Assembly: GCA_022750195.1 (NCBI GenBank)
Contig: JAKIWE010000003.1
Span: 124,001 to 188,000 of the forward strand
Reading direction: 5' to 3'
Origin: Thermoplasmata archaeon
Lineage (GTDB): Archaea > Thermoplasmatota > Thermoplasmata > Lutacidiplasmatales > UBA184
Length of the DNA stretch: 64,000 bases
The position numbers and the translations under genes are program-made. Positions within the stretch are counted from its first letter, which is position 1. Each line of letters starts with the position of its first letter. Shown piece by piece: positions 1 to 64,000 of this stretch. A model generated the notes under the pieces. That model did no database searches. It had not been told where the DNA came from and saw nothing but the letters and a program-made list of their open reading frames with translations.

Positions 1-103
1 CGGCGTGCGGTACGCGAGCGGCGCCTACCTGTTCACCCCCCCGCCCCCCATCACGCGGAGCGAGAAGGACGCAACGACCGTAGTCGCCCCGGGCAAGGCT
101 TAA
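1..103 (+). CDS. rpl37ae: Large ribosomal subunit protein eL43 (L37Ae), C-terminal fragment
   Basis: The window opens inside this gene; only the last 33 residues are present, ending at TAA 101-103. The fragment begins G-V-R-Y-A-S-G-A-Y, matching the CG-x-x-x-AGGAY segment after the second zinc knuckle of archaeal L37Ae. The base at position 1 is C, which fits the last base of the preceding Cys codon. The gene lies 25 bases upstream of rpo12, the usual archaeal neighbour, and this context supports the call. The upstream zinc-binding cysteines lie outside the window, so the identification rests on a short match plus synteny. Confidence 0.72.
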   Translation, partial: GVRYASGAYLFTPPPPITRSEKDATTVVAPGKA

Positions 104-128
104 GCGGGTCGTTTCGCCTCTCACGAGC

Positions 129-263
129 ATGTTCCGCTGCATCCGTTGTGGGGAAGCGCTCCCGAGCGACGCGAACCTCTTCGGCGTCCGCTGCGACAAC
201 TGCGGCGGGAAGATCTTCACGAAGGAACACCCCAACGTGAAGAAGGTCCTCAAGGCCCGCTGA
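129..263 (+). CDS. rpo12: DNA-directed RNA polymerase subunit Rpo12 (RpoP)
   Basis: A 44-residue protein starting MFRCIRCGE and ending VKKVLKAR. It carries the two CxxC zinc knuckles of the archaeal Rpo12/eukaryotic Rpb12 family (C4/C7 and C25/C28), followed by a basic tail that contacts Rpo3 in known structures. The length is typical of the family. It follows the eL43 gene closely and probably shares its transcript. Its role is assembly of the Rpo3-Rpo10-Rpo11-Rpo12 platform of RNA polymerase. Confidence 0.9.
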   Translation: MFRCIRCGEALPSDANLFGVRCDNCGGKIFTKEHPNVKKVLKAR

Positions 264-434
264 GGCGTTGAGGAAATCCCGCGCTCCGAAAGGGTCTCAC
301 GACGCGCCGGAAGCGGGTCCGCTCGCCCTAGATCACGAAGTACCCCTGTCGTTCGAGAGGGTCGAGTAGGTCGGGGGCCAAGGGCGGCTTCGCCCGGCGA
401 TTCTATTCAGCGGACCTGAGTCGGTCTCGAGGTC

Positions 435-932
435 TCATGGGATACTGACGGAGGTCTGCCCTGAGCCGTCTCCCGATTCGGCGATGATGACGTGGTCACC
501 GTCGAGGCTCACGTTCGCCGAGTAGATTGAAACCTGCATGAGACTCGTCCAGGGCGTGTGGCTCCCGAGGGACCATACGCCGGCCGTCAGGTTGTAGACC
601 CCGACCACCGATCTCGAGGCGTCCTCCACGGTCAGAGACCAGTTCGTGCCGGGGCTCACGATCGAGCCGGTCGGCGTCTGGAACTGCCAATGGGTCTCCC
701 CCAAAGTGGCCCCGCCGCCCGCCGAGGCGACCGAGGCGTTGTACCAATGGGCCCAGGCATCCGTCGTAGGAGTCGGCGTCCCGATGGCAGGTCCCAAAAG
801 CTCCGCGGGGCAACCGCAGGTAGATCCGGGCGGATAGAGTTCAGGTCCAAGAATGAGCCCAACGTAGAGGATTATTCCGGCCGCCGCGACGATGGCCGCC
901 ACGGTGAGGATCTCGGCGCGCCGAAGGGCCAC
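435..932 (-). CDS. Membrane-anchored extracytoplasmic protein of unknown function
   Basis: A 165-residue protein from a GTG start. One hydrophobic segment at residues 9-30 follows a short basic N-terminus (ALRR), so it looks like a signal anchor with the rest outside the cell. The exported part begins with a Cys-Gly-Cys motif near residue 39 and is rich in Ser, Thr, Gly and Asn, with several N-x-S/T sequons, as expected of a glycosylated surface protein. I recognise no family. A TATA-like stretch lies roughly 30-40 bases upstream of the GTG. The gene stands alone, divergent from the beta-CASP nuclease gene. Confidence 0.6.
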   Translation of the reverse strand: MALRRAEILTVAAIVAAAGIILYVGLILGPELYPPGSTCGCPAELLGPAIGTPTPTTDAWAHWYNASVASAGGGATLGETHWQFQTPTGSIVSPGTNWSLTVEDASRSVVGVYNLTAGVWSLGSHTPWTSLMQVSIYSANVSLDGDHVIIAESGDGSGQTSVSIP

Positions 933-1198
933 GGAGATGGTACCGAGTCTGGCGTGATAGTTGTATGCGGGGATTGGTCGAATCCCGTCGAGTCCCCAGC
1001 GTTTGAACTATTGCTCATCGCCGAGGTGAACCATCAGGAGGACAATGCCGCGCAGGTTTCCGCGAACAGAGTTCGCGCTTTCTTCGATTCCTGGGGGTGC
1101 GCTCTAGGCTCCCCACTCGCCGTCCGCTGTAACTCACAGACTCCCCAACGGGCGGCCGAGGTCGCAAGCGATAACTCGACCGCGCCGTTCCTACCGGC

Positions 1199-2566
1199 GT
1201 GACCCCGCCGCGCCTCACCTTCCTGGGCGGAGTGCGGGAGATCGGGGGCAACAAGCTCCTGATCGAGGACGGCCCCGACCGGGTTCTGTTCGACTTTGGC
1301 CCGTCGTTCTCTCCGCGGTTTGACGAGTTCTTCGTAAACTATCTCGTCCCCCGCATGAACGTCAGCCCGGTCAAAGACCTGCTCGAGTTCGGGCTCCTTC
1401 CGCGAGTGCCCGGCCTCTTCTCGCGCGACGCGCTCGTTCACAGCGACCTGCCCCACCAGCCTCCGGAGGTCCACGGGGTGTTCGTCAGTCACGCCCACTT
1501 CGACCACGCCGGCTACCTGTCGCTCATCGACCCGGAGATCCCGGTCTACGTGAACGAAGGCACGCGCGCTCTGCTCCAGGCGATCGAAGGCTCGCGCGGG
1601 AAGAAGTATGGCGAACACCCGTGGAAAATCGTCCCCGACCGCGCCCCGGTCAAGGTCGGGAACATCGAGGTCGTGCCGCATCCGGTCGACCACTCCATTC
1701 CCTGGGCCTCCGGGTTCGTCGTGCACACCCGAGAGGGCAGCGTCGCGTACACCGGGGACTATCGGGCCCACGGCCCCCGACAGAAGCTCACGCACGAGTT
1801 CGTCGACGCGGCTCGGGCCGCTGACCCCTCCGCCCTCGTGATCGAAGGGACGCGGGCCGGACCGGACGCGCGGAAGAACTTCACGGAAGCCGGCGTCCGC
1901 GAAGGGGTGGACCAGATCCTCGGGGCCACCGACGGACTGGCGCTCGTTTCCTACTATCCCCGCGACGTCGACCGGATCCTGACGATGTACGAGGCAGCGC
2001 GGAGCCAGGGTCGTTCGTTTGTCGTCTCCCTAAAGACCGCGCATCTGCTCACGCAGATCCACGACCTCTGGCCCGGCGGCAAGCTGCCGCTCCCGGGAGG
2101 GACTCGGGACTTACTCGTCTATCGGCGGCCGAAGCTCCGATTCGATAGCTGGGAAAAGCCGTTCCTCGATGCGGCCGTCGACTCGGAGTACGTCCGAGCC
2201 CACGGCCGTGAGCTCCTCCTCTCGCTGGACCTCGTGCACTTCGCCGAGCTCATCGACCTGCGGCCCCCACGCGGCAGCCCGTTCATCCACTCGATGAGCG
2301 AGCCGTTCAGCGAGGACGACCTGGACGACCAGGTCCTGCACAACTGGCTCGACCACTTCGGGCTCACCTTCCATCAGCTCCACGCCTCCGGTCACTGCGC
2401 GGAGAATGAGCTGAGGACGACGATCGAATCGATCCGCCCCTCGACGGTGTTCCCCGTCCACACCGAGCACCCGGAGGCGTTCGCGAAGTTCGGAGGTGCG
2501 ACGACGCTGCCCGAGCTGGGCGAGGCGTACCCGATCGGCACCGCCCCGCGGCGGGGCGGGGCTTAA
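1199..2566 (+). CDS. Metallo-beta-lactamase/beta-CASP ribonuclease, RNase J-like
   Basis: A 455-residue protein from a GTG start. It has the metallo-beta-lactamase signature SHAHFDHAGY (metal ligands at residues 98-103), a downstream TGDYR motif, then the beta-CASP features HASGHC and FPVHTEHPE near the C-terminus. This order and length fit archaeal RNase J-type enzymes, which process or degrade RNA with two zinc ions. No KH domain precedes the catalytic core, so it is not the aCPSF1 type. It sits 27 bases before radB and may be co-transcribed with it. The exact RNA substrate cannot be read from sequence. Confidence 0.82.
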   Translation: MTPPRLTFLGGVREIGGNKLLIEDGPDRVLFDFGPSFSPRFDEFFVNYLVPRMNVSPVKDLLEFGLLPRVPGLFSRDALVHSDLPHQPPEVHGVFVSHAHFDHAGYLSLIDPEIPVYVNEGTRALLQAIEGSRGKKYGEHPWKIVPDRAPVKVGNIEVVPHPVDHSIPWASGFVVHTREGSVAYTGDYRAHGPRQKLTHEFVDAARAADPSALVIEGTRAGPDARKNFTEAGVREGVDQILGATDGLALVSYYPRDVDRILTMYEAARSQGRSFVVSLKTAHLLTQIHDLWPGGKLPLPGGTRDLLVYRRPKLRFDSWEKPFLDAAVDSEYVRAHGRELLLSLDLVHFAELIDLRPPRGSPFIHSMSEPFSEDDLDDQVLHNWLDHFGLTFHQLHASGHCAENELRTTIESIRPSTVFPVHTEHPEAFAKFGGATTLPELGEAYPIGTAPRRGGA

Positions 2567-2593
2567 GCCCCGAGGGGCGGTCGCGCTCCCCCC

Positions 2594-3268
2594 ATGCCGG
2601 TCGAGCGACTCGCCACCGGAGTGGCGGCCCTCGACCGACTGCTCGGCGGCGGGCTCGAGCCGGACAATGTCACCGAGCTCTACGGCGAGGGGGGCAGCGG
2701 CAAGACGGTGGTCTGCCTCGAGACGGCCCGCCGGGTGGCGCTCGGCGGAAAGTGGGTCGTGTACGTGGACACCGAGGGGCTCTCCGTCGACCGCGTGACC
2801 GCCGGGGCCGGCGAGCGGTTGCCAGAGCTGCTGCGCCACCTCCTCGTCGCGACCCCGAAGAGCCTCGAGGAACAGACGAAGGCGATTCGGACCGCCTGCG
2901 CTCTTGCGCGCGATCGAAAACGACCGGTCGGGCTGATCGTGCTCGACTCGTCGACCTTCTTCTACCGTCTCACGCTCGGCGCCGACACCGAGGACGACGG
3001 GCGACTGGCCCTCACCGAGGAGCTGGGACTGCTCGTCGCGACGAGTCTCGCCGAGCTCGTCCCTGTCCTTGTGACCAACCAGGTCTGGCGGAACGTCAAG
3101 GACGGGACCCTCGAGCCGCTCGGTGGCTCGTTCTTCAACCACGCTGCGAAAACCATCGTCCGGCTCGATCGCCTGACCGCCGATCGCCGGCGGGCCGTTC
3201 TGGTCAAGCACCGCTCGCTTCCTGAGGGCTCGGCCGAGTTCCGGATCACGACCGGCGGCACGGCGTAG
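2594..3268 (+). CDS. radB: DNA repair and recombination protein RadB
   Basis: A 224-residue RecA-fold ATPase lacking the N-terminal helix-hairpin-helix domain of RadA, which defines RadB. The Walker A motif GEGGSGKT begins near residue 31. The Walker B strand ends LIVLDSS. RadB is a euryarchaeal RadA paralogue that acts as a recombination mediator, so the gene supports a euryarchaeotal assignment. The ATG at 2594 lies 28 bases after the preceding stop, and the downstream alkyltransferase gene is also a DNA-repair gene. Confidence 0.9.
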   Translation: MPVERLATGVAALDRLLGGGLEPDNVTELYGEGGSGKTVVCLETARRVALGGKWVVYVDTEGLSVDRVTAGAGERLPELLRHLLVATPKSLEEQTKAIRTACALARDRKRPVGLIVLDSSTFFYRLTLGADTEDDGRLALTEELGLLVATSLAELVPVLVTNQVWRNVKDGTLEPLGGSFFNHAAKTIVRLDRLTADRRRAVLVKHRSLPEGSAEFRITTGGTA

Positions 3269-3318
3269 GTCCCGTCGGCCAAAGGGGGATAAGGCAGGCG
3301 CGCGTCCGGCCCCCGTCG

Positions 3319-3891
3319 ATGGTGAGCGCGCTCGAGTACGCCGATGTCCCGACCCCGATTGGGACGTTTCGGATCGTCTACCGCGGGGACACCGTGTTGG
3401 TCGTCGACCTCCTCGAACGGGGCACCGAACAGGTGGGTGCCCCGCCCGAAGCCCGCCACCGCAAGGGCCTCGGCCCGCAGGGGAGCCCGCCACGCCAACT
3501 CTCCGAGTACTTCCGGCGGCAGCGACAGCGCTTCGAGTTGCGGGCCGAACCCGCCGACGTCTCGGAGTTCGATCGCAGCGTGTACGATGTGCTTGTGAAG
3601 GTTCCGGCCGGTCGTACGATCACGTACGGCGAACTGGCCCGGAAGACGGGACACGGCGGCGCCGCGCGGGCCGTGGGGGGCGCGATGCATCGGAATCCGG
3701 TCCCGATCATCATCCCCTGCCACCGCGTCGTGGGGGACGACGGGGGCCTCAAGGGATTCGGGCTCGGACTCTGGCGGAAGCGGTGGCTGCTGGACCGGGA
3801 GGGGGCCTGGCCGCTTCGCTCACGGAGCGTCGAGGGCCCGCGGGACCGGGCCCAGACCACGCTCGACCGAGTGGCGGTCGTCGCGGGTTAG
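3319..3891 (+). CDS. ogt: Methylated-DNA-[protein]-cysteine S-methyltransferase
   Basis: A 190-residue suicide DNA-repair protein that moves O6-alkyl groups from guanine to its active-site cysteine. The canonical PCHRVVG motif places that cysteine at residue 134, followed by a G-L-K-G-F-G loop. The upstream segment GRTITYGELA is the conserved DNA-binding helix-turn-helix region. The protein carries an extra tail of about 35 residues after the last conserved helix. A TATA-like GGATAAGG stands about 30 bases before the ATG, so it may have its own promoter despite following radB. Confidence 0.93.
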   Translation: MVSALEYADVPTPIGTFRIVYRGDTVLVVDLLERGTEQVGAPPEARHRKGLGPQGSPPRQLSEYFRRQRQRFELRAEPADVSEFDRSVYDVLVKVPAGRTITYGELARKTGHGGAARAVGGAMHRNPVPIIIPCHRVVGDDGGLKGFGLGLWRKRWLLDREGAWPLRSRSVEGPRDRAQTTLDRVAVVAG

Positions 3892-3903
3892 GGACGCAGG
3901 GAC

Positions 3904-5061
3904 CTACGGCGGTGCCACGGCACCGGGAAGAGAGCTCCGCCACTGCGTCCACGCCGTGCGAACTCGTTCGAGATCCGCCTGGCTGAGGTACACCATTCGG
4001 TGCCGCCCGATACGAAGGAGCGCCCCTGCGGAATCGGGGTTCCTCGTGGGGGAGGGGACGTTCACAACGAGTCGCGCGGGATTGCGGCCATACCGGTCCC
4101 GAACCTCGTCGAAGCAGGCGGAGAGGTCGGAAAAGGGGGCCGCTAGTTCCGGTCGTAGGGGGGTCCCCATCGGGTCCGCCGAAGAGGCCCCTTGGATCCC
4201 GGTCGCGGAGATCGTCACTAGGTCCGCGGCGAGCTTGAGGTCACGCCGGGTGTCCCAGAGTAATGCAACGAACAGGACCCCTAAGACTCCCATGATGGAC
4301 CCGATCACCGCTGCGCCGGTGGCGTCGAGCCCGACCCCTGGCAGACTGGAGGTGTAGACCACCAACGCGGCGAGGAGCATCAGAGGAAGCAACACACGGA
4401 GTTCGACCAGGACCAACGATCGAACGATGAGGCGGCGGAGGGGAAACGGAGGAGGCGGAGGCCTTGTCGGGACAATCGGGGGACCGTGAGTTCCGGGGGC
4501 CTCTTTCGCTCGCTGCGCCGACCGCCGTGATACTCGGGTCAGGACGGCCCCTCCGACGAGCAATCCGACTCCGAGGAGCAACGACGCGATCAGGACGTTG
4601 CCGTTCGGGTACCCCCAGCTGACCGTCGTGGGGCCGGAGGCGGAGAGTTGGTAGTAGTAGTCGTTCTCCCCGTAGAAGTCGACCTTGCCGGAGGCGCCCG
4701 AGCCCGACGCAATCGGCGTGGGCGAGCCGCATTGAGCGTCGAGTTCGCACCACGCCACACCGATGTCGACCGGGCCGCTCCCGGTCCATGTGATCTCCCA
4801 GAGGGTGCAATTCCGAGTGCACCCCCGGGCCGCCGGGATCGGCGAGGACGCCGGCGGGTGCCCGACGACCGAGGTCCTCAGGGAGAGCGCCCAGCTGTTC
4901 GGCACTTGGTAGTGGACCACTACCGGATGACCAGGTCCGATCGTCCCGGTTCCCCCGAGGCCGGCGACGGGGACGAGGGTGAGCACGAAGGCGGCGCCCA
5001 CCAGAAGCAGGCCCGCAAGAACGACGCCGAACGAGAGGTGGCGAGTCGCCGCAGGGTGCAC
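3904..5061 (-). CDS. Multi-pass membrane protein of unknown function with an extracytoplasmic N-terminal domain
   Basis: A 385-residue protein. A signal-like hydrophobic segment at residues 9-30 is followed by an exported domain of about 115 residues containing several cysteines (C-T-R-N-C and W-C-E-L-D-A-Q-C), which could form disulfides. A second transmembrane segment lies near residues 152-173, then a Pro-rich linker and a two-helix hairpin near residues 215-270. The last 110 residues appear cytoplasmic. No family is recognised. It is convergent with the ogt gene (12 bases apart) and ends the minus-strand run that begins with the str operon. Confidence 0.6.
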   Translation of the reverse strand: MHPAATRHLSFGVVLAGLLLVGAAFVLTLVPVAGLGGTGTIGPGHPVVVHYQVPNSWALSLRTSVVGHPPASSPIPAARGCTRNCTLWEITWTGSGPVDIGVAWCELDAQCGSPTPIASGSGASGKVDFYGENDYYYQLSASGPTTVSWGYPNGNVLIASLLLGVGLLVGGAVLTRVSRRSAQRAKEAPGTHGPPIVPTRPPPPPFPLRRLIVRSLVLVELRVLLPLMLLAALVVYTSSLPGVGLDATGAAVIGSIMGVLGVLFVALLWDTRRDLKLAADLVTISATGIQGASSADPMGTPLRPELAAPFSDLSACFDEVRDRYGRNPARLVVNVPSPTRNPDSAGALLRIGRHRMVYLSQADLERVRTAWTQWRSSLPGAVAPP

Positions 5062-5138
5062 GGCCCGCCGCAGGCGAGCGACCGACTAAACGACTTCCGC
5101 CACGCGCCGCTCCCGCGCGCGTTCGGTCTTGGTCAGGA

Positions 5139-7340
5139 TCAACCGGAGTAGTACGCGGCGTCGTACGGCTCGGGCTTGAGGCCCCGCCGCTTGCGGACCT
5201 CGCCGACGACGGTCGCCTGCAGCTCCGTGGGGAGCAACTCGAAGCCCATCGACTCCGTGGCCCAGAGCACTTTCCCCGCCGTAGCGCTTCGGATGTCGCT
5301 CGCAAATCCGAACATCTCAGCGACCGGGACCTTGGCGACGATCGTCTGCAGGTCGCCGACGCTCGTCATATCGAGGATCTCGCCGCGCCGGCGTTGGAGC
5401 TCGCGGGTCGCGCCGGAGAGGACCTCCTGCGGGACGTTGACCGTGACACGCTGGATCGGCTCCAGGAGCACTCGGTCGCCGGTCACCATCGCGCCGTACA
5501 CGCCGCTCCGGGCGGCGGGGATGGTCTGAGCGGGGCCCCGGTGGATGGAATCCTCGTGGAGCTTCGCGTCGACGAGTCGGGCCTTCAAGCCGTGGACCTT
5601 CTCGTTGGCGAGCGGCCCCCGGTTCATCGCCTCCTTGAACGCGTCGACGATGAGGTCCATCGTTTCGTTGAGGTACTGGATCCCCTTCGTCACGTCGAAC
5701 AGGATGTTCGTCCCCTCGACCGCGGTGATCCCCCGGCCCTCGTCGCGCGAGATGCCGAGCCCGTCGAGCTTGGTCACGAGCGTCTTCGTGTCCTTGAACG
5801 ACTTGCCCTGGGGGATCTCGCCCTCCTTGATCGCCTTGACCACGGCCTCCGGGAGCGGCTCGACCTCGAAGTAGAACTTGTTGTGCTTGTTCGGCGACTT
5901 CCCCTCGAACGGGCCGCCGGCGTGACCGACGGTCTCGCGGTAGACGACGATCGGCGTGGAGGCGGAGATCTCGACCTTGTAGTCGTTGACGATCCGGTAC
6001 TGGGTGATCTCCAGGTGGAGCTCGCCCATCCCCGAGAGGAGGTGCTCGCCGGTCTCCTGGTTGATCTCGACCTTCAGGCTCGCGTCCTCCTTGGCGATCT
6101 TGCGCATCGTCTCGATGAGCTTCGGCAGATCGCCCATGTGCTTGGGCTCGATCGCCACGGTGACCACCGGTTCGCTGACGTGCCGGATCTCCTCGAACGG
6201 GATCATGTCGACGGCGTTCGACATGGTCGTCCCCGCGAAGGCGTCAGTGAGCCCGATGACCGCGGCGATGTTGCCCGCGGTGACCTCCTCGACCATCAGC
6301 CGCTCCGGACCCATGAACAGGCTCACGTGCTGGACCCGGTTCTTGGCCTTCGTCCCGACGACGCTGAGCTCCATCCCCTTCGCGAGCCGACCGGAGAAGA
6401 CGCGGCCGGTCGCGATCTCGCCGGCGTTCGGGTCCATGGTGATGTCGGTGACCATGAAGGCGGTCGGGCCCTCGCTGTTCGTCTCCATCATCGCCTTGCC
6501 GACCGGGCTTCCGATGTCGCCCTTCCAGATGTTCGGGATCCGGTACTTCTGGGCTGAGTGCGGCGTCGGGAGGTGCTTGACGACCATGTCGAAGATGACG
6601 TCGTTGATCTTCGCCTTCTGGGCGATCTCCTTCGAGCGGCCGGTCGAGACGTACTCGATGATGTCCTTGAAATTCACGCCGGTGCGCTTCATGTACGGGA
6701 CGCTGATCGCCCAGTTCTCGTAGCCGCTCCCGAACGCGACCGAACCGTCCCGGGGGTCGACCGACCACTCGTCGACGAACTCGTCCGGCGCCATCTTCCG
6801 GATCAGCTCGTTGACCTCGGCGATGATCGTGGTGAACCGCTTTTGCAACGACTCCGGGGTGAGCTTGAGCTCCTTGATCGCCCGGTCGACCTTGTTGATG
6901 AACAGGACCGGCTTGACCTTCTCCCGAAGCGCCTGGCGGAGCACGGTCTCGGTCTGGGCCATCACGCCCTCGACCGCGCAGACGACGACGACCGCGCCAT
7001 CGACCGCGCGCATCGCCCGGGTGACGTCCCCGCCGAAGTCGACGTGTCCGGGGGTATCGATCAGGTTGATCAGGAACTGACTCCCCTCGTACTCGTGGAC
7101 GATGGTGACGTCCGCGTTGTTGATCGTGAGCAGACGGGCCTGCTCCTGCTCGTCGAAGTTGAGGTAGAGCTGCTTGCCCGCGAGCTCGTTCGAGATCATC
7201 CCCGCGGCCGCGAGCAGGTTGTCGGAGAGGGTCGTCTTGCCGTGGTGGATGTGGGCGACGATGCCGATGTTCCGGATCTTGTCGGTCTGGCGCATCATGT
7301 CGGGGATGGCCTTCGCCAGCTCGGCCCGAATGTGCGTCAT
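5139..7340 (-). CDS. fusA: Translation elongation factor EF-2
   Basis: A 733-residue translocase GTPase in the usual archaeal position after S12 and S7. It shows DTPGHVDF (G3), NKVDR (G4) and the C-terminal LHEDSIHRGPAQ segment holding the diphthamide histidine, all in family order. Two GTPase motifs deviate: the P-loop reads AHIHHGKTT where archaeal EF-2 normally has AHIDHGKTT, and switch I reads ARLLTIN instead of ARGITIN. The Mg-coordinating Thr is kept. I re-read both from the minus strand and they are not frame errors. The start is the ATG 22 bases after the S7 stop. Confidence 0.96.
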   Translation of the reverse strand: MTHIRAELAKAIPDMMRQTDKIRNIGIVAHIHHGKTTLSDNLLAAAGMISNELAGKQLYLNFDEQEQARLLTINNADVTIVHEYEGSQFLINLIDTPGHVDFGGDVTRAMRAVDGAVVVVCAVEGVMAQTETVLRQALREKVKPVLFINKVDRAIKELKLTPESLQKRFTTIIAEVNELIRKMAPDEFVDEWSVDPRDGSVAFGSGYENWAISVPYMKRTGVNFKDIIEYVSTGRSKEIAQKAKINDVIFDMVVKHLPTPHSAQKYRIPNIWKGDIGSPVGKAMMETNSEGPTAFMVTDITMDPNAGEIATGRVFSGRLAKGMELSVVGTKAKNRVQHVSLFMGPERLMVEEVTAGNIAAVIGLTDAFAGTTMSNAVDMIPFEEIRHVSEPVVTVAIEPKHMGDLPKLIETMRKIAKEDASLKVEINQETGEHLLSGMGELHLEITQYRIVNDYKVEISASTPIVVYRETVGHAGGPFEGKSPNKHNKFYFEVEPLPEAVVKAIKEGEIPQGKSFKDTKTLVTKLDGLGISRDEGRGITAVEGTNILFDVTKGIQYLNETMDLIVDAFKEAMNRGPLANEKVHGLKARLVDAKLHEDSIHRGPAQTIPAARSGVYGAMVTGDRVLLEPIQRVTVNVPQEVLSGATRELQRRRGEILDMTSVGDLQTIVAKVPVAEMFGFASDIRSATAGKVLWATESMGFELLPTELQATVVGEVRKRRGLKPEPYDAAYYSG

Positions 7341-7362
7341 CTCTGGGGGCCCTCCTTCCGCG

Positions 7363-8022
7363 CTACCGCGCCGACTGCGCGACCCGCTCGACCTCTTCCT
7401 TCCGGCCGACCGCGTAGCTCGTCAGGTCGCCTTTCGCGGCAAGACCGATCTCGCGGGCGAGGCAGGAGTGGATCGGTGTGGTCGACTTCCGCGAGGCGGT
7501 GATCGCTCCTTGGGCGAGGTTGCGGATGGCGACGGCCACGCGGCGGGCCGGTGAGGCGTCCACCGCCCGGGGGACCGAGATCCCGCCGAACTGCAAGCGG
7601 GTGACCTCTTCCCGCGGCGCGGCGTTCTCGACGGCGTCGACGAGGAGCTGGAGCGGATTCTTCTTCTCCTTCTCGGAGAGCTCGTCGAACGCCGCCCGCA
7701 CGGTGGCGAGCGCCTTGGACTTCTTGCCCGTGAACTTGCCCCCCTTCATGAGGTGGTTCGCGAGCCGCTCGACGAGGTGCATGTGGGTCTTCATGAACGG
7801 CCGGCCGGAGAGCTTCCCCTCCGAGTGCGGCGCGTAGACCGGGTGCAGGTAGAGGTACGGTTGGAGCCCGGGGTCGTGGACCTCGATCCCCTCGAAGGAG
7901 TACTTCCCGAACAGCGGAGGGATCGGGAACGGCGGTGGGGGCGGAGCGACCGGCCGCTGCACGATCGGGCCCGCGGTCTCCTCGGGTTCGAGGGACGGAA
8001 GGGAGGGGGTGCCGCCTTTCAT
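7363..8022 (-). CDS. rps7: Small ribosomal subunit protein uS7
   Basis: A 219-residue S7. The C-terminal half ([11 protein letters not shown] onward, ending [11 protein letters not shown]) carries the conserved archaeal S7 core that binds the 3' domain of 16S rRNA. A Pro-rich N-terminal extension of about 30 residues precedes it, longer than in most archaeal S7. The ATG overlaps the S12 stop in an ATGA arrangement, showing translational coupling within the str operon. Confidence 0.94.
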
Positions 8023-8456
8023 CGCTGCGGCTTCTCCTTGCGGCCGCGCACGAGCTCGTCGAGCGAGACGGCGTTCACCTGGATCACCTTGTACCGGACC
8101 CCGGGGATGTCGCCGTAGGACCGGCCCATGCGGCCGCCGATCCCCTCGACCATGACCTCGTCGTGCTCGTCAATGAAATTGATGGCCCCATCCCCGACGG
8201 CAAAGGCGGTGATCTGGCGACCGTTCTTGATGAGCTGGACCTTGACGCACTTGCGGATCGCCGAGTTCGGCTGCTTCGCCTCGACACCGACCTTCTCGAT
8301 GACGATCCCACGGGCCTGGGGCGCTCCCTCGAGCGGGTCGGATTTCTCCTTGAGATGGAGGATCCGACGCTTGTAGTACCGGTCGGACCAGCGTCGCCGC
8401 TGGCGGAGGGCCTGGAGACGGCCCGCCGTATTCAGTCCGGACGGCGGTGGGGTCAT
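8019..8456 (-). CDS. rps12: Small ribosomal subunit protein uS12
   Basis: A 145-residue S12. The decoding-centre loops are recognisable as [13 protein letters not shown] and [10 protein letters not shown]. The open frame runs further upstream, but ATG 8456 (MTPPPSGLN) matches archaeal S12 N-termini and lies about 38 bases from a good TATA box. It is the first gene of the S12-S7-EF-2 transcript. Confidence 0.95.
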
Positions 8457-8493
8457 CGATTTCTCTCGAAGGGAGGCGTCCCACCGGGCCTTG

Positions 8494-8501
8494 GTATTTA
8501 A
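8494..8501 (-). promoter_or_regulatory. TATA box of the str operon
   Basis: On the minus strand this reads TTAAATAC in a local AT-rich spot within GC-rich DNA, about 38 bases upstream of the rps12 ATG. The distance predicts a transcription start some 10-15 bases before the start codon. The left end of the tnpB element lies only about 20 bases further upstream, so the insertion replaced whatever regulatory DNA stood behind this promoter. Confidence 0.6.
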
Positions 8502-8521
8502 GATTCGTCCCGGCAAAAGCG

Positions 8522-9945
8522 TTGGGATTTTTCTCAGTTCGGCGATCGAGCACCTTTCAACGTTCACTCTCGAAAGTTGGCTTTTGGGGTGGCTCTGTGC
8601 ATTCCTGTCCGTGCCGACCGTCTGTCGAGCGCTCCCTGTCCCCCTCGCTTCCCCCCTCCCCAGCAAACTCCTCGCTCTTCTCGGCGACTACCAGCTTCTC
8701 GTGAACGAGATCCTTCGGCAAGCCCTCCTCACACGGAAAACCTCCCGCGGCTCGATGTCCCGCTTCGCCCGTGACCGTGCTTTCGTTCGCCAACTCACCG
8801 GTCAGCACGCCGTCGTGGCGGCCGAGATCGGGCTCGCTCTCGCCAAGGCGCACCGCCGACGGCTGCGCCAGGGAAAGCTCTCTTCCGTCCCGTACGTGCG
8901 ACGGCCGTTCCTCCGTACCAACACGTCGACCTTCCACCTCGATCACGACTCGGGCAAGGTCCGCCTCTCCCTGCGCTCCGGGGAGTGGTGCCACTTCTTC
9001 ATTCACCTAGCCCCCTACCACCGAGAGCGCCTCACCGCCCCGGAAGTTCGCCTCAAACAACTGCACGTCAGCGAACGTGGGGTGGTCCTCTATCTCGAAC
9101 GCGCTGCCCCGGCGCCGTATCGTCCCACGAGCGTCTTGGCGCTCGACACGAACGAGTCGTCGCTCGACGGCGTCCAGGTTGATCCGGTGGAGGGCACCCA
9201 GCCAATCCAAGTCCCCTTTCCCGAGATCCGAGCGATCCAATCCACCCACGTCGACCGACGCCGTCACTTGGCTCAGAAGAAGGCCACCGACCGACGCGTC
9301 GGACGTCGATTGCTCGACCGAGAAGGTCGGCGAGAGCGACATCGGGTCATAACCCGACTCCACGTCCTCACCCGGCAGCTCGTCACAGTGGCCGCCCTCC
9401 ATCACGCCGCCCTCGCCTTGGAGGACCTCTCTCGGCTCGATTCCCGACGCGCGCGCAAGGGGCCGCGGGGGCAACGGCGCCCGGGTCGCGGGTATGCCGG
9501 ATCTCCCACCCGGAAATTGAATCGACGGCTGTCGAGCTGGCCCCGCGGCGAATTGCATCGGCAGCTGTCCTACAAGGCGGCCGACCTGGGAGTACCGATC
9601 TATTGGGTCAACCCGTTCCGAACGTCCACGACCTGCCCGAGATGTGGGGTGTATGCCGGTCCCCGAAGCAGGGTAGGCCCGAGGTTCGTCTGCGTACAGC
9701 CGGGATGCGGCTGGTCCCTCGACCGGCAGCTGAACGCGGGGGCGAATCTAGGTAGAATCGTTCTGCGCGACCACGGTCGTACGGAACTTGGAGGTCTTCG
9801 ACTTGACCTCGACGCCCTCTCCAAGGAGGCGATGAAGCCCCGATACCCGTTCGAGGAAGTCGGACGAGCAAGGGCGGAGCGGACGGAGGGGGAGGGATTC
9901 AGCGGAAGCCCCGGGGGATACCCGAGGCTCCTAATAAAATCCCAA
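8522..9945 (+). mobile_element. Solitary tnpB element (IS200/IS605-like) bounded by a 10-base inverted repeat
   Basis: The element is defined by the tnpB gene and by a perfect 10-base inverted repeat, TTGGGATTTT at 8522-8531 and AAAATCCCAA at 9936-9945. There is no tnpA transposase beside it. IS605 elements do not normally end in inverted repeats, so the pair may mark the boundaries of a degenerate element or be chance. The insertion lies between the str promoter and the convergent GNAT gene. Boundaries are approximate. Confidence 0.5.
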
Positions 9946-9957
9946 AGCCCCCGGTAA
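8611..9957 (+). CDS. tnpB: TnpB-like RuvC-domain protein (IS200/IS605 OrfB family)
   Basis: From GTG 8611 this is a 448-residue TnpB-type protein. The first RuvC motif is LALDTNES (D179), the second LALEDLSRL (E271). A zinc ribbon with C342/C345 and C361/C366 follows. The third RuvC motif reads [11 protein letters not shown], so the position normally occupied by the third catalytic Asp (second D of DRDxNAA) is Gln 373. The protein may therefore be nuclease-impaired or use a rearranged site. The frame is open back to a TTG at 8491, but that stretch overlaps the str promoter and shows no TnpB features. About 65 residues follow the third motif, overlapping a predicted hairpin. Confidence 0.82.
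9907..9929 (+). ncRNA. Candidate omegaRNA/right-end hairpin at the 3' end of tnpB
   Basis: A 9-base stem with one mismatch (9907-9915 against 9921-9929) closes a 5-base loop inside the last codons of tnpB. In characterised TnpB systems the guide RNA scaffold is made from the 3' end of the gene and the element's right end, so the placement fits an omegaRNA. Only the secondary structure is seen here; expression and guide boundary are inferred. Confidence 0.35.
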
Positions 9958-9962
9958 AAAAA
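9956..9962 (-). terminator. T7 tract, likely terminator of the GNAT gene
   Basis: The plus strand has seven A residues, which read as seven T on the minus strand about 70 bases beyond the stop of the acetyltransferase gene. Archaeal intrinsic termination relies on such T runs. It overlaps the tnpB stop on the other strand. Confidence 0.45.
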
Positions 9963-10030
9963 GCCGCGACTTCCCTGGACAGGAATTCGGGGGGCGGGCA
10001 ACGAGATGCTCCGACCCCCTGCCCACGGTG

Positions 10031-10561
10031 TCACAGCCACAACGCCATCGGTAGTTCATCGACGGGCCTGCCCCTCAAGATGACCTGGCCCCTGAGTCGG
10101 CCCTCCGCAACGAAGCCGAGCTTCCGATACAGCGCTAGAGCGGGCCGATTCGTTGCAAACACCACGAGCGTGAGCTTCCGAATGCCGACCGACTTTGCCC
10201 ACCCGATCATTGCGTTCATCATCGCCGTCCCGAGGCCGCCCCCGCGAGCCTCCTTCCCGATCGCGATGCCGAGAGTAGCCGTGTGCCGGTTCTTGGAGAG
10301 ACGGCCCCTCGCAATGTCCGCACTTGCGACAAGCCGGCCCTCAATCACCCCGACCACGAACAATCTGGACCGGCCGTCCGCCTTGCGGAGGATCGCCCGC
10401 TCGGCCGCCAGCGTAACGTCTAGCTTCTCGGTATGGATGAACACGCCTTCCCCGCCGATCTCGTTGACTTGGGCGATCACCGCCTCAGCGTCGGTAGCAC
10501 GCGCCCGGCGAATCGTGGCGACCCGGCCGTCTCGCAGGGTCACCTTGATCGGAGGGAACAC
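10031..10561 (-). CDS. GNAT family N-acetyltransferase
   Basis: A 176-residue protein from GTG 10561. The acetyl-CoA-binding motif A is seen as GKEARGGGLGTAMM, followed by a helix and the strand LTLVVFATNRPALALYRKLGF, the classic GNAT motif B. The substrate is not predictable; the closest general resemblance is to RimI/phosphinothricin-type acetyltransferases. The frame is open further upstream to a TTG, but that start would overlap the promoter of the divergent glycosylase gene. A TATA-like ATAATACC about 25 bases upstream favours the GTG. Confidence 0.85.
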   Translation of the reverse strand: MFPPIKVTLRDGRVATIRRARATDAEAVIAQVNEIGGEGVFIHTEKLDVTLAAERAILRKADGRSRLFVVGVIEGRLVASADIARGRLSKNRHTATLGIAIGKEARGGGLGTAMMNAMIGWAKSVGIRKLTLVVFATNRPALALYRKLGFVAEGRLRGQVILRGRPVDELPMALWL

Positions 10562-10715
10562 GGCACGAGAACGTGGCGGAGGTATTATGGCCACTTCCCG
10601 AAACGTTCGTCTGGCCGAACCCGCGGAACGGAACCGTGAAATCTCGGATCCGGCTCGGAGGGGGGTGAACGCTCGCCCCGTCGAGGGCTCGTCCACCAAC
10701 GAATCCCTTGTGGCG

Positions 10716-11282
10716 ATGCCGGATACGTTGGAGACCTTGGCGGGCGAGATCGAAAGCTGCCGACGATGCCATCTCGGCGGCGTTCGGAATCGGGTCGTCG
10801 TCTATCGCGGGTCCCGCGATCCTGAGGTGGTGTTCCTAGGGGAAGCACCCGGGGCCGAGGAGGATCGCGTCGGGGTCCCGTTCGTTGGCCGCGCCGGAAA
10901 GGACCTCGACTACGCCCTGGCTGCCGCCCGGATCGACCTTGGGCGGGCCGGGTTCCTGAACCTGATCAAGTGCCGCCCCCCCGACAATCGATACGACCCG
11001 GCGGCGGCGCGGGCTTGCCGCCCGTTCCTCGAGCGCCAAATCGCGATCCTTCGACCAAAGACTATCGTCCCTCTCGGAGCGCACGCACTCCACGCGATCG
11101 CCCCCGACGCGGCGACGATCACCAAGGCCGCTGGACGGCCTATGGCTAACGTTACCCCAACGGTTTTCCCTCTCCTCCACCCGGCGGCCCCTCTGCACAA
11201 TCCGCGTCTTCGGGCGCGTTTCGACGCTGACGTGCACGCTCTGGGGCGCTTCCTGCGTTCCCACTCCGGACAAACGGTATAG
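10716..11282 (+). CDS. udg: Family 4 uracil-DNA glycosylase (4Fe-4S)
   Basis: A 188-residue enzyme that removes uracil from deaminated DNA. Four cysteines at residues 15, 18, 86 and 101 are spaced as the 4Fe-4S ligands of thermophile-type UDGs. The catalytic motif reads GEAPGAEED, which is family 4 rather than family 5, and the C-terminal motif LLHPAAPLHNP is present. The open frame extends far upstream, but family alignment supports MPDTLETLAG; an in-frame GTG two codons earlier is an alternative start. It lies 22 bases before the polymerase gene. Confidence 0.92.
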   Translation: MPDTLETLAGEIESCRRCHLGGVRNRVVVYRGSRDPEVVFLGEAPGAEEDRVGVPFVGRAGKDLDYALAAARIDLGRAGFLNLIKCRPPDNRYDPAAARACRPFLERQIAILRPKTIVPLGAHALHAIAPDAATITKAAGRPMANVTPTVFPLLHPAAPLHNPRLRARFDADVHALGRFLRSHSGQTV

Positions 11283-11304
11283 CGTCCGGACCGGTCCCGC
11301 CCAC

Positions 11305-13755
11305 GTGCCCATCTTCGACCTATTCCTCATCGGCGGTACCTACCGCGCTGTCGAGGGGGGCGTCGTCCTCGAACTGTTCGGCCGGTCGAAGGACGGCGAG
11401 AGCCTCGTCGCGCGCTACTATGGTTTCCCGCCCTACTTCGTCCTCGTAGAACCGGACGCCGCCGCGCTCGAGAAGCTGAGAGCGGACGCGCAGGTCAAGG
11501 AGATCCGCGAGATCGAAACCTGGTACGCCGGGAAGACCCGGCCCGCGGTCCGCGTCACCCTGACGAATCCCTGGACGGTCCCGGAGTACCGGGAGCGGTA
11601 TCGAAAGAGCGGCGACGAGCCGAACGTGCTCGCCTGCGACATCCCGTTCATCCACCGGTTCCTCTACGACAAGGGTCTGGGGCTCACCGTCCGGTTCGAA
11701 GGGGAGGACGAGCCGCCCGAGGTTGCCAAGCTCTACCCTACGGCGGTGAAGGTCCTTCGCGTCGTGCACGAGGACGGTAAGGAGATCGCGCCCGCCGAGC
11801 CGTTCCGTCCGGCCCTGACCGTCCTCTCCTTCGACATCGAGAACGCGATCCGGGAGCGGACGATCTTCACGATCTGCGGCGTCGTGCACAAGGGCGGCGA
11901 GCGAGTGAGCTCGTTCCGGATCGCCAACATGCCCGAGAAGGAGATGTTGGAGAAGTTCGCCCGGATCGTCGAAGAGACCGACCCCGACGTGATCACCGGC
12001 TACAACATCGGGGGCTACGACATCCCTCTGCTCCTGGAGCGCGCCGAGGTCGCCGGCCTCCCCAACCTCCCCCTCGGTCGCGACCGGGGTCCGGCGCGGG
12101 ACGCCGGGGAACGGTTGTGGCGCGTGAGCGGCCGGGTCATCGCCGACGCCTGGTGGTCGGCACGCCGGGACCTTCACCCCAAGCAGGAGAGCCTCGACTT
12201 CGTCGCGCGAACGCTCCTCGGCGAGAAGAAGCTCGACGTCGACCGCCGCAACATCGAGGCAGAGTGGGCCCGCGACCCGGAGCTGGTTCAGGAGTACTGC
12301 GAGAAGGACGCCGACCTGGCCCTCCGGATCCTTGAGCGGCTCCGTTCGATCGAGAAGGCCGCCGACCTCGCGACCGTGGCGCACCTCCCGCTCGAGGAGG
12401 GGCTCAACGGCCGGACCTCCCTGTTCATCGATGCGCTGCTCATCCCGCGGGCCGACCGGGCGAACATCGGCGTCCCCCCAAGCCGGAACAATCGCCGAGA
12501 GGCGGCGATCGAGGGCGGTTATGTCCACGAGATCCGGCCGGGCATCTACCGGTGGGTCGTGGTCCTCGATTTCAAATCGATGTACCCGTCGATCATCATC
12601 GCGAAGAACCTCTGCTTCACCACCCTGTCGCCCGAGGGGACCACGATCTCTCCCTCGGGGGCGCGGTTCGTCACCAAGGATGTTCGGGAAGGTCTGATCC
12701 CGCAGATCCTCGCCGACCTCCTCGCCCAGCGCGACCGGTTCCGCGAGCTGGGCCGGTCCGCCCCGACGCCCGAGCAGCAGACCTACTACGACGGGTTGCA
12801 GTACGCCGTCAAGATCCTGATGAACTCGTTCTACGGGGTCCTCGCTTCGAGCTTCTACCGGTTCACCGACAAGACGATCGGGGCCGCCATCACCTCCTTC
12901 GCGCGCGACGCGATCACGACCATCATCCGGTCCCTCCAGAAGGACGGGCACGAGGTCGTCTACTCCGACACGGACAGCGTCTTCGTCCGATCCCCGGTCA
13001 CGACGGCCGAAGGGGCCCGCGAGTTCGGCGAATCCCTCGCTAAGCGGTTCACGACCGGTGGCGCTACCTTTGAGTTCCAGTCCGTCTACGAATCGTTCTT
13101 CTCCCACGGGGCGAAAAAGCGGTACGTCGGCAGGACGATCTTCCCGAAAGAGGAGCTCGTCATCCGCGGCTACGAGAACCGCCGCACGGACGCTTTCGAC
13201 TACCAGTCGGCCTCGCTCCTGGAGGTGTTCGACCTCGTGCTCAAGGGCGACACGGACGCGGCCGTACGCCGGGCGCGGGAGCTGGTGGAGCGGTGCGCCG
13301 AGGGCAAGGTCCCGGTCGAGGAGCTGGTCATCGCCCGGAGCGTCCGGGCCGAAGAGCAGTACAACGAGGCCACGCGGGACGCGCTCCCGTTCCTGCGCGT
13401 CTTCAAGCAGCTCAAGCAGGAGGGGTACGATGTGATCCCCGGGATGAAGGTCGCTTGGATCGTCACGGACGCGAAGAAACGACCTCAGGAGATCGTTCCG
13501 TGGATGGCGGGGCGAGCGTTCACGGGGCGTCCCGACTTCTCTTACTACGCCGACCGCGTCGCCCAGACCCTGGCCCGCGTGACCGAGGTGTTCGACTGGG
13601 ACGCGGAAGCGCTGCTTCGGGGCAGCCATCAGAAGCGGCTCGGGGGAGGGCCCACGACCACGCGCTCGCTGGACGACGAGGCGGAAGCCGTCACGCTCGA
13701 CACGCCGGTCACCGAGGTCGCTAAGCCCCCCTCGCGTCGCCAGACGACGCTGTAA
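11305..13755 (+). CDS. polB: Family B DNA polymerase
   Basis: An 816-residue replicative or repair polymerase. The 3'-5' exonuclease motifs are VLSFDIENAIRE (Exo I) and YCEKDADLALRI (Exo III). The polymerase motifs are DFKSMYPSIII (A), the helix with LMNSFYGVLAS (B) and VVYSDTDSVFV (C), all intact and in order, with no intein interrupting them. The GTG start lies 22 bases after the glycosylase stop. A TATA-like GGTATAGC sits about 25 bases upstream, inside the end of the glycosylase gene. The Thr/Ser-rich tail may carry a PCNA-binding motif (SRRQTTL). Confidence 0.95.
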   Translation: MPIFDLFLIGGTYRAVEGGVVLELFGRSKDGESLVARYYGFPPYFVLVEPDAAALEKLRADAQVKEIREIETWYAGKTRPAVRVTLTNPWTVPEYRERYRKSGDEPNVLACDIPFIHRFLYDKGLGLTVRFEGEDEPPEVAKLYPTAVKVLRVVHEDGKEIAPAEPFRPALTVLSFDIENAIRERTIFTICGVVHKGGERVSSFRIANMPEKEMLEKFARIVEETDPDVITGYNIGGYDIPLLLERAEVAGLPNLPLGRDRGPARDAGERLWRVSGRVIADAWWSARRDLHPKQESLDFVARTLLGEKKLDVDRRNIEAEWARDPELVQEYCEKDADLALRILERLRSIEKAADLATVAHLPLEEGLNGRTSLFIDALLIPRADRANIGVPPSRNNRREAAIEGGYVHEIRPGIYRWVVVLDFKSMYPSIIIAKNLCFTTLSPEGTTISPSGARFVTKDVREGLIPQILADLLAQRDRFRELGRSAPTPEQQTYYDGLQYAVKILMNSFYGVLASSFYRFTDKTIGAAITSFARDAITTIIRSLQKDGHEVVYSDTDSVFVRSPVTTAEGAREFGESLAKRFTTGGATFEFQSVYESFFSHGAKKRYVGRTIFPKEELVIRGYENRRTDAFDYQSASLLEVFDLVLKGDTDAAVRRARELVERCAEGKVPVEELVIARSVRAEEQYNEATRDALPFLRVFKQLKQEGYDVIPGMKVAWIVTDAKKRPQEIVPWMAGRAFTGRPDFSYYADRVAQTLARVTEVFDWDAEALLRGSHQKRLGGGPTTTRSLDDEAEAVTLDTPVTEVAKPPSRRQTTL

Positions 13756-13824
13756 ACACCCGAGGCGACGCCGGGCCGAGCCGCGCCTCCTCGAGGCTGG
13801 CGCCCCCTCGGCGGACGGAGGCGG

Positions 13825-13830
13825 TATAAA
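13825..13830 (+). promoter_or_regulatory. TATA box of the pnt operon
   Basis: TATAAA within GGTATAAACC, 30-35 bases upstream of the pntAA ATG. It is one of the cleanest archaeal TATA boxes in the window and sits in a 104-base gap after polB. Confidence 0.65.
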
Positions 13831-13859
13831 CCCGCCCGGTTGGACGCGGACGGTCTCGG

Positions 13860-15002
13860 ATGCCGGTCACCGTCGCCGTCCCGAAGGAGCGCGCTCCGGG
13901 CGAGCGACGGGTGGCGCTCGTCCCCGAGGTCGTCGCCAAGCTCGCCAAGAGCGGCGTGACCGTTCAGGTGGAGACCGGGGCCGGGACCGCGGCGTTCTAC
14001 CCGGACGAGGAGTACACCAAGGCCGGCGCCCAGCTCGTCCCGGACCACGCGAAGCTCCTCGGGGCCGCGGACCTCCTCCTCGTGGTCCAGCCGCCTTCCC
14101 CCGCCGAAGTGGCGTTGCTTCACCCCGGCGCGATCGTCGTCGGGTTCCTCAATCCCTCGCGCAACCTCGACACCGTGCGACAGCTCCAGTCGAAGGGTCT
14201 CTCGGCGTTCGCCATCGAGCTCCTGCCCCGGATCACTCGGGCCCAGAGCATGGACGCGCTCTCCTCCCAGGCGAGCGCCGCGGGGTACGTGGCGACGCTG
14301 TTGGCGGCGGAGGCCTGCCCGAGGTTCCTCCCGATGCTCACGACCGCCGCCGGGACGATCCGCCCCGCGAAGGTCCTGATCCTCGGGGCGGGGGTGGCGG
14401 GTCTGATGGCGATCGCGACCGCCAAGCGCCTCGGCGGCGTCGTCGAGGCGTACGACGTCCGCCGGGCGGCCGGCGAGCAGGTCCGAAGCCTCGGCGCGAA
14501 GTTCCTCGAGCTGGCGATCAACGCCGAGGGGAGCGGGGGCTACGCCCGTGAGCTCACTCCGGAGGAGAAGGCGAAAGAGCAGGCGATGGTGGCGACCGCC
14601 CTCGCCCAGGCGGACATCGTGATCACCACCGCGAACGTGCCCGGCCGCAAGGCACCGCGGCTCATCGGACGGGAGCTCGTCGCGACGATGAAACCGGGCT
14701 CGGTCATCGTCGACCTCGCCGCGGAGTCCGGCGGGAACTGCGAAGCGACCAAACCCGGAGAGCGGCTCGTCGAGCACGGCGTCACGATCTGGGGCCCGCT
14801 CAACCTGCCGAGTCAGGTCGCCTTCCACGCGAGCCAGATGTACGCCCGGAACCTCCAGGCGTTCCTCGGGCTCCTGCTGACCGCGGACGGCGCTCTCGTC
14901 CCGAAGTTCGAGGACGAGATCCTCGTCGCGAGCCTGCTGGTCACGAACGGCGAGGTCCGACACGCGCCCACCAAGGAGCTCCTCCAGGCGGCCGCGGCAT
15001 GA
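13860..15002 (+). CDS. pntAA: NAD(P) transhydrogenase alpha subunit, part 1 (NAD(H)-binding domain I)
   Basis: A 380-residue soluble domain I. The N-terminus TVAVPKERAPGERRVALVP is the alanine dehydrogenase/PNT signature. The Rossmann glycine motif ILGAGVAGLMAIATAKRLG lies near residue 180. It binds NAD(H) and drives hydride transfer to NADP held by domain III of PntB. The stop overlaps the next start as ATGA, so the three-subunit transhydrogenase is one coupled operon. In this aerobic archaeon it should make NADPH using the proton gradient. Confidence 0.95.
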   Translation: MPVTVAVPKERAPGERRVALVPEVVAKLAKSGVTVQVETGAGTAAFYPDEEYTKAGAQLVPDHAKLLGAADLLLVVQPPSPAEVALLHPGAIVVGFLNPSRNLDTVRQLQSKGLSAFAIELLPRITRAQSMDALSSQASAAGYVATLLAAEACPRFLPMLTTAAGTIRPAKVLILGAGVAGLMAIATAKRLGGVVEAYDVRRAAGEQVRSLGAKFLELAINAEGSGGYARELTPEEKAKEQAMVATALAQADIVITTANVPGRKAPRLIGRELVATMKPGSVIVDLAAESGGNCEATKPGERLVEHGVTIWGPLNLPSQVAFHASQMYARNLQAFLGLLLTADGALVPKFEDEILVASLLVTNGEVRHAPTKELLQAAAA

Positions 15003-15301
15003 TCTCCGACCTGTTCGTCGCGCTGTACATCGGGATCCTCGCCGCGTTCACCGGCTACTCGGTCATCTCGCGGGTGCCGGTGTTGCTCCACACGCCGCTC
15101 ATGTCCGGCTCGAATTTCATTCACGGGATCGTCCTCGTCGGGGCGATGGTGGCGCTGGGCCTGGCCCAGACGCCCCTCGAGCAGGTCGTCGGGTTCATCG
15201 CCGTGGTCCTCGGCGCAGCGAACGTCACGGGCGGCTACGCGGTGACCGTCCGCATCCTCGCGATGTTCGACCGGAGCAAAGCGAAGAAGCCGGGGTCCTG
15301 A
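14999..15301 (+). CDS. pntAB: NAD(P) transhydrogenase alpha subunit, part 2 (small membrane domain)
   Basis: A 100-residue membrane protein with three to four transmembrane segments. It includes the conserved stretch TPLMSGSNFIHGIVLVG typical of the PntA membrane part. The separate gene, rather than a fused alpha chain, is the three-subunit arrangement. It is translationally coupled to pntAA by a 4-base overlap and followed after two bases by pntB. Confidence 0.94.
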   Translation: MISDLFVALYIGILAAFTGYSVISRVPVLLHTPLMSGSNFIHGIVLVGAMVALGLAQTPLEQVVGFIAVVLGAANVTGGYAVTVRILAMFDRSKAKKPGS

Positions 15302-15303
15302 CG

Positions 15304-16674
<1,371 letters not shown>

Positions 16675-16675
16675 T

Positions 16676-17632
16676 TCACTTTCCCGTGGGCTCCGCCTGG
16701 GCCGGGGGCCGGTACTCCGAGCGCCATGGCAAGTGGACCCCTTGCAGCGCGAGGACGGCGCCGGCGACCGCGATCGGGATGCCGAGCAAGGCGACGATCG
16801 GCGCCCGGAATCCAAGGAGCACGGCCGACAGGATCACGGTGAAAATCGGGATCGAGGCCATCAGCATCGCGGGCAGGATGAGACCCGCCCGCTCGATCGC
16901 CCCGAAGTAGAACACGTCAGCGACGAAGAAGCTCGTGAGGCCGAGCGCGGCGACCAACCCTAGGTCGAGAGGCGTGTCGATCCGCAGCCCCGAGACCCCG
17001 CCGGGCATCAGGGGACTGACCAGCACCCCGAGCAGTCCGCCCGCGAGGATCGACTGGGAAACCACGGCCGAAGACGGAAGCTTGCGGCTCGCTTGGGCTG
17101 CGGCGAGGAAGTAGAACGCGACCACGATCGCCACCAGCGGGGCGACGACCCACGCGACCCCCGTGAGGGGTTTCGGGCTGCCCCCGGCGACGATCGTGAG
17201 GATCGCTCCGACCGCGCTCAGGCCCACCCCCAGCAGAAACGCAGGGGAGCGGGCCTTCTCGCGTCCCTCGCGCAGGAGCATCATGACGAGGATGGGGGTC
17301 AGCACCACGTCTCCGAGCAGGGAGAGGATCGACGTGTCGATCGCCCCGGCCAAGTACGTCGACGCCAGCACACCGAGCTGCATCCCGAGGATCAACAGGC
17401 CTCGCCCCCACGCAGCTGGGTCGACGAAGAGCCGCGCCAGAAGCCGCCCGTGACCCTGGGCCACGGAGAGGGCGGCGTAGGCCGCCCCCCCGAGGACGAA
17501 CGGCCAGACGATCAGCGCCGCGGGCGAGACGCGCGGGGTGACCCCCAGGACGAAGAAGTAGTAGGAGGCCCAGAGGACCGCGGCGAGCAGGGCTGCGAAC
17601 GTCGCGACGACCGTTGCGCGAGCGACCGCCAC
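16676..17632 (-). CDS. EamA/DMT-family transporter
   Basis: A 318-residue integral membrane protein with ten predicted helices in two five-helix repeats, the EamA layout. The first helix reads LAAVLWASYYFFV, as in drug/metabolite exporters. The C-terminal helix is followed by a short polar tail. It starts at GTG 17632. The substrate cannot be inferred from sequence; possibilities include amino acids, nucleotides or other metabolites. It is convergent with pntB and lies downstream of purM on the same strand, with a 54-base gap. Confidence 0.82.
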   Translation of the reverse strand: MAVARATVVATFAALLAAVLWASYYFFVLGVTPRVSPAALIVWPFVLGGAAYAALSVAQGHGRLLARLFVDPAAWGRGLLILGMQLGVLASTYLAGAIDTSILSLLGDVVLTPILVMMLLREGREKARSPAFLLGVGLSAVGAILTIVAGGSPKPLTGVAWVVAPLVAIVVAFYFLAAAQASRKLPSSAVVSQSILAGGLLGVLVSPLMPGGVSGLRIDTPLDLGLVAALGLTSFFVADVFYFGAIERAGLILPAMLMASIPIFTVILSAVLLGFRAPIVALLGIPIAVAGAVLALQGVHLPWRSEYRPPAQAEPTGK

Positions 17633-17686
17633 AGCCGGCGGACGAGGGAGCCCGATTAACCGTTTGGGGAGTTCGTCCGGCTTGAT

Positions 17687-18754
17687 CTATCGGGCGCCCC
17701 CGTAGTCGTCGTACTGGAGGTCAGGGCCGGGCAGGCTCACCCCCGTTCCACGGACGACCGTTCCGATCCTTCGGGCGTCCGGTGCTCCCGCGTGCCGCAG
17801 TCGACGCAGCACGTCAGTGACCCGGCCCCGATCGACCACCACCACGAAACCGATCCCCATGTTGAACGTCTGGTACAACTCGCGTGGGGGCAGGTCGCCG
17901 AGCGACGCCAGCCATGCCTCGAGACCTCCGACCTCGGGCCACCCGTCCAGCTCGAACTGCACCTCGCCGTTCAGTCGAAGGAGATTGCGCACCCCTCCCC
18001 CCGAGATGTGAGCGAGCCCGTGAACGGCGGGATGGTCGGCGATGCCTTCGATGATTTCGGTGTACGTTCGTGTCGGTCGCAACAGCTCCCTGCCGACCCC
18101 GGTGCGCTGGCCGGGGCGAGGTCGCCGCAGGTCGACCCCGGCCTCCTCGAGCAGGCGTCGGATGAGCGTGAAGCCGTTGGCGTGGAACCCGCTCGATCGC
18201 AAGCCCAGGAGCTCGTCGCCGACGCGGATTCGAGCTCCGGTGATCGGACGACGCCTAGGGGGGAAGTGGCCGAGGGCGGTGCCTCCCAGGTCGACCCCCC
18301 GCACGATGGCCGGCACGACCGCGGTCTCGCCGCCGAGCAGAGCGCATCCCGCGTGCGTGAGGCCACGGCGGATGCCCTGGCCGACTTGGCGAAAGACCGA
18401 CGGGTCGGGCGACGGGCAGGAGATGCAGTCGACGAGCCCGATCGGACGGGCCCCGACGGCGGCGAGGTCGTTGACGTTGATCGCCACCAGATCCTCGCCG
18501 ACCTCGGACCACCGGCCCAACGCCTCGGCCAAGAGGACCTTGGTGCCGACCGTGTCGGTCGTCAGAGCGAGGGTCTCACGTCCTACGGCGACGAGTCCCG
18601 CGTAGTGGCCGGGCAGCCGTACCGGGCGCCCGTAGCGAGGCGCAGCCCCCGGTCGGGCGGCCGAGAGCAGCGCTCGCAAGGCAATCGCCGTGGCCCCACG
18701 ATCGACGCCGGCCCGGGCGTACGTCCAACCGGTCCCTCCGCGGGCGCGGGGCAT
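17687..18754 (-). CDS. purM: Phosphoribosylformylglycinamidine cyclo-ligase (AIR synthetase)
   Basis: A 355-residue PurM that closes the imidazole ring in purine synthesis. The family motif DTVGTKVLLA (usually DGVGTK), the metal/nucleotide segment GEDLVAINVNDLAAVGA and the glycine-rich GLRSSGFHANGFTLIRR are all present, as is the C-terminal TFNMGIGFVVVV. The frame is open about 190 codons further upstream, but ATG 18754 fits the family N-terminus and length. It is divergent from dihydroorotase, so purine and pyrimidine genes share one intergenic region. Confidence 0.93.
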   Translation of the reverse strand: MPRARGGTGWTYARAGVDRGATAIALRALLSAARPGAAPRYGRPVRLPGHYAGLVAVGRETLALTTDTVGTKVLLAEALGRWSEVGEDLVAINVNDLAAVGARPIGLVDCISCPSPDPSVFRQVGQGIRRGLTHAGCALLGGETAVVPAIVRGVDLGGTALGHFPPRRRPITGARIRVGDELLGLRSSGFHANGFTLIRRLLEEAGVDLRRPRPGQRTGVGRELLRPTRTYTEIIEGIADHPAVHGLAHISGGGVRNLLRLNGEVQFELDGWPEVGGLEAWLASLGDLPPRELYQTFNMGIGFVVVVDRGRVTDVLRRLRHAGAPDARRIGTVVRGTGVSLPGPDLQYDDYGGAR

Positions 18755-18845
18755 CCGACCTCCCGAGCTCGTCGACCAAATAGCCCAGTCGCCCCGAAGC
18801 CACCGTCGAAGATGATTCATATGGGCGGGGAAGGTCGGCCGGAAA

Positions 18846-20216
18846 GTGCCGGCCCGGCCCCGCTCTCGATCGGAGCACTCCCGTGAGCCCATCGCCACCC
18901 CTGAGCTCGTGGTCGCCGGCCGTGCGTGGGCCCGCGGCCGGCTGCAGCCGGTGGAGGTGGGAATCGGCAGCGACGGGCGGATCGTCGCGGTCGGGCGGGA
19001 CCTCCCCGGGAGTCGGCGCCACGATGTAGGCGACGCCGTCCTCCTCCCTTCGGCCACGGACCTCCATGTCCACTTCCGGGAACCCGGAGGGCCGGGGGCC
19101 TCGGAGAGCTTCGGGACCGGGACGCTCCAGGCGGCGCTCGGCGGCGTGGGGTTGGTCGCTGACATGCCGAACACGCTTCCCCTCGTCGACCGTCTCTCCC
19201 GACTGGACGGGAAGGCCGCCCGGGTACGCGGCCACGTCGCGGTGGATGTCGCGCTCCTGGCGTCGGCACAGCGCAGCGCCCGCCTCTCCGGGCTGGCCGA
19301 GGCGGCGGCCGGGTTCAAGCTCTACCTGAGCCCGACCACGGGCATTGACGAGATCCCGGATCCCGCCGAGCTGGCAGAGCTCCTCCGCCGGGTCGACAGT
19401 ACCGGCCTCGCCCTAACGGTGCATGCCGAGGCCCCCGACAAGTTCCGAACCGTAGAGAGCCTCGAAAGTTTGGCGGGTTGGGACGGCAGCCGTCCGCCCG
19501 CGTCGGAGGTTACGGCGGTCACTCGCCTTCTGGCGGCCGCTCCCCAAGGCCTTCGCCTCAACATCGCCCACGTGACGACGGAGGACGCGGCGACGCTTGT
19601 GGCAGAGGCGGGCCACGCCTCCGAGGCCACGGCCCACCACCTTCTCCTGGCTGCTGGTTCTCGTCCCGACGCGCACCGGAAGGTGAACCCGCCGTTGCGC
19701 TCCGAGCCCGAGCGCAGGCGGTTATGGGAGAGGTTTCGGCAGGGAAAGATCCCGTTCCTCGCGAGCGACCACGCGCCCCACTCGCTGGAGGAGAAGGCCC
19801 GCCCGCTCGAACACGCCCCGAGCGGGATGCCCGGGGTCGAAACGACCCTCCCGCTCATGCTCGAACAAGTTCGGCAGGCTGAGCTCGCCCTCGCGACCCT
19901 TCAGGAGGCGGCGTGCAACCGGCCGGCGCGGTGGCTGGGTCGACCGCACGGCCGGTTGGCCCCGGGGCATGAGGCCAACTTCCTCGTGGTAGACTTCCGT
20001 GCCCGTCGCGCGATCGAGGCTCGGTCGCTCCACGCCCCCTGCGGCTGGACGGCGTTCGAGGGCTGGACCGGCATCTTCCCCCGCGAACACTATCTCCGTG
20101 GCGAGCGGATCGTCGAGGACGGCGAATTCGTCGGTCGTTCGAGCGGTCGTATAGTTCGCCCGGAGTATGCCCCGCGACAGAAGGTCGACGTAGTCGCCCC
20201 GCGGGTGGAACGGTAG
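18846..20216 (+). CDS. pyrC: Dihydroorotase
   Basis: A 456-residue class I amidohydrolase. The zinc motif DLHVHFREPGG, the carboxylated lysine segment GFKLYLSP, the metal histidines in TVHAE and NIAHVTT, and the catalytic Asp in ASDHAPHS are all intact. It interconverts carbamoyl aspartate and dihydroorotate in pyrimidine synthesis. Two GTG starts are possible: 18846, used here because a TATA-like CATATG lies about 30 bases upstream, and 18909, which would remove 21 residues. Confidence 0.93.
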   Translation: MPARPRSRSEHSREPIATPELVVAGRAWARGRLQPVEVGIGSDGRIVAVGRDLPGSRRHDVGDAVLLPSATDLHVHFREPGGPGASESFGTGTLQAALGGVGLVADMPNTLPLVDRLSRLDGKAARVRGHVAVDVALLASAQRSARLSGLAEAAAGFKLYLSPTTGIDEIPDPAELAELLRRVDSTGLALTVHAEAPDKFRTVESLESLAGWDGSRPPASEVTAVTRLLAAAPQGLRLNIAHVTTEDAATLVAEAGHASEATAHHLLLAAGSRPDAHRKVNPPLRSEPERRRLWERFRQGKIPFLASDHAPHSLEEKARPLEHAPSGMPGVETTLPLMLEQVRQAELALATLQEAACNRPARWLGRPHGRLAPGHEANFLVVDFRARRAIEARSLHAPCGWTAFEGWTGIFPREHYLRGERIVEDGEFVGRSSGRIVRPEYAPRQKVDVVAPRVER

Positions 20217-20262
20217 CGTCGGCCGCGGGATTCGCCGTTGCGGGGCGCGGGGGCCCAACGGC

Positions 20263-20946
20263 CTACGGCGGGGCTTTGCCTTCGGGGGCCGGGTCGGTGG
20301 CCGGCGCCGCACCGACCGGGGATCGCTTCGAGCCGATGACCCCTCGCCAGCGGAGTAGGATGTATCCGAGCGCGATCACGATGAACCCCGCGGCGACGTA
20401 GTCGAGGAGCTGGAAGTACGGCACGATGTTGTGCCACTGTTTGCCGAGGAGGAAGCCGGCGTACATCAGGGCGAAGGTGAACGGGGCGGCGCCGACGGCC
20501 GTGTACACGCCGAACCGGACCGGCTCCATCTTCGCCGCGCCGGCGGGGTAGCTGATGTAGCTGCGGATGAGCGGGACGAGACGGGAGAAGAGAACGGTCC
20601 CCTCACCGTGCCGGGTGAAGAACCGGTCCATCGAGTCGAGGTGCCGGGGGTCCAGGCGTAGCCAGTTGGGTCCGCGGACGAGGAACCGTCGGCCCCATCG
20701 ACCGACCGCGTAGCCGACGTAGGAGCCGGCGACGCCGCCGGCGAGCGCGGCCACGAACGCCAGCGGGAACGAGTAGGTCCCCTGCGCGACGAGGAACCCG
20801 GCGAACGGAAGGATGATCTCGCTCGGAAGCGGCGGGATGCCGAAGCTCTCGACGGACATCAGTCCGAAGAGGCCCGCCAGCCCGGCGGTCATCATGATGA
20901 AGGTGATCGCGCCGACGACGGTTTCCACGATGGGGATCGAGATCAA
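20263..20946 (-). CDS. DedA/VTT-family membrane protein
   Basis: A 227-residue protein with five to six hydrophobic segments. It has the VTT signatures ESFGIPPLPSEIILPFAGF near the N-terminus, the glycine-rich GVAGSYVGYAVGRWGRR, and the F-x-R-x-x-P-x-x-R segment FSRLVPLIRSYISYPAG. DedA proteins are linked to lipid scrambling and recycling of polyprenyl phosphate carriers. The nearby flippase and GT-C-like genes make an envelope-lipid role plausible, but this is inference. Confidence 0.9.
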   Translation of the reverse strand: MISIPIVETVVGAITFIMMTAGLAGLFGLMSVESFGIPPLPSEIILPFAGFLVAQGTYSFPLAFVAALAGGVAGSYVGYAVGRWGRRFLVRGPNWLRLDPRHLDSMDRFFTRHGEGTVLFSRLVPLIRSYISYPAGAAKMEPVRFGVYTAVGAAPFTFALMYAGFLLGKQWHNIVPYFQLLDYVAAGFIVIALGYILLRWRGVIGSKRSPVGAAPATDPAPEGKAPP

Positions 20947-20971
20947 CAGCGCGCTCCGCGGGTGGAGGAGG

Positions 20972-21226
20972 TCACGGTCCGTTCGGCGGGGCGAGGATGA
21001 GGCGGAACGGTTCGTGCATCCTCGCGTTCGTCTGGGCCGGGATCCCGTCGAACTCGAGCGGGGTGGAGCAGCCGCCGCACGTCACCGCGGGACGACGGCG
21101 TCCCAGGGCAATGGAGAGCGCGATGCCGACCTCGAGGCCCTGCACCGGACGGGGCGCGCGACCGATCGCCTCCTTGAGCTGGGAGAGGAGGTCGGTTTCC
21201 GAGAGCGAAGCGGCGGAGACGGCCAT
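20972..21226 (-). CDS. Small protein of unknown function with a CxxC pair
   Basis: An 84-residue soluble protein from ATG 21226. It contains a short amphipathic N-terminus, a C-G-G-C pair near the middle (VTCGGCSTPLEFDG) that could bind a metal or be redox active, and no membrane segment. A TATA-like GATTAATACG about 25 bases upstream supports the start. It is co-directional with the DedA gene (25 bases apart) and could be co-transcribed. No family is recognised. Confidence 0.55.
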   Translation of the reverse strand: MAVSAASLSETDLLSQLKEAIGRAPRPVQGLEVGIALSIALGRRRPAVTCGGCSTPLEFDGIPAQTNARMHEPFRLILAPPNGP

Positions 21227-21277
21227 GGCCAATTTCAGCGTGGGTCGCGTATTAATCGCTGGCGGCAGCCGGGCGGC

Positions 21278-21829
21278 CTAGCTCGGCGGGGCCGACTGAC
21301 CGCTGTCGCCGGAGGTCGGAGGCTCCTTCTTTCCCGGTGCGCCACGCTTCAGGATCTCGCCGCTGATCGTGTCGAGCTCCTTGAGGAGGGAGTCGATGTC
21401 CCCCTCGCCCTCGGCCGCCGGGGGAGGCGTGGGGGGTGGCGGAGGCGCCTCGGGCGGTGGGGCGCCCACGTCCTCGGGCATCTCGACGTACGGCGCGGAG
21501 ATCGGCGGCTCCAGCGGCGTCATCCCCGGTCCACCGGGGCCTCCCATGTCCATCGCCCCGCTCGGGGCTTCGGCCGGAGGTCCTCCTCGCCCGCGCCGGC
21601 GGAGCAGGAGGACGGCGAGCAGCGCCGCGGCCAGCAAGACGATGACCACGAGGGCGATCTCCCAGGAGGCGATCCCGTTCGACGCGCTCGGACAGACCCC
21701 GTACGGACAGGAGGACTGCGCCGGCGTAGCCCCCGTGTTCGGGGAGAGAGCCGCCGCGATGATGATGCCGAGCATGCCCAGCCCTAGGGCTAGAGGCACG
21801 GCGTGTCTTTTGACTGGAGAACCGGCCAT
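21278..21829 (-). CDS. Membrane protein of unknown function with a Pro-rich cytoplasmic tail
   Basis: A 183-residue protein with two hydrophobic segments, at residues 11-29 and 54-76. A short loop between them contains C-P-Y-G-V-C. After the second helix and an RRRGRGG stop-transfer cluster comes a long tail rich in Pro, Gly and Ala, ending in a predicted helix (DIDSLLKELDTISGEILKRG) that could mediate protein contacts. No family is recognised. The stop precedes the CxxC protein's start region by about 50 bases. Confidence 0.55.
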   Translation of the reverse strand: MAGSPVKRHAVPLALGLGMLGIIIAAALSPNTGATPAQSSCPYGVCPSASNGIASWEIALVVIVLLAAALLAVLLLRRRGRGGPPAEAPSGAMDMGGPGGPGMTPLEPPISAPYVEMPEDVGAPPPEAPPPPPTPPPAAEGEGDIDSLLKELDTISGEILKRGAPGKKEPPTSGDSGQSAPPS

Positions 21830-22074
21830 AGCGAGCGCGTGTGGCGCGCCGATTGCGCGACGGGGCGCGGGCTATGTAAACTTGCTGGGTCCTCCCCTTT
21901 CCGAGCAGGAAGTGGACGGGGCTTTGGGCCTCCGTTTCCGAGGGCAGAACCGATAATCTCCCTCGGCTCTCGCCGCGCATCGTCGCGCTCGCGTACACCG
22001 AGTTATTCGTCGTCCTCTTCGGAGCCTACCTGGTCTACTCGCTCTGGAGCCATCTCGATTCGCGGTACCCGGTC

Positions 22075-22422
22075 GTGGCGGCGATCGCCGTTCTCGGGCT
22101 CGCGGGCGGAGCCGAAGCTGCCGGGGCACCGGACACCGCGAACACGCTGGCGGAGTTTTCGTTCCTGTTGCTAGCCGGTGGCATCGTGATCCTCCTCATC
22201 GAGCGCGTTCGCGAAGAACGCTCCGCGCGACGACTACCGGACGCGCCTCGCGCCGAGCTGGTGGCGCAGGCACCACGCACCGACCCGGCGCACGAGGTAG
22301 AGCCGGCGGCCGAGGAGTCCCTCCAACGCCTCCAGCAGAAGCCGGTCGCCGTCGTCCAGGCTCCCGCTGAGAAGGACGACGAGAACGAACAGGCCGACGA
22401 TCCCGAACGCGAGCAGCGGTAG
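22075..22422 (+). CDS. Small membrane protein of unknown function, start unresolved
   Basis: From GTG 22075 the frame gives 115 residues with a hydrophobic helix (SFLLLAGGIVILLIERV). The same frame is open upstream to about 21878 and encodes another good hydrophobic helix (ELFVVLFGAYLVYSLW) starting near base 21998, yet it holds no ATG, GTG or TTG. The true start is therefore unusual or lies in a sequencing error. The last 190 bases run antisense to the end of the flippase gene. Bases 21830-22074 hold only this upstream extension and promoter-like DNA. Confidence 0.4.
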   Translation: MAAIAVLGLAGGAEAAGAPDTANTLAEFSFLLLAGGIVILLIERVREERSARRLPDAPRAELVAQAPRTDPAHEVEPAAEESLQRLQQKPVAVVQAPAEKDDENEQADDPEREQR

Positions 22423-23808
22423 CGACCAGAGCGGCGGGGCCACCAGCACGGTGGCGAAGAGGATCCCCAAGGGGATCCCGGTGACCGCGAGGGGCACGAG
22501 GTAGTGACGGCGGAACGGGTGAACGCGACGGAGCAGCGCGAGCTCCGTCATGGAGAGGATGGGCTGCAGCGCCGCAGCGACCGCCCACGCGACCGCGGCC
22601 CCCGTGAGGCCCCACACCGGGATCAGTACGAAGCTGAGACCGACATCCGCCCCGGCGCTCGCCACGGTGTTGTAGAGGAGGAGGCGCGTCTGGCCGTACG
22701 AGACTTGGGTGGCGGTCGCCGGTCCGACCAGCGTGCTCAGGAACGCACCCGCCACGAGGATCTGGAGCGGAAGGCTGGCGGACGTGTAGAGCGAGCCGTA
22801 GACGAAACCCAACGACCGGCTGGGCAGGAAGAACAGGACGAGGAAGAGCGGGAGGGAGGTGACGGCCACCCACTTGGTCGCGGTGGCGTAGGTAATGCGG
22901 ACCGCCTCGTCGTTGTCGTCGCGCACGAACCGGGCCGTTACCGGCAGGAAGATGTACCCCAGCGAACCCACGCCGACCTGGAGCAGGCGCGCGAGAGGGA
23001 GCTCGACGGTGTACGCCGCGATCGACCCCCCCCGAAAGATGCCGAGGATGATCGTATCGCCGTTGCCCGCGAGAGAACTCAACGTTCCGACGACGAGGAG
23101 CGGGGCGGCGAACAAGAGCAACCGCCGGGCCACGCCTTTCGCGCGAGGCCCTGCAGGGAGCAAACGGGGCAGGCGGCGACGCGTGTAGAGGAGGAGGCAG
23201 ACGATGGTCACCACGGCCGCGGCCGCGTAGCCGACGAGCGCGCCAAGGAAGTGGAGGGTGCTCGGGCCGGTGACGAGCGCGGCCAGATAGAAGACGATGA
23301 ACAGGGCGGGGTTCAGCACCTGGATGAAGATCGCGTTCGGGCGGACATCCTCGTACCCCTGAAAGACCGAAGCGAGGGTCCCGGCGAAGATCGACAGGCC
23401 GACGGCGACGGCGAAGAATTCGAGCGTCATCCCGATCAACGGGTAGTCGAGCGGGCCGGCGAGCAGCGCGCCAGCCCCGAGCAGCCCGACGGTGATCGCG
23501 AGGGCGGAGAAGCCGGTGGTCATCAGGGCGGTCCGGACGATCGCCCGCCGGTCGTCGTCGGTGTTCGAGTACGGCAGATTGCGTCCGACCGCCGACGGGA
23601 GGCCCAGCGCGCCGAACGCGGTGAGGACCGCGGCGAGCCCCAAGGCGAAGGTGAACACACCGACCTCGTGGGTCGTCAGGGTGCGCGCGAGGAGCACGCG
23701 CGAGAGGAACCCCTCGGCGACGAAGCCGAGGGTCCCCAGGAGCATGATGAACGTCCCGCGAGTGACCGAGTTGAGGCCGCTGCGAGCGCCCTCCGTTCCG
23801 GACGCCAC
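22234..23808 (-). CDS. Polysaccharide/oligosaccharide flippase, Wzx-like (MOP superfamily)
   Basis: A 524-residue membrane protein with about fourteen helices and the N-terminal SRVLLARTLTTHEVGVFTFAL segment typical of polysaccharide-biosynthesis transport proteins. These flip lipid-linked sugars across the membrane for glycan assembly. The GTG start at 23808 is preceded by an AT-rich stretch about 30 bases upstream. Divergent from it is a GT-C-like membrane protein, so the two could serve one surface-glycan or N-glycosylation pathway. The C-terminal 60 residues overlap an opposing reading frame. Confidence 0.85.
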   Translation of the reverse strand: MASGTEGARSGLNSVTRGTFIMLLGTLGFVAEGFLSRVLLARTLTTHEVGVFTFALGLAAVLTAFGALGLPSAVGRNLPYSNTDDDRRAIVRTALMTTGFSALAITVGLLGAGALLAGPLDYPLIGMTLEFFAVAVGLSIFAGTLASVFQGYEDVRPNAIFIQVLNPALFIVFYLAALVTGPSTLHFLGALVGYAAAAVVTIVCLLLYTRRRLPRLLPAGPRAKGVARRLLLFAAPLLVVGTLSSLAGNGDTIILGIFRGGSIAAYTVELPLARLLQVGVGSLGYIFLPVTARFVRDDNDEAVRITYATATKWVAVTSLPLFLVLFFLPSRSLGFVYGSLYTSASLPLQILVAGAFLSTLVGPATATQVSYGQTRLLLYNTVASAGADVGLSFVLIPVWGLTGAAVAWAVAAALQPILSMTELALLRRVHPFRRHYLVPLAVTGIPLGILFATVLVAPPLWSLPLLAFGIVGLFVLVVLLSGSLDDGDRLLLEALEGLLGRRLYLVRRVGAWCLRHQLGARRVR

Positions 23809-23903
23809 AGTTCTCCGACAAGGAGCGGGTGCGGCTCGGATAAAGAAATGGCGGAGCGGCGGCGGGGGCCACTTGTGATTAGTGGCTCGACCTTCCGGAC
23901 GGT

Positions 23904-25937
23904 GTGAGCCTCCCCGGCCCTCTCCCCGCGGTCTGGGGGATCGAGCTCTTGGTCTTCGCCGGCGCCGTCGCCCTCCTCGGGGAGGCGGTCCGAGGGGTCG
24001 GGGCCCGGCATGCGGCGCTCCTGAGGCCCGAGAGCCTCTGGGAGCGGGCGCTGTTGGACCTGTACCTCGGCGGGGGGACGTTCTACGTTCTGGCTTGGGT
24101 CCCCGGCCTGTTCGGGCCTTTCACGGTTCCCGTGTTCGCCGCGGTCGCCGCCGCATGGCTCGCTATCACCAGGCTCCGAGCAGGTCGTCGAATCCGATTC
24201 TGGGAGCGACTCCGGATCGCCTTGATCCGGCCCGAAAATCTCGTCGTTCTCCTCGTCATGCTCGCCGTGTACGCGGTCGAGCTGGCCGTCCTTGGGAGCG
24301 TTCCATCGGGGAACACGTGGGACGCGAGCGCCGACGCAACCTTCGGAGCGCTCCTGGCGTCGCACCACGCCTTGGGTCTCTCCCTGGCCCCCTTCGCCTC
24401 GGGGTTCGTCAGCTACCCGCAAGGTTCGATCGTGTGGATCACGAGCGCGCAGCTGCTCGGGATGCTGCCGCCCGCGCGCTCAGCGATCTTCGTGACGCCG
24501 TTGTTCCTGGCGATCGCCCCGGCCGGCGCTTACGTGGTCGGACGCCGGTGGCTACCTGGCTCCTCGGCGGCCGTGGTGTTCGCGGTCACGGTCGGCGTCC
24601 TAGGCACATGGACCCGACTGCTGGTCGACGGGAGCTACGACTTCGTCCTCGCCTTCCCTCTTGTCCTTCTGCTCGTCGGTTGGTCACGCCGTTGGTTCGA
24701 GGCGGGTCCCTTGCCCTGGCGGGATACCGTGGTCTTCGGCGCCGTGGCCGGTTACTCGGCGGCCCTCAATCCCGTGGGCGTGGAATGGCTCCTCCTCTCC
24801 TTGCCGGTCGCCGGGGTCGTCCTGGGTGCGCGCTTTGGCGGGAGTGTTCGGGCGTGGGCCGCCCGATGGGCCGGAGCGGCCGCGACGGCCGTGGCGTTCG
24901 TCGTACCGAGCTTGCTGGCCATCGCACTCTCGGAGTCGTCGTCCGGCCCGTCGAGCTTCGCCGCGCCTCCAGCCCACCCGGCGTCCGTCGGCGTGGTGTT
25001 CGCCCAATTCGTCGGGGGCATCGACCCGTACCTGTTCCGCCCCCAGGACGACTTCCTTTCGCCGTTCCCGGTCCTGCGCATCGAGCTCGCCGTCCTGCTC
25101 ACTGTGGCCGTCCTCTGGCCCTGGGTTCTGAAGTGGCGGGATGCTCTACCGGTCGGATTCTCCTCCTTCGGCCGTTGGGCTGCAGCGGCCGGGGTCGGAG
25201 CGGCCGTCCTCGTAGCCGCGAGCCTTGCCGGAGCGGGAGGGAACCCCGTGGCGGTGTTCATCGCCTCCCTCTCCAGTGCCGGAGAAGCGACGGTCCTCCT
25301 GTTTACCCTGTACACCCTCGCGGCAGCCGTACCTCTCGTGGTGCTCGTCGACCGGGTCGCTCCCCCTCGGCCGGAGAGGGCGGACAGGGCCGGGCTCTAC
25401 CCGGTCGGCCCCTCCCCGGCGTCGGTCCTGGGCCGGCGGGGCCGGTCGCCGTCGGTGATCGCGGCTCTCGGATTGACGATCGCGCTCCTCGTGCCGGGCA
25501 TCGTGGCGTTTCCCACCGCCTTCCCCTCCGACGTACGCGAACTGGCTGCCCCGTTCGGCAACCTGACCGCGGCGGATTTCGACCTTCTGACCTGGGCGGG
25601 GTCGTCGCTTCCTCCGGGAGCCCGCGTTCTCGTCGCCCCGGGCGGGGCCCTCGAGTTCCTTCCCGCCTACGCCCCGTCGGTTGCCGTCCTGTTTCCGATG
25701 ATCCCGGGCGAGAGCTCGAACGCCTCCTACCGACTCCTCGTCGCCGAGCTCTCCAACGGCACGCTGGACGCGAGCGGGCAGCAGGCGCTCTCGGTGCTGG
25801 CGGTCGGCTTCATCGCCGTCACGCAGGCGAACACGATCCTCTGGCCACCTTTCCAGCCGGGCCCTCTGCTCGCCGACCCGACCCACTTCACGGTCGCCTT
25901 CCACGAAGGCGACGCGTACCTCTTCGCCCGCGCCTGA
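23904..25937 (+). CDS. Large multi-pass membrane protein, possible GT-C glycosyltransferase
   Basis: A 677-residue protein with twelve or more predicted helices over the first 540 residues and a soluble C-terminal domain of about 130 residues. After an early helix comes an acidic loop (NTWDASADATFG) and then SYPQGSIVWITSAQLLG, an arrangement reminiscent of GT-C enzymes that use polyprenyl-linked sugars. The soluble tail (SLPPGARVLVAPGG) is also common in that fold. I cannot assign a donor or acceptor. Its divergence from the flippase gene supports a glycan role; this is inference. Confidence 0.6.
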   Translation: MSLPGPLPAVWGIELLVFAGAVALLGEAVRGVGARHAALLRPESLWERALLDLYLGGGTFYVLAWVPGLFGPFTVPVFAAVAAAWLAITRLRAGRRIRFWERLRIALIRPENLVVLLVMLAVYAVELAVLGSVPSGNTWDASADATFGALLASHHALGLSLAPFASGFVSYPQGSIVWITSAQLLGMLPPARSAIFVTPLFLAIAPAGAYVVGRRWLPGSSAAVVFAVTVGVLGTWTRLLVDGSYDFVLAFPLVLLLVGWSRRWFEAGPLPWRDTVVFGAVAGYSAALNPVGVEWLLLSLPVAGVVLGARFGGSVRAWAARWAGAAATAVAFVVPSLLAIALSESSSGPSSFAAPPAHPASVGVVFAQFVGGIDPYLFRPQDDFLSPFPVLRIELAVLLTVAVLWPWVLKWRDALPVGFSSFGRWAAAAGVGAAVLVAASLAGAGGNPVAVFIASLSSAGEATVLLFTLYTLAAAVPLVVLVDRVAPPRPERADRAGLYPVGPSPASVLGRRGRSPSVIAALGLTIALLVPGIVAFPTAFPSDVRELAAPFGNLTAADFDLLTWAGSSLPPGARVLVAPGGALEFLPAYAPSVAVLFPMIPGESSNASYRLLVAELSNGTLDASGQQALSVLAVGFIAVTQANTILWPPFQPGPLLADPTHFTVAFHEGDAYLFARA

Positions 25938-25957
25938 ACCGCGCCGCGAGGGCTCGA

Positions 25958-26857
25958 TTACAGGAACTCGTCGAGGATCGCTTCGCGACCCTTCAACCCT
26001 AGCGGCTGCTTGGCCAGGGGACCGGCGGCGAGGACCTCCTCGAGATCCTCGTACGTCGGTTTCTCGGTGCGGTAGAACAGGCCGGTCGGGATCTTGTCGC
26101 CCCACTCGAGGGACCGAGTCCACGCCGCGACAAGGTCGGAAGGGTTGTGGCCGGCGGCGTCGAGCTTGTACACGCGCTGGCGGAACCAGTCGAAGGTGTT
26201 GATCTTGTTGTAGGTGACGCAGGGCGAGAGCGTGTCGACGAACGCGAAGCCTTTGTGGGTGATCCCGTTCTGGATCAGCTCGGCCATCTGCTTGACGTCG
26301 CCCGAGAAGCCCCGGGCCACGTACGTCGCTCCGCTCGCGAGAGCGAGGGCGATCGGGTCGAGGGGGTTCTCGATGACACCGGTGGGGGTCGACTTCGTCT
26401 TGTGGCCCATCATCGAGGTGGGGGAAGCCTGGCCGGTCGTGAGCCCGTAGATCTGGTTGTTCATCGTCACGTAGGTCAGGTCCACGTTCCGGCGCATCGT
26501 ATGGACGAAGTGGCCGCAGCCGATCCCGAAGCCGTCGCCGTCCCCGCCGGTCGCGATCACCGTGAGGCCGTGGTTCGCCCAGCGGACCCCCTCGGCGATC
26601 GGCAGCGCGCGGCCGTGGATGCCGTGAAAGCCGTAGGAGTTCACGAAGTGCGGGAGGTTCGACGAGCAGCCGATCCCGGAGACGATCACGACCTCGTGCG
26701 AGGGGATCTTCAGCTTCTTGAGCGCCATCTCGACCGCCGCGACGACGCTGTAATCCCCGCACCCCGGGCACCAGGTCGGCTTCGTGTCCGACTTGCCGAT
26801 GAGGGGGAGCAGCGTCCCGACGCCGGTCACGCCGGTCGCCGCGCTACTGTCGGCCAT
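25958..26857 (-). CDS. korB: 2-oxoacid:ferredoxin oxidoreductase, beta subunit
   Basis: A 299-residue thiamine-diphosphate-binding subunit. It begins with a WCPGCGDY motif (cysteines near residues 30 and 33), followed by GIGCSSNLPHFVNSYGFHGIHGRA, and the TPP/Mg motif GDGDGFGIGCGHF ending in NNQIYGLTTGQ. The family decarboxylates 2-oxoglutarate or pyruvate with CoA and ferredoxin. The start lies inside the alpha-subunit gene (14-base overlap), showing coupling. Substrate is not decided by sequence; 2-oxoglutarate is the usual default for this two-subunit form. Confidence 0.92.
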   Translation of the reverse strand: MADSSAATGVTGVGTLLPLIGKSDTKPTWCPGCGDYSVVAAVEMALKKLKIPSHEVVIVSGIGCSSNLPHFVNSYGFHGIHGRALPIAEGVRWANHGLTVIATGGDGDGFGIGCGHFVHTMRRNVDLTYVTMNNQIYGLTTGQASPTSMMGHKTKSTPTGVIENPLDPIALALASGATYVARGFSGDVKQMAELIQNGITHKGFAFVDTLSPCVTYNKINTFDWFRQRVYKLDAAGHNPSDLVAAWTRSLEWGDKIPTGLFYRTEKPTYEDLEEVLAAGPLAKQPLGLKGREAILDEFL

Positions 26858-28598
26858 CGTTGAGCACCTCGAGCGCCTTGCCTACGATCTCCATCGGATA
26901 GAACGGCTCCCCGTCGAACTTCAGGAACTTGTGCGGCACATCGAACCCCGTCTCGGCCCGGATGAGTCGGCCGAACTGGCCGGAGTAGTTGGCCTCGACC
27001 AGCAGGAGGCGCTTCGCCGCCTTCGCGAGCGTCAGGAACTCCGCCCCGTGGAACGGGTAGATCGTCGGGGAGACGATGACGTTGGTCGGATGGCCCCGCG
27101 CGGCGAGCAGACGCATTCCGTCCCGGACCGCGCCGAGCGTCGACCCCCAGGTCACGATCGTCAGTTCCGCCCCGGCTGGACCCTCGAGGAACGGAGGCTG
27201 GGTCGCCCCCCGGAGCCCCTCGAGCTTGTGCATGCGTTTGTTCATCATCTTCGTACGCTCGGCGACCCAGAGGGGCACGCCGGACTTGATGTCCGAGATC
27301 AGGTGGCCTTTCGCGTCGTGTTCGTCGGAGCCGGAGACGTACTGGAGGCCGAGCTGGCCCGGCAGCGACCGCGGCGACACGCCGTTCGGGGTGTAGGCGT
27401 ACCGGAGGTAATCGTGTCCGTTCGGCTCGACGGTGAACAGCGAAGGGACCGCCTCCGGGAACACGATCTCCCCCGGGTTGACGGTCGCGAAGTTCTCACT
27501 GAGATGCAGGTCGCTCGCCAGGAGGATCGGCGTCTGCCACGCCTCCGCGAGCTCGAAGGCGCGGAGGGCGGCCCGGTACGCCTCGATCGGGTCGGACGGG
27601 GCGAGGATCGCCCGGGGGAACTCCCCCTGGCCCGCCCCGAGCATCAGGTTGAGGTCCCCCTGCTCGGTCTTGGTCGGCAACCCGGTCGACGGTCCGGAGC
27701 GCTGGGACTCGACGACGACGAGAGGGATCTCGCTCATCCCGGCCATGCCGAGCGCCTCGACCATCAGCGAGAAGCCGCCGCCGCTGGTCGCGGTCATCGA
27801 CCGGACGCCGCCGAAGGAGGCGCCGATCGCCATGTTGATCGCCGCGAGCTCGTCCTCGGCCTGCTTGACGACCACGCCGAGCTCCCGGGAATGGGCCGCG
27901 AGCCAGTGCATGATCGTGGAGGCTGGGGTCATCGGGTACTGTGCCAGGAACTTCAGGCCGGCCGCCGCCGAGCCGAGCGCGATCGCCTGGTTGCCGGTCA
28001 TCAGGAGCTTGGCCGGACCGGCGGGAGCGAGGGGAGGGATCTCGACCCCCGCGGCGTCCTTGGCGGCCTTGTACCCCTCCGCCGAGGCGCCGATGTTCCA
28101 CTCGACGATCTCTCCTTTCTTCTTACCGAAGGAGTCCGCGAGAGCTCCCTGAACGAGCTCGAGAGGGATGCCGGCGAGGTAGCTGGCGGCCCCGAGCCCG
28201 GCAGCGTTCTGCAGGATCGACTGGGAGGTGTACTTCCTGGCGATCGCCAGGGTCGGAATAGGGACCGCCTTCGCTCCGACCGGGACCTTCTCCGCCGGGA
28301 TCGGGAACTTCTCCGGGTCGAAGACGACGAACCCACCCTGGCCCAGGGATGCGAGATGGATGTCGGCGGTCTCCGGGTTGAGCGCGTAGAGCACGTTGCA
28401 GCCGTCGCCCTGCGAATAGATCCGGTCGGTGGAGGCGCGGCCCTGGAACCAGACATGGCCGCCCCGGATGACCGACTGGTAGGCGTTATGACCGAAAACA
28501 TGCAGCCCGAGCCGGGCGAGGGATTTCGCGACGACCTCGCCAACGGAGGCGATGCCGTCGCCCGCGGCCCCGCCGACCCGGACGGCCACCTCGACCAT
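26844..28598 (-). CDS. korA: 2-oxoacid:ferredoxin oxidoreductase, fused gamma-alpha subunit
   Basis: A 584-residue chain. Residues 1-185 form the gamma-type domain (GGAAGDGIASVGEVVAKSLA, then GGHVWFQGR). Residues 200-580 form the alpha domain, with the YPMTPAS motif in the position of YPITPSS of 2-oxoacid oxidoreductases. Its partner beta subunit follows in the same operon. ATG 28598 is preferred over the longer open frame because a CCTAAATAG TATA element lies about 30 bases upstream and the longer N-terminus has no family match. No delta ferredoxin subunit is adjacent. Confidence 0.92.
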   Translation of the reverse strand: MVEVAVRVGGAAGDGIASVGEVVAKSLARLGLHVFGHNAYQSVIRGGHVWFQGRASTDRIYSQGDGCNVLYALNPETADIHLASLGQGGFVVFDPEKFPIPAEKVPVGAKAVPIPTLAIARKYTSQSILQNAAGLGAASYLAGIPLELVQGALADSFGKKKGEIVEWNIGASAEGYKAAKDAAGVEIPPLAPAGPAKLLMTGNQAIALGSAAAGLKFLAQYPMTPASTIMHWLAAHSRELGVVVKQAEDELAAINMAIGASFGGVRSMTATSGGGFSLMVEALGMAGMSEIPLVVVESQRSGPSTGLPTKTEQGDLNLMLGAGQGEFPRAILAPSDPIEAYRAALRAFELAEAWQTPILLASDLHLSENFATVNPGEIVFPEAVPSLFTVEPNGHDYLRYAYTPNGVSPRSLPGQLGLQYVSGSDEHDAKGHLISDIKSGVPLWVAERTKMMNKRMHKLEGLRGATQPPFLEGPAGAELTIVTWGSTLGAVRDGMRLLAARGHPTNVIVSPTIYPFHGAEFLTLAKAAKRLLLVEANYSGQFGRLIRAETGFDVPHKFLKFDGEPFYPMEIVGKALEVLNDGRQ

Positions 28599-28628
28599 GG
28601 ACCTCGGTTCAAGACGGAATTCGCTATT

Positions 28629-28636
28629 TAGGCGTT
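28629..28636 (-). promoter_or_regulatory. korAB promoter element AACGCCTA(AATAG)
   Basis: On the minus strand the element reads AACGCCTAAATAG, 31-38 bases upstream of the korA ATG, combining a BRE-like purine stretch and a TATA box. The same octamer recurs upstream of moaD and of the PhoU-like regulator. Confidence 0.5.
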
Positions 28637-28694
28637 CCACTACGTCACGCGACGCCACGCCGAGAAACTGTCGCTAAGGAAACACGGGGGAGGT

Positions 28695-28702
28695 AACGCC
28701 TA
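28695..28702 (+). promoter_or_regulatory. moaDE promoter element AACGCCTA
   Basis: Reads AACGCCTATCC on the plus strand, 26-33 bases upstream of the moaD ATG, the right distance for an archaeal TATA/BRE element. It mirrors the korA promoter element 60 bases away on the other strand. Confidence 0.45.
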
Positions 28703-28727
28703 TCCGACCCGGCCGGCTGGCAACGTC

Positions 28728-28985
28728 ATGACGCCTCCGATCCGCCTCCTCTTCTTCGCGTCGGCCCGGGAGGCGACCGGGAACCGAGAACTGGACTGGC
28801 CGGTCGCCTCAGAGGGGATTCCGGTCCGTGACCTCCTCCGCGCCTTGGAGGAACAGTTCCCCCGTCTGACCCCGATCCTACCGTCCAGTCGCTTCGTTCG
28901 CAACGGAACGTACCTGCGAGGGAGTTCGAGCCGGATCCGACCCGGCGACGAATTCGCCGTCCATCCTCCCTACAGCGGGGGATGA
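28728..28985 (+). CDS. moaD: Molybdopterin synthase sulfur-carrier subunit MoaD
   Basis: An 85-residue ubiquitin-fold protein ending in the double glycine needed for thiocarboxylation (HPPYSGG). It starts IRLLFFASAREATG, the usual MoaD strand-helix opening. It donates sulfur to precursor Z in molybdenum or tungsten cofactor synthesis. The stop overlaps the moaE start as ATGA. Confidence 0.93.
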   Translation: MTPPIRLLFFASAREATGNRELDWPVASEGIPVRDLLRALEEQFPRLTPILPSSRFVRNGTYLRGSSSRIRPGDEFAVHPPYSGG

Positions 28986-29377
28986 CGCCCGTGATACGAG
29001 TCGCTCGAGGCCGCCTCTCGCTCGATCGAGCGTACGCCGAGCTGCGTGACCCTCGAGCAGGAGGGGTGGTGGTGTTCCTGGGCCGGGTGCGGCCCGATGT
29101 GGTGAAGGGCCGACGGGTCCGGGCGCTCCGGTACGAGGCCCATACCGACGTGGCCGAGGCGAACCTGCGGGCTCTTGCGAAGGCTGCCACGCGCCGCTTC
29201 GGCGCCTTGCGGGTCGTTCTCTGGCACCGCGTCGGCGACGTGCCGGTCGGTGAGCCGTCGGTGATCGTGGGCGTGGCGACCGCCCATCGAGCGGAGGCGT
29301 TCGCCGCTGCGCGGTTCATGATCGACCGTCTCAAAGCCACGTTACCGGTCTGGAAGTCGGTACGCCCACGGCGCTGA
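28982..29377 (+). CDS. moaE: Molybdopterin synthase catalytic subunit MoaE
   Basis: A 131-residue protein. It has the family segment GGVVVFLGRVR, the basic ALRYEAH stretch and the C-terminal LPVWKSV motif holding the catalytic lysine. It pairs with MoaD, its operon partner, to form molybdopterin. No molybdoenzyme is encoded in this window, so its use lies elsewhere in the genome. Confidence 0.94.
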   Translation: MTPVIRVARGRLSLDRAYAELRDPRAGGVVVFLGRVRPDVVKGRRVRALRYEAHTDVAEANLRALAKAATRRFGALRVVLWHRVGDVPVGEPSVIVGVATAHRAEAFAAARFMIDRLKATLPVWKSVRPRR

Positions 29378-29471
29378 GCCGGAACGCGCCGGCCTTCGGC
29401 GCCCTGGTGGGCCCGTCCCTCCTCCTGTTCCGGGGTGAGGAGGTTAAACACCATCCGCGTTGATTCCAGGT

Positions 29472-30347
29472 ATGGCCGGCGAAGCTCCCGACGCGGACCG
29501 GGGTCGTCCGACCTCGACGCCGCCGAACTCCCCGACGCGGCGTGGCCCCCCGGGTAGCGTCCTCCAGCGGATGGAGAAGGCCGGCATCGGTCGTGTGATC
29601 GCGATCGCGTCGGGCAAGGGGGGCGTCGGGAAGTCGTCGACGACCGCCCTGATCGCTTCCGAGCTCCGTCGCCGGGGCCTCAAGGTCGGGGTCCTGGACG
29701 CCGACGTGACGGGCCCATCGCAGCCGAAGATGTTCGGGGTGAGGGGACCGCTGGTCGACCGAGGCGAGGGGATCGAGCCGGCGACCACGTCGAACGGCAT
29801 CGCGATCGTCTCCTCCCAGTTCATGGTCGAGGACGAGCAGACGCCGGTGATCTGGCGCGGGCCGCTGGTGACGCGCCTCATCATGCAGTTCTTCGGCGGG
29901 GTCAACTGGGGGAAGCTCGACTACCTGCTGGTCGACATGCCGCCCGGTACCAGCGACGTCCCTCTCACTGTCTTCCAGTCGCTCCCCCTCGACGGCATCG
30001 TCTTCGTGTTCACGCCGCAGGATCTGTCGGCCCTGATCGTGAAAAAGGCGATGAACATGGCCCGGGACCTCCACGTTCCGCTGCTCGGCGTCGTCGAGAA
30101 CTTGGCGTTCTTCACCTGCCCACACTGCGGCGAGAGGTCCGACGTCTTCGGCCAGAGCCACGTGGCGGAGATTGCCCAGGAGTACGGCGTACCCCTGCTG
30201 GCGCGACTGCCAATCGACCCGAAGCTCTCTCCGCTCGCCGACGTCGGCGGGATCGGGAGCTACACGACGCCGGAGCTGACCCAACTCACCGACGCCTTGT
30301 TGTCCGCCCTCAAGGACGCGGACTCGAGCCAGCTCACCGTGCTGTAG
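29472..30347 (+). CDS. mrp: Mrp/NBP35-type P-loop ATPase, iron-sulfur cluster carrier
   Basis: A 291-residue protein with the deviant Walker A GKGGVGKSS near residue 49, the ADVTGPS switch and the C-terminal CPHC motif that binds a bridging 4Fe-4S cluster in dimers. These scaffold proteins deliver clusters to apoproteins. ATG 29472 is preferred to an upstream TTG because a TATA-like GGTTAAAC lies about 25-30 bases before it. It is convergent with the TraB gene and their ends overlap by 14 bases. Confidence 0.93.
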   Translation: MAGEAPDADRGRPTSTPPNSPTRRGPPGSVLQRMEKAGIGRVIAIASGKGGVGKSSTTALIASELRRRGLKVGVLDADVTGPSQPKMFGVRGPLVDRGEGIEPATTSNGIAIVSSQFMVEDEQTPVIWRGPLVTRLIMQFFGGVNWGKLDYLLVDMPPGTSDVPLTVFQSLPLDGIVFVFTPQDLSALIVKKAMNMARDLHVPLLGVVENLAFFTCPHCGERSDVFGQSHVAEIAQEYGVPLLARLPIDPKLSPLADVGGIGSYTTPELTQLTDALLSALKDADSSQLTVL

Positions 30348-31035
30348 CGGGGTGCAGCGCGGCGAAGTCGATCGTCTCCACGGGCAATCCGCGCCGTCGG
30401 AGCGCGCCGGCCAGACCGGGGACGTGCGCGTCGCCAACGACCGCCGCCACGCGTCCGAAGCCGCGCCGTCGAAGCTCGACGAGTCGGTCGGCCATGTGCT
30501 CGTTCCGCTCGTCGAGCAGGACGCGGGCCACGGTCGGGAAGGCGAGGCGGATCTCGTCGAGGTATTCGGTCCGGTCGGCGTTGTACTTGTCGATCTGATG
30601 CTCGACGACCCGACTGGGGAGCAGCAGGCCGGCGACGCTCCCCACGAGGAGGGAGAGCCGCTCTTTGTACGAGAGGGAGCGCAGCATCCGACCGATCGTG
30701 TCCCGGATCGGGTCGTCGATCAGGAACAGCGGGAGCTGGCGTTCACGGGCGATCTCCGCGGCGGCCCGCATCTCCGCCCCCGCCCCCTGGCCGAGCTCCT
30801 GGCCAAGGCGCCGCTGCACCATACTCCAGACCCGGAGCGTGATCGGTAGATCCCGTGCCGCGCCGCCCCCGGCGGGGTCGGGGCGAAGGATCGCGGCGGC
30901 CCTCTCCTCGTCGAGCTCCACGGCGACGCCATCGAGGATGCGTTCGGCGAGCGCCTTGCGGAGGGGAGAGCGCACATCGACCACGTGCGCCGCACCCACG
31001 AGAAGGACCGGTGCTTCGAGCGTCGTGGAGTACAT
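30334..31035 (-). CDS. TraB-domain protein
   Basis: A 233-residue protein from ATG 31035. It opens with VLLVGAAHVVDVRSPLRKAL and later has AVELDEERA, LLDERNEHMADRL and VAAVVGDAHVPGLAGAL, the scattered conserved His/Glu/Arg positions of the TraB/PrgY family. This family is thought to be metal-dependent and is related to pheromone-shutdown proteins, but the archaeal function is unknown. A hydrophobic stretch near residue 130 (LVGSVAGLLLP) might contact membrane. Confidence 0.82.
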   Translation of the reverse strand: MYSTTLEAPVLLVGAAHVVDVRSPLRKALAERILDGVAVELDEERAAAILRPDPAGGGAARDLPITLRVWSMVQRRLGQELGQGAGAEMRAAAEIARERQLPLFLIDDPIRDTIGRMLRSLSYKERLSLLVGSVAGLLLPSRVVEHQIDKYNADRTEYLDEIRLAFPTVARVLLDERNEHMADRLVELRRRGFGRVAAVVGDAHVPGLAGALRRRGLPVETIDFAALHPATAR

Positions 31036-31127
31036 CGGAACCGTCCGGTCGCACCGGGGAGGGCGCGACGTGCACGCGTAGGTAGGACCCGGCGGACTTC
31101 TTAACCACGCCGGACGGATGCGCGGAC

Positions 31128-32225
31128 GTGGTCGAGCTGCCACCCCCCGACGATCCGCATCCCCCTGCGGACCGCTCTCGGCATCCGTTCTGGATGCACG
31201 AGTCGATCCGCCGTCAGGAAGTGGCCCTTCGTGCGACGCTGGCCAGCCTGAACGAGGTCGCGCCGGCACTCCCCAGACCCACGAACGGGGGTTCGGTGTT
31301 ATTCGTCGGCATCGGGACCTCGTTCCACGCTGCCTTGGCCGGATCCGTCGCGGCCGCCGCAGCCCTGAGTCCCGGGATTACCACGATGGCGGTGACGGCC
31401 TTCGACGTGCTGGACACTCCGGATCGATACCGCGCGGCGAGCCTAGCGTTGGTCTTCTCGGCCTCCGGCGAGACCTGGGTCACGCTGGAAGCGACGCGAG
31501 TTCTTCGGGAGCAGGGAACGAAGGTGATCCTCGTCACCGCGGCCGCGTCGAGCCGCATCGAGGCGACCGCCTCCGCCGTTCTGCGGACTCGCCACAGCGA
31601 CGAGACCTCGTGGACCCACACGGTGAGCTTCACGACCGCGGTGGCCGCGGTGCGCTCGGTGGCCCAACGGTGGGCCGGGCGGACCGTGTCGGAGAGCGAC
31701 GATCGCCAGATCACGGACGCCGTAGGGGCCGCTCTCGAGCTCGAAGCGAAGGTCGTCGAGCTCGCCGAGCAGACGGCCTCCGCGAGCCGCCTCGTGCTCC
31801 TCGGCTCCGGATTCTCCGAAGCGGCGGCGCGAGAATCCGCGCTCAAGCTCCGGGAGGCGTGCGGCCGCTTCGTGGCGGTCGCGGGCGTGGAGGAGTTCCT
31901 CCACGGCTTCCTTCCGAGCGTCAACAGTGAGTCGACCGTGTTCGCGCTCGCCGCGACGCCTCTCGAGCGTGACCGAGCCCGCCAGGCGCTCGTCGCGGCG
32001 GCAGCCACCGGCGCTCCAGGAACGCTCGTCGACACCACGGGTACGGCGGTCGTTCCTGGCGTCCTGGCCCTCCCGAGCGTCCCGGCCGATGCGGCGCCGT
32101 TGGTCCAGGTGGTCCCGTTCCAACTGCTGGCGTACTGGATGGCCGTCTCCGAAGGGCGTAACCCGGACATGATGGGCCTCGACGAGCCGTCCCACCTGGC
32201 CGCCCGGCGCACCTTCGGAATCTGA
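31128..32225 (+). CDS. SIS-domain sugar isomerase/deaminase-like protein
   Basis: A 365-residue protein with two SIS domains. The first carries VLFVGIGTSFHAALAG and FSASGETWVTLEA, the second LVLLGSGFSEAAARESALKLREA. It resembles the isomerase half of glucosamine-6-phosphate synthase (GlmS) without the glutaminase domain, or AgaS/FrlB-type enzymes, and begins HPFWMHESIRRQ where those begin with similar substrate-binding motifs. The GTG start is chosen by the intergenic promoter. The sugar substrate is not predicted. Confidence 0.82.
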   Translation: MVELPPPDDPHPPADRSRHPFWMHESIRRQEVALRATLASLNEVAPALPRPTNGGSVLFVGIGTSFHAALAGSVAAAAALSPGITTMAVTAFDVLDTPDRYRAASLALVFSASGETWVTLEATRVLREQGTKVILVTAAASSRIEATASAVLRTRHSDETSWTHTVSFTTAVAAVRSVAQRWAGRTVSESDDRQITDAVGAALELEAKVVELAEQTASASRLVLLGSGFSEAAARESALKLREACGRFVAVAGVEEFLHGFLPSVNSESTVFALAATPLERDRARQALVAAAATGAPGTLVDTTGTAVVPGVLALPSVPADAAPLVQVVPFQLLAYWMAVSEGRNPDMMGLDEPSHLAARRTFGI

Positions 32226-32278
32226 GGCCACCGCGCGGCGCGAAATGCAATAATAGGGCAGACCGGTCGCGCGGCCCG

Positions 32279-32578
32279 ATGGCGTGGACACTGTTCGAGG
32301 TACCGACCGACAAGCGCCCGCAGCTCGACGCGGCGCTCAAGGACGACATCGTGGGCCGCCAGAGTCAGAAGGTCCGCGACGCCGCCGCGGCGGGCGGCCC
32401 CTCCGGCCGTCTGTACGTGCTGGTCGAGGGATCCCCGGAAGGCGTCGCGCGGGCGGAGGAACTGCTGAAGGAGGCCGGGGCCAAACTCCCCTCCGCCGAC
32501 TCCGAACGACTCTACCGGCAGTTCAAGGACGAGGACGAAGCTGCCTCCGCGGGGATGGGACTGTTCTTCACCGACTGA
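32279..32578 (+). CDS. Small soluble protein of unknown function
   Basis: A 99-residue charged protein (MAWTLFEVPTDKRPQL) with predicted alpha-beta character, no cysteine and no membrane segment. An AT-rich TATA-like run (GCAATAATAG) lies about 25-30 bases upstream of the ATG, supporting a real promoter and leaderless start. It follows the SIS gene by 53 bases and is convergent with the GPN GTPase gene. I cannot assign a function. Confidence 0.65.
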   Translation: MAWTLFEVPTDKRPQLDAALKDDIVGRQSQKVRDAAAAGGPSGRLYVLVEGSPEGVARAEELLKEAGAKLPSADSERLYRQFKDEDEAASAGMGLFFTD

Positions 32579-32631
32579 TCTCGAACGGTTCCGCAGGCGC
32601 CCTCGTCGCGCGTCCCCGGAGGAGCAACGAC

Positions 32632-33423
32632 CTACTCGGAAGTGGGGGCGTGCGACGGCTCAAGATCCTCGCCACCGGCGAAGACCCGCTGGTTGGCGCG
32701 GTAGAAATCCTCCAGACCCGTCTTGGACCGGCTGGAGGTGGGGACAAGGCCGCCGAGCGGCGCGAGGGTGTCGAGCGCTCGCACGAGCTCCGCCGACAAG
32801 GCGAGGTCCGGAGTCGGCAGGTCGCTCGTCACAGCATCGTAGAGCGCGCCGGGCTCCTCGCCCCAGCGTAGGATCTCTCCGACCTGGGCCTCGGTGAGCA
32901 CGTCGCTCTTGGACAGGACGTTGAGCATCGGTAGGCGGAACCGGAACTCCACCGTCGCCGAGAGGAGCAGGAGCGCCGCGAACCCGGAGGCGGAGCGGGA
33001 GAGGGCCGGGTCGAACAGGAAGGCGATGAGCGAACGGTCGGCCGAGAGCGCTTCGACGATCGCCTTCGACGACTCGCGAAAGGCGAACAGTTCGACCTGG
33101 CCGGGAGTGTCGACGAGGATGTAGTCGGTGCGGAACTCCTCCAGCGCCTGCCGGACCTCGAAGATCTTGATGGCGATCAGGTCGGCGGCGGCCACCTGGG
33201 CCCCGTTCGGCCCGAGGTTGTACTCGCTCATCACCTCGGGCAGCCGGACCCACTCCCGGATGTCGACGTCCGGCTCGAATTCGGCCACCTCGTTGCCGGG
33301 GTCGAGGTTCAGCGTGATCACGTCGTAGCCGGCCGCTTGCAGCCAGTCGCGGTAGGCGACGACGAAGCTCGTCTTCCCCGCTCCCGCGGTCCCGGTGAAG
33401 TACACCGTCCCCGGTTCTTCCAC
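32632..33423 (-). CDS. GPN-loop GTPase
   Basis: A 263-residue GTPase with the P-loop GTAGAGKTS at residues 11-19, the family-defining GPN tripeptide at 71-73, the VDTPGQVELF G3 motif and SKSD in the G4 position. Eukaryotic relatives (GPN1-3) help assemble RNA polymerase II; the single archaeal protein is probably a related assembly factor, which remains unproven. It starts one base inside the SRP19 stop, so the pair is co-translated. Confidence 0.92.
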   Translation of the reverse strand: MEEPGTVYFTGTAGAGKTSFVVAYRDWLQAAGYDVITLNLDPGNEVAEFEPDVDIREWVRLPEVMSEYNLGPNGAQVAAADLIAIKIFEVRQALEEFRTDYILVDTPGQVELFAFRESSKAIVEALSADRSLIAFLFDPALSRSASGFAALLLLSATVEFRFRLPMLNVLSKSDVLTEAQVGEILRWGEEPGALYDAVTSDLPTPDLALSAELVRALDTLAPLGGLVPTSSRSKTGLEDFYRANQRVFAGGEDLEPSHAPTSE

Positions 33424-33722
33424 TACCGTTTCCCTCCCGTTGGCGCTTGCTGTGCGAGGACCGCGGCGACGCGTCGCAGGAACTCGGTCTTGGTGACGCC
33501 CGCCTTCTTCGTGACCTTCATCCGGCCTTCGTACCGGTGGAACTGCCTCGGGTACTGCTTCGCCTCTTCCGCGGTCGCCTGGAATCCGAGGGACTTCGCC
33601 GCCGCGACCAGGTCGGTCAGGCTGACCTCCTCCGGCGCCGACGCTTTCGGAACGCGCCGTCCCGCGGTTCTCGGAGTCTCCCGGCGCAGGTAGGCCGGAT
33701 AGACGTAGAAGTGGTCGGGCAT
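33423..33722 (-). CDS. srp19: Signal recognition particle protein SRP19
   Basis: A 99-residue basic protein. It has the YPAYL start, the RRVPK segment and the YPRQFHRYEGRMKV stretch, matching archaeal SRP19, which binds the SRP RNA S-domain and enables SRP54 binding. It precedes the GPN GTPase gene with overlapping stop and start codons and follows the eS8 gene by 19 bases, so all three may be one transcript from the eS8 promoter. Confidence 0.9.
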   Translation of the reverse strand: MPDHFYVYPAYLRRETPRTAGRRVPKASAPEEVSLTDLVAAAKSLGFQATAEEAKQYPRQFHRYEGRMKVTKKAGVTKTEFLRRVAAVLAQQAPTGGKR

Positions 33723-33741
33723 CGCCCGGGTCCTGACGGAC

Positions 33742-34137
33742 CTACGCCGTCGACGCCCGCTCGACGCGGACGCCGTTCAGGACGCCGTCCTGGCCGGGGC
33801 GAGAGCGCACCTGGACGAGCCCGAGGTCGGTCTCCAGCAGCGCCCCACGCGTGATCACGTTCCGCTGCACATAGTTCGGGTTCGCCGGGTTCTCCCGCAC
33901 GGTGATCACTTTGGCGACCTTCATCGATTTGGTCGCCGGGTCGTAGACGTTGATCGCGTTGGTCGTGAGGATCCTCCGCTTCTCGTTCGCGCCCCGCACG
34001 CGGTAGCGCTTGACGGTCCCGGTACCGATCGTCGCGTGCTGAAGCTCACGGGCGATCTCGAAGCGCCGTTTCTTCCGGTTGGGACGCAGGCGTCCGCCCG
34101 TCGTCTTTCGCCGGGAGCGGCCCTGCCAGATTCCCAT
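33742..34137 (-). CDS. rps8e: Small ribosomal subunit protein eS8
   Basis: A 131-residue protein beginning MGIWQGRSRRKTTGGRLRP, the near-invariant N-terminus of archaeal S8e. It ends with LLETDLGLVQVRSRPGQDGVLNG. The open frame extends upstream, but the MGIW start and a TATA box 35 bases before it fix the start. The gene heads the eS8-SRP19-GPN transcript. Confidence 0.95.
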   Translation of the reverse strand: MGIWQGRSRRKTTGGRLRPNRKKRRFEIARELQHATIGTGTVKRYRVRGANEKRRILTTNAINVYDPATKSMKVAKVITVRENPANPNYVQRNVITRGALLETDLGLVQVRSRPGQDGVLNGVRVERASTA

Positions 34138-34171
34138 CGATGGCCTCGGAGCGGCGAGCACGCCGGGTGCC

Positions 34172-34178
34172 TTATATG
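34172..34178 (-). promoter_or_regulatory. TATA box of the eS8-SRP19-GPN transcript
   Basis: The minus strand reads CATATAAG here, about 35 bases upstream of the rps8e ATG. It is a clear AT-rich element in GC-rich surroundings. Confidence 0.6.
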
Positions 34179-34250
34179 AGGTCTTGGGCGGGCGAATCGC
34201 CTCGAGGTTCTCGAGGGCGCCGGTGACCGCCCCTCGCACCTGAATCGATG

Positions 34251-34259
34251 CATTTTATC
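34251..34259 (+). promoter_or_regulatory. TATA box of the rnhB-SCP2 transcript
   Basis: Plus-strand CATTTTATC lies 26-34 bases before the rnhB GTG, the expected archaeal TATA distance for a leaderless transcript. Confidence 0.5.
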
Positions 34260-34284
34260 CCGACGGACGCCGTGCGCTCTCCCC

Positions 34285-34989
34285 GTGCACGCGCACGGGG
34301 TGCAGGAGGGGGCCCTTCCCCCCGCCCAACCCGGCGACCGGATCCTGGGCCTCGACGAGGCCGGGCGGGGGAGCTTCCTCGGGCCCCTGGTCGTCGGCGG
34401 ATTCGTAGCCCGTACGGAGACCGCCGAGGAGCTCCGGACGATCGGCGTGCGCGACTCGAAGCTCTTGACCCGCGAGCGTCGAGAGGAACTGTACGACGCG
34501 CTCGCGGACCTGGGGGAGCGGCATACCGTCTACCTTCCTCCGGATCGCGTCGACCGCTCCGTCCGACGCGGCGAGCTGAACCTGCTCGAAGCGCAAGCGT
34601 TCGCCGAACTGATCCGTCGGTCTACCCCCGACCGGGTCGTGGCGGACGCCTGCGATGTGAACGTCCGGCGCTTCGCCGCACGGCTGAGCCAACTCAGTCG
34701 CACTCGCGCGCCGATCATCGCCCGTCACCACGCCGACCGGGACGACCCGATGGTCGGTGCCGCCTCGATCGTCGCGAAGGTCTGCCGTGACCGGGCCATC
34801 GAGGCCCTCGGGGCGACGCTCGGAACGCCCATCGGCAGCGGCTACCCGTCCGACGTGCGGACGGTCGAGTTCGTCCGTCGTCACCTGCTGACGGACGCCG
34901 AGGCCGGATTCGTTCGTCACTCGTGGGCCACGTTGGAAAGAGTTAAACCGAAACGAGCGGCTCGAACCCTCGACGAGGTCGAACCGTGA
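34285..34989 (+). CDS. rnhB: Ribonuclease HII
   Basis: A 234-residue RNase HII that cuts RNA in RNA-DNA hybrids and at single ribonucleotides. The catalytic start LGLDEAGRGSFLGPLVVGG contains the first two acidic residues. The third is in VADACDVN, and the ADRDDPMVGAASIVAKVCRD segment contains the fourth. The Tyr of the GYPSD motif is also present. The C-terminal helix ends with basic residues. A GTG start fits the TATA spacing. The stop overlaps the next start (GTGA). Confidence 0.94.
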   Translation: MHAHGVQEGALPPAQPGDRILGLDEAGRGSFLGPLVVGGFVARTETAEELRTIGVRDSKLLTRERREELYDALADLGERHTVYLPPDRVDRSVRRGELNLLEAQAFAELIRRSTPDRVVADACDVNVRRFAARLSQLSRTRAPIIARHHADRDDPMVGAASIVAKVCRDRAIEALGATLGTPIGSGYPSDVRTVEFVRRHLLTDAEAGFVRHSWATLERVKPKRAARTLDEVEP

Positions 34990-35318
34990 TCGAGGAGACG
35001 CTCAACGGCCTCATGGAACGGTTCAACCAGCACGCCTCGAAGACCCCGGCGGTCGCCACCGAGCTCCGCGGCCTGGTGAGGACCATCCAGATCCGGTTGA
35101 CCGACGAGAAGAGCTACGCGGTCGACCTCAAGGACGGCCGACTCGCCAACCTCCGCCCGGCGGTGAACGGCCACGCGGACCTGACCGTCACGACCGACTC
35201 GGCCACGTTCCTGGGCCTCGTTCGCAAGGAGATCGGCCCGATGAAGGCCCTCGTCACTCGCAAGCTCACGATCGACGGCAGCTTGGAGGACAAGCTGCTG
35301 TTCCGCAAGCTGCTGTAA
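34986..35318 (+). CDS. SCP2 sterol-carrier-like domain protein
   Basis: A 110-residue single-domain protein. The pattern of an N-terminal helix, a beta sheet with DLKDGRLANLRPAVNGHADLTVTTDSATFLGL and a C-terminal lysine-rich helix ending DKLLFRKLL fits the SCP2 fold, which forms a hydrophobic tunnel for lipids or fatty acyl ligands. It is translationally coupled to rnhB by overlap, though no functional link is known. The ligand is not predicted. Confidence 0.8.
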   Translation: MIEETLNGLMERFNQHASKTPAVATELRGLVRTIQIRLTDEKSYAVDLKDGRLANLRPAVNGHADLTVTTDSATFLGLVRKEIGPMKALVTRKLTIDGSLEDKLLFRKLL

Positions 35319-35335
35319 CGCGGGCGCGCGCTGAC

Positions 35336-35863
35336 CTACGGCAGGAAGACAACGGCGGCGATGCAGACGCCGTAGTGGTCCATCGGGATGACCAGCTCCT
35401 CGGCGCGGTAGTGGATGCGGCGGAGCTCGACCCCGCGGAAGTGGGCGATCTCCTCCATCCGCCACTTAAGGAACTCCTTGAGCGATTTCTGCGTGCCGTG
35501 GAGATGGCCCTCGGCCACGTAGCCCCCCTGCCCGTCGGTCCGGAAGCCGTAGGCGATCCCCGCGCTGATCACTTCGCCTTCCCCGCCTCCGTGACGGGCG
35601 AGGACGCAGTGGGTGATCGCCCCCCGAGGGATGGGGGCGCGGTCGACCTGTCGGATCCCGATCGGGAGCACGGACGAGACGCTGACCAGGTTCTGCTCGC
35701 CGATACGGGCCTCGAGGAGCGCGAGGTCGAAGGCGTTGAGCTCGCTCGTCTTGTTGATGCCCTTGCCGCTCGTGATGAAAAACCGCGTTGGCACCGGCAC
35801 CAAGGTTCCCGGCGTCGGGTCCCGGGTGCGGGGCACGAGAGTCGCGGATGCGTCCGGAGCCAT
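35336..35863 (-). CDS. pdaD: Pyruvoyl-dependent arginine decarboxylase
   Basis: A 175-residue proenzyme that makes agmatine for polyamine synthesis. Self-cleavage should occur between S63 and S64 in NLVSVSSVLP, generating the pyruvoyl group on the new N-terminus. Preceding FFITSGKGINKTSELNAFDLAL and the following GEGEVISAGIAYG are family motifs. The N-terminus has about 25 extra residues before the conserved VPTRFF strand; a later start is possible. Confidence 0.93.
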   Translation of the reverse strand: MAPDASATLVPRTRDPTPGTLVPVPTRFFITSGKGINKTSELNAFDLALLEARIGEQNLVSVSSVLPIGIRQVDRAPIPRGAITHCVLARHGGGEGEVISAGIAYGFRTDGQGGYVAEGHLHGTQKSLKEFLKWRMEEIAHFRGVELRRIHYRAEELVIPMDHYGVCIAAVVFLP

Positions 35864-35898
35864 AACGGTTCGCTCGGCCCGGGCCGTCAGAGGCTGTT

Positions 35899-36471
35899 TC
35901 AGACCATGATGGCGTGGCGACGACGCATGGACGCCTCCGACTCGCCCCGGGCGTGCATGATCTCGGCGATCACGGCGTCCGTCAACCGCAGCGCCGCGGA
36001 TTCGAAGAGCGTCCCGAGCGGGGCGAGGCGGGCCCGGGCCTCGTCCTCCGGGAACTCGAGAGCGATCAGGAGCGTGGCCGCGTGGGCGAGCTTCGAGCTC
36101 GCCTTGCCGGTGACCACGACGAGCTTCGCGCCTTCGCGCCGAACGATGTTCGCGGTCTGGATGCTCGACTGGCTCTCGCCGCGGTCGGAGACGATCACGA
36201 CGGCGTCGCCCGACCGAACGATCGGCGTGACGCTCTCGCCGATCACGTAGGCGGTAAGGCCGGTCTGCACGAGGCGCATCGCAAAGGCGCGTCCGATGAT
36301 CCCCGACCGACCCGCGCCGTAGACGAAGATCGCGGGCGCAGCCAGGAGGATCCCGACGGCGCGCGCGATCTCGCTCTCGGGAATCTCCCGGAGGCTGCCC
36401 GCGACCCGCCGTTCTAGGTAGTCCAACGAGGCCCGGTACGTGCTCCCGTCAACGGCGACCGGATCGGGCAT
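35899..36471 (-). CDS. hxlB: 6-phospho-3-hexuloisomerase
   Basis: A 190-residue SIS-fold isomerase. FVYGAGRSGIIGRAFAMRL is the sugar-phosphate binding loop, and VIVSDRGESQSSIQTA follows. Archaeal PHI works with hexulose phosphate synthase to supply ribulose 5-phosphate from fructose 6-phosphate. No HPS gene is nearby and the partner may lie elsewhere. ATG 36471 overlaps the end of the endonuclease IV-like gene by 23 bases, so the two are coupled. Confidence 0.88.
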   Translation of the reverse strand: MPDPVAVDGSTYRASLDYLERRVAGSLREIPESEIARAVGILLAAPAIFVYGAGRSGIIGRAFAMRLVQTGLTAYVIGESVTPIVRSGDAVVIVSDRGESQSSIQTANIVRREGAKLVVVTGKASSKLAHAATLLIALEFPEDEARARLAPLGTLFESAALRLTDAVIAEIMHARGESEASMRRRHAIMV

Positions 36472-37624
36472 GGGGCCCTCCCTTCTTCGGGGCCGGCCGA
36501 CGCGGGGCGGGGCGCGATGGTCCGGCCGGGCGTGCGGCGGTCTTGGGCGGAACACCTTTGCGCGGGGGAGCCGCAGCATGCGCGCTCTTCGGCGGCGCCG
36601 CCGGAGGTGCGGCATGCCGCTTGGTCCACTTCCGCATCAACGCGCGCTCGTAGAGGAGCTTCATGTACATCGCGTCGTGCTCGAGCAACGGCGAGCTCGA
36701 GATCACCGTGACGTCGAAGTCCCGGTCGGCGAGCAGGTCGGCGAGCGGGTCGAAGCGGACGTGGCCCCGCTTGATCGGGGTGAGCCGGAACTCCCCCGGT
36801 CCGTAGAATTCGACGCCGGAGAAGTTGAGGTAGAGCTCCCCACCGCTCGCCTCCACGAACTGGTCGATGACCGGTGCCAGCTGCGCAGCGTCTTCGAAGT
36901 TCGTCCGTTCGCGCGCCGCGAGGTGCGGAAGGTTGAGCACGGGGACGACGCCCTTGACCCGGTGTGCCAGGTCGAGCACCTCCTCCCGCGAGCCGAAGAC
37001 ATCGGGGTGTCCGCTCGGCTCGATGCCGAGGCGGACATGCCCTCCGGAGTAGCCCTTGAGCCAGCTCGAGAGACTCTGCGTGATCTCGCTGAGGTCGTGC
37101 ACGCTGTCGGCCCGGTCGCCGGTGCCGTAGAAGCCGAGGTGCGTCAGCGTGAGCCGGGCCCCGAGCCCATCGGCGAGCACGCCCGCCCACTGGATCTGGC
37201 GGATCGACCGGTCGCGCGCCTCTTGGCTCCCGAAGAAGTCGACGTAGTACGGAGCGTGGAGCGTGAGGTCGACGTCCAGCGCCCTCGCGAGCGCCCGAGT
37301 CTGGTGAAGGTCGCTGTAGTCCTTCGCGAGGCTCCACGTCAGCGTCGTGATCGTGTCGCGCCGTCGGATGGGGGCGGTCACCGGCATCACCTCGGCGGTG
37401 GCGGTGGCCTTGCCCCCGGCGGCCACCTCGACGACCAGCTGGCCGGGGAGCTCCTTCCCGCCTTTGCCGATCTCCTCGTCGAGGACGACGCGCGACATGG
37501 GGTTCACCTTGATGAACTGCACCTCCATCGCCGTCAACCCGAGGTGGTGGACGTCGGAGATGCCGTCCCGTAGGGTGCGACCCTTGCAGGAAAGAGGGAT
37601 TCCTGCAGGCCCGAACCGTATCAC
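36449..37624 (-). CDS. Endonuclease IV-like TIM-barrel protein
   Basis: A 391-residue protein. The barrel is marked by VDLTLHAPYYVDFFG, LTLTHLGFYG, RLGIEPSGHPDVFG, PVLNLPHLAARE and the late YLNFSGVEFYG, keeping many but not all of the metal-binding His/Glu/Asp positions of AP endonuclease IV/xylose isomerase-like barrels. The last 60 residues are a basic Ala-Pro-Lys tail of the kind that binds nucleic acid. It may act on abasic DNA, or it may be a sugar isomerase; I lean to the first. GTG 37624 follows a strong TATA box. Confidence 0.75.
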   Translation of the reverse strand: MIRFGPAGIPLSCKGRTLRDGISDVHHLGLTAMEVQFIKVNPMSRVVLDEEIGKGGKELPGQLVVEVAAGGKATATAEVMPVTAPIRRRDTITTLTWSLAKDYSDLHQTRALARALDVDLTLHAPYYVDFFGSQEARDRSIRQIQWAGVLADGLGARLTLTHLGFYGTGDRADSVHDLSEITQSLSSWLKGYSGGHVRLGIEPSGHPDVFGSREEVLDLAHRVKGVVPVLNLPHLAARERTNFEDAAQLAPVIDQFVEASGGELYLNFSGVEFYGPGEFRLTPIKRGHVRFDPLADLLADRDFDVTVISSSPLLEHDAMYMKLLYERALMRKWTKRHAAPPAAPPKSAHAAAPPRKGVPPKTAARPAGPSRPAPRRPAPKKGGPHARSGRR

Positions 37625-37668
37625 AATTAATCAAACCTCAAAACGGAAGAGGCGCTATTTCTCGGGTC

Positions 37669-37675
37669 TATATAT
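37669..37675 (-). promoter_or_regulatory. TATA box upstream of the endonuclease IV-like gene
   Basis: TATATAT on both strands, about 45 bases upstream of the GTG at 37624, leaving a leader of about 20 bases. An AT-rich stretch continues between the element and the gene. Confidence 0.55.
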
Positions 37676-37693
37676 CCGCCCGGTGAACCTCGG

Positions 37694-38344
37694 TTATCGC
37701 CCTTCGACGAGGGGAACGAACCGGCACGCGGGCCCTTCCTCGGTCGTTCCGGAGGTTCCCTCCTTGCGCCATCGCACGAGCACCTGCTCCCAACTGTCGC
37801 CGACCGGGGCGACGAGCACGCCTCCGTCCTTGAGCTGCTCGCGCCAGGCGGGTTGCACGCGAGGCGTCGCGCACGAGACGAGGATCCGGTCGTACGGCGC
37901 CGCACCGGGCCAGCCGCGGACGCCGTCGGTCGCTCGGATCCGGACCGGTCCGGCGTAGCCGTTGGCGCGGACGTTCTCGGCCGCGAACCTTGCGAGCTGC
38001 GGGTCGACCTCGAGGGCCTCGACCACGCCGCCGGGCGAGCAGAGGCGCGCGAGCAGGCAGGCGAGGTAGCCGCTGCCGGCACCGACCTCCAGGACCTTCG
38101 CGCCGGCGAACAGCTCGGACCATTCCAGTTGCAGCGCGACCATGTGCGGCGCGGAGATCGTCGCCTCGGAACCGGGAAGAGGCAGGGGACGATCGGCGTA
38201 CGCCTCTTTTCGCCACGCCGTCTCAACGAACGAATGGCGCGGGAGGGAGCGCATCGCTTCGGCGATTTCCCGTGGGAGAGGGCCGAGAGAACGGACCATT
38301 CGGTCGGCAGCGTCGGTCCACGCCTCGACGGGGGTAGGCGTCAC
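37694..38344 (-). CDS. pcm: Protein-L-isoaspartate O-methyltransferase
   Basis: A 216-residue SAM-dependent repair enzyme. It has the signature LRSLPRHSFV-like helix near residue 31, the AYADRPLPLPGSEATISAPHM segment and the SAM motif LEVGAGSGYLACLLA at residues 84-98. It methylates isoaspartyl residues to start their repair. The GTG start overlaps the RlmE stop (GTGA), so the methyltransferase pair is co-translated. Confidence 0.93.
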   Translation of the reverse strand: MTPTPVEAWTDAADRMVRSLGPLPREIAEAMRSLPRHSFVETAWRKEAYADRPLPLPGSEATISAPHMVALQLEWSELFAGAKVLEVGAGSGYLACLLARLCSPGGVVEALEVDPQLARFAAENVRANGYAGPVRIRATDGVRGWPGAAPYDRILVSCATPRVQPAWREQLKDGGVLVAPVGDSWEQVLVRWRKEGTSGTTEEGPACRFVPLVEGR

Positions 38345-38958
38345 GGTCCTGGGCCAGGGCGAGGTGACGGCCGGAACTCCAGGCCGAGAAGGTAGATCTC
38401 GGACGAGCGCTCGCGAGAGGCCGGCGGCTTCGTCCGCACGACACGACGGAAGTTCGGGTGCAGCTCGCGGACGAGCTCTTCGAGAAGATCGCCCGCAAAC
38501 AGTTTCGCGACGAACCGACCCCGGGGCATTAGGAACCGGTCGCAGAGGGCGAACGCCGACCTCGCCAGGTCGACGCTGCGAGCGTGGTCGGTGGCGTACG
38601 CCCCACTGATCGACGGAGACATGTCCGAGATCACCACATCGAACCGGCGGTCGCCGAGCCGCTCGGCGAGGGCGGGGTCCCCGACGCGTCGTCGGATCAC
38701 CTCGACCCCGTCGATCGGTTCGATCGGGCGGGGGTCGACCGCGACGACCCGACCAGCCGAACCGACGCGCGTTCGCGCGACGATCGACCAGCCGCCGGGC
38801 GCAGCGCCCAGATCGAGCACCGCGTCCCCCGGAACGAACAAGCGGTACCGCTGCGCCAACGCATCGAGCTTGAACGCCGCGCGCGAGCGAAGCCCCTCGC
38901 GCTGGGCCGCGCGGTAGTACGGGTCGCGACGTCGCTCGGAAACGAATCGACGGCCCAC
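38341..38958 (-). CDS. rlmE: 23S rRNA 2'-O-ribose uridine methyltransferase RlmE (FtsJ/RrmJ)
   Basis: A 205-residue Rossmann methyltransferase. The K-D-K-E catalytic tetrad is complete: K30 (RAAFKLDAL), D112 (ISDMSP), K152 (FVAKLF) and E187 (RSSEIYL). The SAM motif is LDLGAAPGGWS. It methylates a ribose in the peptidyl transferase A-loop. GTG 38958 is the start. Confidence 0.94.
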   Translation of the reverse strand: MGRRFVSERRRDPYYRAAQREGLRSRAAFKLDALAQRYRLFVPGDAVLDLGAAPGGWSIVARTRVGSAGRVVAVDPRPIEPIDGVEVIRRRVGDPALAERLGDRRFDVVISDMSPSISGAYATDHARSVDLARSAFALCDRFLMPRGRFVAKLFAGDLLEELVRELHPNFRRVVRTKPPASRERSSEIYLLGLEFRPSPRPGPGP

Positions 38959-39006
38959 ACCGGTGTCAGCCGCTCGCCGCGCATAAGCCGGCCGAGCCGC
39001 GCGCGA

Positions 39007-41130
39007 TCACCCCGGACTAGGCCGCGCGCCGGCGCCGGCGGCGGGCCCAGCGCGGGGGCCACGCTCCAGGGCGACCCAACGTAGGGAGAGCGAGTTCGTC
39101 ACGACGAGGGTCGACGAGATCGCCATCGCCAGCGCGCCGACGATCGGGAGCGTTGCGTAGACGGAGAACCCCCGCCAAGGAACTAGGGCGCCCGCTGCCA
39201 GGGGTAGGAGCACCGCGTTGTACCCCAGGGCCCAGACGATGTTCTGTCGAACTTTGCGGACGGTCGCCCGCGCGAGCCGGAGCGCGAGGGCGACGTCTGC
39301 GAAGCCGGCTCGGACCAGGAGCACTTGGCCCGCATCTCGGGCCACCTCCGTTCCGGTCCCCACCGCGAGGCCGACGTCGGCCGCCGCCAGGGCCGGCGCG
39401 TCGTTGATGCCATCGCCGACGAACGCAACGAGGCGACCCTCCCGCTGGAAGCGCCTCACCCACTCGAGCTTCCCTTCGGGGGTCACTCCCGCGTGCACCT
39501 CCTCGATGCCCGCCGCGCGGGCTACGGCGTCGGCCGCGCGGGCGTTGTCCCCGGTCACCATCACGACGCGGACGCCCTCCGCGCGCAACGTTGCGACAGC
39601 GGCGCCGACGCCCGGTGCGACCGGGTCGCTAAAGGCGATTAGCCCTCGAGGGGACCCGTCCACGACCAGGGCCGAGAGACTCGCACCTTCCGAACTCCAT
39701 CGAGCGGCCGAAGCTCGCATCGACTCCGGCACGCTCTCCAAGTCCGGGAACGGAGGACCTCCACGAAGCTCAACACGGGAAGTGCCCAACCAACCTTCAA
39801 CGCCCCGACCGGCCACGACCGTCACCTCCGAGACCTCCTCCGGCGGGAGGCCTCGACGGCGGACCTCGCCTTCGACAGCATGGGCGAGCGGGTGACGGAC
39901 CCCTCGTTCTAGACCCGCCGCCACCGCTAGGAGTCTACGGTCGTCCCAACCGCCCCAAGCGATCGCGCCGACCACGCGCGCCTGACCCCGGGTGAGCGTC
40001 CCGGTCTTATCGGTGAGAACGATGTCCGCTCGAGCCGCCCGGTCGATCGCGTCTCGGCCACGGAACAGGACCCCGCTCTCCGCTCCGCGCCCCGCCGCGA
40101 CCACCAGGGCTGCTGGGGTCGCGATGCCGAACGCGCACGGACAGGCCGTGATCGCCACCGTCACGAACACTAGGAGGGCGACCGTGGGTCCGCTCCCGAA
40201 CAGCGACCAGCCGAGCGAGGCCGCGATCGCCACTGCGAGGACGAAAGGGACGAACCGTTGGGCGATGCGGTCGGCCAGCCGCTGCAGGGGCAGCTGGCTC
40301 GTCTCGGCCTCCGCCACGAGTTGACCGACCTGAGCGAGGAAGCTGTCCGAACCGACCCCGGTCGCTCGGACCTCGAGAACGCCGTCAAGGTTCGTGGAGC
40401 CCGCGACGACAGGGTCTCCGGCGGCTTTGGGGACCGGGAGGGACTCACCGGTCAGGATCGCCTCGTCGACGCTCGAGCGACCGGTTTGTACCACGCCATC
40501 CGTGGGAAACCGTGATCCCGGCCCGACACGGCAGACGTCGCCGACGCCGAGCTCGGAGACGGGTACCACCGATTCAAGACCGGCCCGAAGCACCGTAGCC
40601 GTCGTCGGCACGAGCTCCGCCAGCCGGCGAACCGCACTCCCCGCCCGATGGCGCGTCAGTTGCTCGAGGTAATTGCCGCTCAGGATCAGCGTGATGATCA
40701 GAGCTGACGCGTCCAAGTACGACGTCGACGGGAGGTGGCCCGGTAGGAGGAGCACGGCCGTGCTGTAGCCGAACGCCACCGTAGTCGCGACCGCAACGAG
40801 GACATCCATGTTCCAAAGGCGGCTGCGCGCGGCATCCCACAGCCCCCGGTAGAAGCCCTGGCCTCCGTAGACCTGCACGACCGCCGCGCACCCGAGCGCA
40901 AGCCACTCGGAGCCCGGGAAACGGACCCCGTAGGCGAGGGCCACGACCGCGAGCGATAAGGGCCATGAGACGGCGAGTCGCAAGCGCAGCTGGGCGACGC
41001 GGCGCGCCGGTTCGGCAAACTCTGTGAGGCACGCGGAGCAGCAGAAGTAGTAGGTCCGATTCTCGCGCGTGAGCGACAGCTCCGCGGTCCGCTCGTCGAC
41101 GAACATCCCGCAGATGGGATCGGTCGCCAA
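39007..41130 (-). CDS. copA: Copper-type P1B ATPase with N-terminal YHS domain
   Basis: A 707-residue heavy-metal pump. Residues 3-40 form a YHS domain (DPICGMFVDE, YYFCCSAC) in place of the usual HMA domain. The membrane CPC motif is at 330-332, TGES at 227-230, DKTGT at 374-378, HP at 413-414 and GDGINDAPAL near 575. CPC pumps of this type export Cu(I). The adjacent YHS protein and the divergent CGNR regulator complete a likely copper-handling unit beside a copper-dependent respiratory locus. Confidence 0.92.
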   Translation of the reverse strand: MATDPICGMFVDERTAELSLTRENRTYYFCCSACLTEFAEPARRVAQLRLRLAVSWPLSLAVVALAYGVRFPGSEWLALGCAAVVQVYGGQGFYRGLWDAARSRLWNMDVLVAVATTVAFGYSTAVLLLPGHLPSTSYLDASALIITLILSGNYLEQLTRHRAGSAVRRLAELVPTTATVLRAGLESVVPVSELGVGDVCRVGPGSRFPTDGVVQTGRSSVDEAILTGESLPVPKAAGDPVVAGSTNLDGVLEVRATGVGSDSFLAQVGQLVAEAETSQLPLQRLADRIAQRFVPFVLAVAIAASLGWSLFGSGPTVALLVFVTVAITACPCAFGIATPAALVVAAGRGAESGVLFRGRDAIDRAARADIVLTDKTGTLTRGQARVVGAIAWGGWDDRRLLAVAAGLERGVRHPLAHAVEGEVRRRGLPPEEVSEVTVVAGRGVEGWLGTSRVELRGGPPFPDLESVPESMRASAARWSSEGASLSALVVDGSPRGLIAFSDPVAPGVGAAVATLRAEGVRVVMVTGDNARAADAVARAAGIEEVHAGVTPEGKLEWVRRFQREGRLVAFVGDGINDAPALAAADVGLAVGTGTEVARDAGQVLLVRAGFADVALALRLARATVRKVRQNIVWALGYNAVLLPLAAGALVPWRGFSVYATLPIVGALAMAISSTLVVTNSLSLRWVALERGPRAGPAAGAGARPSPG

Positions 41131-41186
41131 GGTTCGAGAGCTCGCTTAGGCAATGCGGGTCGCGAGTACCTGAGAGGCCGAGAGGA

Positions 41187-41327
41187 TTACCCGTTCGTTT
41201 GCTGCTTGCGGAACTCTGTTCGGCATCGCTCGCAACAAAAGTAGAACGTCGTACCCCCCACCTCGAGCTTCAGGGCGTTCGCACGGCGTTCGTCAACCAC
41301 CATCCCGCAGATCGGGTCCTTCGCCAT
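41187..41327 (-). CDS. 46-residue YHS-domain protein, likely copper chaperone
   Basis: A single YHS domain: MAKDPICGMVVDERRA, then FYFCCERCRTEF, ending KQQTNG. It is nearly a copy of the N-terminal domain of the adjacent ATPase (DPICGM and YFCC..C..EF shared). C7, C34, C35 and C38 are candidate metal ligands. A Shine-Dalgarno GGAGGT stands a few bases before the ATG, one of the few obvious ones in the window. It probably shares a promoter and transcript with copA, 56 bases downstream. Confidence 0.85.
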   Translation of the reverse strand: MAKDPICGMVVDERRANALKLEVGGTTFYFCCERCRTEFRKQQTNG

Positions 41328-41376
41328 CGCGTTACCTCCACTCCTCGGTCCTCGAACCGCCCTCGCGATGTGGGCC

Positions 41377-41410
41377 GCCTAACCAGACAAATGGTATACA
41401 GTAGTTAGGC
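41377..41410. promoter_or_regulatory. Inverted repeat bracketing a TATA box between the YHS and CGNR genes
   Basis: GCCTAAC at 41377-41383 is the exact reverse complement of GTTAGGC at 41404-41410. The 20-base spacer contains GGTATACA (41393-41400), which is 26-31 bases upstream of the CGNR start and, being nearly palindromic, can also serve the YHS-copA gene on the other strand. A protein bound to both arms would cover the TATA box, making this a likely operator. Confidence 0.55.
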
Positions 41411-41425
41411 TTTGCCTCCACCACG

Positions 41426-41989
41426 ATGCCTCGAGGGCGCCACCTGCCGATCCTATCCAGCTTCGACCGCGAAGCGCAACGGCTCGCTCTGGCACTGCTG
41501 AGCACCGAATGCGCCGTGTGCCGAGGAGGGATCCGCCCGCTGGACCGACTCTCCCAGCCCGCCGAAAGGAGTCGGTGGATTCGGGAGCAGCCGGCTCGAT
41601 GGTCACGCCCGCTCCGGAAGGCCGGCTCGGAGTTGGTACGGACACGCGAGCTGCTCCGCACGCATGTGGATGGAACGATAGGACCCGCTCGTGCGAGGCG
41701 ATTCGAGCGAATGCTGGCGACCGGCCTCCTTCGCCCCTCGCTGACGGCCGACCACGGACTCGTCTTCAAACCGGCACCCAGTGCGACGGCCGATGCGTCG
41801 TGGGTAGCCGCGTTTGGACTGGCTTCCCTCGTCGCTTCGCACCCCGGTCGCGTGCGGCGTTGCGGCCTCCCGCAATGCGGTTGCTACTTTGTCGACATCT
41901 CGCGAAGCGGACGGCGTCGGTGGTGCGCCATGGCGCTGTGCGGAAATCGGGTCAAGGCCCGGCGGCATTACCACCGGGCGCGAGGGTAG
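41426..41989 (+). CDS. CGNR zinc-finger protein, putative transcription regulator
   Basis: A 187-residue protein. The C-terminus RRCGLPQCGCYFVDISRSGRR followed by RWCAMALCGNRVKARRHY is the CGNR zinc finger, with its family-defining C-G-N-R. The helical N-terminal part, with a C-A-V-C pair, resembles the ABATE-type sensor region in position. CGNR proteins are considered stress-responsive transcription regulators, mostly studied in bacteria. Its divergence from the YHS-copA genes and the operator-like repeat suggest it senses copper or oxidant; this is inference. Confidence 0.8.
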   Translation: MPRGRHLPILSSFDREAQRLALALLSTECAVCRGGIRPLDRLSQPAERSRWIREQPARWSRPLRKAGSELVRTRELLRTHVDGTIGPARARRFERMLATGLLRPSLTADHGLVFKPAPSATADASWVAAFGLASLVASHPGRVRRCGLPQCGCYFVDISRSGRRRWCAMALCGNRVKARRHYHRARG

Positions 41990-42033
41990 GAGGTCGCCGC
42001 GTCCCCCGACCGCGGGGGGGAACGGGAGGCGAC

Positions 42034-42354
42034 TTACTTCATCATCGCCGCGCGGGCCTTTGCGATGGCGATGTTGTTCTCGATCGGAGTTGGGAACTTT
42101 ACGGTCTGATGCACCTCGGAGGTCACGAACGGCAGCCATTGCTGGACCGCCAGGAGCATCTTCTCATGGGAGATGTCGCCGCTCACGTAGTAGCCGGAGA
42201 TCCCGTCCAGGAACGAGTGGACTTCCTTGATGAGCCCGCTCTCGACCTGAGAGTGATACAATCCGACGAACGCCTCGTACATCTGGGCCTGCATGGTGGG
42301 GTCCGGCGGCAACAGTTCGGGGCGGAAGTGCCACAGTCCGAAGTAGGTCGGCAT
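42034..42354 (-). CDS. Small protein of unknown function, possibly a dimeric alpha-beta barrel
   Basis: A 106-residue soluble protein beginning MPTYFGLWHF. Alternating strand and helix pattern (YFGLWHFRPELL, MYEAFVGLYHSQVESGLIKEVHSFLDG, YYVSGDISHEKMLLAVQQWLPF) is like small stress or ligand-binding ferredoxin-fold proteins such as the DUF3303 group, but I cannot confirm it. A TATA box (AAAAATATG on the minus strand) lies about 30 bases upstream of ATG 42354; an upstream GTG would add four residues. A strong hairpin lies upstream of the promoter. Confidence 0.65.
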   Translation of the reverse strand: MPTYFGLWHFRPELLPPDPTMQAQMYEAFVGLYHSQVESGLIKEVHSFLDGISGYYVSGDISHEKMLLAVQQWLPFVTSEVHQTVKFPTPIENNIAIAKARAAMMK

Positions 42355-42410
42355 CGTCGAGGGCACCGAGTTCTCCTACATATTTTTGCCCACGGCCACG
42401 GTCCTGACTC

Positions 42411-42443
42411 GACTCCTGCCCCACGCTTTCGACGGTAGGAGTC
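42411..42443. repeat. 10-base inverted repeat forming a strong hairpin
   Basis: GACTCCTGCC at 42411-42420 pairs with GGTAGGAGTC at 42434-42443, all ten positions if one G-U is allowed, with a 13-base loop. It lies between the tRNA-Pro 3' end and the TATA box of the downstream minus-strand gene. It could terminate the tRNA transcript or be an operator. The rest of the 42355-42529 gap shows only the TATA box. Confidence 0.5.
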
Positions 42444-42529
42444 AGTTGCGGCCCGAGAGGAGCTCACCCCCAGTTCGGGGGATCCCGCTTCCGGAAACAC
42501 GTCGTCGGCCGGGTACCTCGGACGGAGGA

Positions 42530-42604
42530 TGGGGCCGTCCGAATTTGAATCGGAGTCTCTTGCACCCCAAGCAAGAAGGATGGACCAAGCTACCCCACGG
42601 CCCC
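42530..42604 (-). tRNA. tRNA-Pro(GGG)
   Basis: The minus strand folds into a full cloverleaf. A perfect 7-base acceptor stem GGGGCCG/CGGCCCC with discriminator A. The anticodon arm CTTGC-TTGGGGT-GCAAG has anticodon GGG, which reads proline codons. The T-arm is TCCGA-TTCAAAT-TCGGA. CCA is not encoded and no intron is present. Length is 75 bases. Confidence 0.95.
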
Positions 42605-42663
42605 ACCGGGGGAGGTTCGGCCGCCGACCGAGGTTCGAGAGATAACCGTTTCCCCGGCGAGGC

Positions 42664-42879
42664 TCAACGAATGAACAGCCAGGTCGCGATCCCGGCCACC
42701 GAGATGATCGCCGTGTTCGCGAGCGAGAGCCAGAAGAACTCACGGAGGTCCTTGCGACCCTCCGCCGGAGCGACCTGCGGGCCGGGCGTCGAGCCCCCGG
42801 GCGTAAGGGTGTACGGCGTTCGGAACGCGGAGGGGACCGGCGTCGCCATACCGTCGGGGCCAGCCGGACCGAGGTTCAT
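42664..42879 (-). CDS. Small single-helix membrane protein
   Basis: A 71-residue protein: a Pro/Gly-rich N-terminal half, a charged patch (AEGRKDLREFF) and one C-terminal transmembrane helix (WLSLANTAIISVAGIATWLFI) ending after one Arg. This resembles accessory subunits of respiratory complexes or tail-anchored proteins. No family is recognised. It sits between tRNA-Pro and an unknown protein at the edge of the respiratory locus. Confidence 0.55.
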   Translation of the reverse strand: MNLGPAGPDGMATPVPSAFRTPYTLTPGGSTPGPQVAPAEGRKDLREFFWLSLANTAIISVAGIATWLFIR

Positions 42880-42903
42880 ATCGGCTTCGTCCGTTCGGTG
42901 CGA

Positions 42904-43605
42904 TCAGGCGGCGAACCACGGCAACCGGGCGGCCGGACCGGTCGGCCGCAGCGTGATGAGGTGCAGGTTCGAGGAGCTATCGCCCGGCGCGTAGGAGTCC
43001 CGCTGGGCGAGCTGGTAGAGGATGAACAGGGCCTCCTCGTCGTTCGTGACGTGCAGCGAGCGGTGCACGTCGACGCGGAACCGGGAGCGGAGCACCTCGA
43101 GGAGCTCTTCGAAGTCGATCTGGGTCGAGCCTTCCGTTCGCTGGGCGCGCTTGAACAGGCCGACGACGACTCCCGTCGCGAGACGGAGCAGCTCGCCCGG
43201 CGGCACGATGCCCGTGTGCCAGTGGGCCGGCCCCTCGGGCTCCGCCGCGCTCGGGACGACGAGGATCGAGAGTTCGGTATCGAAGGAGCCCGTCGGAGGA
43301 CCGCGGGTCAACTGCCAGGCCGTCTCGGCATCGCGTTGGGTGGGCACCACGACGATCCCCGGGGTCGCGGAAGGACCCGCCCGACCGGGAGCGAACCAGG
43401 GAGCTGCCGTCTCCTTCGACTTTCCGCCCCCTTCGGGCAACAGGTAGACCGGAAGGCGCCGCCGGGGCACTCCTCCCTCCTGGACCCAGAACCGCGCTGG
43501 TCCGGACCCAGGGCGGGTGGCGGGGGCGACCTTGGCGTAGCCCATCGCCCGCAAGGCGCTCTCTGCGCGGCGAACGACGTCCCCGGGCCCTTCGACGTGT
43601 TCCAT
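42904..43605 (-). CDS. Soluble protein of unknown function
   Basis: A 233-residue protein without signal or membrane segments. It has an N-terminal helix (DVVRRAESALRAMGYAKV), an extended basic and Pro-rich stretch, the strand GIVVVPTQRDAETAWQLTR and a C-terminal helical region (DFEELLEVLRSRFRVDVHRSLHV). No catalytic motif is evident. It precedes the small single-helix membrane gene by 24 bases on the same strand and could be co-transcribed. Function is unknown; proximity to the oxidase genes is the only hint. Confidence 0.6.
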   Translation of the reverse strand: MEHVEGPGDVVRRAESALRAMGYAKVAPATRPGSGPARFWVQEGGVPRRRLPVYLLPEGGGKSKETAAPWFAPGRAGPSATPGIVVVPTQRDAETAWQLTRGPPTGSFDTELSILVVPSAAEPEGPAHWHTGIVPPGELLRLATGVVVGLFKRAQRTEGSTQIDFEELLEVLRSRFRVDVHRSLHVTNDEEALFILYQLAQRDSYAPGDSSSNLHLITLRPTGPAARLPWFAA

Positions 43606-43721
43606 CCGTTCCCGACCTGCTGACCAAATTCTAGGCGAACCCGCGAGATAACGCTAGCGCTGTCGGGGCAGGGCCCGCCGCGGTGGTCCCGCCGGTCGCA
43701 GGGTCGCTCACACCGTCCCGG

Positions 43722-44681
43722 TCAGATCGCCGGAGGGAATCCTGCGTGCACCATCATCCAGTTAGCAAAGACCACGGCAATGACGCCGAGGAGATACGGA
43801 CCGGAATAGATGAACCCGCGAAGGGCGCTCCGCCGGGTCGGATTCGTCCACAGCGGCGAGGCGACCAGCACGAAGATCACGCCGAGGGCCAGCAGGGCGA
43901 GGAACGCGGGCCAGGCGATCGGCCCCATCCAGCCCAGGAGGACCGTCGCCGGCACCAGAAGGGCGGCCGAGACCACCACCGTCTGCCCCGAGCGGTGGAG
44001 GTCGTTCATCCTCGGGAGCATCGGGAGCCCGACGGCCGCGTAGTCGTCCTTCAGGACGATCGCGAGGCTCCAGAAGTGCGGGGGGGTCCACAGGAAGACG
44101 AGGAGAGCGAAGGCGAGGACGCCGGGGGTCCAGCTCCCGATCGCGGCCGCGCTTCCGGCGAGCGCCGGCGCGCTACCGGCGAAGCCGCCGACCACGATGT
44201 TCCAGCTCGACCGGCGCTTGAGCCAGACCGTGTAGACCACGACGTAGGTGACGAACCCGAGCGCGATGGAGAGTCCGGTCAGAGGGTTCAGCACCACGAT
44301 CGCGCCGCCGATGCCGAGCGCCGCGAGGGCGGTGCCGGCCCACGCCACCGGTTCGCTCCGCACGATCCGAGCCTCCGGCAGCGGGCGGTGCCTCGTCCGC
44401 CGCATCCGAGCGTCCAAGTCGCGGTCGAGGTAGTGATTGAGCATCGCGGCGCCCGAGGAGGCTGCCCAGCCGAACGCCCCCAGCCATGCCAGCCGGAGGA
44501 AGTTGATGGACGAAGGGGAGGCGAGAACGTATCCGCCGACCGCGACGAGGACGATCAGCGCGGTGATGCCAGGCTTCGTCAGCGAGAGATAATCGGCAAA
44601 CCGTGCGCGGGCTCCGGCCGGCTGAGGCAGGACCGCCTCGGTCTCCGGAGCGGGTCCCCCCGCCGCCGGAGCCTCCGTCAC
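43722..44681 (-). CDS. ctaB: Protohaem IX farnesyltransferase (haem O synthase)
   Basis: A 319-residue UbiA-family enzyme with about nine helices. The two Asp-rich prenyl-diphosphate sites are NHYLDRDLDARMRRTRHRP and KDDYAAVGLPMLPRM. It farnesylates haem B to haem O, the first step to haem A for the neighbouring oxidase. GTG 44681 is chosen because the conserved chain starts shortly after; it lies five bases after the CtaA stop region. It is the last gene of the oxidase operon. Confidence 0.93.
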   Translation of the reverse strand: MTEAPAAGGPAPETEAVLPQPAGARARFADYLSLTKPGITALIVLVAVGGYVLASPSSINFLRLAWLGAFGWAASSGAAMLNHYLDRDLDARMRRTRHRPLPEARIVRSEPVAWAGTALAALGIGGAIVVLNPLTGLSIALGFVTYVVVYTVWLKRRSSWNIVVGGFAGSAPALAGSAAAIGSWTPGVLAFALLVFLWTPPHFWSLAIVLKDDYAAVGLPMLPRMNDLHRSGQTVVVSAALLVPATVLLGWMGPIAWPAFLALLALGVIFVLVASPLWTNPTRRSALRGFIYSGPYLLGVIAVVFANWMMVHAGFPPAI

Positions 44682-44685
44682 GCGC

Positions 44686-45240
44686 TCACCCCCGAACAGG
44701 CGTGGGCGGAGGGACGGTCGGTTCGTCGGTCCCGAACGGTCGGACCGGTTCGGAGGGGGCGGGCTCGGTGGCCTTCCAAGCCCAAGCGACCCACCGGCGT
44801 GGTACTTCCCGCAAGTTCGCGAGGAAGGCAAGGACGAGCAGTCCGGCGAACAGGAGGGTCGCGAGCCCCAAATGGAGGAGCACCACGGTGGTGGCCAAGT
44901 CCGCGCGGACCACCCAGCCGCCGAGCAGCGCTTGGACGACGACCGTGCCGGCGCATAGCAGCGTGAGGTGGAGGAGCACGCGGCGGCTCCGCTCGTACAG
45001 CAGCGCGGCGATGGTGAGCATGGCGACCACCAGGGAGAGCACGAGGGCGCTGAGCCGGTGGGACCACTCGATGCCGGTCCCACCGGTGAGGGGCGGCGTC
45101 AGGCTGCCGTGGCAGGTCGGCCAGTCCGGACAGGCGAGCCCGGAGTCGCTCGCCATCACGTTGCCGCCGAGGAGGATCGTGACGTACGCCCCCAGCAGGG
45201 CGACGACGGCGAGGTACCGGAAGAGGTCGTGACCGTGCAT
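44686..45240 (-). CDS. ctaA: Haem A synthase, short four-helix form (CtaA/Cox15-like)
   Basis: A 184-residue membrane protein with four helices, half the size of bacterial CtaA and like the short archaeal form that may work as a dimer. It has the regulatory cysteine pair CPDWPTC in the first extracytoplasmic loop, the conserved GIEWSHRLSAL with haem-ligating His, and a second candidate His in VVLLHLGLA. It converts haem O to haem A. It lies between coxI and ctaB in the operon. Confidence 0.88.
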   Translation of the reverse strand: MHGHDLFRYLAVVALLGAYVTILLGGNVMASDSGLACPDWPTCHGSLTPPLTGGTGIEWSHRLSALVLSLVVAMLTIAALLYERSRRVLLHLTLLCAGTVVVQALLGGWVVRADLATTVVLLHLGLATLLFAGLLVLAFLANLREVPRRWVAWAWKATEPAPSEPVRPFGTDEPTVPPPTPVRG

Positions 45241-45253
45241 CGTACCGCTCCGG

Positions 45254-46939
45254 TCAGCTGACCCGGTCAGGCGTGGCGCCGATCGCCGGCACCACCGGAC
45301 TCGGGCGGGCCGCCGAGGTGGGGGCCGGGCCTTTCATCGTGCTCGGGAGCGGGTCCCCCCACGGGTCGCCGACGACCTTCTCCCCAGCAAAGTAGCTGTA
45401 GACCATGTTGTAGGCGAAGACGAGCTGCCCGACCCCGAGGACCAGCGCGCCGACGGTCGAGATCAGGTTCCAGAACTGGAAGTCGGCCGTCGGCAGGTAG
45501 GTGTAGACCCGCCGGGGCATCCCCTCGGCCCCCAGGATGAACATCGGGAACAGGAGCACGTTGACGCCGACGTAGGTGAGGACGAAGTGCAGCTGGCCGA
45601 GCCGCTGATTGTACCAGCGCTTCGTCCAGATCGGGTAGTAGAAGTAGATCCCGGCGAAGATCCCCATCAGCGTCCCGCCCAGGATGATGTAGTGGAAGTG
45701 GGCGACGACGAAGTACGTCGCGTGGTAGAGGTAGTCGATCGGGACCGACGCGAGAAGGAGGCCGGAGAGCCCGCCGATGACGAACCCGGTGATGAACGCG
45801 ACGCAGAACCACATCGGCACCGCGAGCCAGATCCGTCCGCCCCAGAGCGTCGCGAGCCAGTTGAACGTCTTGATCGCCGAGGGGACGGCGATCGCCATCG
45901 TCGAGAGCATGAAGACGAACCGGACGTTCGTCGAGATCCCGGTCACGAACATGTGGTGCTCCCAGACGGCGAAGGAGAGCACCGCGAAGACGCCGAGCGA
46001 GATCGCCATCGCCGCGTAGCCGAAGATGTCCTTCCGCGCGAGCTTCGGGATGACGGTCGAGATGATCCCGAACGCCGGCAGGACCATGATGTAGACCTCC
46101 GGGTGCGCGAAGAACCAGAACATGTTCTGGTAGAGCAGCGCGCCCCCGAGCGGCGTGCCGTTCGCGGCGGCGAGGATGTGCGTTCCGAAGTTCCGGTCGG
46201 CGAGGACCATCGTCAGGCCAGCGGAGAGGGAAGGGAGCGCGAGGAGGAGCAGGACGCTGTTGATCAGCGTCGCCCAGACGAACAACGGCATGTTCCAGTA
46301 CTCGACGCCGGGGGCGCGGTGCTTGATGATCGTGACGAGGAAATTGAGCGCCCCGAGCATCGAGGAGATCGACAGGATGTGCAGGCCGAGGATCCACAGG
46401 TCGATCCCGTGGCTGTTCGGGGCGAACGCCTCGGTGGAGAGCGGCACGTAGCCGGTCCATCCGGCGTAGGCGTTCGAGAACAGGAGGATCACCCCCGCGG
46501 GAGGGACCATCCAGAAGGCGACGGCGTTGATCTTCGGGAGCGCCATCTCCTTCGCCCCGATCATCGACGGGACGAGGAAGTTGCCGAAGCCGGCGAGGAC
46601 CGGGATGATGAACATGAAGATCATCAGCACCCCGTGCATCGTGAACAGGGTCGAGTAGACGTCCGGCGTGATGCCGAGGGTCGTCTGCGGGTCGAGCCCG
46701 AGCCCCTGGACGAGCCCTAGGTCGGTCCGGATCAGGATCGCGTAGATCCCGCCGATGAAGAAGAAGACGAAGCCCGTGACGATGTACATCAGACCGATCC
46801 TGCGGTGATCGGTCGTGAACAGCCAAGTCTTCGCGGCCCGGACGAACCACACGCCGCGGTAGTTGAGGACGCCGAGCCCGAACGCCGTGGCGGCGACGAT
46901 CAGCGACAGCTCGACGATTGGGACCGTCAGGTCGCTCAC
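45254..46939 (-). CDS. coxA: Haem-copper oxidase subunit I (A-type, aa3)
   Basis: A 561-residue protein with twelve to thirteen helices. [11 protein letters not shown] holds the CuB histidine, the cross-linked Tyr and the helix VI Glu that marks A1-type oxidases. WEHHMFVTG gives the other CuB histidines and [10 protein letters not shown] the haem a3/a ligands. The K-channel lysine is in SAIKTFNWL. In the D-channel the entry Asp is Glu ([11 protein letters not shown]). It reduces oxygen to water and pumps protons. Subunit III is not encoded here. Confidence 0.95.
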
Positions 46940-46952
46940 GGTGCTGCTTCCT

Positions 46953-47330
46953 CTACCATGCTCCGATAAGCCCCCCTAGTACGTACGCGACGGCGGCCGC
47001 GCCGGCCGCGAGCACGAACCACTTAGCGACGCTCGCCAGCGAGCGGTCGGTGATCACCTCGGGCGCCTGCGTGCGGACCCTCCGGCCGAACGGCCAGAGC
47101 CGGTACATCCGGTCGACGCAGTGGACGAGGGTCGCGCCCATGAGGAACATCAGCGCGACGGCGTAGCCGAAGGAGGCCTCGACCCCCGGTCCGACGAGCG
47201 GGCCGAGCGCGATGGAGTAGACCGTGAGCCCGCCGAGACCGAGCAGCATCAGCACGCTGATCACAAGGTACAGTCGCAGTAGCCGCCTCTGGACCGAGGC
47301 GAGGCGCGCGCCGTCGGCGAACTCACTCAA
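46953..47330 (-). CDS. Small three-helix membrane protein of the oxidase operon
   Basis: A 125-residue protein with helices near residues 22-44, 53-72 and 100-122 and basic loops. I recognise no family. It is encoded between cytochrome b and CoxI, overlaps its upstream neighbour by 8 bases and precedes coxA by 13 bases. This placement suggests an accessory subunit or assembly factor of the cytochrome bc-oxidase unit, perhaps standing in for subunits III/IV. That is inference from context. Confidence 0.65.
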
Positions 47331-47589
47331 AGAGCTCGATCCTCCTGGTCGCTGTGCCCCGGAGTCGGTCGACGCGGTAGAGAAGACCGGTGATGAGCAG
47401 CATCACCACGGAGGCCGCCACCGCCGCGACGAGGGCGATCGGAAGGTAGGGTAGCAGGGCGCCGGTCGAGAGCATCGAGGTGATCCCCCAGACGAAGAAC
47501 GCTGCCGCGAGGGTCCCGATGAACAGGAACAGAGCGAGGACCATCCAGAGGGTCCCGGTCCGGTACTCCGGCGTGGTCGTCTCACTCAC
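47323..47589 (-). CDS. Small two-helix membrane protein of the oxidase operon
   Basis: An 88-residue protein with helices at about residues 15-36 and 46-68. The first helix (TLWMVLALFLFIGTLAAAFFVWG) resembles those of small oxidase subunits in general character. It overlaps the cytochrome b gene upstream and the three-helix gene downstream by 8 bases each, so all are translationally coupled. Function is unknown; a structural subunit of the respiratory complex is the simplest guess. Confidence 0.65.
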   Translation of the reverse strand: MSETTTPEYRTGTLWMVLALFLFIGTLAAAFFVWGITSMLSTGALLPYLPIALVAAVAASVVMLLITGLLYRVDRLRGTATRRIELFE

Positions 47590-48946
47590 GGGTCGGGGCG
47601 ACCTCCATCGCCGTCGGGGTCGTGACCGGCGCCCCCCGGGACGGCGCCGTACTGTAGGCTCCCTCGAGGCGCGCGCCCGTTCCCTGGGCCGCGAGTCGAC
47701 GCCGGTACGAGAGCCGGTACCGATAGTGGAACACGGCGATGACGACGGCGTTGACGATGAAGATCGGCGCTAGTCGTTCGACGATCGCCGGGATCAGGAT
47801 CTGGACCCCCGGGGTGAGGCCGCCCCAGACGGTCATGAGAATGAAGAATTCGAGCAGCGACGTCGCGAGGAAGATGAAGAACGGGCGGTCGCGCGGATGG
47901 GTCGGCTTCGACCGGTCGAGGAACGGCAGGCCGAGGACGTACAGCATCAGTACCGTCGTGGCGCCGACGGCGATGATCGGCGTAACGCCGTAGAAGTCGA
48001 CGAGCTTGAACAGCCAGAGGAAGTACCAATCCGGCTCGGTCACCACGCCGGCCGCCGCGAGATTGCCGACGTAGGTGGGCAGGTCCCAGGGCCAAAGCGC
48101 GGCGAGGCCGAAGAGGATCCCGGCGTACAGCAACGCCCACTTCGTGATGTAGAACAGGATGTGGGGCATGAACGGCACGTGCTGTTGATCCTCGGTGTGC
48201 GTGAACCGCCGACGCTGCAACGGGTCGGAGGTCGCCGGCGGGGCGATCCCGTGGGATTCGAACAGCGCGATGTGGGCGTAGAGCAGGGCCCCGAGCGCGA
48301 GGGGGACCAGGACCACATGGGCGGCGAACATCCGCGAGAGGAGCCCCTGCGCGGTCCCGTCGCCTAGGATGAGCGGCCCGATCAACGGACCGGCGTACGG
48401 CAGGCGGAGGGCGAGGACGAGACCGACCTGCGTCGCGTTGAACGAGAGCTGCGTGTAGGGGAGCAGATAGCCCGTGAACCCCATGCCGAGGGTGAGCAGT
48501 AACAGGAGGGTGCCGACGATCCAGCTGAGCTCGCGCGGTCGCTTGTAGACGCCCAAGTAGTAGCCGCGGAAGAAGTGGACGAAGGCGAGGAAGATCATCG
48601 CGTAGGCACCGTACAGGTGCGACGTCAGCAGGAGCGCGCCCATCGGGACGGAGTGGATGATGTAGAAGGTGCTGCACCAGGCCCCGGGCGAGGAGGAGAG
48701 GGACCCCAGCGGCTGACCGCAGGAAGTGAACGTCGGGTTGACCGTCGGCTGGTAGTAGAGGAGGAGCAGCATCCCGGTGATGATCTGGAAGATGAACGAG
48801 TTCGCGACGAAGGCGCCCGTCCAGTATGACGGCTTGAAGGTGAACGCCGGTTGAGGACGGAGGGCCCACTTGGGCATCCCGGTGCGGTCCTCGACGAACC
48901 CCCAGATCCGGTTGAGGGTCCGGTTGAACCAGCTCTCGAACGCCAC
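47582..48946 (-). CDS. petB: Cytochrome b of a bc1-type complex
   Basis: A 454-residue protein with eight helices, including both the b6-like and subunit IV-like parts in one chain. Haem ligands are the paired histidines in SHLYGAYAMIFLAFVHFF and AAHVVLVPLALGALLYAH. The quinol-oxidation motif reads EPDWYFL, a PDWY version of PEWY. The last 45 residues are a Thr/Pro/Ala-rich tail. Together with the Rieske gene upstream it forms a quinol-oxidising complex. No cytochrome c1 is encoded, so an electron carrier such as a cupredoxin may connect it to the oxidase. Confidence 0.95.
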   Translation of the reverse strand: MAFESWFNRTLNRIWGFVEDRTGMPKWALRPQPAFTFKPSYWTGAFVANSFIFQIITGMLLLLYYQPTVNPTFTSCGQPLGSLSSSPGAWCSTFYIIHSVPMGALLLTSHLYGAYAMIFLAFVHFFRGYYLGVYKRPRELSWIVGTLLLLLTLGMGFTGYLLPYTQLSFNATQVGLVLALRLPYAGPLIGPLILGDGTAQGLLSRMFAAHVVLVPLALGALLYAHIALFESHGIAPPATSDPLQRRRFTHTEDQQHVPFMPHILFYITKWALLYAGILFGLAALWPWDLPTYVGNLAAAGVVTEPDWYFLWLFKLVDFYGVTPIIAVGATTVLMLYVLGLPFLDRSKPTHPRDRPFFIFLATSLLEFFILMTVWGGLTPGVQILIPAIVERLAPIFIVNAVVIAVFHYRYRLSYRRRLAAQGTGARLEGAYSTAPSRGAPVTTPTAMEVAPTRE

Positions 48947-48950
48947 CTGT

Positions 48951-49760
48951 TTACTCCGGCGGGAACGCGCAGAGGATGATCGCGTTCTGCTTCTGGAGCT
49001 GGCTTGTCGAGCCGACCGGGTAGTCTCCCTGCAGCGTGTCGAGGTGGCCGTTCACCGGCGGCCCGTCGACTCTGACGGCCGAGATCGAGTCGTCGGATTG
49101 GTTCCATTCAAGCGTCACCTGAGGGAGAGGCAGGATCGCGGGACCGGTCAAGTTCGACGCCCCGTCGGTCGGGTCGTAGGTCGAACCGTGGCAGACGCAA
49201 TGGAGGTAGAGGTCCTTGCCGCCCGGCGTCGCGCTGCAGGTTCCTGGTGGATAGTAGGAGAGGTTCGGGGCCGGACAGCCGAGGTGCTGACAGATCGCGG
49301 AGAAGGCGACGACCGAGTTCTTCGGTCCGATCCCGTTCTTGACCGAGCTAGGGCCCCCGGTCTTGCCGGGGGGAGGGGCGAGGTTCAGGAGGAAGTTGGG
49401 CTCGTTCCGAAGCGGGTAGTTGAAGGTGATGACGTCGCTGGTGAGGTAGCTGTACTCGCTCATCGTTTTCTTCATCGTGAGCGGGCTTCCGTCGAGGTCG
49501 ATGAGCGGCACTTTCGGGTAGCTCGTCAGTCCCACCGCGGGCGGTTGGGCGTACTGCAGCGCGCCGCCGGCGAGCCCTCCGCCCCCCGCCGCGACCACGC
49601 CCGCGACGGCGAGGAGCTTGAGGACGTTCCGCTTCGTTTCGTCGACCTCGGTATTTCCCCCCGGGCCGACCGAGGCCACGTGATGGAGCTGCCCAGGTGG
49701 GAACCGGAGCGCGTCCGCCGAAGCGACGAACGGGCAGGAGGCCGGGCAGTCCCCGATCAC
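48951..49760 (-). CDS. petA: Rieske iron-sulfur protein
   Basis: A 269-residue protein. The cluster boxes are ICQHLGCPAPN and LHCVCHGSTYD, with the ligating Cys/His pairs and both disulfide cysteines conserved. The membrane anchor is preceded by KRNVLKLLAVAG, a twin-arginine-like signal with Lys-Arg in place of Arg-Arg, which fits export of a folded protein by the Tat genes just upstream. Before the signal is a 37-residue extension with CPASCP and a double His, unusual for the family. The start overlaps the preceding gene (ATGA). Confidence 0.93.
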   Translation of the reverse strand: MIGDCPASCPFVASADALRFPPGQLHHVASVGPGGNTEVDETKRNVLKLLAVAGVVAAGGGGLAGGALQYAQPPAVGLTSYPKVPLIDLDGSPLTMKKTMSEYSYLTSDVITFNYPLRNEPNFLLNLAPPPGKTGGPSSVKNGIGPKNSVVAFSAICQHLGCPAPNLSYYPPGTCSATPGGKDLYLHCVCHGSTYDPTDGASNLTGPAILPLPQVTLEWNQSDDSISAVRVDGPPVNGHLDTLQGDYPVGSTSQLQKQNAIILCAFPPE

Positions 49761-49942
49761 GAGAACGACCTCCCGCGGGTGTCGGAGGTCATGTCGTCCG
49801 GGATCGAGGGGTCCGGGACCGGCGCGGTGCCCGGCAGCTCCGCCCGGTCGCTTCCGTAGTACACCGCCCAGGTGATCGCGATCCCGAGCAGGATCACCAG
49901 CACCTCGACGAGGGTCACCTGGTCGTTGATGGAGAGCACCAT
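49757..49942 (-). CDS. Small single-helix membrane protein upstream of Rieske
   Basis: A 61-residue protein (MVLSINDQVTLVEVLVILLGIAITWAVYYGSD) with one N-terminal helix and a polar tail of about 30 residues. Its start overlaps the stop of the TatA/B-like gene (TGATG) and its stop overlaps the Rieske start (ATGA), so it is coupled to both. It could be a small subunit of the cytochrome bc complex or a Tat component. No family is recognised. Confidence 0.6.
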   Translation of the reverse strand: MVLSINDQVTLVEVLVILLGIAITWAVYYGSDRAELPGTAPVPDPSIPDDMTSDTRGRSFS

Positions 49943-50289
49943 CAGCGCCCCCTCGGCGGTTCGCCCGGCGAGGGCGTCCGCGCGGTCGCCCAACCGCCGG
50001 AGGGGACCGAGGCGTACGCCGGGACGAGCTCGGTGGTCGTGACGCTCGTGCCGTCCGTCCTCGGTTCCCACTCGAGCAACGTCGCTCGGATCGACGGGGT
50101 CGCGCCAGCGACCGGGCTCGGCAGGTCGGCCGCCTGGCGGAGTTCGCCGAGCAGCTCCGCCTTGATCTTCATCGCCCGGCCGTACCACCGGCCGACCTGG
50201 CGGACGAACGCGCCGCTGTTCTGGCCGAACACCAGGAACGCCGCGACCCCGAGCAGGATCACCCAGTCGACCTCAGAGAACAGCGCCAC
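49942..50289 (-). CDS. TatA/TatB-like protein
   Basis: A 115-residue protein with one N-terminal helix (VDWVILLGVAAFLVFG), a short hinge and an amphipathic helix (SGAFVRQVGRWYGRAMKIKAELLGELR), which is the TatA/B architecture. The usual F-G-P after the helix is replaced by FGQNSG, and the tail is longer than in TatA, so TatB-like function is possible. It lies directly after tatC in the operon (gap of 5 bases). Confidence 0.7.
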   Translation of the reverse strand: MALFSEVDWVILLGVAAFLVFGQNSGAFVRQVGRWYGRAMKIKAELLGELRQAADLPSPVAGATPSIRATLLEWEPRTDGTSVTTTELVPAYASVPSGGWATARTPSPGEPPRGR

Positions 50290-50294
50290 CTAGC

Positions 50295-51116
50295 TCACGC
50301 CCCCGCCGCGATGGACCGGAGCTGACGCGCCCGTTCCCAGCGCCGAGCGAACCAGGCCCCGGCGAGGTACAGCGCGATCATCGGGACCGCGACGAGGACC
50401 ATCGTGATCCCGGAGTTGTCGGGGGTAACGACCATGCCGAACAGCAGCGCTCCGATCACGGCTCCGCGCCAGTGCTTCTTCCAGGCCGCCGCGCGGACGA
50501 GCCCGAGGCGGGTGAGCCCGTAGATGAACACCGGAAGCTCGAAGACGACCCCGAAGGCGAGCGAGTAGAGGAGCGCGAACGTGGCGAACTGTTGCACCCC
50601 GATGACCGGGGCGAGGCCCATCGCCGCAACGTACCGGAACAGGAGCCGGAAGGTGAGGGGCGTTAGGAGCGTGAAGCCGATCGTCGTGCCCACCGCGAAC
50701 AACGCGGTGGCCGGGAGCGCGATCCGACGGACGAGGTGGCGCTCGTCGCGCCGGAACGCCGGCATCAAGAACGCCCCTACTTCGTGGGCGATCCACGGCA
50801 TTCCGACCATCAGGGTCAGGATCGCCGCGATCTCCATCTGGACGACGATGGAGTCGCCGACGCCGACGTTCAGGAGCTGCACGTTCGGCGGGAGCATCCA
50901 GGCGACGGTCGCCCGGAACACCTGGGCGGTGACGTTGTCGAACGGGTCGGGAAATGGGTAGGCGAAGGGAACCGTCCAGCCGAAGAACCGAAACGAGAAC
51001 GGGACCAGGCGGAAAGTCACCAGGAAGCCGAAGATCGGGGCGAGGACGTAGACGATGCGGACGAACCGCTGTCGGCCTTCCTGGACGACCTCCAGGATCC
51101 TCGCGAGATCGCCCAT
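50295..51116 (-). CDS. tatC: Sec-independent protein translocase TatC
   Basis: A 273-residue protein with six helices. The segments IAAILTLMVGMPWIAHEVGAFLMPAF and the following E-R-x-L-V-R, then FGVVFELPVFIYGLTRLG and TPDNSGITMVLVAVPM, are the TatC signatures; the first loops deviate somewhat from bacterial TatC. It exports folded proteins with a twin-arginine signal. It starts the run of overlapping or closely spaced genes that leads into the Rieske protein, a typical Tat substrate. Confidence 0.9.
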   Translation of the reverse strand: MGDLARILEVVQEGRQRFVRIVYVLAPIFGFLVTFRLVPFSFRFFGWTVPFAYPFPDPFDNVTAQVFRATVAWMLPPNVQLLNVGVGDSIVVQMEIAAILTLMVGMPWIAHEVGAFLMPAFRRDERHLVRRIALPATALFAVGTTIGFTLLTPLTFRLLFRYVAAMGLAPVIGVQQFATFALLYSLAFGVVFELPVFIYGLTRLGLVRAAAWKKHWRGAVIGALLFGMVVTPDNSGITMVLVAVPMIALYLAGAWFARRWERARQLRSIAAGA

Positions 51117-51229
51117 CGGTCACGCCGGGCCCTCTCCGTTCGCCCGGGCGTTCGTTGACCGCCCCCTCCGACCGGGCTGTCGACCGCGCCGGGGCCCCCT
51201 CCCCTCCATCTCCGCGCGCGCCGCCGCGC

Positions 51230-51430
51230 CTACCGGTCGGCGGCCGCCGGGGCGCCCGCCGCGGCGGCCGCTTCGGCCTTGAGCTCCCGCTCGACCTCGA
51301 TACGACCCCGCTTGAACTCGCCCACCGAGCGGCCCAGGCTTCGGGCGAGTTGCGGGATCTTGCTGGACCCGTAAAACAGGATGCCAGCCACCACGGCGAT
51401 GATCAACCAGTCATCGAGCGAATCGAACAT
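51230..51430 (-). CDS. tatA: Sec-independent protein translocase TatA
   Basis: A 66-residue protein. The helix DDWLIIAVVAGILFYGSSKIP is followed by QLARSLGRSVGEFKRG, the classic TatA helix-hinge-amphipathic helix layout, then a charged Ala-rich tail. ATG 51430 is preferred to upstream starts. A TATA-like CATAAG lies about 35 bases upstream. It is 113 bases before tatC and likely the first gene of the Tat-respiratory transcript. Confidence 0.88.
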   Translation of the reverse strand: MFDSLDDWLIIAVVAGILFYGSSKIPQLARSLGRSVGEFKRGRIEVERELKAEAAAAAGAPAAADR

Positions 51431-51487
51431 CCGAGTCCTCGTCGCCGAGCACCTGGACGGCTCGCTTATGGCGTTCGTACAGAGCGG

Positions 51488-51510
51488 ACGAACCCGTCCG
51501 TCCGGTTCGT
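51488..51510. repeat. 7-base inverted repeat upstream of tatA
   Basis: ACGAACC at 51488-51494 and GGTTCGT at 51504-51510 with a 9-base spacer. It lies between the end of the PhoU-like gene and the TatA promoter region and could be an operator or an attenuating hairpin. Confidence 0.35.
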
Positions 51511-51530
51511 ACGGGAGGGAGATAAGGGGC

Positions 51531-52574
51531 TCAAACCGCGGGGACGAGCACTCGCTCGCTGCCGCCCATCGACACCGCGCGGTCGAGGGCGACCTCGGCG
51601 ATCGACGTGAGGCTTGCGGCACTGCGCTCGAGGGCAGAAGTGGCGGCTGTCAGACCGGAACGGCGGGCGGCACCGTTCATGCCCCGGGAGGCCGACCGGG
51701 CGGCGTCGGCGAGGTGGGTCGACGCGGAGAATGCCTCGCACGCTTCTCCGAGGGATGGATGCATCAGGGCGTCGACGACCGACTTCAGGCTCTCTTTGAG
51801 CTCGGTCAGGAGGGGCGAGAGCTCCGTCCACGCCACGACCGGCGCCTCCGGGGCGGTCTGGACGCGGTTCGCTACATCCTCGAGCAGCTCGCCCATCTCG
51901 CGAAGGGCGTGGACGACCACCCGCCACTCGAGGAGGTGGCGCGGGTCGGGGCTGCCGATCCGGCGGGCAAGCGACCAGTCGCGGCTCGCGAGGAACAGCT
52001 GCCGGACGAGGAGCGCGAGCACTCGGCTCGTCTCGTCCTTGAGGGAGGTCAGGCGCCGCGAGCGGCCGCCGCTCCCGATCATCGCCTCCGCCTCCTCGAT
52101 GAAGGCGACCAGGATCATTTTCATCCGTTGCACGAGCTGCGGCAGCCCGTACTTCGACGGGTCGATGAAGCTCTGGAGGACGATCCGGTTCGGCTCCTGC
52201 GCGACGACCGAGACGCCGAGCAATCCTCGCGCGGTCTGCAGGAGCTCTTCGACCCGCTCCGGGGCCAGCGGAACCTCGCTGCGGATCTCGATCGCGTCGT
52301 GGCCCACTCGGTAGGCGCCCACGATGAGGCGCTCGAGGACGCCGGGCGTGTCGAACGACTGGGCGTGGACGAGGAACGGCGAGGCCACGGGCCCGCCGCC
52401 GGGGGTGGGGGCGGGTTTCAGGAACAGCGTGCCGTCGTCGTTCTGGTCGAAGACCACGAGGTCCCCCGGCCGAAGGTTCATCGCCTCCGCCCATGGTTTG
52501 GGCAGGGTCACCGCGATCGACGAGTGGCCCGCCTTCAGAATCCGGCGCTCGCGCGTCGGAGCCCCCCACGCCAT
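51531..52574 (-). CDS. AbrB-PhoU fusion regulator
   Basis: A 347-residue protein. Residues 8-52 form a SpoVT/AbrB domain (RRILKAGHSSIAVTLPKPWA, then LRPGDLVVF), a swapped-hairpin DNA-binding fold. The remainder is helical with PhoU-like segments. Archaeal proteins of this build are called phosphate uptake regulators. It lacks a phosphate transporter nearby; instead it sits between Tat and cupredoxin genes, so it may regulate respiration. An 18-base palindrome upstream could be its own operator. Confidence 0.83.
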   Translation of the reverse strand: MAWGAPTRERRILKAGHSSIAVTLPKPWAEAMNLRPGDLVVFDQNDDGTLFLKPAPTPGGGPVASPFLVHAQSFDTPGVLERLIVGAYRVGHDAIEIRSEVPLAPERVEELLQTARGLLGVSVVAQEPNRIVLQSFIDPSKYGLPQLVQRMKMILVAFIEEAEAMIGSGGRSRRLTSLKDETSRVLALLVRQLFLASRDWSLARRIGSPDPRHLLEWRVVVHALREMGELLEDVANRVQTAPEAPVVAWTELSPLLTELKESLKSVVDALMHPSLGEACEAFSASTHLADAARSASRGMNGAARRSGLTAATSALERSAASLTSIAEVALDRAVSMGGSERVLVPAV

Positions 52575-52618
52575 GTTGCTCTCCAGACCTCTTACGAGGT
52601 CCGTAGGTTCGGAGGGAG

Positions 52619-52636
52619 AACGCCTAGTTAGGCGTT
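52619..52636. promoter_or_regulatory. 18-base palindrome upstream of the AbrB-PhoU gene
   Basis: AACGCCTA (52619-52626), GT, then TAGGCGTT (52629-52636), a perfect 8-base inverted repeat with a 2-base centre. It is 45-62 bases upstream of the AbrB-PhoU ATG, inside its presumed promoter. A second small dyad (ACCTC-4 bases-GAGGT, about 52587-52600) lies closer to the gene. No T run follows, so a terminator is unlikely. The half-site equals the core-promoter octamer seen near korA and moaD. Confidence 0.55.
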
Positions 52637-52645
52637 GCGGAGAAC

Positions 52646-53329
52646 CTACGGGAGCTTCGGAGGTTGCTGGGACGGCTCCGGATACCCCAGCCGCTCGGGT
52701 GGCATTTCATCGTGGGAGCCGCGGCGACGCCCTATCACGAAGGCGAGGACGATGGCCAAGATAACGAGGCCGGCGATCCCTCCCCCGATGAGGAAGACCG
52801 GTCCTCCGGGCCCGTCGTACGCCTGGCCGTTCGTGACCATCACGCCCGACCCCATGAACCCGTACATCCCCGAGGCGAAGTGGCCGGACTGAGTGCAGAC
52901 GAACTCGTAGACCCCCAAGTGCGGGGCCGTGAACGTGGCCGTGACCGTCACGGGGCTCGACCCGACCGTGAGATTCACCAGCGGAGGATGGTGCGTGAAG
53001 TACGACAGCAGCGTCGAGGTCCCCGCCCCGGAGGGGAAGCTGTAGTTCGCCTCCGCGACGAGGAGGAAGTTGTGGGGTTGAGTGTCCGTCCCGACGAACG
53101 CAAAATTGACCGTATCGCCGGGCTGGACTTCGAAGTCGGATGGGGCAAAGGCGAAGGCGCTCCCGACGGTCACCGTCACAGAGACGGTCGCGCGGGCGTG
53201 GTTCGAGGCACGGGGCGCCGGGCGAGCGCCGTCACTCAACCCGGCCGCGGAGAGCACGACCAGGGCTCCGACCACCAACGCCCCGAGCGACCGCCACCCG
53301 AGTCGCTGGACGAAGCTTCGGCCGATCAT
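52646..53329 (-). CDS. Membrane-anchored cupredoxin
   Basis: A 227-residue protein with an N-terminal signal (residues 15-30), a blue-copper domain and a C-terminal helix (GGGIAGLVILAIVLAFVIG) followed by a cytoplasmic tail. Copper ligands are H86 (QPHNF), C145, H150 and M155 in VCTQSGHFASGM. This type could carry electrons between the bc complex and CoxII, replacing cytochrome c. ATG 53329 is chosen over an upstream GTG because of a TATA-like stretch near 53362. Confidence 0.88.
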   Translation of the reverse strand: MIGRSFVQRLGWRSLGALVVGALVVLSAAGLSDGARPAPRASNHARATVSVTVTVGSAFAFAPSDFEVQPGDTVNFAFVGTDTQPHNFLLVAEANYSFPSGAGTSTLLSYFTHHPPLVNLTVGSSPVTVTATFTAPHLGVYEFVCTQSGHFASGMYGFMGSGVMVTNGQAYDGPGGPVFLIGGGIAGLVILAIVLAFVIGRRRGSHDEMPPERLGYPEPSQQPPKLP

Positions 53330-53467
53330 GGGCGACGAGTGGCTCTCCACTGTGGGTTCGATTCAAAGGCCTTCCGTACGTACGCTGAGGGCCGGGCCGA
53401 CCGGACCACGACGCTGGGGCTCGCCCACCGGTTCGTACGCCGGGCATAAGAAAAACGCCTCCTCGCT

Positions 53468-53704
53468 GTGCTTGTGCCGTCGGCCCTCGTGCGGAGGCTC
53501 GCGCTCGCCCTGCTCAGCGCCTCCCCCCTGCTCTTCCTGACCGGCACGGCGGCCGCGGGCCCCACGGACCTTCAGCAGACCGAACCTCTCGTCTGGGTGA
53601 TGATCGGCATCAGCGTCGCGGGGGCCGTCATCGTCTACGCGGTCCTCGCTTACGCCCTCTGGAAGTTCCGGGACCCGCACACCAAAGGGCGGAAGTATGG
53701 TTAA
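53468..53704 (+). CDS. Cytochrome oxidase subunit II, N-terminal part (first helix) as a separate frame
   Basis: A 78-residue protein from GTG 53468: a signal-like segment (LALALLSASPLLFLTG) ending near Ala-Gly, then a transmembrane helix (VWVMIGISVAGAVIVYAVLAYALWKF) and RDPHTKGRKYG. In ordinary CoxII this helix precedes a second one reading xLExxWT. Here that second helix begins in another frame, at an ATG overlapping this stop by 8 bases. A TATA-like GGCATAAG lies just upstream, giving a leaderless start. Either a natural split or a frameshift explains it. Confidence 0.75.
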   Translation: MLVPSALVRRLALALLSASPLLFLTGTAAAGPTDLQQTEPLVWVMIGISVAGAVIVYAVLAYALWKFRDPHTKGRKYG

Positions 53705-54158
53705 CCGCCTCGAGCTCACCTGGACCCTCATCACCGTCGGACTGATCACCGGCGTGGCGGTGTACTCGACCGTCCTGCTCTACCACATCGACGCCTTGCC
53801 GGCCCACCCGAACGAGTACGTGGTCATCTACGGCCACCAGTGGTACTGGCAGTTCTACTACCCCGCGAACAACACCCTCTACAACTCGACGTACGACCCG
53901 ACGACCAACACGGTCTCGGGGGGGGCTTTATGGGCCGCGCCCGGGTCGACCGTTCAGATCAACGTTACCGGGGTGGATGTGGTCCATTCCTTCAACATCG
54001 CGGGGCTCGGCGTACGGATCGACGCGATCCCCGGTCGCGTGAACACCTTCGCCTTCAACGTCCCGAACGTCGCGCCCGGGACGCAGTACCTGATCCAGTG
54101 CACGGAGTTCTGCGGGACGTTCCACGGGACGATGCGGTCGTTCCTCGTCGTCACGTAG
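53697..54158 (+). CDS. coxB: Cytochrome oxidase subunit II, second helix and CuA domain
   Basis: A 153-residue protein. It opens MVNRLELTWTLITV, the family's second helix, followed by GHQWYWQFYYP (the electron-entry aromatic region) and a full CuA site: H97 (VVHSF), C135, E137, C139, H143 and M146 in CTEFCGTFHGTM. The first helix is encoded in the preceding overlapping frame. The gene is on the opposite strand from coxA. Its end overlaps the end of the giant surface-protein gene by 8 bases. Confidence 0.92.
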   Translation: MVNRLELTWTLITVGLITGVAVYSTVLLYHIDALPAHPNEYVVIYGHQWYWQFYYPANNTLYNSTYDPTTNTVSGGALWAAPGSTVQINVTGVDVVHSFNIAGLGVRIDAIPGRVNTFAFNVPNVAPGTQYLIQCTEFCGTFHGTMRSFLVVT

Positions 54159-57100
54159 GCCCGACGGGCTCGGGCGGGGTCTCCACCACGTCGCCGTCGG
54201 CCGGCGCCTCGAACCGGTAGCCCGTCCCGCCCGTGCGGCTTTCCGCCCTTTCCGCCGGCACGGAGAAAGTGGGTCCCCGTCGTCGGCGCCAGAGGTAGTA
54301 GAGCGCGCCCGCCCCCGCGGCGACCGCCACCCCCACGCCGATCGGCATCAGCCAGCTCTCCCAGGCCGTGCTGGCGTGGGCCAGCCCGCCGACCGGGGCG
54401 AGCGCGACCGTCACTGGCCCGGGGGCACCGGCCAACGAGAGCACCGTGCGGTTCGTCTGGTAGCCGGCCGCTTTGGTCGTGACGGCAAAGGTGCCCGGAG
54501 GGAGCGTGAGTCCGAACCTCCCGTCCGTGTGCGAGAGCTCGGCCTCGCGGACGACCACCCCGGTCGACGAGTTGCCAAGGACACTGACCGACGCACCGCC
54601 GATCGGTAGGCCGGTGAGCCCGTCGACGACAAGCCCCAGGATCGCGTAGCCGGACGGGACGAGCGAGAGGTCGTGCCGGACCGGAGCGCCGTTCACCTGG
54701 ATCGTGAAGTTCACCCAGTTGTAGGCGACCGACGAACCGTTCGGCCCCTCGGCGGTGAGGTCGTAGCTCCCGTTCGCCAGGTCGAGCTTGAAGTAGCCGG
54801 CCGCGTCGGTCGTCACGGCGGCGATTCCGCCGCCGGCGATTTGGGCGCTCGGGACGGCGGCGCCGCTCGACCGGTCCTTCACCACGCCCTGCACTGGGTA
54901 GGTCATGGTGGCCAGCAGCAGCGCGAGCCCGCTGATCGGAGAGTGGACGAAGACGGTCGCCTGCGCCGGATGGTACCCGGGCGCGGCCGCGACGATCGAG
55001 AATGTCCCGTAGTATAGGGTCAGGTTGAACGCGCCGACGCTGTCCGCCTGGGTAGAGGCGATGACCGCGCCGAACTCGTAGGCCGTGACGAGCGCGCCGA
55101 CCAGAGGACGATGCGGCGAAGCGCTCGTCGCGACGGTGCCGGCGACAGGCAACGGGAGCGTCGACGGCAGCGGGGTCAGATTCACCGAGCTGAGGAACGC
55201 CGTTCCGCCCACCGGCACGAGGACCGTCGTGAAGTTGTCGTTGAAGCCGGAGGCCGAGACGTCGATCTGGACCGGACCCGGCGGGCAGGCGACCGCGAAC
55301 CGGCCGGTCGCGTTGGAAAGGACCAGCCCCGCGCACGGTCCGCCCGCCCACGTCGCGCAGGCGCGGACCGCCGCGCCGGCGATCGGCGTGCCGTTCGGCA
55401 ACGCATCGACGGTGCCGTAGATCGACCCGAAGGCGAAGAGGAAGACGACCCCCACGTCGATCTTGGCGCCGGCCAAGATCGACAGGTTCTGGAACGAGCT
55501 GTTGTACAGCGGCGCGCCATAGCGGAGGACGTACTCCCCCGGCGGGGCCGGGAGGACGAAGGAGCCGTTCCGGTCCGTCGAGACGCTGAGGAAGCACGGG
55601 CCCGCCGGGTAGCCGAGCGTCGAGCAGACCGAGACGTTCCCGTTCCCGATGGCCCCCCCGCTCGGGATGCCGATGAGACGGCCGGTGATCGTCGCGTAGG
55701 TGAAGACGGGGACGGCCCCGACCTCGACCCAGGTGTCGGTCCGCACCAGGACGGCGACAGTGAAATTGGTGGCGTACCCTTCGGCGACGACGGTCACGAC
55801 GTCGACCCCCGGCGGCGCTGCGACCCAGAAGACCCCCGCGCCGTTCGTGGCCCCTTCGGTCAGGCAGATCGGTTGGCCGAGCGGGCAGACCTGGACCGTC
55901 ACGTTGGCGACGGGCAGGTGGCTCGGGTAGGCGAGGACCTGGCCCGCGACGATCCCGTCCCCGGTGAGGTTCGCAAAGGGGACGACGACGGTCCCCCCAC
56001 GCGTCAGGTTGTACGCCGCGGCGTACGGGCTGTACCCGGGCATCTGGACCTCGAAGGTCTCGAGCCCGCTCGGGGGCGGGGCGAAAGCGAAGAACTGGCC
56101 GAGGTCGTTGGTGACCGTCGGGAGGCCGAGGATCCCCCCGGAGGGGCTCACGACCACGACCCGAGCGGACGGGAGCGGCTGCCCGGTCGCAGCGTCGACC
56201 GCCGTCGTCGTGGGGGTGGTGTTGACGGTGTTGACGAACGGCGACCGGTAGAACGTCCCGGTGTCCGGGAACGGGTTCTCCGTCAGGTTCACCCGGCCGA
56301 GCGGGGTGGTCCGGGACGAGCTCACGGTCGCGCTGACGTTCGCGGGCAGGTAGTACGGCAGGCTCGAGATGAACACCGTGTCCGTCCCAGGGGGGGCGGA
56401 GACGTTCGCGACGCCGTTCCCATCCGCCCGACCCGACCCGAGCCAGTTGGTGCGGTTGGCCGGGTCGGGCTCGACGACCGTCAGGGAGGCGAACGGAACC
56501 GGCGCCCCGGTCGTCCCGTCGCGCAGTCCGATCTTGATCCACCCGTAGTGGGGTTCCGTCACGTTGGCCGCCGCGACGACAATCCCGGCGACGACCGAAC
56601 CGGTCACCGTCACGTTGGCGGTCAGGAAACCGCCGCCCGTCCCCTCGATCGTGGTGCGGCTTCCTCCCCGAGGTTCGAGGAACAGGTAGTTCCCGCCACC
56701 GCCCGGCGTGCAGGAGGTGAATCCCGCCAGAGTCCCGGTGACCGTCGAGCTGAGGTACCCGAAGTGGATCGGGTCCTGGGCCTCACCGAGCGTCGTGTTC
56801 CAGGTGCCGCCGTCCCTCTCGGTTCCGGCGAGCCCGCCGAAGATGGCGAGCGACAAGGCGCCCGGTCCGGACTGGGCCAGCCGGGTCAGGTCCCGGGTGG
56901 CGTCGACGATGACGACGAGGGAGGTGAACCCGTACGGCGCCGTTCCGTCCCCCGCGGCCGGGCCCCCGCCGCCGCCGGCCAAGGTCAGGGTGTCGCCGAT
57001 CCCGCTCGGGCCGCTCACGTTGAAGAAGCCGCCGGTGTCGACGATCCCGACGGGCCCGCACGGCGCACCGGCGCCCGCGCAGAGCAGGGCGGTCGACGCG

Positions 57101-59922
57101 CCCGCTCCGAGGCCCTCGGTCGTCGCGAGCGAGGTCCACGGGAAGATCGGGAGCCGCCCCTCGACGGCAGGCTGCGGGGTGAGGTCGATCGTCCCGAGGT
57201 TGACGGTCGTTCCCGCGGTCGCGTTCAGGAACACCGTGCGCGGGACGAAAGTGGAGGCGTTGACGTACAGCTCGTAGGCACCGGTGGGCACCGTGCCGTT
57301 GAACACCCCTCCCGAGTTGGAGAGGTCGCTAAAGGTGAGGCAGCCGGTCCCCACGACCGGACAGGCATCGATGTTCGCCCCCGCTACGCCGTAGCCGCGG
57401 CGGGCGTCCACGATCTGCCCGACGACCCAGGAGCCGGTCGACCCGCTCGACGCCCCCGTCGGACGGAGGGTGGGGAACGGGAGTCCGAACGGCGCTCCCG
57501 CCCCGATCGGGCTCAGCCGGATCGGGGGGACGAGGGAGAGAGCTCCCGCGGTCGTATTGACCCAGGTCCAGTTCGCCTCGTACCCGGAGGCGGTGGCGAC
57601 CACCTCGTAGGTACCCCACGGGAGCTGACCCCCCCGGACGGGTCCGCTATACTGGCCGTTGCTCCCGGTCAGCCCGTCGCCTCCTATCGGGATACAGAGC
57701 GATAGCTGGCCGATCGGGCAGGCCGAGACGTGGGCCTCGGTGGCGCCGACGCCCCCGGCGATCAACACCTGGCCGGCGAGCACCGCCGGCGTCGCGAGGT
57801 AGATGTCCCCGGAGGAGTTCGCCCCCGTCACGTCGACCCACGTCGTGTTCGACTCGTAGTACGACGGGATCACCAGGACACGGTCCCAGCCCAGCGGCGC
57901 GGAGGCGTTGAAGGCCCCCGTGGTGTTGTTGACCACGATCGGCGAGCACTGGTAGCCGTTGGGCGTCGGACCGGCCGGGCAGATCTCGACCTCGGCCTCG
58001 AGGCCGGCGGGTGGCTCCTGCGGACCGCCGATGGGGGTCGAGATGTAGACGTGACCGGAGATGCTCCCGATACCGGCCGCCGTGGTGAGGTTGACCCACC
58101 CTACGTCGATCGGATGGCCGGCGAGATGGCAACAATGAGGGTCGACGTAGGTCCAGGTACGATTCGCCGCCCCGTTGAACCCGGTCACGGTCACCTCGAC
58201 CGGGCCGGGGGGGCTCTCGGCGCAGAACCAACCCGGCCCCGCCGTGCACCCTGGGTCTCCTATCCCGCCTGAGCTACTGCCCAAACAACGTGGCTCGTCG
58301 GTCGAACAGATCGCGACGGTGAAGTCGTTGGTCGCGACGCCGGTCGGCTCGAGGGCGACTTGGCCTTCGACGAAGGCGCCGGCCGTGAAGTTCACGAACG
58401 AGAGATTTACCGCCCGGTCGGGGGTCACGTTGGCCCACGTGAGGTTGGCCCAGATGAAGGGCATCGTCGCGAAGTGGGCGACCTCGACCTCGAGGGGGGC
58501 CGTCTCGCTCGGCGAGCCGACGTAGACGATATCCCGCAGGGGCGGTGCGGCGACCGAAACCCAGCCGCCGTAACCGTACGTCGGGAACGAGCAATCACCT
58601 TCCCTCCACGGGAAGGTTCCGCTCGTGGGCACCGGGATGGCCAAGCCGTCGAGCGAGCAGACCGCAAGAAGCCCCTCGCCGCCATCGATCGTCCACGTGC
58701 CGGCGGGAGGCGGCCCGCCGGTGAGCCCGGTCGTGAAGTTGATCAGGCCAAACGGCACGAGTTCCACCGGGCGTAGGTTGAATGCGCCGCCCGCCGGGTG
58801 GCGGGGTATGTCCGGGAGCGTCGAGATGTTCACGACATACCCCGGCTCGAAGACACGCATCAGGTCCGGGCCGGGGGGCGCGGTCGCAGAGTCGAGGCAG
58901 AGCTGGCTCACCCGAGAACAGACCTGCACGCCCGCCGGGGCAAGAGCGGTGCCCGTGACCGAGTCGACGAAGGAGACGTTGAGCGGGGTCCCGTTCTCGA
59001 TGTAGACGACGCCGGCGTCGACGATGCCGTACGGAGCCGCGGCGGCGAAGGTGAAGTTCGGAAGCGACACGGCCTTATTCGGGGGGAGAAGGTCGATCCG
59101 GGAAGGGACGGGGGGCAGTTGGATGAGGAAACTTCCGTTCGCGGCGGTGGAGCCGCCGGGGGTGATGATCAGGCCATCGCGGCTCGTGCCGGTCAGGGTC
59201 ACGCCCGAGGCCCCCGGCGTCCCCGGGGCGTCGTACTTGACGATGCCTTTGGCGTAGCCGACATGGACCAGGTCGATGGTGCCGAGGGCGTCGGTGCCCG
59301 TGGGCGGCACGCTCGTCCAGGTCCGGTTCTCGATGTAGTTGGTGTGATTGAACGACAGCGTTGCCGGTCCCGCGGGTGCGGAGATCCGGAAACCCCCTGA
59401 GCTGTTGGTCGTCGTGTAGCACGAGCCGACGCAGAGGCCCCCCGCGAGGGGCGTCAAGGTGACGGTCACGGCGGGGATCGGCGTGCCGAAGTGGGGGTCG
59501 AAGACGTTCCCCGTCACGACTCCGCCCGCGAGCGGGTGCGGGGATCCCCTCGAGGACGCGGCGGCGCTAAGGACAATCGCCGGGGCGGTGGTGGTGCGGT
59601 TCGTCGCGTTGACCGCCTCGACCCCTCCACGCAGGGTCGGGTCGGCAGCGACCCAGCGGCCGACGTCCACGAACGGCTCTTGGCTAGGCACGGCACCCGC
59701 CAGGAGAGCGCCTTCCGACGGCGGAGGCCCGGTCGATGCCTCCGCGGGATGGCCGCCGGCGGAGGTTGTGGGGGGGGAGGCGCGAGGGGACGAGAGCGGA
59801 GGAACCGAGGGTACGGCGACCAGCACCGCGACCAGAAGCACGAGGCCCCAGCTCCAAGGTCTACGGAGGCCTCCCGAACGGCCTCTTGGCCCCGAGCGCA
59901 GGACCCGTCGAACGTCCCTCAC
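54151..59922 (-). CDS. Giant surface protein with repeated carboxypeptidase-regulatory-like domains
   Basis: A 1,923-residue protein from GTG. A signal sequence (residues 21-43) is followed by at least ten repeats of beta-sandwich type, each beginning like V-x-G-x-V-x-D-x-x-x-G-x-P-I-x-x-A-x-V and containing T-x-x-x-G-x-F near the middle (for example GVVKDRSSGAAVPSAQIAGG). These are carboxypeptidase-regulatory-like/CnaB-like folds. A C-terminal helix (residues about 1870-1890) and RRRRG anchor it, with a cytoplasmic tail. Many N-x-S/T sites suggest heavy glycosylation. No peptidase motif is seen. A stalk or adhesin role is inferred. Confidence 0.85.
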   Translation of the reverse strand: MRDVRRVLRSGPRGRSGGLRRPWSWGLVLLVAVLVAVPSVPPLSSPRASPPTTSAGGHPAEASTGPPPSEGALLAGAVPSQEPFVDVGRWVAADPTLRGGVEAVNATNRTTTAPAIVLSAAASSRGSPHPLAGGVVTGNVFDPHFGTPIPAVTVTLTPLAGGLCVGSCYTTTNSSGGFRISAPAGPATLSFNHTNYIENRTWTSVPPTGTDALGTIDLVHVGYAKGIVKYDAPGTPGASGVTLTGTSRDGLIITPGGSTAANGSFLIQLPPVPSRIDLLPPNKAVSLPNFTFAAAAPYGIVDAGVVYIENGTPLNVSFVDSVTGTALAPAGVQVCSRVSQLCLDSATAPPGPDLMRVFEPGYVVNISTLPDIPRHPAGGAFNLRPVELVPFGLINFTTGLTGGPPPAGTWTIDGGEGLLAVCSLDGLAIPVPTSGTFPWREGDCSFPTYGYGGWVSVAAPPLRDIVYVGSPSETAPLEVEVAHFATMPFIWANLTWANVTPDRAVNLSFVNFTAGAFVEGQVALEPTGVATNDFTVAICSTDEPRCLGSSSGGIGDPGCTAGPGWFCAESPPGPVEVTVTGFNGAANRTWTYVDPHCCHLAGHPIDVGWVNLTTAAGIGSISGHVYISTPIGGPQEPPAGLEAEVEICPAGPTPNGYQCSPIVVNNTTGAFNASAPLGWDRVLVIPSYYESNTTWVDVTGANSSGDIYLATPAVLAGQVLIAGGVGATEAHVSACPIGQLSLCIPIGGDGLTGSNGQYSGPVRGGQLPWGTYEVVATASGYEANWTWVNTTAGALSLVPPIRLSPIGAGAPFGLPFPTLRPTGASSGSTGSWVVGQIVDARRGYGVAGANIDACPVVGTGCLTFSDLSNSGGVFNGTVPTGAYELYVNASTFVPRTVFLNATAGTTVNLGTIDLTPQPAVEGRLPIFPWTSLATTEGLGAGASTALLCAGAGAPCGPVGIVDTGGFFNVSGPSGIGDTLTLAGGGGGPAAGDGTAPYGFTSLVVIVDATRDLTRLAQSGPGALSLAIFGGLAGTERDGGTWNTTLGEAQDPIHFGYLSSTVTGTLAGFTSCTPGGGGNYLFLEPRGGSRTTIEGTGGGFLTANVTVTGSVVAGIVVAAANVTEPHYGWIKIGLRDGTTGAPVPFASLTVVEPDPANRTNWLGSGRADGNGVANVSAPPGTDTVFISSLPYYLPANVSATVSSSRTTPLGRVNLTENPFPDTGTFYRSPFVNTVNTTPTTTAVDAATGQPLPSARVVVVSPSGGILGLPTVTNDLGQFFAFAPPPSGLETFEVQMPGYSPYAAAYNLTRGGTVVVPFANLTGDGIVAGQVLAYPSHLPVANVTVQVCPLGQPICLTEGATNGAGVFWVAAPPGVDVVTVVAEGYATNFTVAVLVRTDTWVEVGAVPVFTYATITGRLIGIPSGGAIGNGNVSVCSTLGYPAGPCFLSVSTDRNGSFVLPAPPGEYVLRYGAPLYNSSFQNLSILAGAKIDVGVVFLFAFGSIYGTVDALPNGTPIAGAAVRACATWAGGPCAGLVLSNATGRFAVACPPGPVQIDVSASGFNDNFTTVLVPVGGTAFLSSVNLTPLPSTLPLPVAGTVATSASPHRPLVGALVTAYEFGAVIASTQADSVGAFNLTLYYGTFSIVAAAPGYHPAQATVFVHSPISGLALLLATMTYPVQGVVKDRSSGAAVPSAQIAGGGIAAVTTDAAGYFKLDLANGSYDLTAEGPNGSSVAYNWVNFTIQVNGAPVRHDLSLVPSGYAILGLVVDGLTGLPIGGASVSVLGNSSTGVVVREAELSHTDGRFGLTLPPGTFAVTTKAAGYQTNRTVLSLAGAPGPVTVALAPVGGLAHASTAWESWLMPIGVGVAVAAGAGALYYLWRRRRGPTFSVPAERAESRTGGTGYRFEAPADGDVVETPPEPVGPT

Positions 59923-59987
59923 GGCCGCCGGACGGAGCGGCGGAGCGTAGATGAACCTCTTGGGTCGCCAGCCCCTTGGTTTCTACG

Positions 59988-61031
59988 TCAGTGCGGAGGG
60001 GGGGCTGCGCTGCCTCTCCCGGGGAAACGGCCGAGGAGGGTCGCGGCGACGACCAACACGACCCCGAGCCCCAGCAGGGCACCGCCGCCCTCCAGGAGCT
60101 CGGGCGCGACGATGGTGGTGCTCGGAGTCGACACGGCGGGGACCGGGAGACCGACGTACAGGTAGCCGTCCATCCCGTTCGCGAAGTGCCCTTCGACCTC
60201 GCAGATGAACTCGTAGACCCCGGGCTTGGTGACGGTGAAGTTCGCCCAGACCGAGGTGCCCGGGTTGGGGAGGGAGACGTTCGCCGCGGGCGGCGCGGTC
60301 TTGAAGGTAGCGTAGAAGGAGGTGGGGCTGAGCGTCACGTTCGGCTGGGACTCGATCGTGAAGCTGTGCGGAAGGCTCCCGACATTCGTCACCAGCACGT
60401 CGATCGCCGCGGGGTAGTGGGTCGGCTGGGCCCCGAGCAGGTCCGGCACGAAGCTCAGGGACTGCGTGGCATTGGTGCCGAGCACGACCCCCGGGCCGGT
60501 CGGGGCTCCCGTCACGTTGAGAAAGCCGGCCATCCCCGCTTGGAACTGGTACGGCACGAGGGAGACGAACTCGAAGGCCAGCCCGGCGGCCGTCGCAGGA
60601 AGCGTCACGTTCGCGAAGCGGGAGGCCCCGGGGGGCAACGAGAGGTTCAGCCAGCTCCCATTCTTCTGGAAGTAGTGGTCGAGCGCGGCCGGGGAGAGGC
60701 TCCGCGGCAGGATGACCGAGCCGTTCGTGGAGAGCGTGAAGGTGTGGTTGTAGGCGCCCTGGTTGACGAGGTGGAACGCGACCCGGTCGCCGGCGGGCGC
60801 GGAGAGCCCGTTCGGTACGAACGCCGGGGCGTCCGTGGCGTTCACGGTCAGGTTCACCATTCCGCCCGCGCCTCCGCCGCCTCCTCCCCCGGTCGACTCG
60901 GCATGGACTCGAGCGTTGGGCGCGTGGGCGGCGGGGGCCAAGAGGAGTCCCAGCATCAGCGTCAGTACCCCGAACGCGACGAGCGCATGCCCGGCGCTGG
61001 CGAGCCTCGAAGCACGGGGAGAATGCGACAC
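59988..61031 (-). CDS. Two-domain cupredoxin with a degenerate first domain
   Basis: A 347-residue exported protein with signal (residues 15-36), a Gly-rich linker, two cupredoxin domains and a C-terminal anchor helix. The second domain has all ligands: H222 (LPHSF), C277, H282 and M287 in ICEVEGHFANGM. The first keeps H95 and M167, but its Cys and His are replaced by S157 and Q162 in FVSLVPYQFQAGM, so it should not bind type 1 copper. It follows the giant gene upstream on the same strand with a 65-base gap. Confidence 0.87.
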   Translation of the reverse strand: MSHSPRASRLASAGHALVAFGVLTLMLGLLLAPAAHAPNARVHAESTGGGGGGGAGGMVNLTVNATDAPAFVPNGLSAPAGDRVAFHLVNQGAYNHTFTLSTNGSVILPRSLSPAALDHYFQKNGSWLNLSLPPGASRFANVTLPATAAGLAFEFVSLVPYQFQAGMAGFLNVTGAPTGPGVVLGTNATQSLSFVPDLLGAQPTHYPAAIDVLVTNVGSLPHSFTIESQPNVTLSPTSFYATFKTAPPAANVSLPNPGTSVWANFTVTKPGVYEFICEVEGHFANGMDGYLYVGLPVPAVSTPSTTIVAPELLEGGGALLGLGVVLVVAATLLGRFPGRGSAAPPPH

Positions 61032-61139
61032 CGGCCGGTTCCGCTGGCGCTGGACCTAGGGTCGCTTGATATCGCCTGTGTACGAATCGCCCCCGAGGAG
61101 AGCGAGGTCGCCCGGGATCGAACCGGAGTCGAGCGACGC

Positions 61140-61994
61140 TTACGGCTCCCGCGAGGAGGCCGACGATCCGGCGTTCCCCTCGACGGTCTCGAACCGTCGG
61201 ATGAGCTGCGTCGTGACCTCGAGCAGCGGGTGGTGGGCCGAGCTATCGACCTGGATGTCGTCGAGGGTGTTTAGGTGGTGCTCCTTCGCCTGCTTCTCTA
61301 GCCCGGTCTCCAACACGGCGAACTCCTGGGGCTTGTCGCACGTCAGGATGAACGCCTGGAGCTGGGCGAGCCCCATCTCCCGCGCCGCGAGGGCGCGATG
61401 GTGGCCGTCGATCAGGATCCACAGGTCGCCCTTCTGGAGCACCAGGACGGGTTCGGCGAAGCCCCGCTCGAGCTCGTAGCGCCGGCCCTCGAGCTCGTCC
61501 TCGAAGACCTTCCACTGCGTCGGCTGGAGCCGCTGGATCGGCACGAGCCCGCGCCGGAAGGAGAACGGAAGGTCGTACCGTTCCGCCAGCAGGGTGCGCA
61601 GGGTCTCCGCCTTCGCCGGCGACGCCCGCTCGAAGTGAGAACGGACGATGTCGAGGTTGGAGACGACCCCGCAGAGGCGGCCCTCCGCGTCGGTGATCGG
61701 GAGGTCGCGCAACCCGAACCGGAACATGATCCGGGCGACGTCGTCGAGCGACATCTCCGGCGTCGCCGTGTAGGTCCCGGGCCGCATGATCGTCGCGAGC
61801 GTCGTCTCCTGCCGGTGAACGTTGCGGAGCAGCTCCTTGGCGCTGACGAACCCCACGAGCTTCCGCGAGCCGTCCGTGACGGGCAGCCCGTGGTGGCGGC
61901 TGCGGCTCAGTCGCTCGATCGCTTCGCGGACGGTCGTGCTCTCGTTGAGGTGCTCGACCTCGAGCACCATGTAGTCGCGGACGCGGACCGTCAT
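61140..61994 (-). CDS. CBS-pair protein with ParB/sulfiredoxin-like domain
   Basis: A 284-residue protein from ATG 61994. Residues 1-120 hold two CBS motifs (VRDYMVLEVEHLNESTTV and TIMRPGTYTATPEMSLDDV), which usually bind adenine nucleotides. The C-terminal half carries ILIDGHHRALAA with DGHHR at residues 196-200, the ParB/Srx phosphotransfer or nucleotide site. Related archaeal CBS-ParB proteins are uncharacterised; serine kinase SerK uses the same fold. The start overlaps the isomerase stop (ATGA), tying it to heptose metabolism. Confidence 0.8.
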   Translation of the reverse strand: MTVRVRDYMVLEVEHLNESTTVREAIERLSRSRHHGLPVTDGSRKLVGFVSAKELLRNVHRQETTLATIMRPGTYTATPEMSLDDVARIMFRFGLRDLPITDAEGRLCGVVSNLDIVRSHFERASPAKAETLRTLLAERYDLPFSFRRGLVPIQRLQPTQWKVFEDELEGRRYELERGFAEPVLVLQKGDLWILIDGHHRALAAREMGLAQLQAFILTCDKPQEFAVLETGLEKQAKEHHLNTLDDIQVDSSAHHPLLEVTTQLIRRFETVEGNAGSSASSREP

Positions 61995-62584
61995 CCGGCG
62001 GCGGGCGCGGCGGGGGCCTCGTCGCGCAGGTAGGCGGTCAGGAGGTGGCAGATGATCAGGTGAACGTCCTCGGTGTGTTGCATGCTGTTCGACGGGACGG
62101 AGACGGAGATGTCGACCATCCCCTTGAGCTTCCCACCCCCCAGCCCGGAGAGCCCGATCGTGGTGAGGCCCATCGCTTTCGCCATCTCGATGCCCCGCAG
62201 CACGTTCGGCGAGTTGCCGCTGCCGCTGATCCCGACGGCGACGTCCCCCGTCTGCGCGAGCCCTTTGAGCTGCTCGGAGAAGACCTTCGCGTACTCCGCG
62301 TCGTTCGCCCAGGCGGTGACGCTCTCGACGTTGTCGACGAGCGCGAGGCATTTGAACCGCCGCCCGTCCCCGCGGATCGTCGCCTTGCCGATGTCCACGA
62401 CGAAGTGTGAGGCGGTCGAGGCGCTGCCGCCGTTGCCGAAGAAGTAGATCGTCCTGCCCTCGCCCCGCGCCCGGAGGAGGACGGGGACGATGCGACCGAT
62501 CCCTTCGGCCAGATACGGGTCGGCGAGCGCCGCCCGGGTCTCTTCGACGTACCGGTGCACGTACCGCCCGACCTCTTCCGTCAT
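61991..62584 (-). CDS. gmhA: Sedoheptulose-7-phosphate isomerase (GmhA-like)
   Basis: A 197-residue SIS protein. FFGNGGSASTASHFVVDIGKA is the GmhA family loop, followed by VGISGSGNSPNVLRGIEMA and the late MQHTEDVHLIICHLL with the catalytic Glu and His. It makes D-glycero-D-manno-heptose 7-phosphate. The gene is encoded directly after a heptose-type GHMP kinase (gap of 4 bases), which supports the heptose substrate over a DnaA-associated DiaA role. Confidence 0.88.
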   Translation of the reverse strand: MTEEVGRYVHRYVEETRAALADPYLAEGIGRIVPVLLRARGEGRTIYFFGNGGSASTASHFVVDIGKATIRGDGRRFKCLALVDNVESVTAWANDAEYAKVFSEQLKGLAQTGDVAVGISGSGNSPNVLRGIEMAKAMGLTTIGLSGLGGGKLKGMVDISVSVPSNSMQHTEDVHLIICHLLTAYLRDEAPAAPAAG

Positions 62585-62588
62585 GGTT

Positions 62589-63566
62589 TCACCGTTGGAC
62601 GACCAGGATTCGCGACCCCTCGGGAACGAGCCGCACGGGGAGCCGCTCCATCGGCGAGAGGGCGCGAGCTATTTCATGGCTCTGCCCGGGCGGGTGGAGA
62701 ACGAGCAGAAAGCCGCCGCCGCCGGCCCCGGTGATCTTCCCGCCCCAGGCTCCGGCGGCCTTCGCGCGGGCGTAGAGCCCATCGATCCCCGACGAACTGA
62801 TGCCGGTGGCCAAGGAGCGTTTGAGCGCCCACCCCTCATCGAGGATCGCGCCGAGTCGCGCCCAATCGTGGCGGACCAGGGCGGTGCGCGCCTCCCCAGC
62901 GAGCCCCCGCATCGTCAGCAGGGTTTCCCGGTTCCGCGACGTGCGGGAGTCCTGGTCCTTGAGGATCGTCTCCGCCTGCCGCGTGATCCCGGTGTAGAAC
63001 AGCGACAGGTGTTGGGAGAGTTCCTCCCGCTCGGCGCGGGTGAGCGGGATCGGGTACGCGCGCACCGAATCGTCGGAGTTGAACTCGAAGTACTCCACTC
63101 CCCCGAACGCGGCGATGTACTGGTCCTGCTTGCCGAGAGTCCCCCCCAGGATCTCGATCTCGATCTGGCAGGCCTCTTGCGCGAGTTCGGCGGGGTCCTT
63201 GAGCACCCCCTTGTAGGCATAGAGCGCATTGAGCAGCCCCACCGTCAAGGTCGACGACGAACCTAGGCCGGTGCCCTCCCCCGGGATGTCGGCGATCGTG
63301 TGCACCTCCAGGGTGTCGGTGACGCCGGTGAGGCGCATCGCCTCCCGGAACAGCGGGTGCTGCAGGTCGTCGAGGTTGTCGACGTTCTCCGTACGCGAGT
63401 ACGCCACCCGGATCGACCGGTCGAACTTCGTGTTCACGAGGACGTGAACGTACCGATCGATCGCCGCGCTCGCCACGGCTCCGCCGCCTTCGGAGCGGTA
63501 GAACGACGGGAGGTCCGTGCCCCCGCCGGCGAAGCTGATCCGCAGCGGAGTGCGGGTGATGATCAC
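62589..63566 (-). CDS. hddA: GHMP kinase, D-glycero-D-manno-heptose 7-phosphate kinase-like
   Basis: A 325-residue sugar kinase beginning MIITRTPLRISFAGGGTDLP, the HddA family N-terminus. The GHMP motif is IPGEGTGLGSSSTLTVG near residue 98. The C-terminal GGKITGAGGGGFLL motif is also intact. It phosphorylates C1 of heptose 7-phosphate on the way to an activated nucleotide heptose. It is the first of three overlapping or adjacent genes (kinase, isomerase, CBS-ParB). No guanylyltransferase or phosphatase gene is in the window. Confidence 0.9.
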   Translation of the reverse strand: MIITRTPLRISFAGGGTDLPSFYRSEGGGAVASAAIDRYVHVLVNTKFDRSIRVAYSRTENVDNLDDLQHPLFREAMRLTGVTDTLEVHTIADIPGEGTGLGSSSTLTVGLLNALYAYKGVLKDPAELAQEACQIEIEILGGTLGKQDQYIAAFGGVEYFEFNSDDSVRAYPIPLTRAEREELSQHLSLFYTGITRQAETILKDQDSRTSRNRETLLTMRGLAGEARTALVRHDWARLGAILDEGWALKRSLATGISSSGIDGLYARAKAAGAWGGKITGAGGGGFLLVLHPPGQSHEIARALSPMERLPVRLVPEGSRILVVQR

Positions 63567-63593
63567 GACCCTCGCTGGGCCCCCGTCGGTTCT

Positions 63594-64000
63594 TTACGAT
63601 TGTGTCCCGGCCGAGGCGACGGCGGCCACGACGGGCGCTCCGAGCGGGCGTCGGCTGCCGAAGAACCGACGCGCGGTCGCGGCCAGGTCCCCGAGCGGCT
63701 CGAGCCCGGGCAAGGAGTGTGCGAACAGCGGCGCCCGGCGGTCGAGGATCACGGCGATCCCGCGGTCGTTCTCGGAACGGATCATCCGCCCCATCGCCTG
63801 CAAGATCATCCGCTGGGCCGGTGCGTCGACGCAGTACGCCCAGCCGCGGCCGGTCTTCTGGTCGAGGAACTGACGTAACGCCTCGCGCTTCGCGCTGGGG
63901 CGGGGGTACGGGATGCCGACCACGACCACGGCCTCGAGCTCGTCGTCGGGGAAGTCGACGCCCTCGGCGATCCGGCCGCCCGTGACCCCGAGGAGCGTCC
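63594..64000 (-). CDS. XPD/Rad3-like DNA helicase, C-terminal fragment
   Basis: Only the last 135 residues are in the window; the frame runs off the 64,000 end. The chain reads GGRIAEGVDFPDDELEAVV, then VVVGIPYPRPS, and QAMGRMIRSENDRGIAVILDRR, the motif V and VI region of Rad3/XPD and DinG-type superfamily 2 helicases. Motif VI arginine fingers (GRMIRSE) are intact. The Fe-S domain and Walker motifs lie beyond the window. It probably belongs to DNA repair. Confidence 0.85.
   Translation of the reverse strand, partial: TLLGVTGGRIAEGVDFPDDELEAVVVVGIPYPRPSAKREALRQFLDQKTGRGWAYCVDAPAQRMILQAMGRMIRSENDRGIAVILDRRAPLFAHSLPGLEPLGDLAATARRFFGSRRPLGAPVVAAVASAGTQS

What the first reader, a model, noticed from the sequence alone, without database searches (positions are those of the whole stretch)
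8611..9957. TnpB-type protein with Gln at the third RuvC acidic position
The third RuvC motif reads [11 protein letters not shown]. In TnpB and Cas12 enzymes the catalytic Asp is the residue two before the Asn (DxN), which here is Gln 373 (bases 9727-9729). The other acidic residues, D179 and E271, are intact, as is the zinc ribbon. The protein might have lost cleavage and been kept as an RNA-guided binder, as described for TldR regulators, or the preceding Asp may serve in a rearranged site. The DRQxNA form may be common among archaeal TnpBs, so loss of activity is not certain. The gene stands alone, with no transposase.
Basis: partly seen in the sequence, partly recalled or inferred. Interest (0 to 1): 0.62.

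Follow-up and report, generated by a model that had tools for sequence, protein, structure and literature searches.

The report
TnpB carried by a TIR/TSD element
This archaeal gene encodes an RNA-guided nuclease-like protein (TnpB) whose third active-site acid sits two residues from the usual place in its whole family, and it rides in a mobile element of a kind not recorded for prokaryotic TnpB, one that lands just outside the host's promoters.

Summary
In detail: Q373 (9727-9729) aligns with catalytic D361 of ISDra2 TnpB, while D179, E271 and the zinc ribbon are intact. It is not a private loss. The protein belongs to one archaeal clade (57 sequences with the site readable, plus a Sulfolobus IS607 TnpB) that has Q or H there and, in every copy that is not decayed, keeps Asp two residues earlier (D371 here). 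Elsewhere that earlier position varies (D/H/N/P). With purifying selection (dN/dS 0.11-0.27), a covarying 3' RNA, mobility and changing guides, a relocated catalytic Asp is likelier than a dead, TldR-like binder; activity is untested. The larger result is the vehicle. The gene fills a 1,432-bp element (8518-9949) with terminal inverted repeats and a 9-bp target-site duplication. The same architecture occurs at 13 other loci, and one end matches that of an IS5-like SWIM-DDE transposase and its MITE. IS200/IS605 and IS607, the usual carriers, make neither TIRs nor TSDs. Across about 20 insertions a TATA-like box lies at a fixed distance beyond the left duplication; here it is the conserved rps12 promoter, whose site is empty in 29 relatives. 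New variant of a known kind.

The parts
8518..9949 (+). whole mobile element (1,432 bp), tnpB its only gene
   Evidence: Unbiased TIR+TSD scan, best solution (TIR 12/14, TSD 8/9); same ends in related loci; controls
8518..8531 (+). left terminal inverted repeat AGCGTTGGGATTTT
9933..9949 (+). right terminal inverted repeat AATAAAATCCCAAAGCC
   Evidence: the 16-mer core is identical in copies from several other genomes
8509..8517 (.). left 9-bp target-site duplication CCCGGCAAA
   Evidence: 8/9 identical to the right copy; 14 loci have 8-9/9 against mostly 5 or fewer in cross-locus controls
9950..9958 (.). right 9-bp target-site duplication CCCGGTAAA
8611..9957 (+). tnpB, 448 aa; stop codon falls in the right TSD
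   Evidence: NCBIfam guided_TnpB 8.8e-20 (below its curated cut-off), Pfam PF07282 5e-14; AlphaFold2 mean pLDDT 86, Foldseek hits Cas12f and TnpB
9145..9147 (+). D179, RuvC-I acid
   Evidence: invariant in the 50-sequence alignment
9421..9423 (+). E271, RuvC-II acid
   Evidence: at least 90% in the 50-sequence alignment; present in all clade members
9634..9708 (+). CCCC zinc ribbon (C342, C345, C361, C366)
9721..9723 (+). D371, proposed relocated third catalytic acid (equivalent of ISDra2 D359)
   Evidence: Asp in 58 of 59 sequences lacking D at the canonical position; the exception is a decayed copy
9727..9729 (+). Q373 at the canonical third acid position (equivalent of ISDra2 D361)
9835..9949 (+). 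predicted omega-RNA-like 3' region overlapping the end of tnpB and the right end
   Evidence: consensus fold with 19 pairs, 5 with compensatory changes; last hairpin re-forms with different sequences
9950..9969 (+). presumed guide: flank 3' of the element, starting with the TSD
   Evidence: inferred from TnpB biology; differs at every insertion; unique in the genome
8495..8502 (-). TATA box of the rps12-rps7-EF-2 operon (TATTTAAG on the + strand), beyond the left TSD
   Evidence: conserved in 29 relatives whose site has no element; operon identified

Best explanation
A TnpB-only mobile element of Thermoplasmata. Shown: it has IS5/IS903-like terminal inverted repeats and a 9-bp target-site duplication instead of the ends of IS200/IS605 or IS607; the insertion lies just outside the BRE/TATA core promoter of the rps12 operon; its protein has the TnpB/Cas12f fold; and its 3' end has a conserved, covarying RNA structure. 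Inferred: the element is moved in trans by an IS5-like DDE transposase that recognises the same ends. The TnpB, loaded with an RNA made of its own 3' end plus the flank, recognises the empty site left after excision, or the element-free allele, and cuts it. That promotes repair from an element-bearing copy and so keeps the element. The catalytic triad is D179-E271-D371: the third metal ligand has moved from the canonical position (now Q or H) to the Asp two residues before it.
For: Ends and TSD: best solution of an unbiased scan in the window and at related loci. Fourteen loci score 2-5 against 5-14 for 182 mismatched controls, and have 8-9/9 TSD matches. Carrier: the right-end 15-mer AATAAAATCCCAAAG follows directly after an IS5-like SWIM-DDE transposase gene in a genome with several copies of the TnpB element; a 105-bp MITE with the same TIR and a 9-bp TSD is 78% identical over 73 bp to that transposon's 3' end. 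Relocated acid: among sequences lacking D at the canonical position, 58/59 have D at -4; among those with D there, 14/32 do. One clade, supports 99/88 including a Sulfolobus IS607 TnpB; a Methanocaldococcus IS607 TnpB also reads DRQ. Function kept: dN/dS 0.11-0.27, covarying RNA, confident model. Promoter site: 100% A/T at -10 and A in 17/20 at -9, left side only; rps12 TATA conserved and site empty in 29 relatives.
Against: No activity measurement is known to me for any DRQ or DRH TnpB found here. D at -4 could be inherited from a DRD ancestor and kept for a structural reason (N-cap of the last helix). The transposase link rests on one right end, since the contig starts inside that gene, plus one MITE; G000, G242, G226 and G306 hold no recognisable DDE_Tnp_1 gene, although G242 has several copies. 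The partner of the f5 and f25 elements (TIR GGTTCTGT) is unknown. Rows of the Fisher table are related sequences, so its p-value overstates the evidence.
Confidence: 0.6

Rival explanations
1. Nuclease-dead TnpB clade: the canonical third acid is lost and the protein only binds RNA-guided targets (TldR- or Cas12m-like), perhaps silencing empty-site promoters, and is kept as such.
For: The canonical D361 equivalent is Q or H throughout. Cas12m2 shows that an altered RuvC triad can give strong binding without dsDNA cleavage (PMC10442227). The element abuts a promoter, so pure binding next to the element-free site could repress it.
Against: RuvC-I D, RuvC-II E, the zinc ribbon and D at -4 all stay conserved, which a dead site does not need; the elements remain mobile with changing guides, whereas TldRs are described as domesticated with strong associations to non-transposon genes (PMC13418256). 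No second target for the guide in the genome.
Confidence: 0.25
2. Single-strand nickase or weak/altered-metal nuclease: Q or H at the canonical position plus D371 gives partial activity, for instance nicking or activity mainly with Mn2+.
For: Q and H alternate at the site, so a side chain able to bind metal or phosphate may be favoured. The archaeal SisTnpB1 works best with Mn2+ at 37 C (PMC10640517), though it has the normal triad.
Against: No direct evidence; nothing in the sequence separates nicking from full cleavage.
Confidence: 0.15
3. Decayed remnant: a relic copy in this genome without function.
For: Single copy in this genome; TSD copies differ at 1 of 9; the reading frame runs past the usual stop in the right repeat into the TSD.
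Against: Full-length frame, dN/dS 0.25 against L024, all clade-conserved residues present, 3' hairpin re-formed with its own sequence.
Confidence: 0.1
4. Ordinary IS200/IS605-type solo tnpB whose TnpA is elsewhere.
For: Solo tnpB genes are common in archaea (e.g. S. islandicus, PMC10640517).
Against: The ends are inverted repeats with 9-bp TSDs at 14 loci. IS607 makes neither TIRs nor TSDs (PMC6188088); that IS200/IS605 makes no TSD is general knowledge.
Confidence: 0.03

Closest known systems
TnpB of IS200/IS605 and IS607 (ISDra2 TnpB, SisTnpB1)
   Same: Fold, RuvC-I D, RuvC-II E, CCCC zinc ribbon, 3' RNA overlapping the gene end, guide position (presumed)
   Different: Third acid not at the canonical position; carrier element has TIRs and a 9-bp TSD and no HUH or serine transposase
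ISSis5 (IS607) TnpB of Sulfolobus islandicus pYN01 and its Methanocaldococcus pFS01 relative
   Same: DRQ motif with D at -4 and a DSN RuvC-I motif; ISSis5 TnpB is sister to the clade
   Different: Carried with an IS607 serine-recombinase TnpA, not by a TIR element
Fanzor1 in eukaryotic IS4-like, Mariner, MuDr and Helitron elements (PMC3627910)
   Same: A TnpB-family protein captured by DNA transposons other than IS200/IS605 and IS607
   Different: Eukaryotic; here it is an archaeal TnpB in a non-autonomous IS5-like element
TldR nuclease-dead repressors
   Same: Departure from the canonical RuvC triad
   Different: D, E and an alternative D kept; still mobile; guide changes with each insertion
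Cas12m2 (PMC10442227)
   Same: Non-canonical RuvC triad in a Cas12/TnpB fold
   Different: Cas12m2 has HDD (first two positions altered); here the third is altered with an Asp two residues away
IS903-like members of the IS5 family
   Same: GGCTTTG-type ends and 9-bp TSD (IS903 end and TSD recalled, not looked up)
   Different: This element carries tnpB and no transposase

Membership tests
TnpB | RuvC-I Asp and RuvC-II Glu | tested here: met
   D179 and E271, present in all clade members
TnpB | RuvC-III Asp at DxN | tested here: not met
   Q373; D at -4 instead. It is a TnpB homologue by fold and sequence, but not a canonical DED TnpB
TnpB | CCCC zinc ribbon / Cas12f-TnpB fold | tested here: met
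   PF07282 5e-14; Foldseek E 8e-15 to AsCas12f and 8e-12 to ISDra2 TnpB
TnpB | guide RNA encoded at the 3' end of the gene | tested here: inconclusive
   Conserved covarying structure, 5 compensatory pairs; transcript not shown
TnpB | RNA-guided DNA cleavage with a TAM | not testable with these tools
   No assay; no fixed TAM proven. Left-flank positions -4 to -1 favour Y-T-T-C but overlap the expected BRE
IS200/IS605 element | HUH TnpA, hairpin ends, no TSD | tested here: not met
   No TnpA in the element; TIRs and 9-bp TSD
IS607 element | serine recombinase TnpA, no TIR, no TSD | tested here: not met
   No TnpA; TIRs and TSD present; PMC6188088
IS5/IS903-like transposon, non-autonomous derivative | TIRs shared with a DDE transposase element and a 9-bp TSD | tested here: met
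   L157 right end and L149 MITE; left end of that transposon not available
IS5/IS903-like transposon, non-autonomous derivative | actual mobilisation by that transposase | not testable with these tools
   needs an experiment
TldR | inactivated RuvC domain | tested here: inconclusive
   Canonical third acid lost, but D, E and D at -4 conserved
TldR | domesticated, stable association with a non-transposon gene and target | tested here: not met
   Multicopy mobile element, changing guides, no second target

The most novel reading that the evidence does not exclude
An archaeal lineage of RNA-guided nucleases has both moved its third catalytic acid within the RuvC site and been captured by IS5-like transposons that insert, in a fixed orientation, immediately upstream of the BRE/TATA of host promoters (probably by docking on TFB/TBP). 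The guide RNA then always reads the sequence next to a promoter, so that alleles lacking the element, such as the rps12 operon here, are cut or silenced: RNA-guided retention at promoters.
Probability: 0.3. Interest if true: 0.85.

Novelty: new variant of a known kind. Interest (0 to 1): 0.66.

Why it matters
Prokaryotic TnpB has been described as cargo of IS200/IS605 and IS607 (PMC3627910), while its eukaryotic relatives, Fanzors, ride in many DDE transposons. This is a prokaryotic case of that capture and would allow tests of what TnpB does for an element that duplicates its target. The DRQ/DRH clade gives a natural test of whether the RuvC triad tolerates moving its third acid by two residues. 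It also warns that dead TnpBs should not be called from the canonical column alone. The strict promoter-proximal, one-orientation insertion suggests a targeting mechanism worth testing in archaea.

Tried and rejected
1) Private loss in this copy: rejected, the whole clade has Q or H. 2) TldR-like regulator with a fixed second target: no second guide match in the genome. 3) Alternative transposases near the other clades: L183 in G181 carries DDE_Tnp_1 but showed no matching ends. 4) Complete ends for the transposase loci L160-L173: no convincing TIR/TSD pair, so only the right end of L157 and right-end-like matches next to L161 and L167 stand. 5) Fold of the single sequence: poor (pLDDT 37); the 50-row alignment gave 86. 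6) Viral and plasmid relatives: none close to the window protein; distant Sulfolobales proteins proved to carry DRQ. 7) A catalytic-site survey that I recall (Altae-Tran et al. 2023, PNAS, reporting rearranged TnpB sites) is not in the library, so whether this rearrangement is already listed there was not checked.

Full report
Observation. The ORF at 8611-9957 (+) encodes 448 aa. D179 is in LALDTNES, E271 in LALEDLS, and the zinc ribbon has C342, C345, C361 and C366. RuvC-III reads [11 protein letters not shown], with D371 at 9721-9723 and Q373 (CAG) at 9727-9729. ISDra2 TnpB aligned to a sister protein numbers so that its Asp two before Asn is D361 and the one four before is D359; D191/E278/D361 are its catalytic residues (PMC10097598). 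The protein matches PF07282 (5e-14) and, below its curated cut-off, NCBIfam guided_TnpB. A 50-sequence AlphaFold2 model (mean pLDDT 86) finds AsCas12f (E 8e-15) and ISDra2 TnpB (8e-12) by Foldseek.

Q or H is the family state. Homologues came from relatives and the class and TNB-domain proteins from the phylum. In a 95-sequence set filtered at 97% identity the pair at positions -4 and -2 before the Asn is D,Q in 38, D,H in 18, and D,S, D,Y and N,Q in one each. Where -2 is Asp, -4 is H 15, D 14, P 2, N 1. So 58/59 sequences lacking the canonical Asp have D at -4, against 14/32 of those that have it (Fisher p about 1.6e-9; rows are related, so this is descriptive). The one exception with a readable site in that set, L008, has a broken zinc ribbon; L067, which reads NRQ, has an internal stop. 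In the tree all DRQ/DRH proteins form one clade (99/94), with a Sulfolobus islandicus IS607 (ISSis5) TnpB as sister (99/88); a DRY protein arose separately. SSV11 and ATSV copies and a Methanocaldococcus IS607 TnpB also read DRQ. Close pairs have dN/dS 0.11-0.27.

The element. Comparison of copies in other genomes gave sharp ends: left TGCTTTGGGATTTTATT, right AATAAAATCCCAAAGCC, inverted repeats of one another, with 9-bp direct repeats outside. A scan not told the ends found them as the best solution in L024-L027 and in the window, where the element is 8518-9949 with TSD CCCGGCAAA/CCCGGTAAA. Further loci in families f1, f25 and f5 gave 9-bp TSDs with diverged ends (GGCTTTGA..., GGTTCTGT...). 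Over 14 loci the TIR+TSD mismatch score is 2-5; in 182 mismatched left/right pairs it is 5-14, with a single 5. TSD identity is 8-9/9 against mostly 5 or fewer across loci. IS607 makes no TIR or TSD (PMC6188088), and PMC3627910 describes prokaryotic TnpB in IS200/IS605 and IS607.

Who moves it. The right-end pattern in relatives also occurs directly after the stop of an IS5-like transposase with SWIM and DDE_Tnp_1 domains (L157, genome G238). A 105-bp MITE in G242 (L149) has the same TIR, a 9-bp TSD with one mismatch, and 78% identity over 73 bp to that transposon's 3' end. Mobilisation in trans by such a transposase is the simplest reading. It is inferred: the transposon's left end is off the contig, the host genome has no DDE_Tnp_1 gene, and the partner of the f5 and f25 elements is unknown.

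The 3' RNA. The last 115 nt of 15 elements fold into a shared structure of 19 pairs, five with compensatory changes, including a G-C to C-G switch in 5 of 15 sequences. The last hairpin re-forms with different sequences in each lineage. Transcription was not tested.

Where it inserts. In 20 left flanks, A/T is 100% at -10, 95% at -9 and 85-90% at -11 and -8 relative to the TSD, with A in 17/20 at -9; right flanks show nothing similar. In 18 of 20 the longest mechanical ORF reading away from the element starts 16-77 nt from the TSD. In the window this gene is rps12 of the rps12-rps7-EF-2 operon. The TATTTAA (or TATATAA) box is conserved in 29 relatives, which show no element there; two of them (L206, L220) share ATTCGTCCCG across the junction. 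The element thus sits upstream of BRE/TATA and leaves the core promoter intact. All 20 tnpB elements have the same orientation towards the box. Docking on TFB/TBP, or selection by TnpB for a TAM on that side, are both possible; I could not separate them.

Mechanism. Most likely a relocated D-E-D site (D179, E271, D371) and RNA-guided cutting of element-free sites. The dead-binder reading remains possible, since I found no assay of a DRQ or DRH protein. Cas12m2 shows that altered triads can bind without cutting (PMC10442227), and Fanzors show that a displaced RuvC-II Glu can occur (PMC10711439). The rearranged-site survey that I recall (Altae-Tran et al. 2023) could not be opened, so priority for the relocated third acid is unchecked.

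Noticed in passing
L141:1527-2498 (G210): Another element with TIRs (GGCTGTGGGATT) and a perfect 9-bp TSD (CCGCAAATA), carrying a putative membrane-anchored protein instead of tnpB; its left neighbour is another right end 9 bp away. The same right end - about 9 nt - left end junction recurs in L131 and L161.
   Followed up: partly
L100 (G205:C1), also G205:C11 and C20: Three TnpB copies have an in-frame TAG; in L100 it lies exactly at the x of the catalytic DxNA motif (DRD*NAACN). Possibly read as pyrrolysine, if this organism uses it.
   Followed up: no
L157:2-1381 (G238:C55): IS5-like transposase with an N-terminal SWIM zinc finger; homologues in several relatives (L160-L168).
   Followed up: partly
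L098/L034 (G238): The left TSD of one copy equals the right flank of another, suggesting recombination between copies or a misassembly.
   Followed up: no
L002, L003, L004 (own genome): A sister TnpB-like family with HRDxAA (Asn of the motif replaced by Ala); three copies in this genome.
   Followed up: no
L184, L185, L186 (own genome): Three further TnpBs with the canonical DRDxN motif.
   Followed up: no
L125 (G211): A separate TnpB with DRYINA: another case of a lost canonical Asp with D at -4.
   Followed up: no
window 10710-13755: Uracil-DNA glycosylase gene next to a family B DNA polymerase gene, to the right of the element.
   Followed up: no
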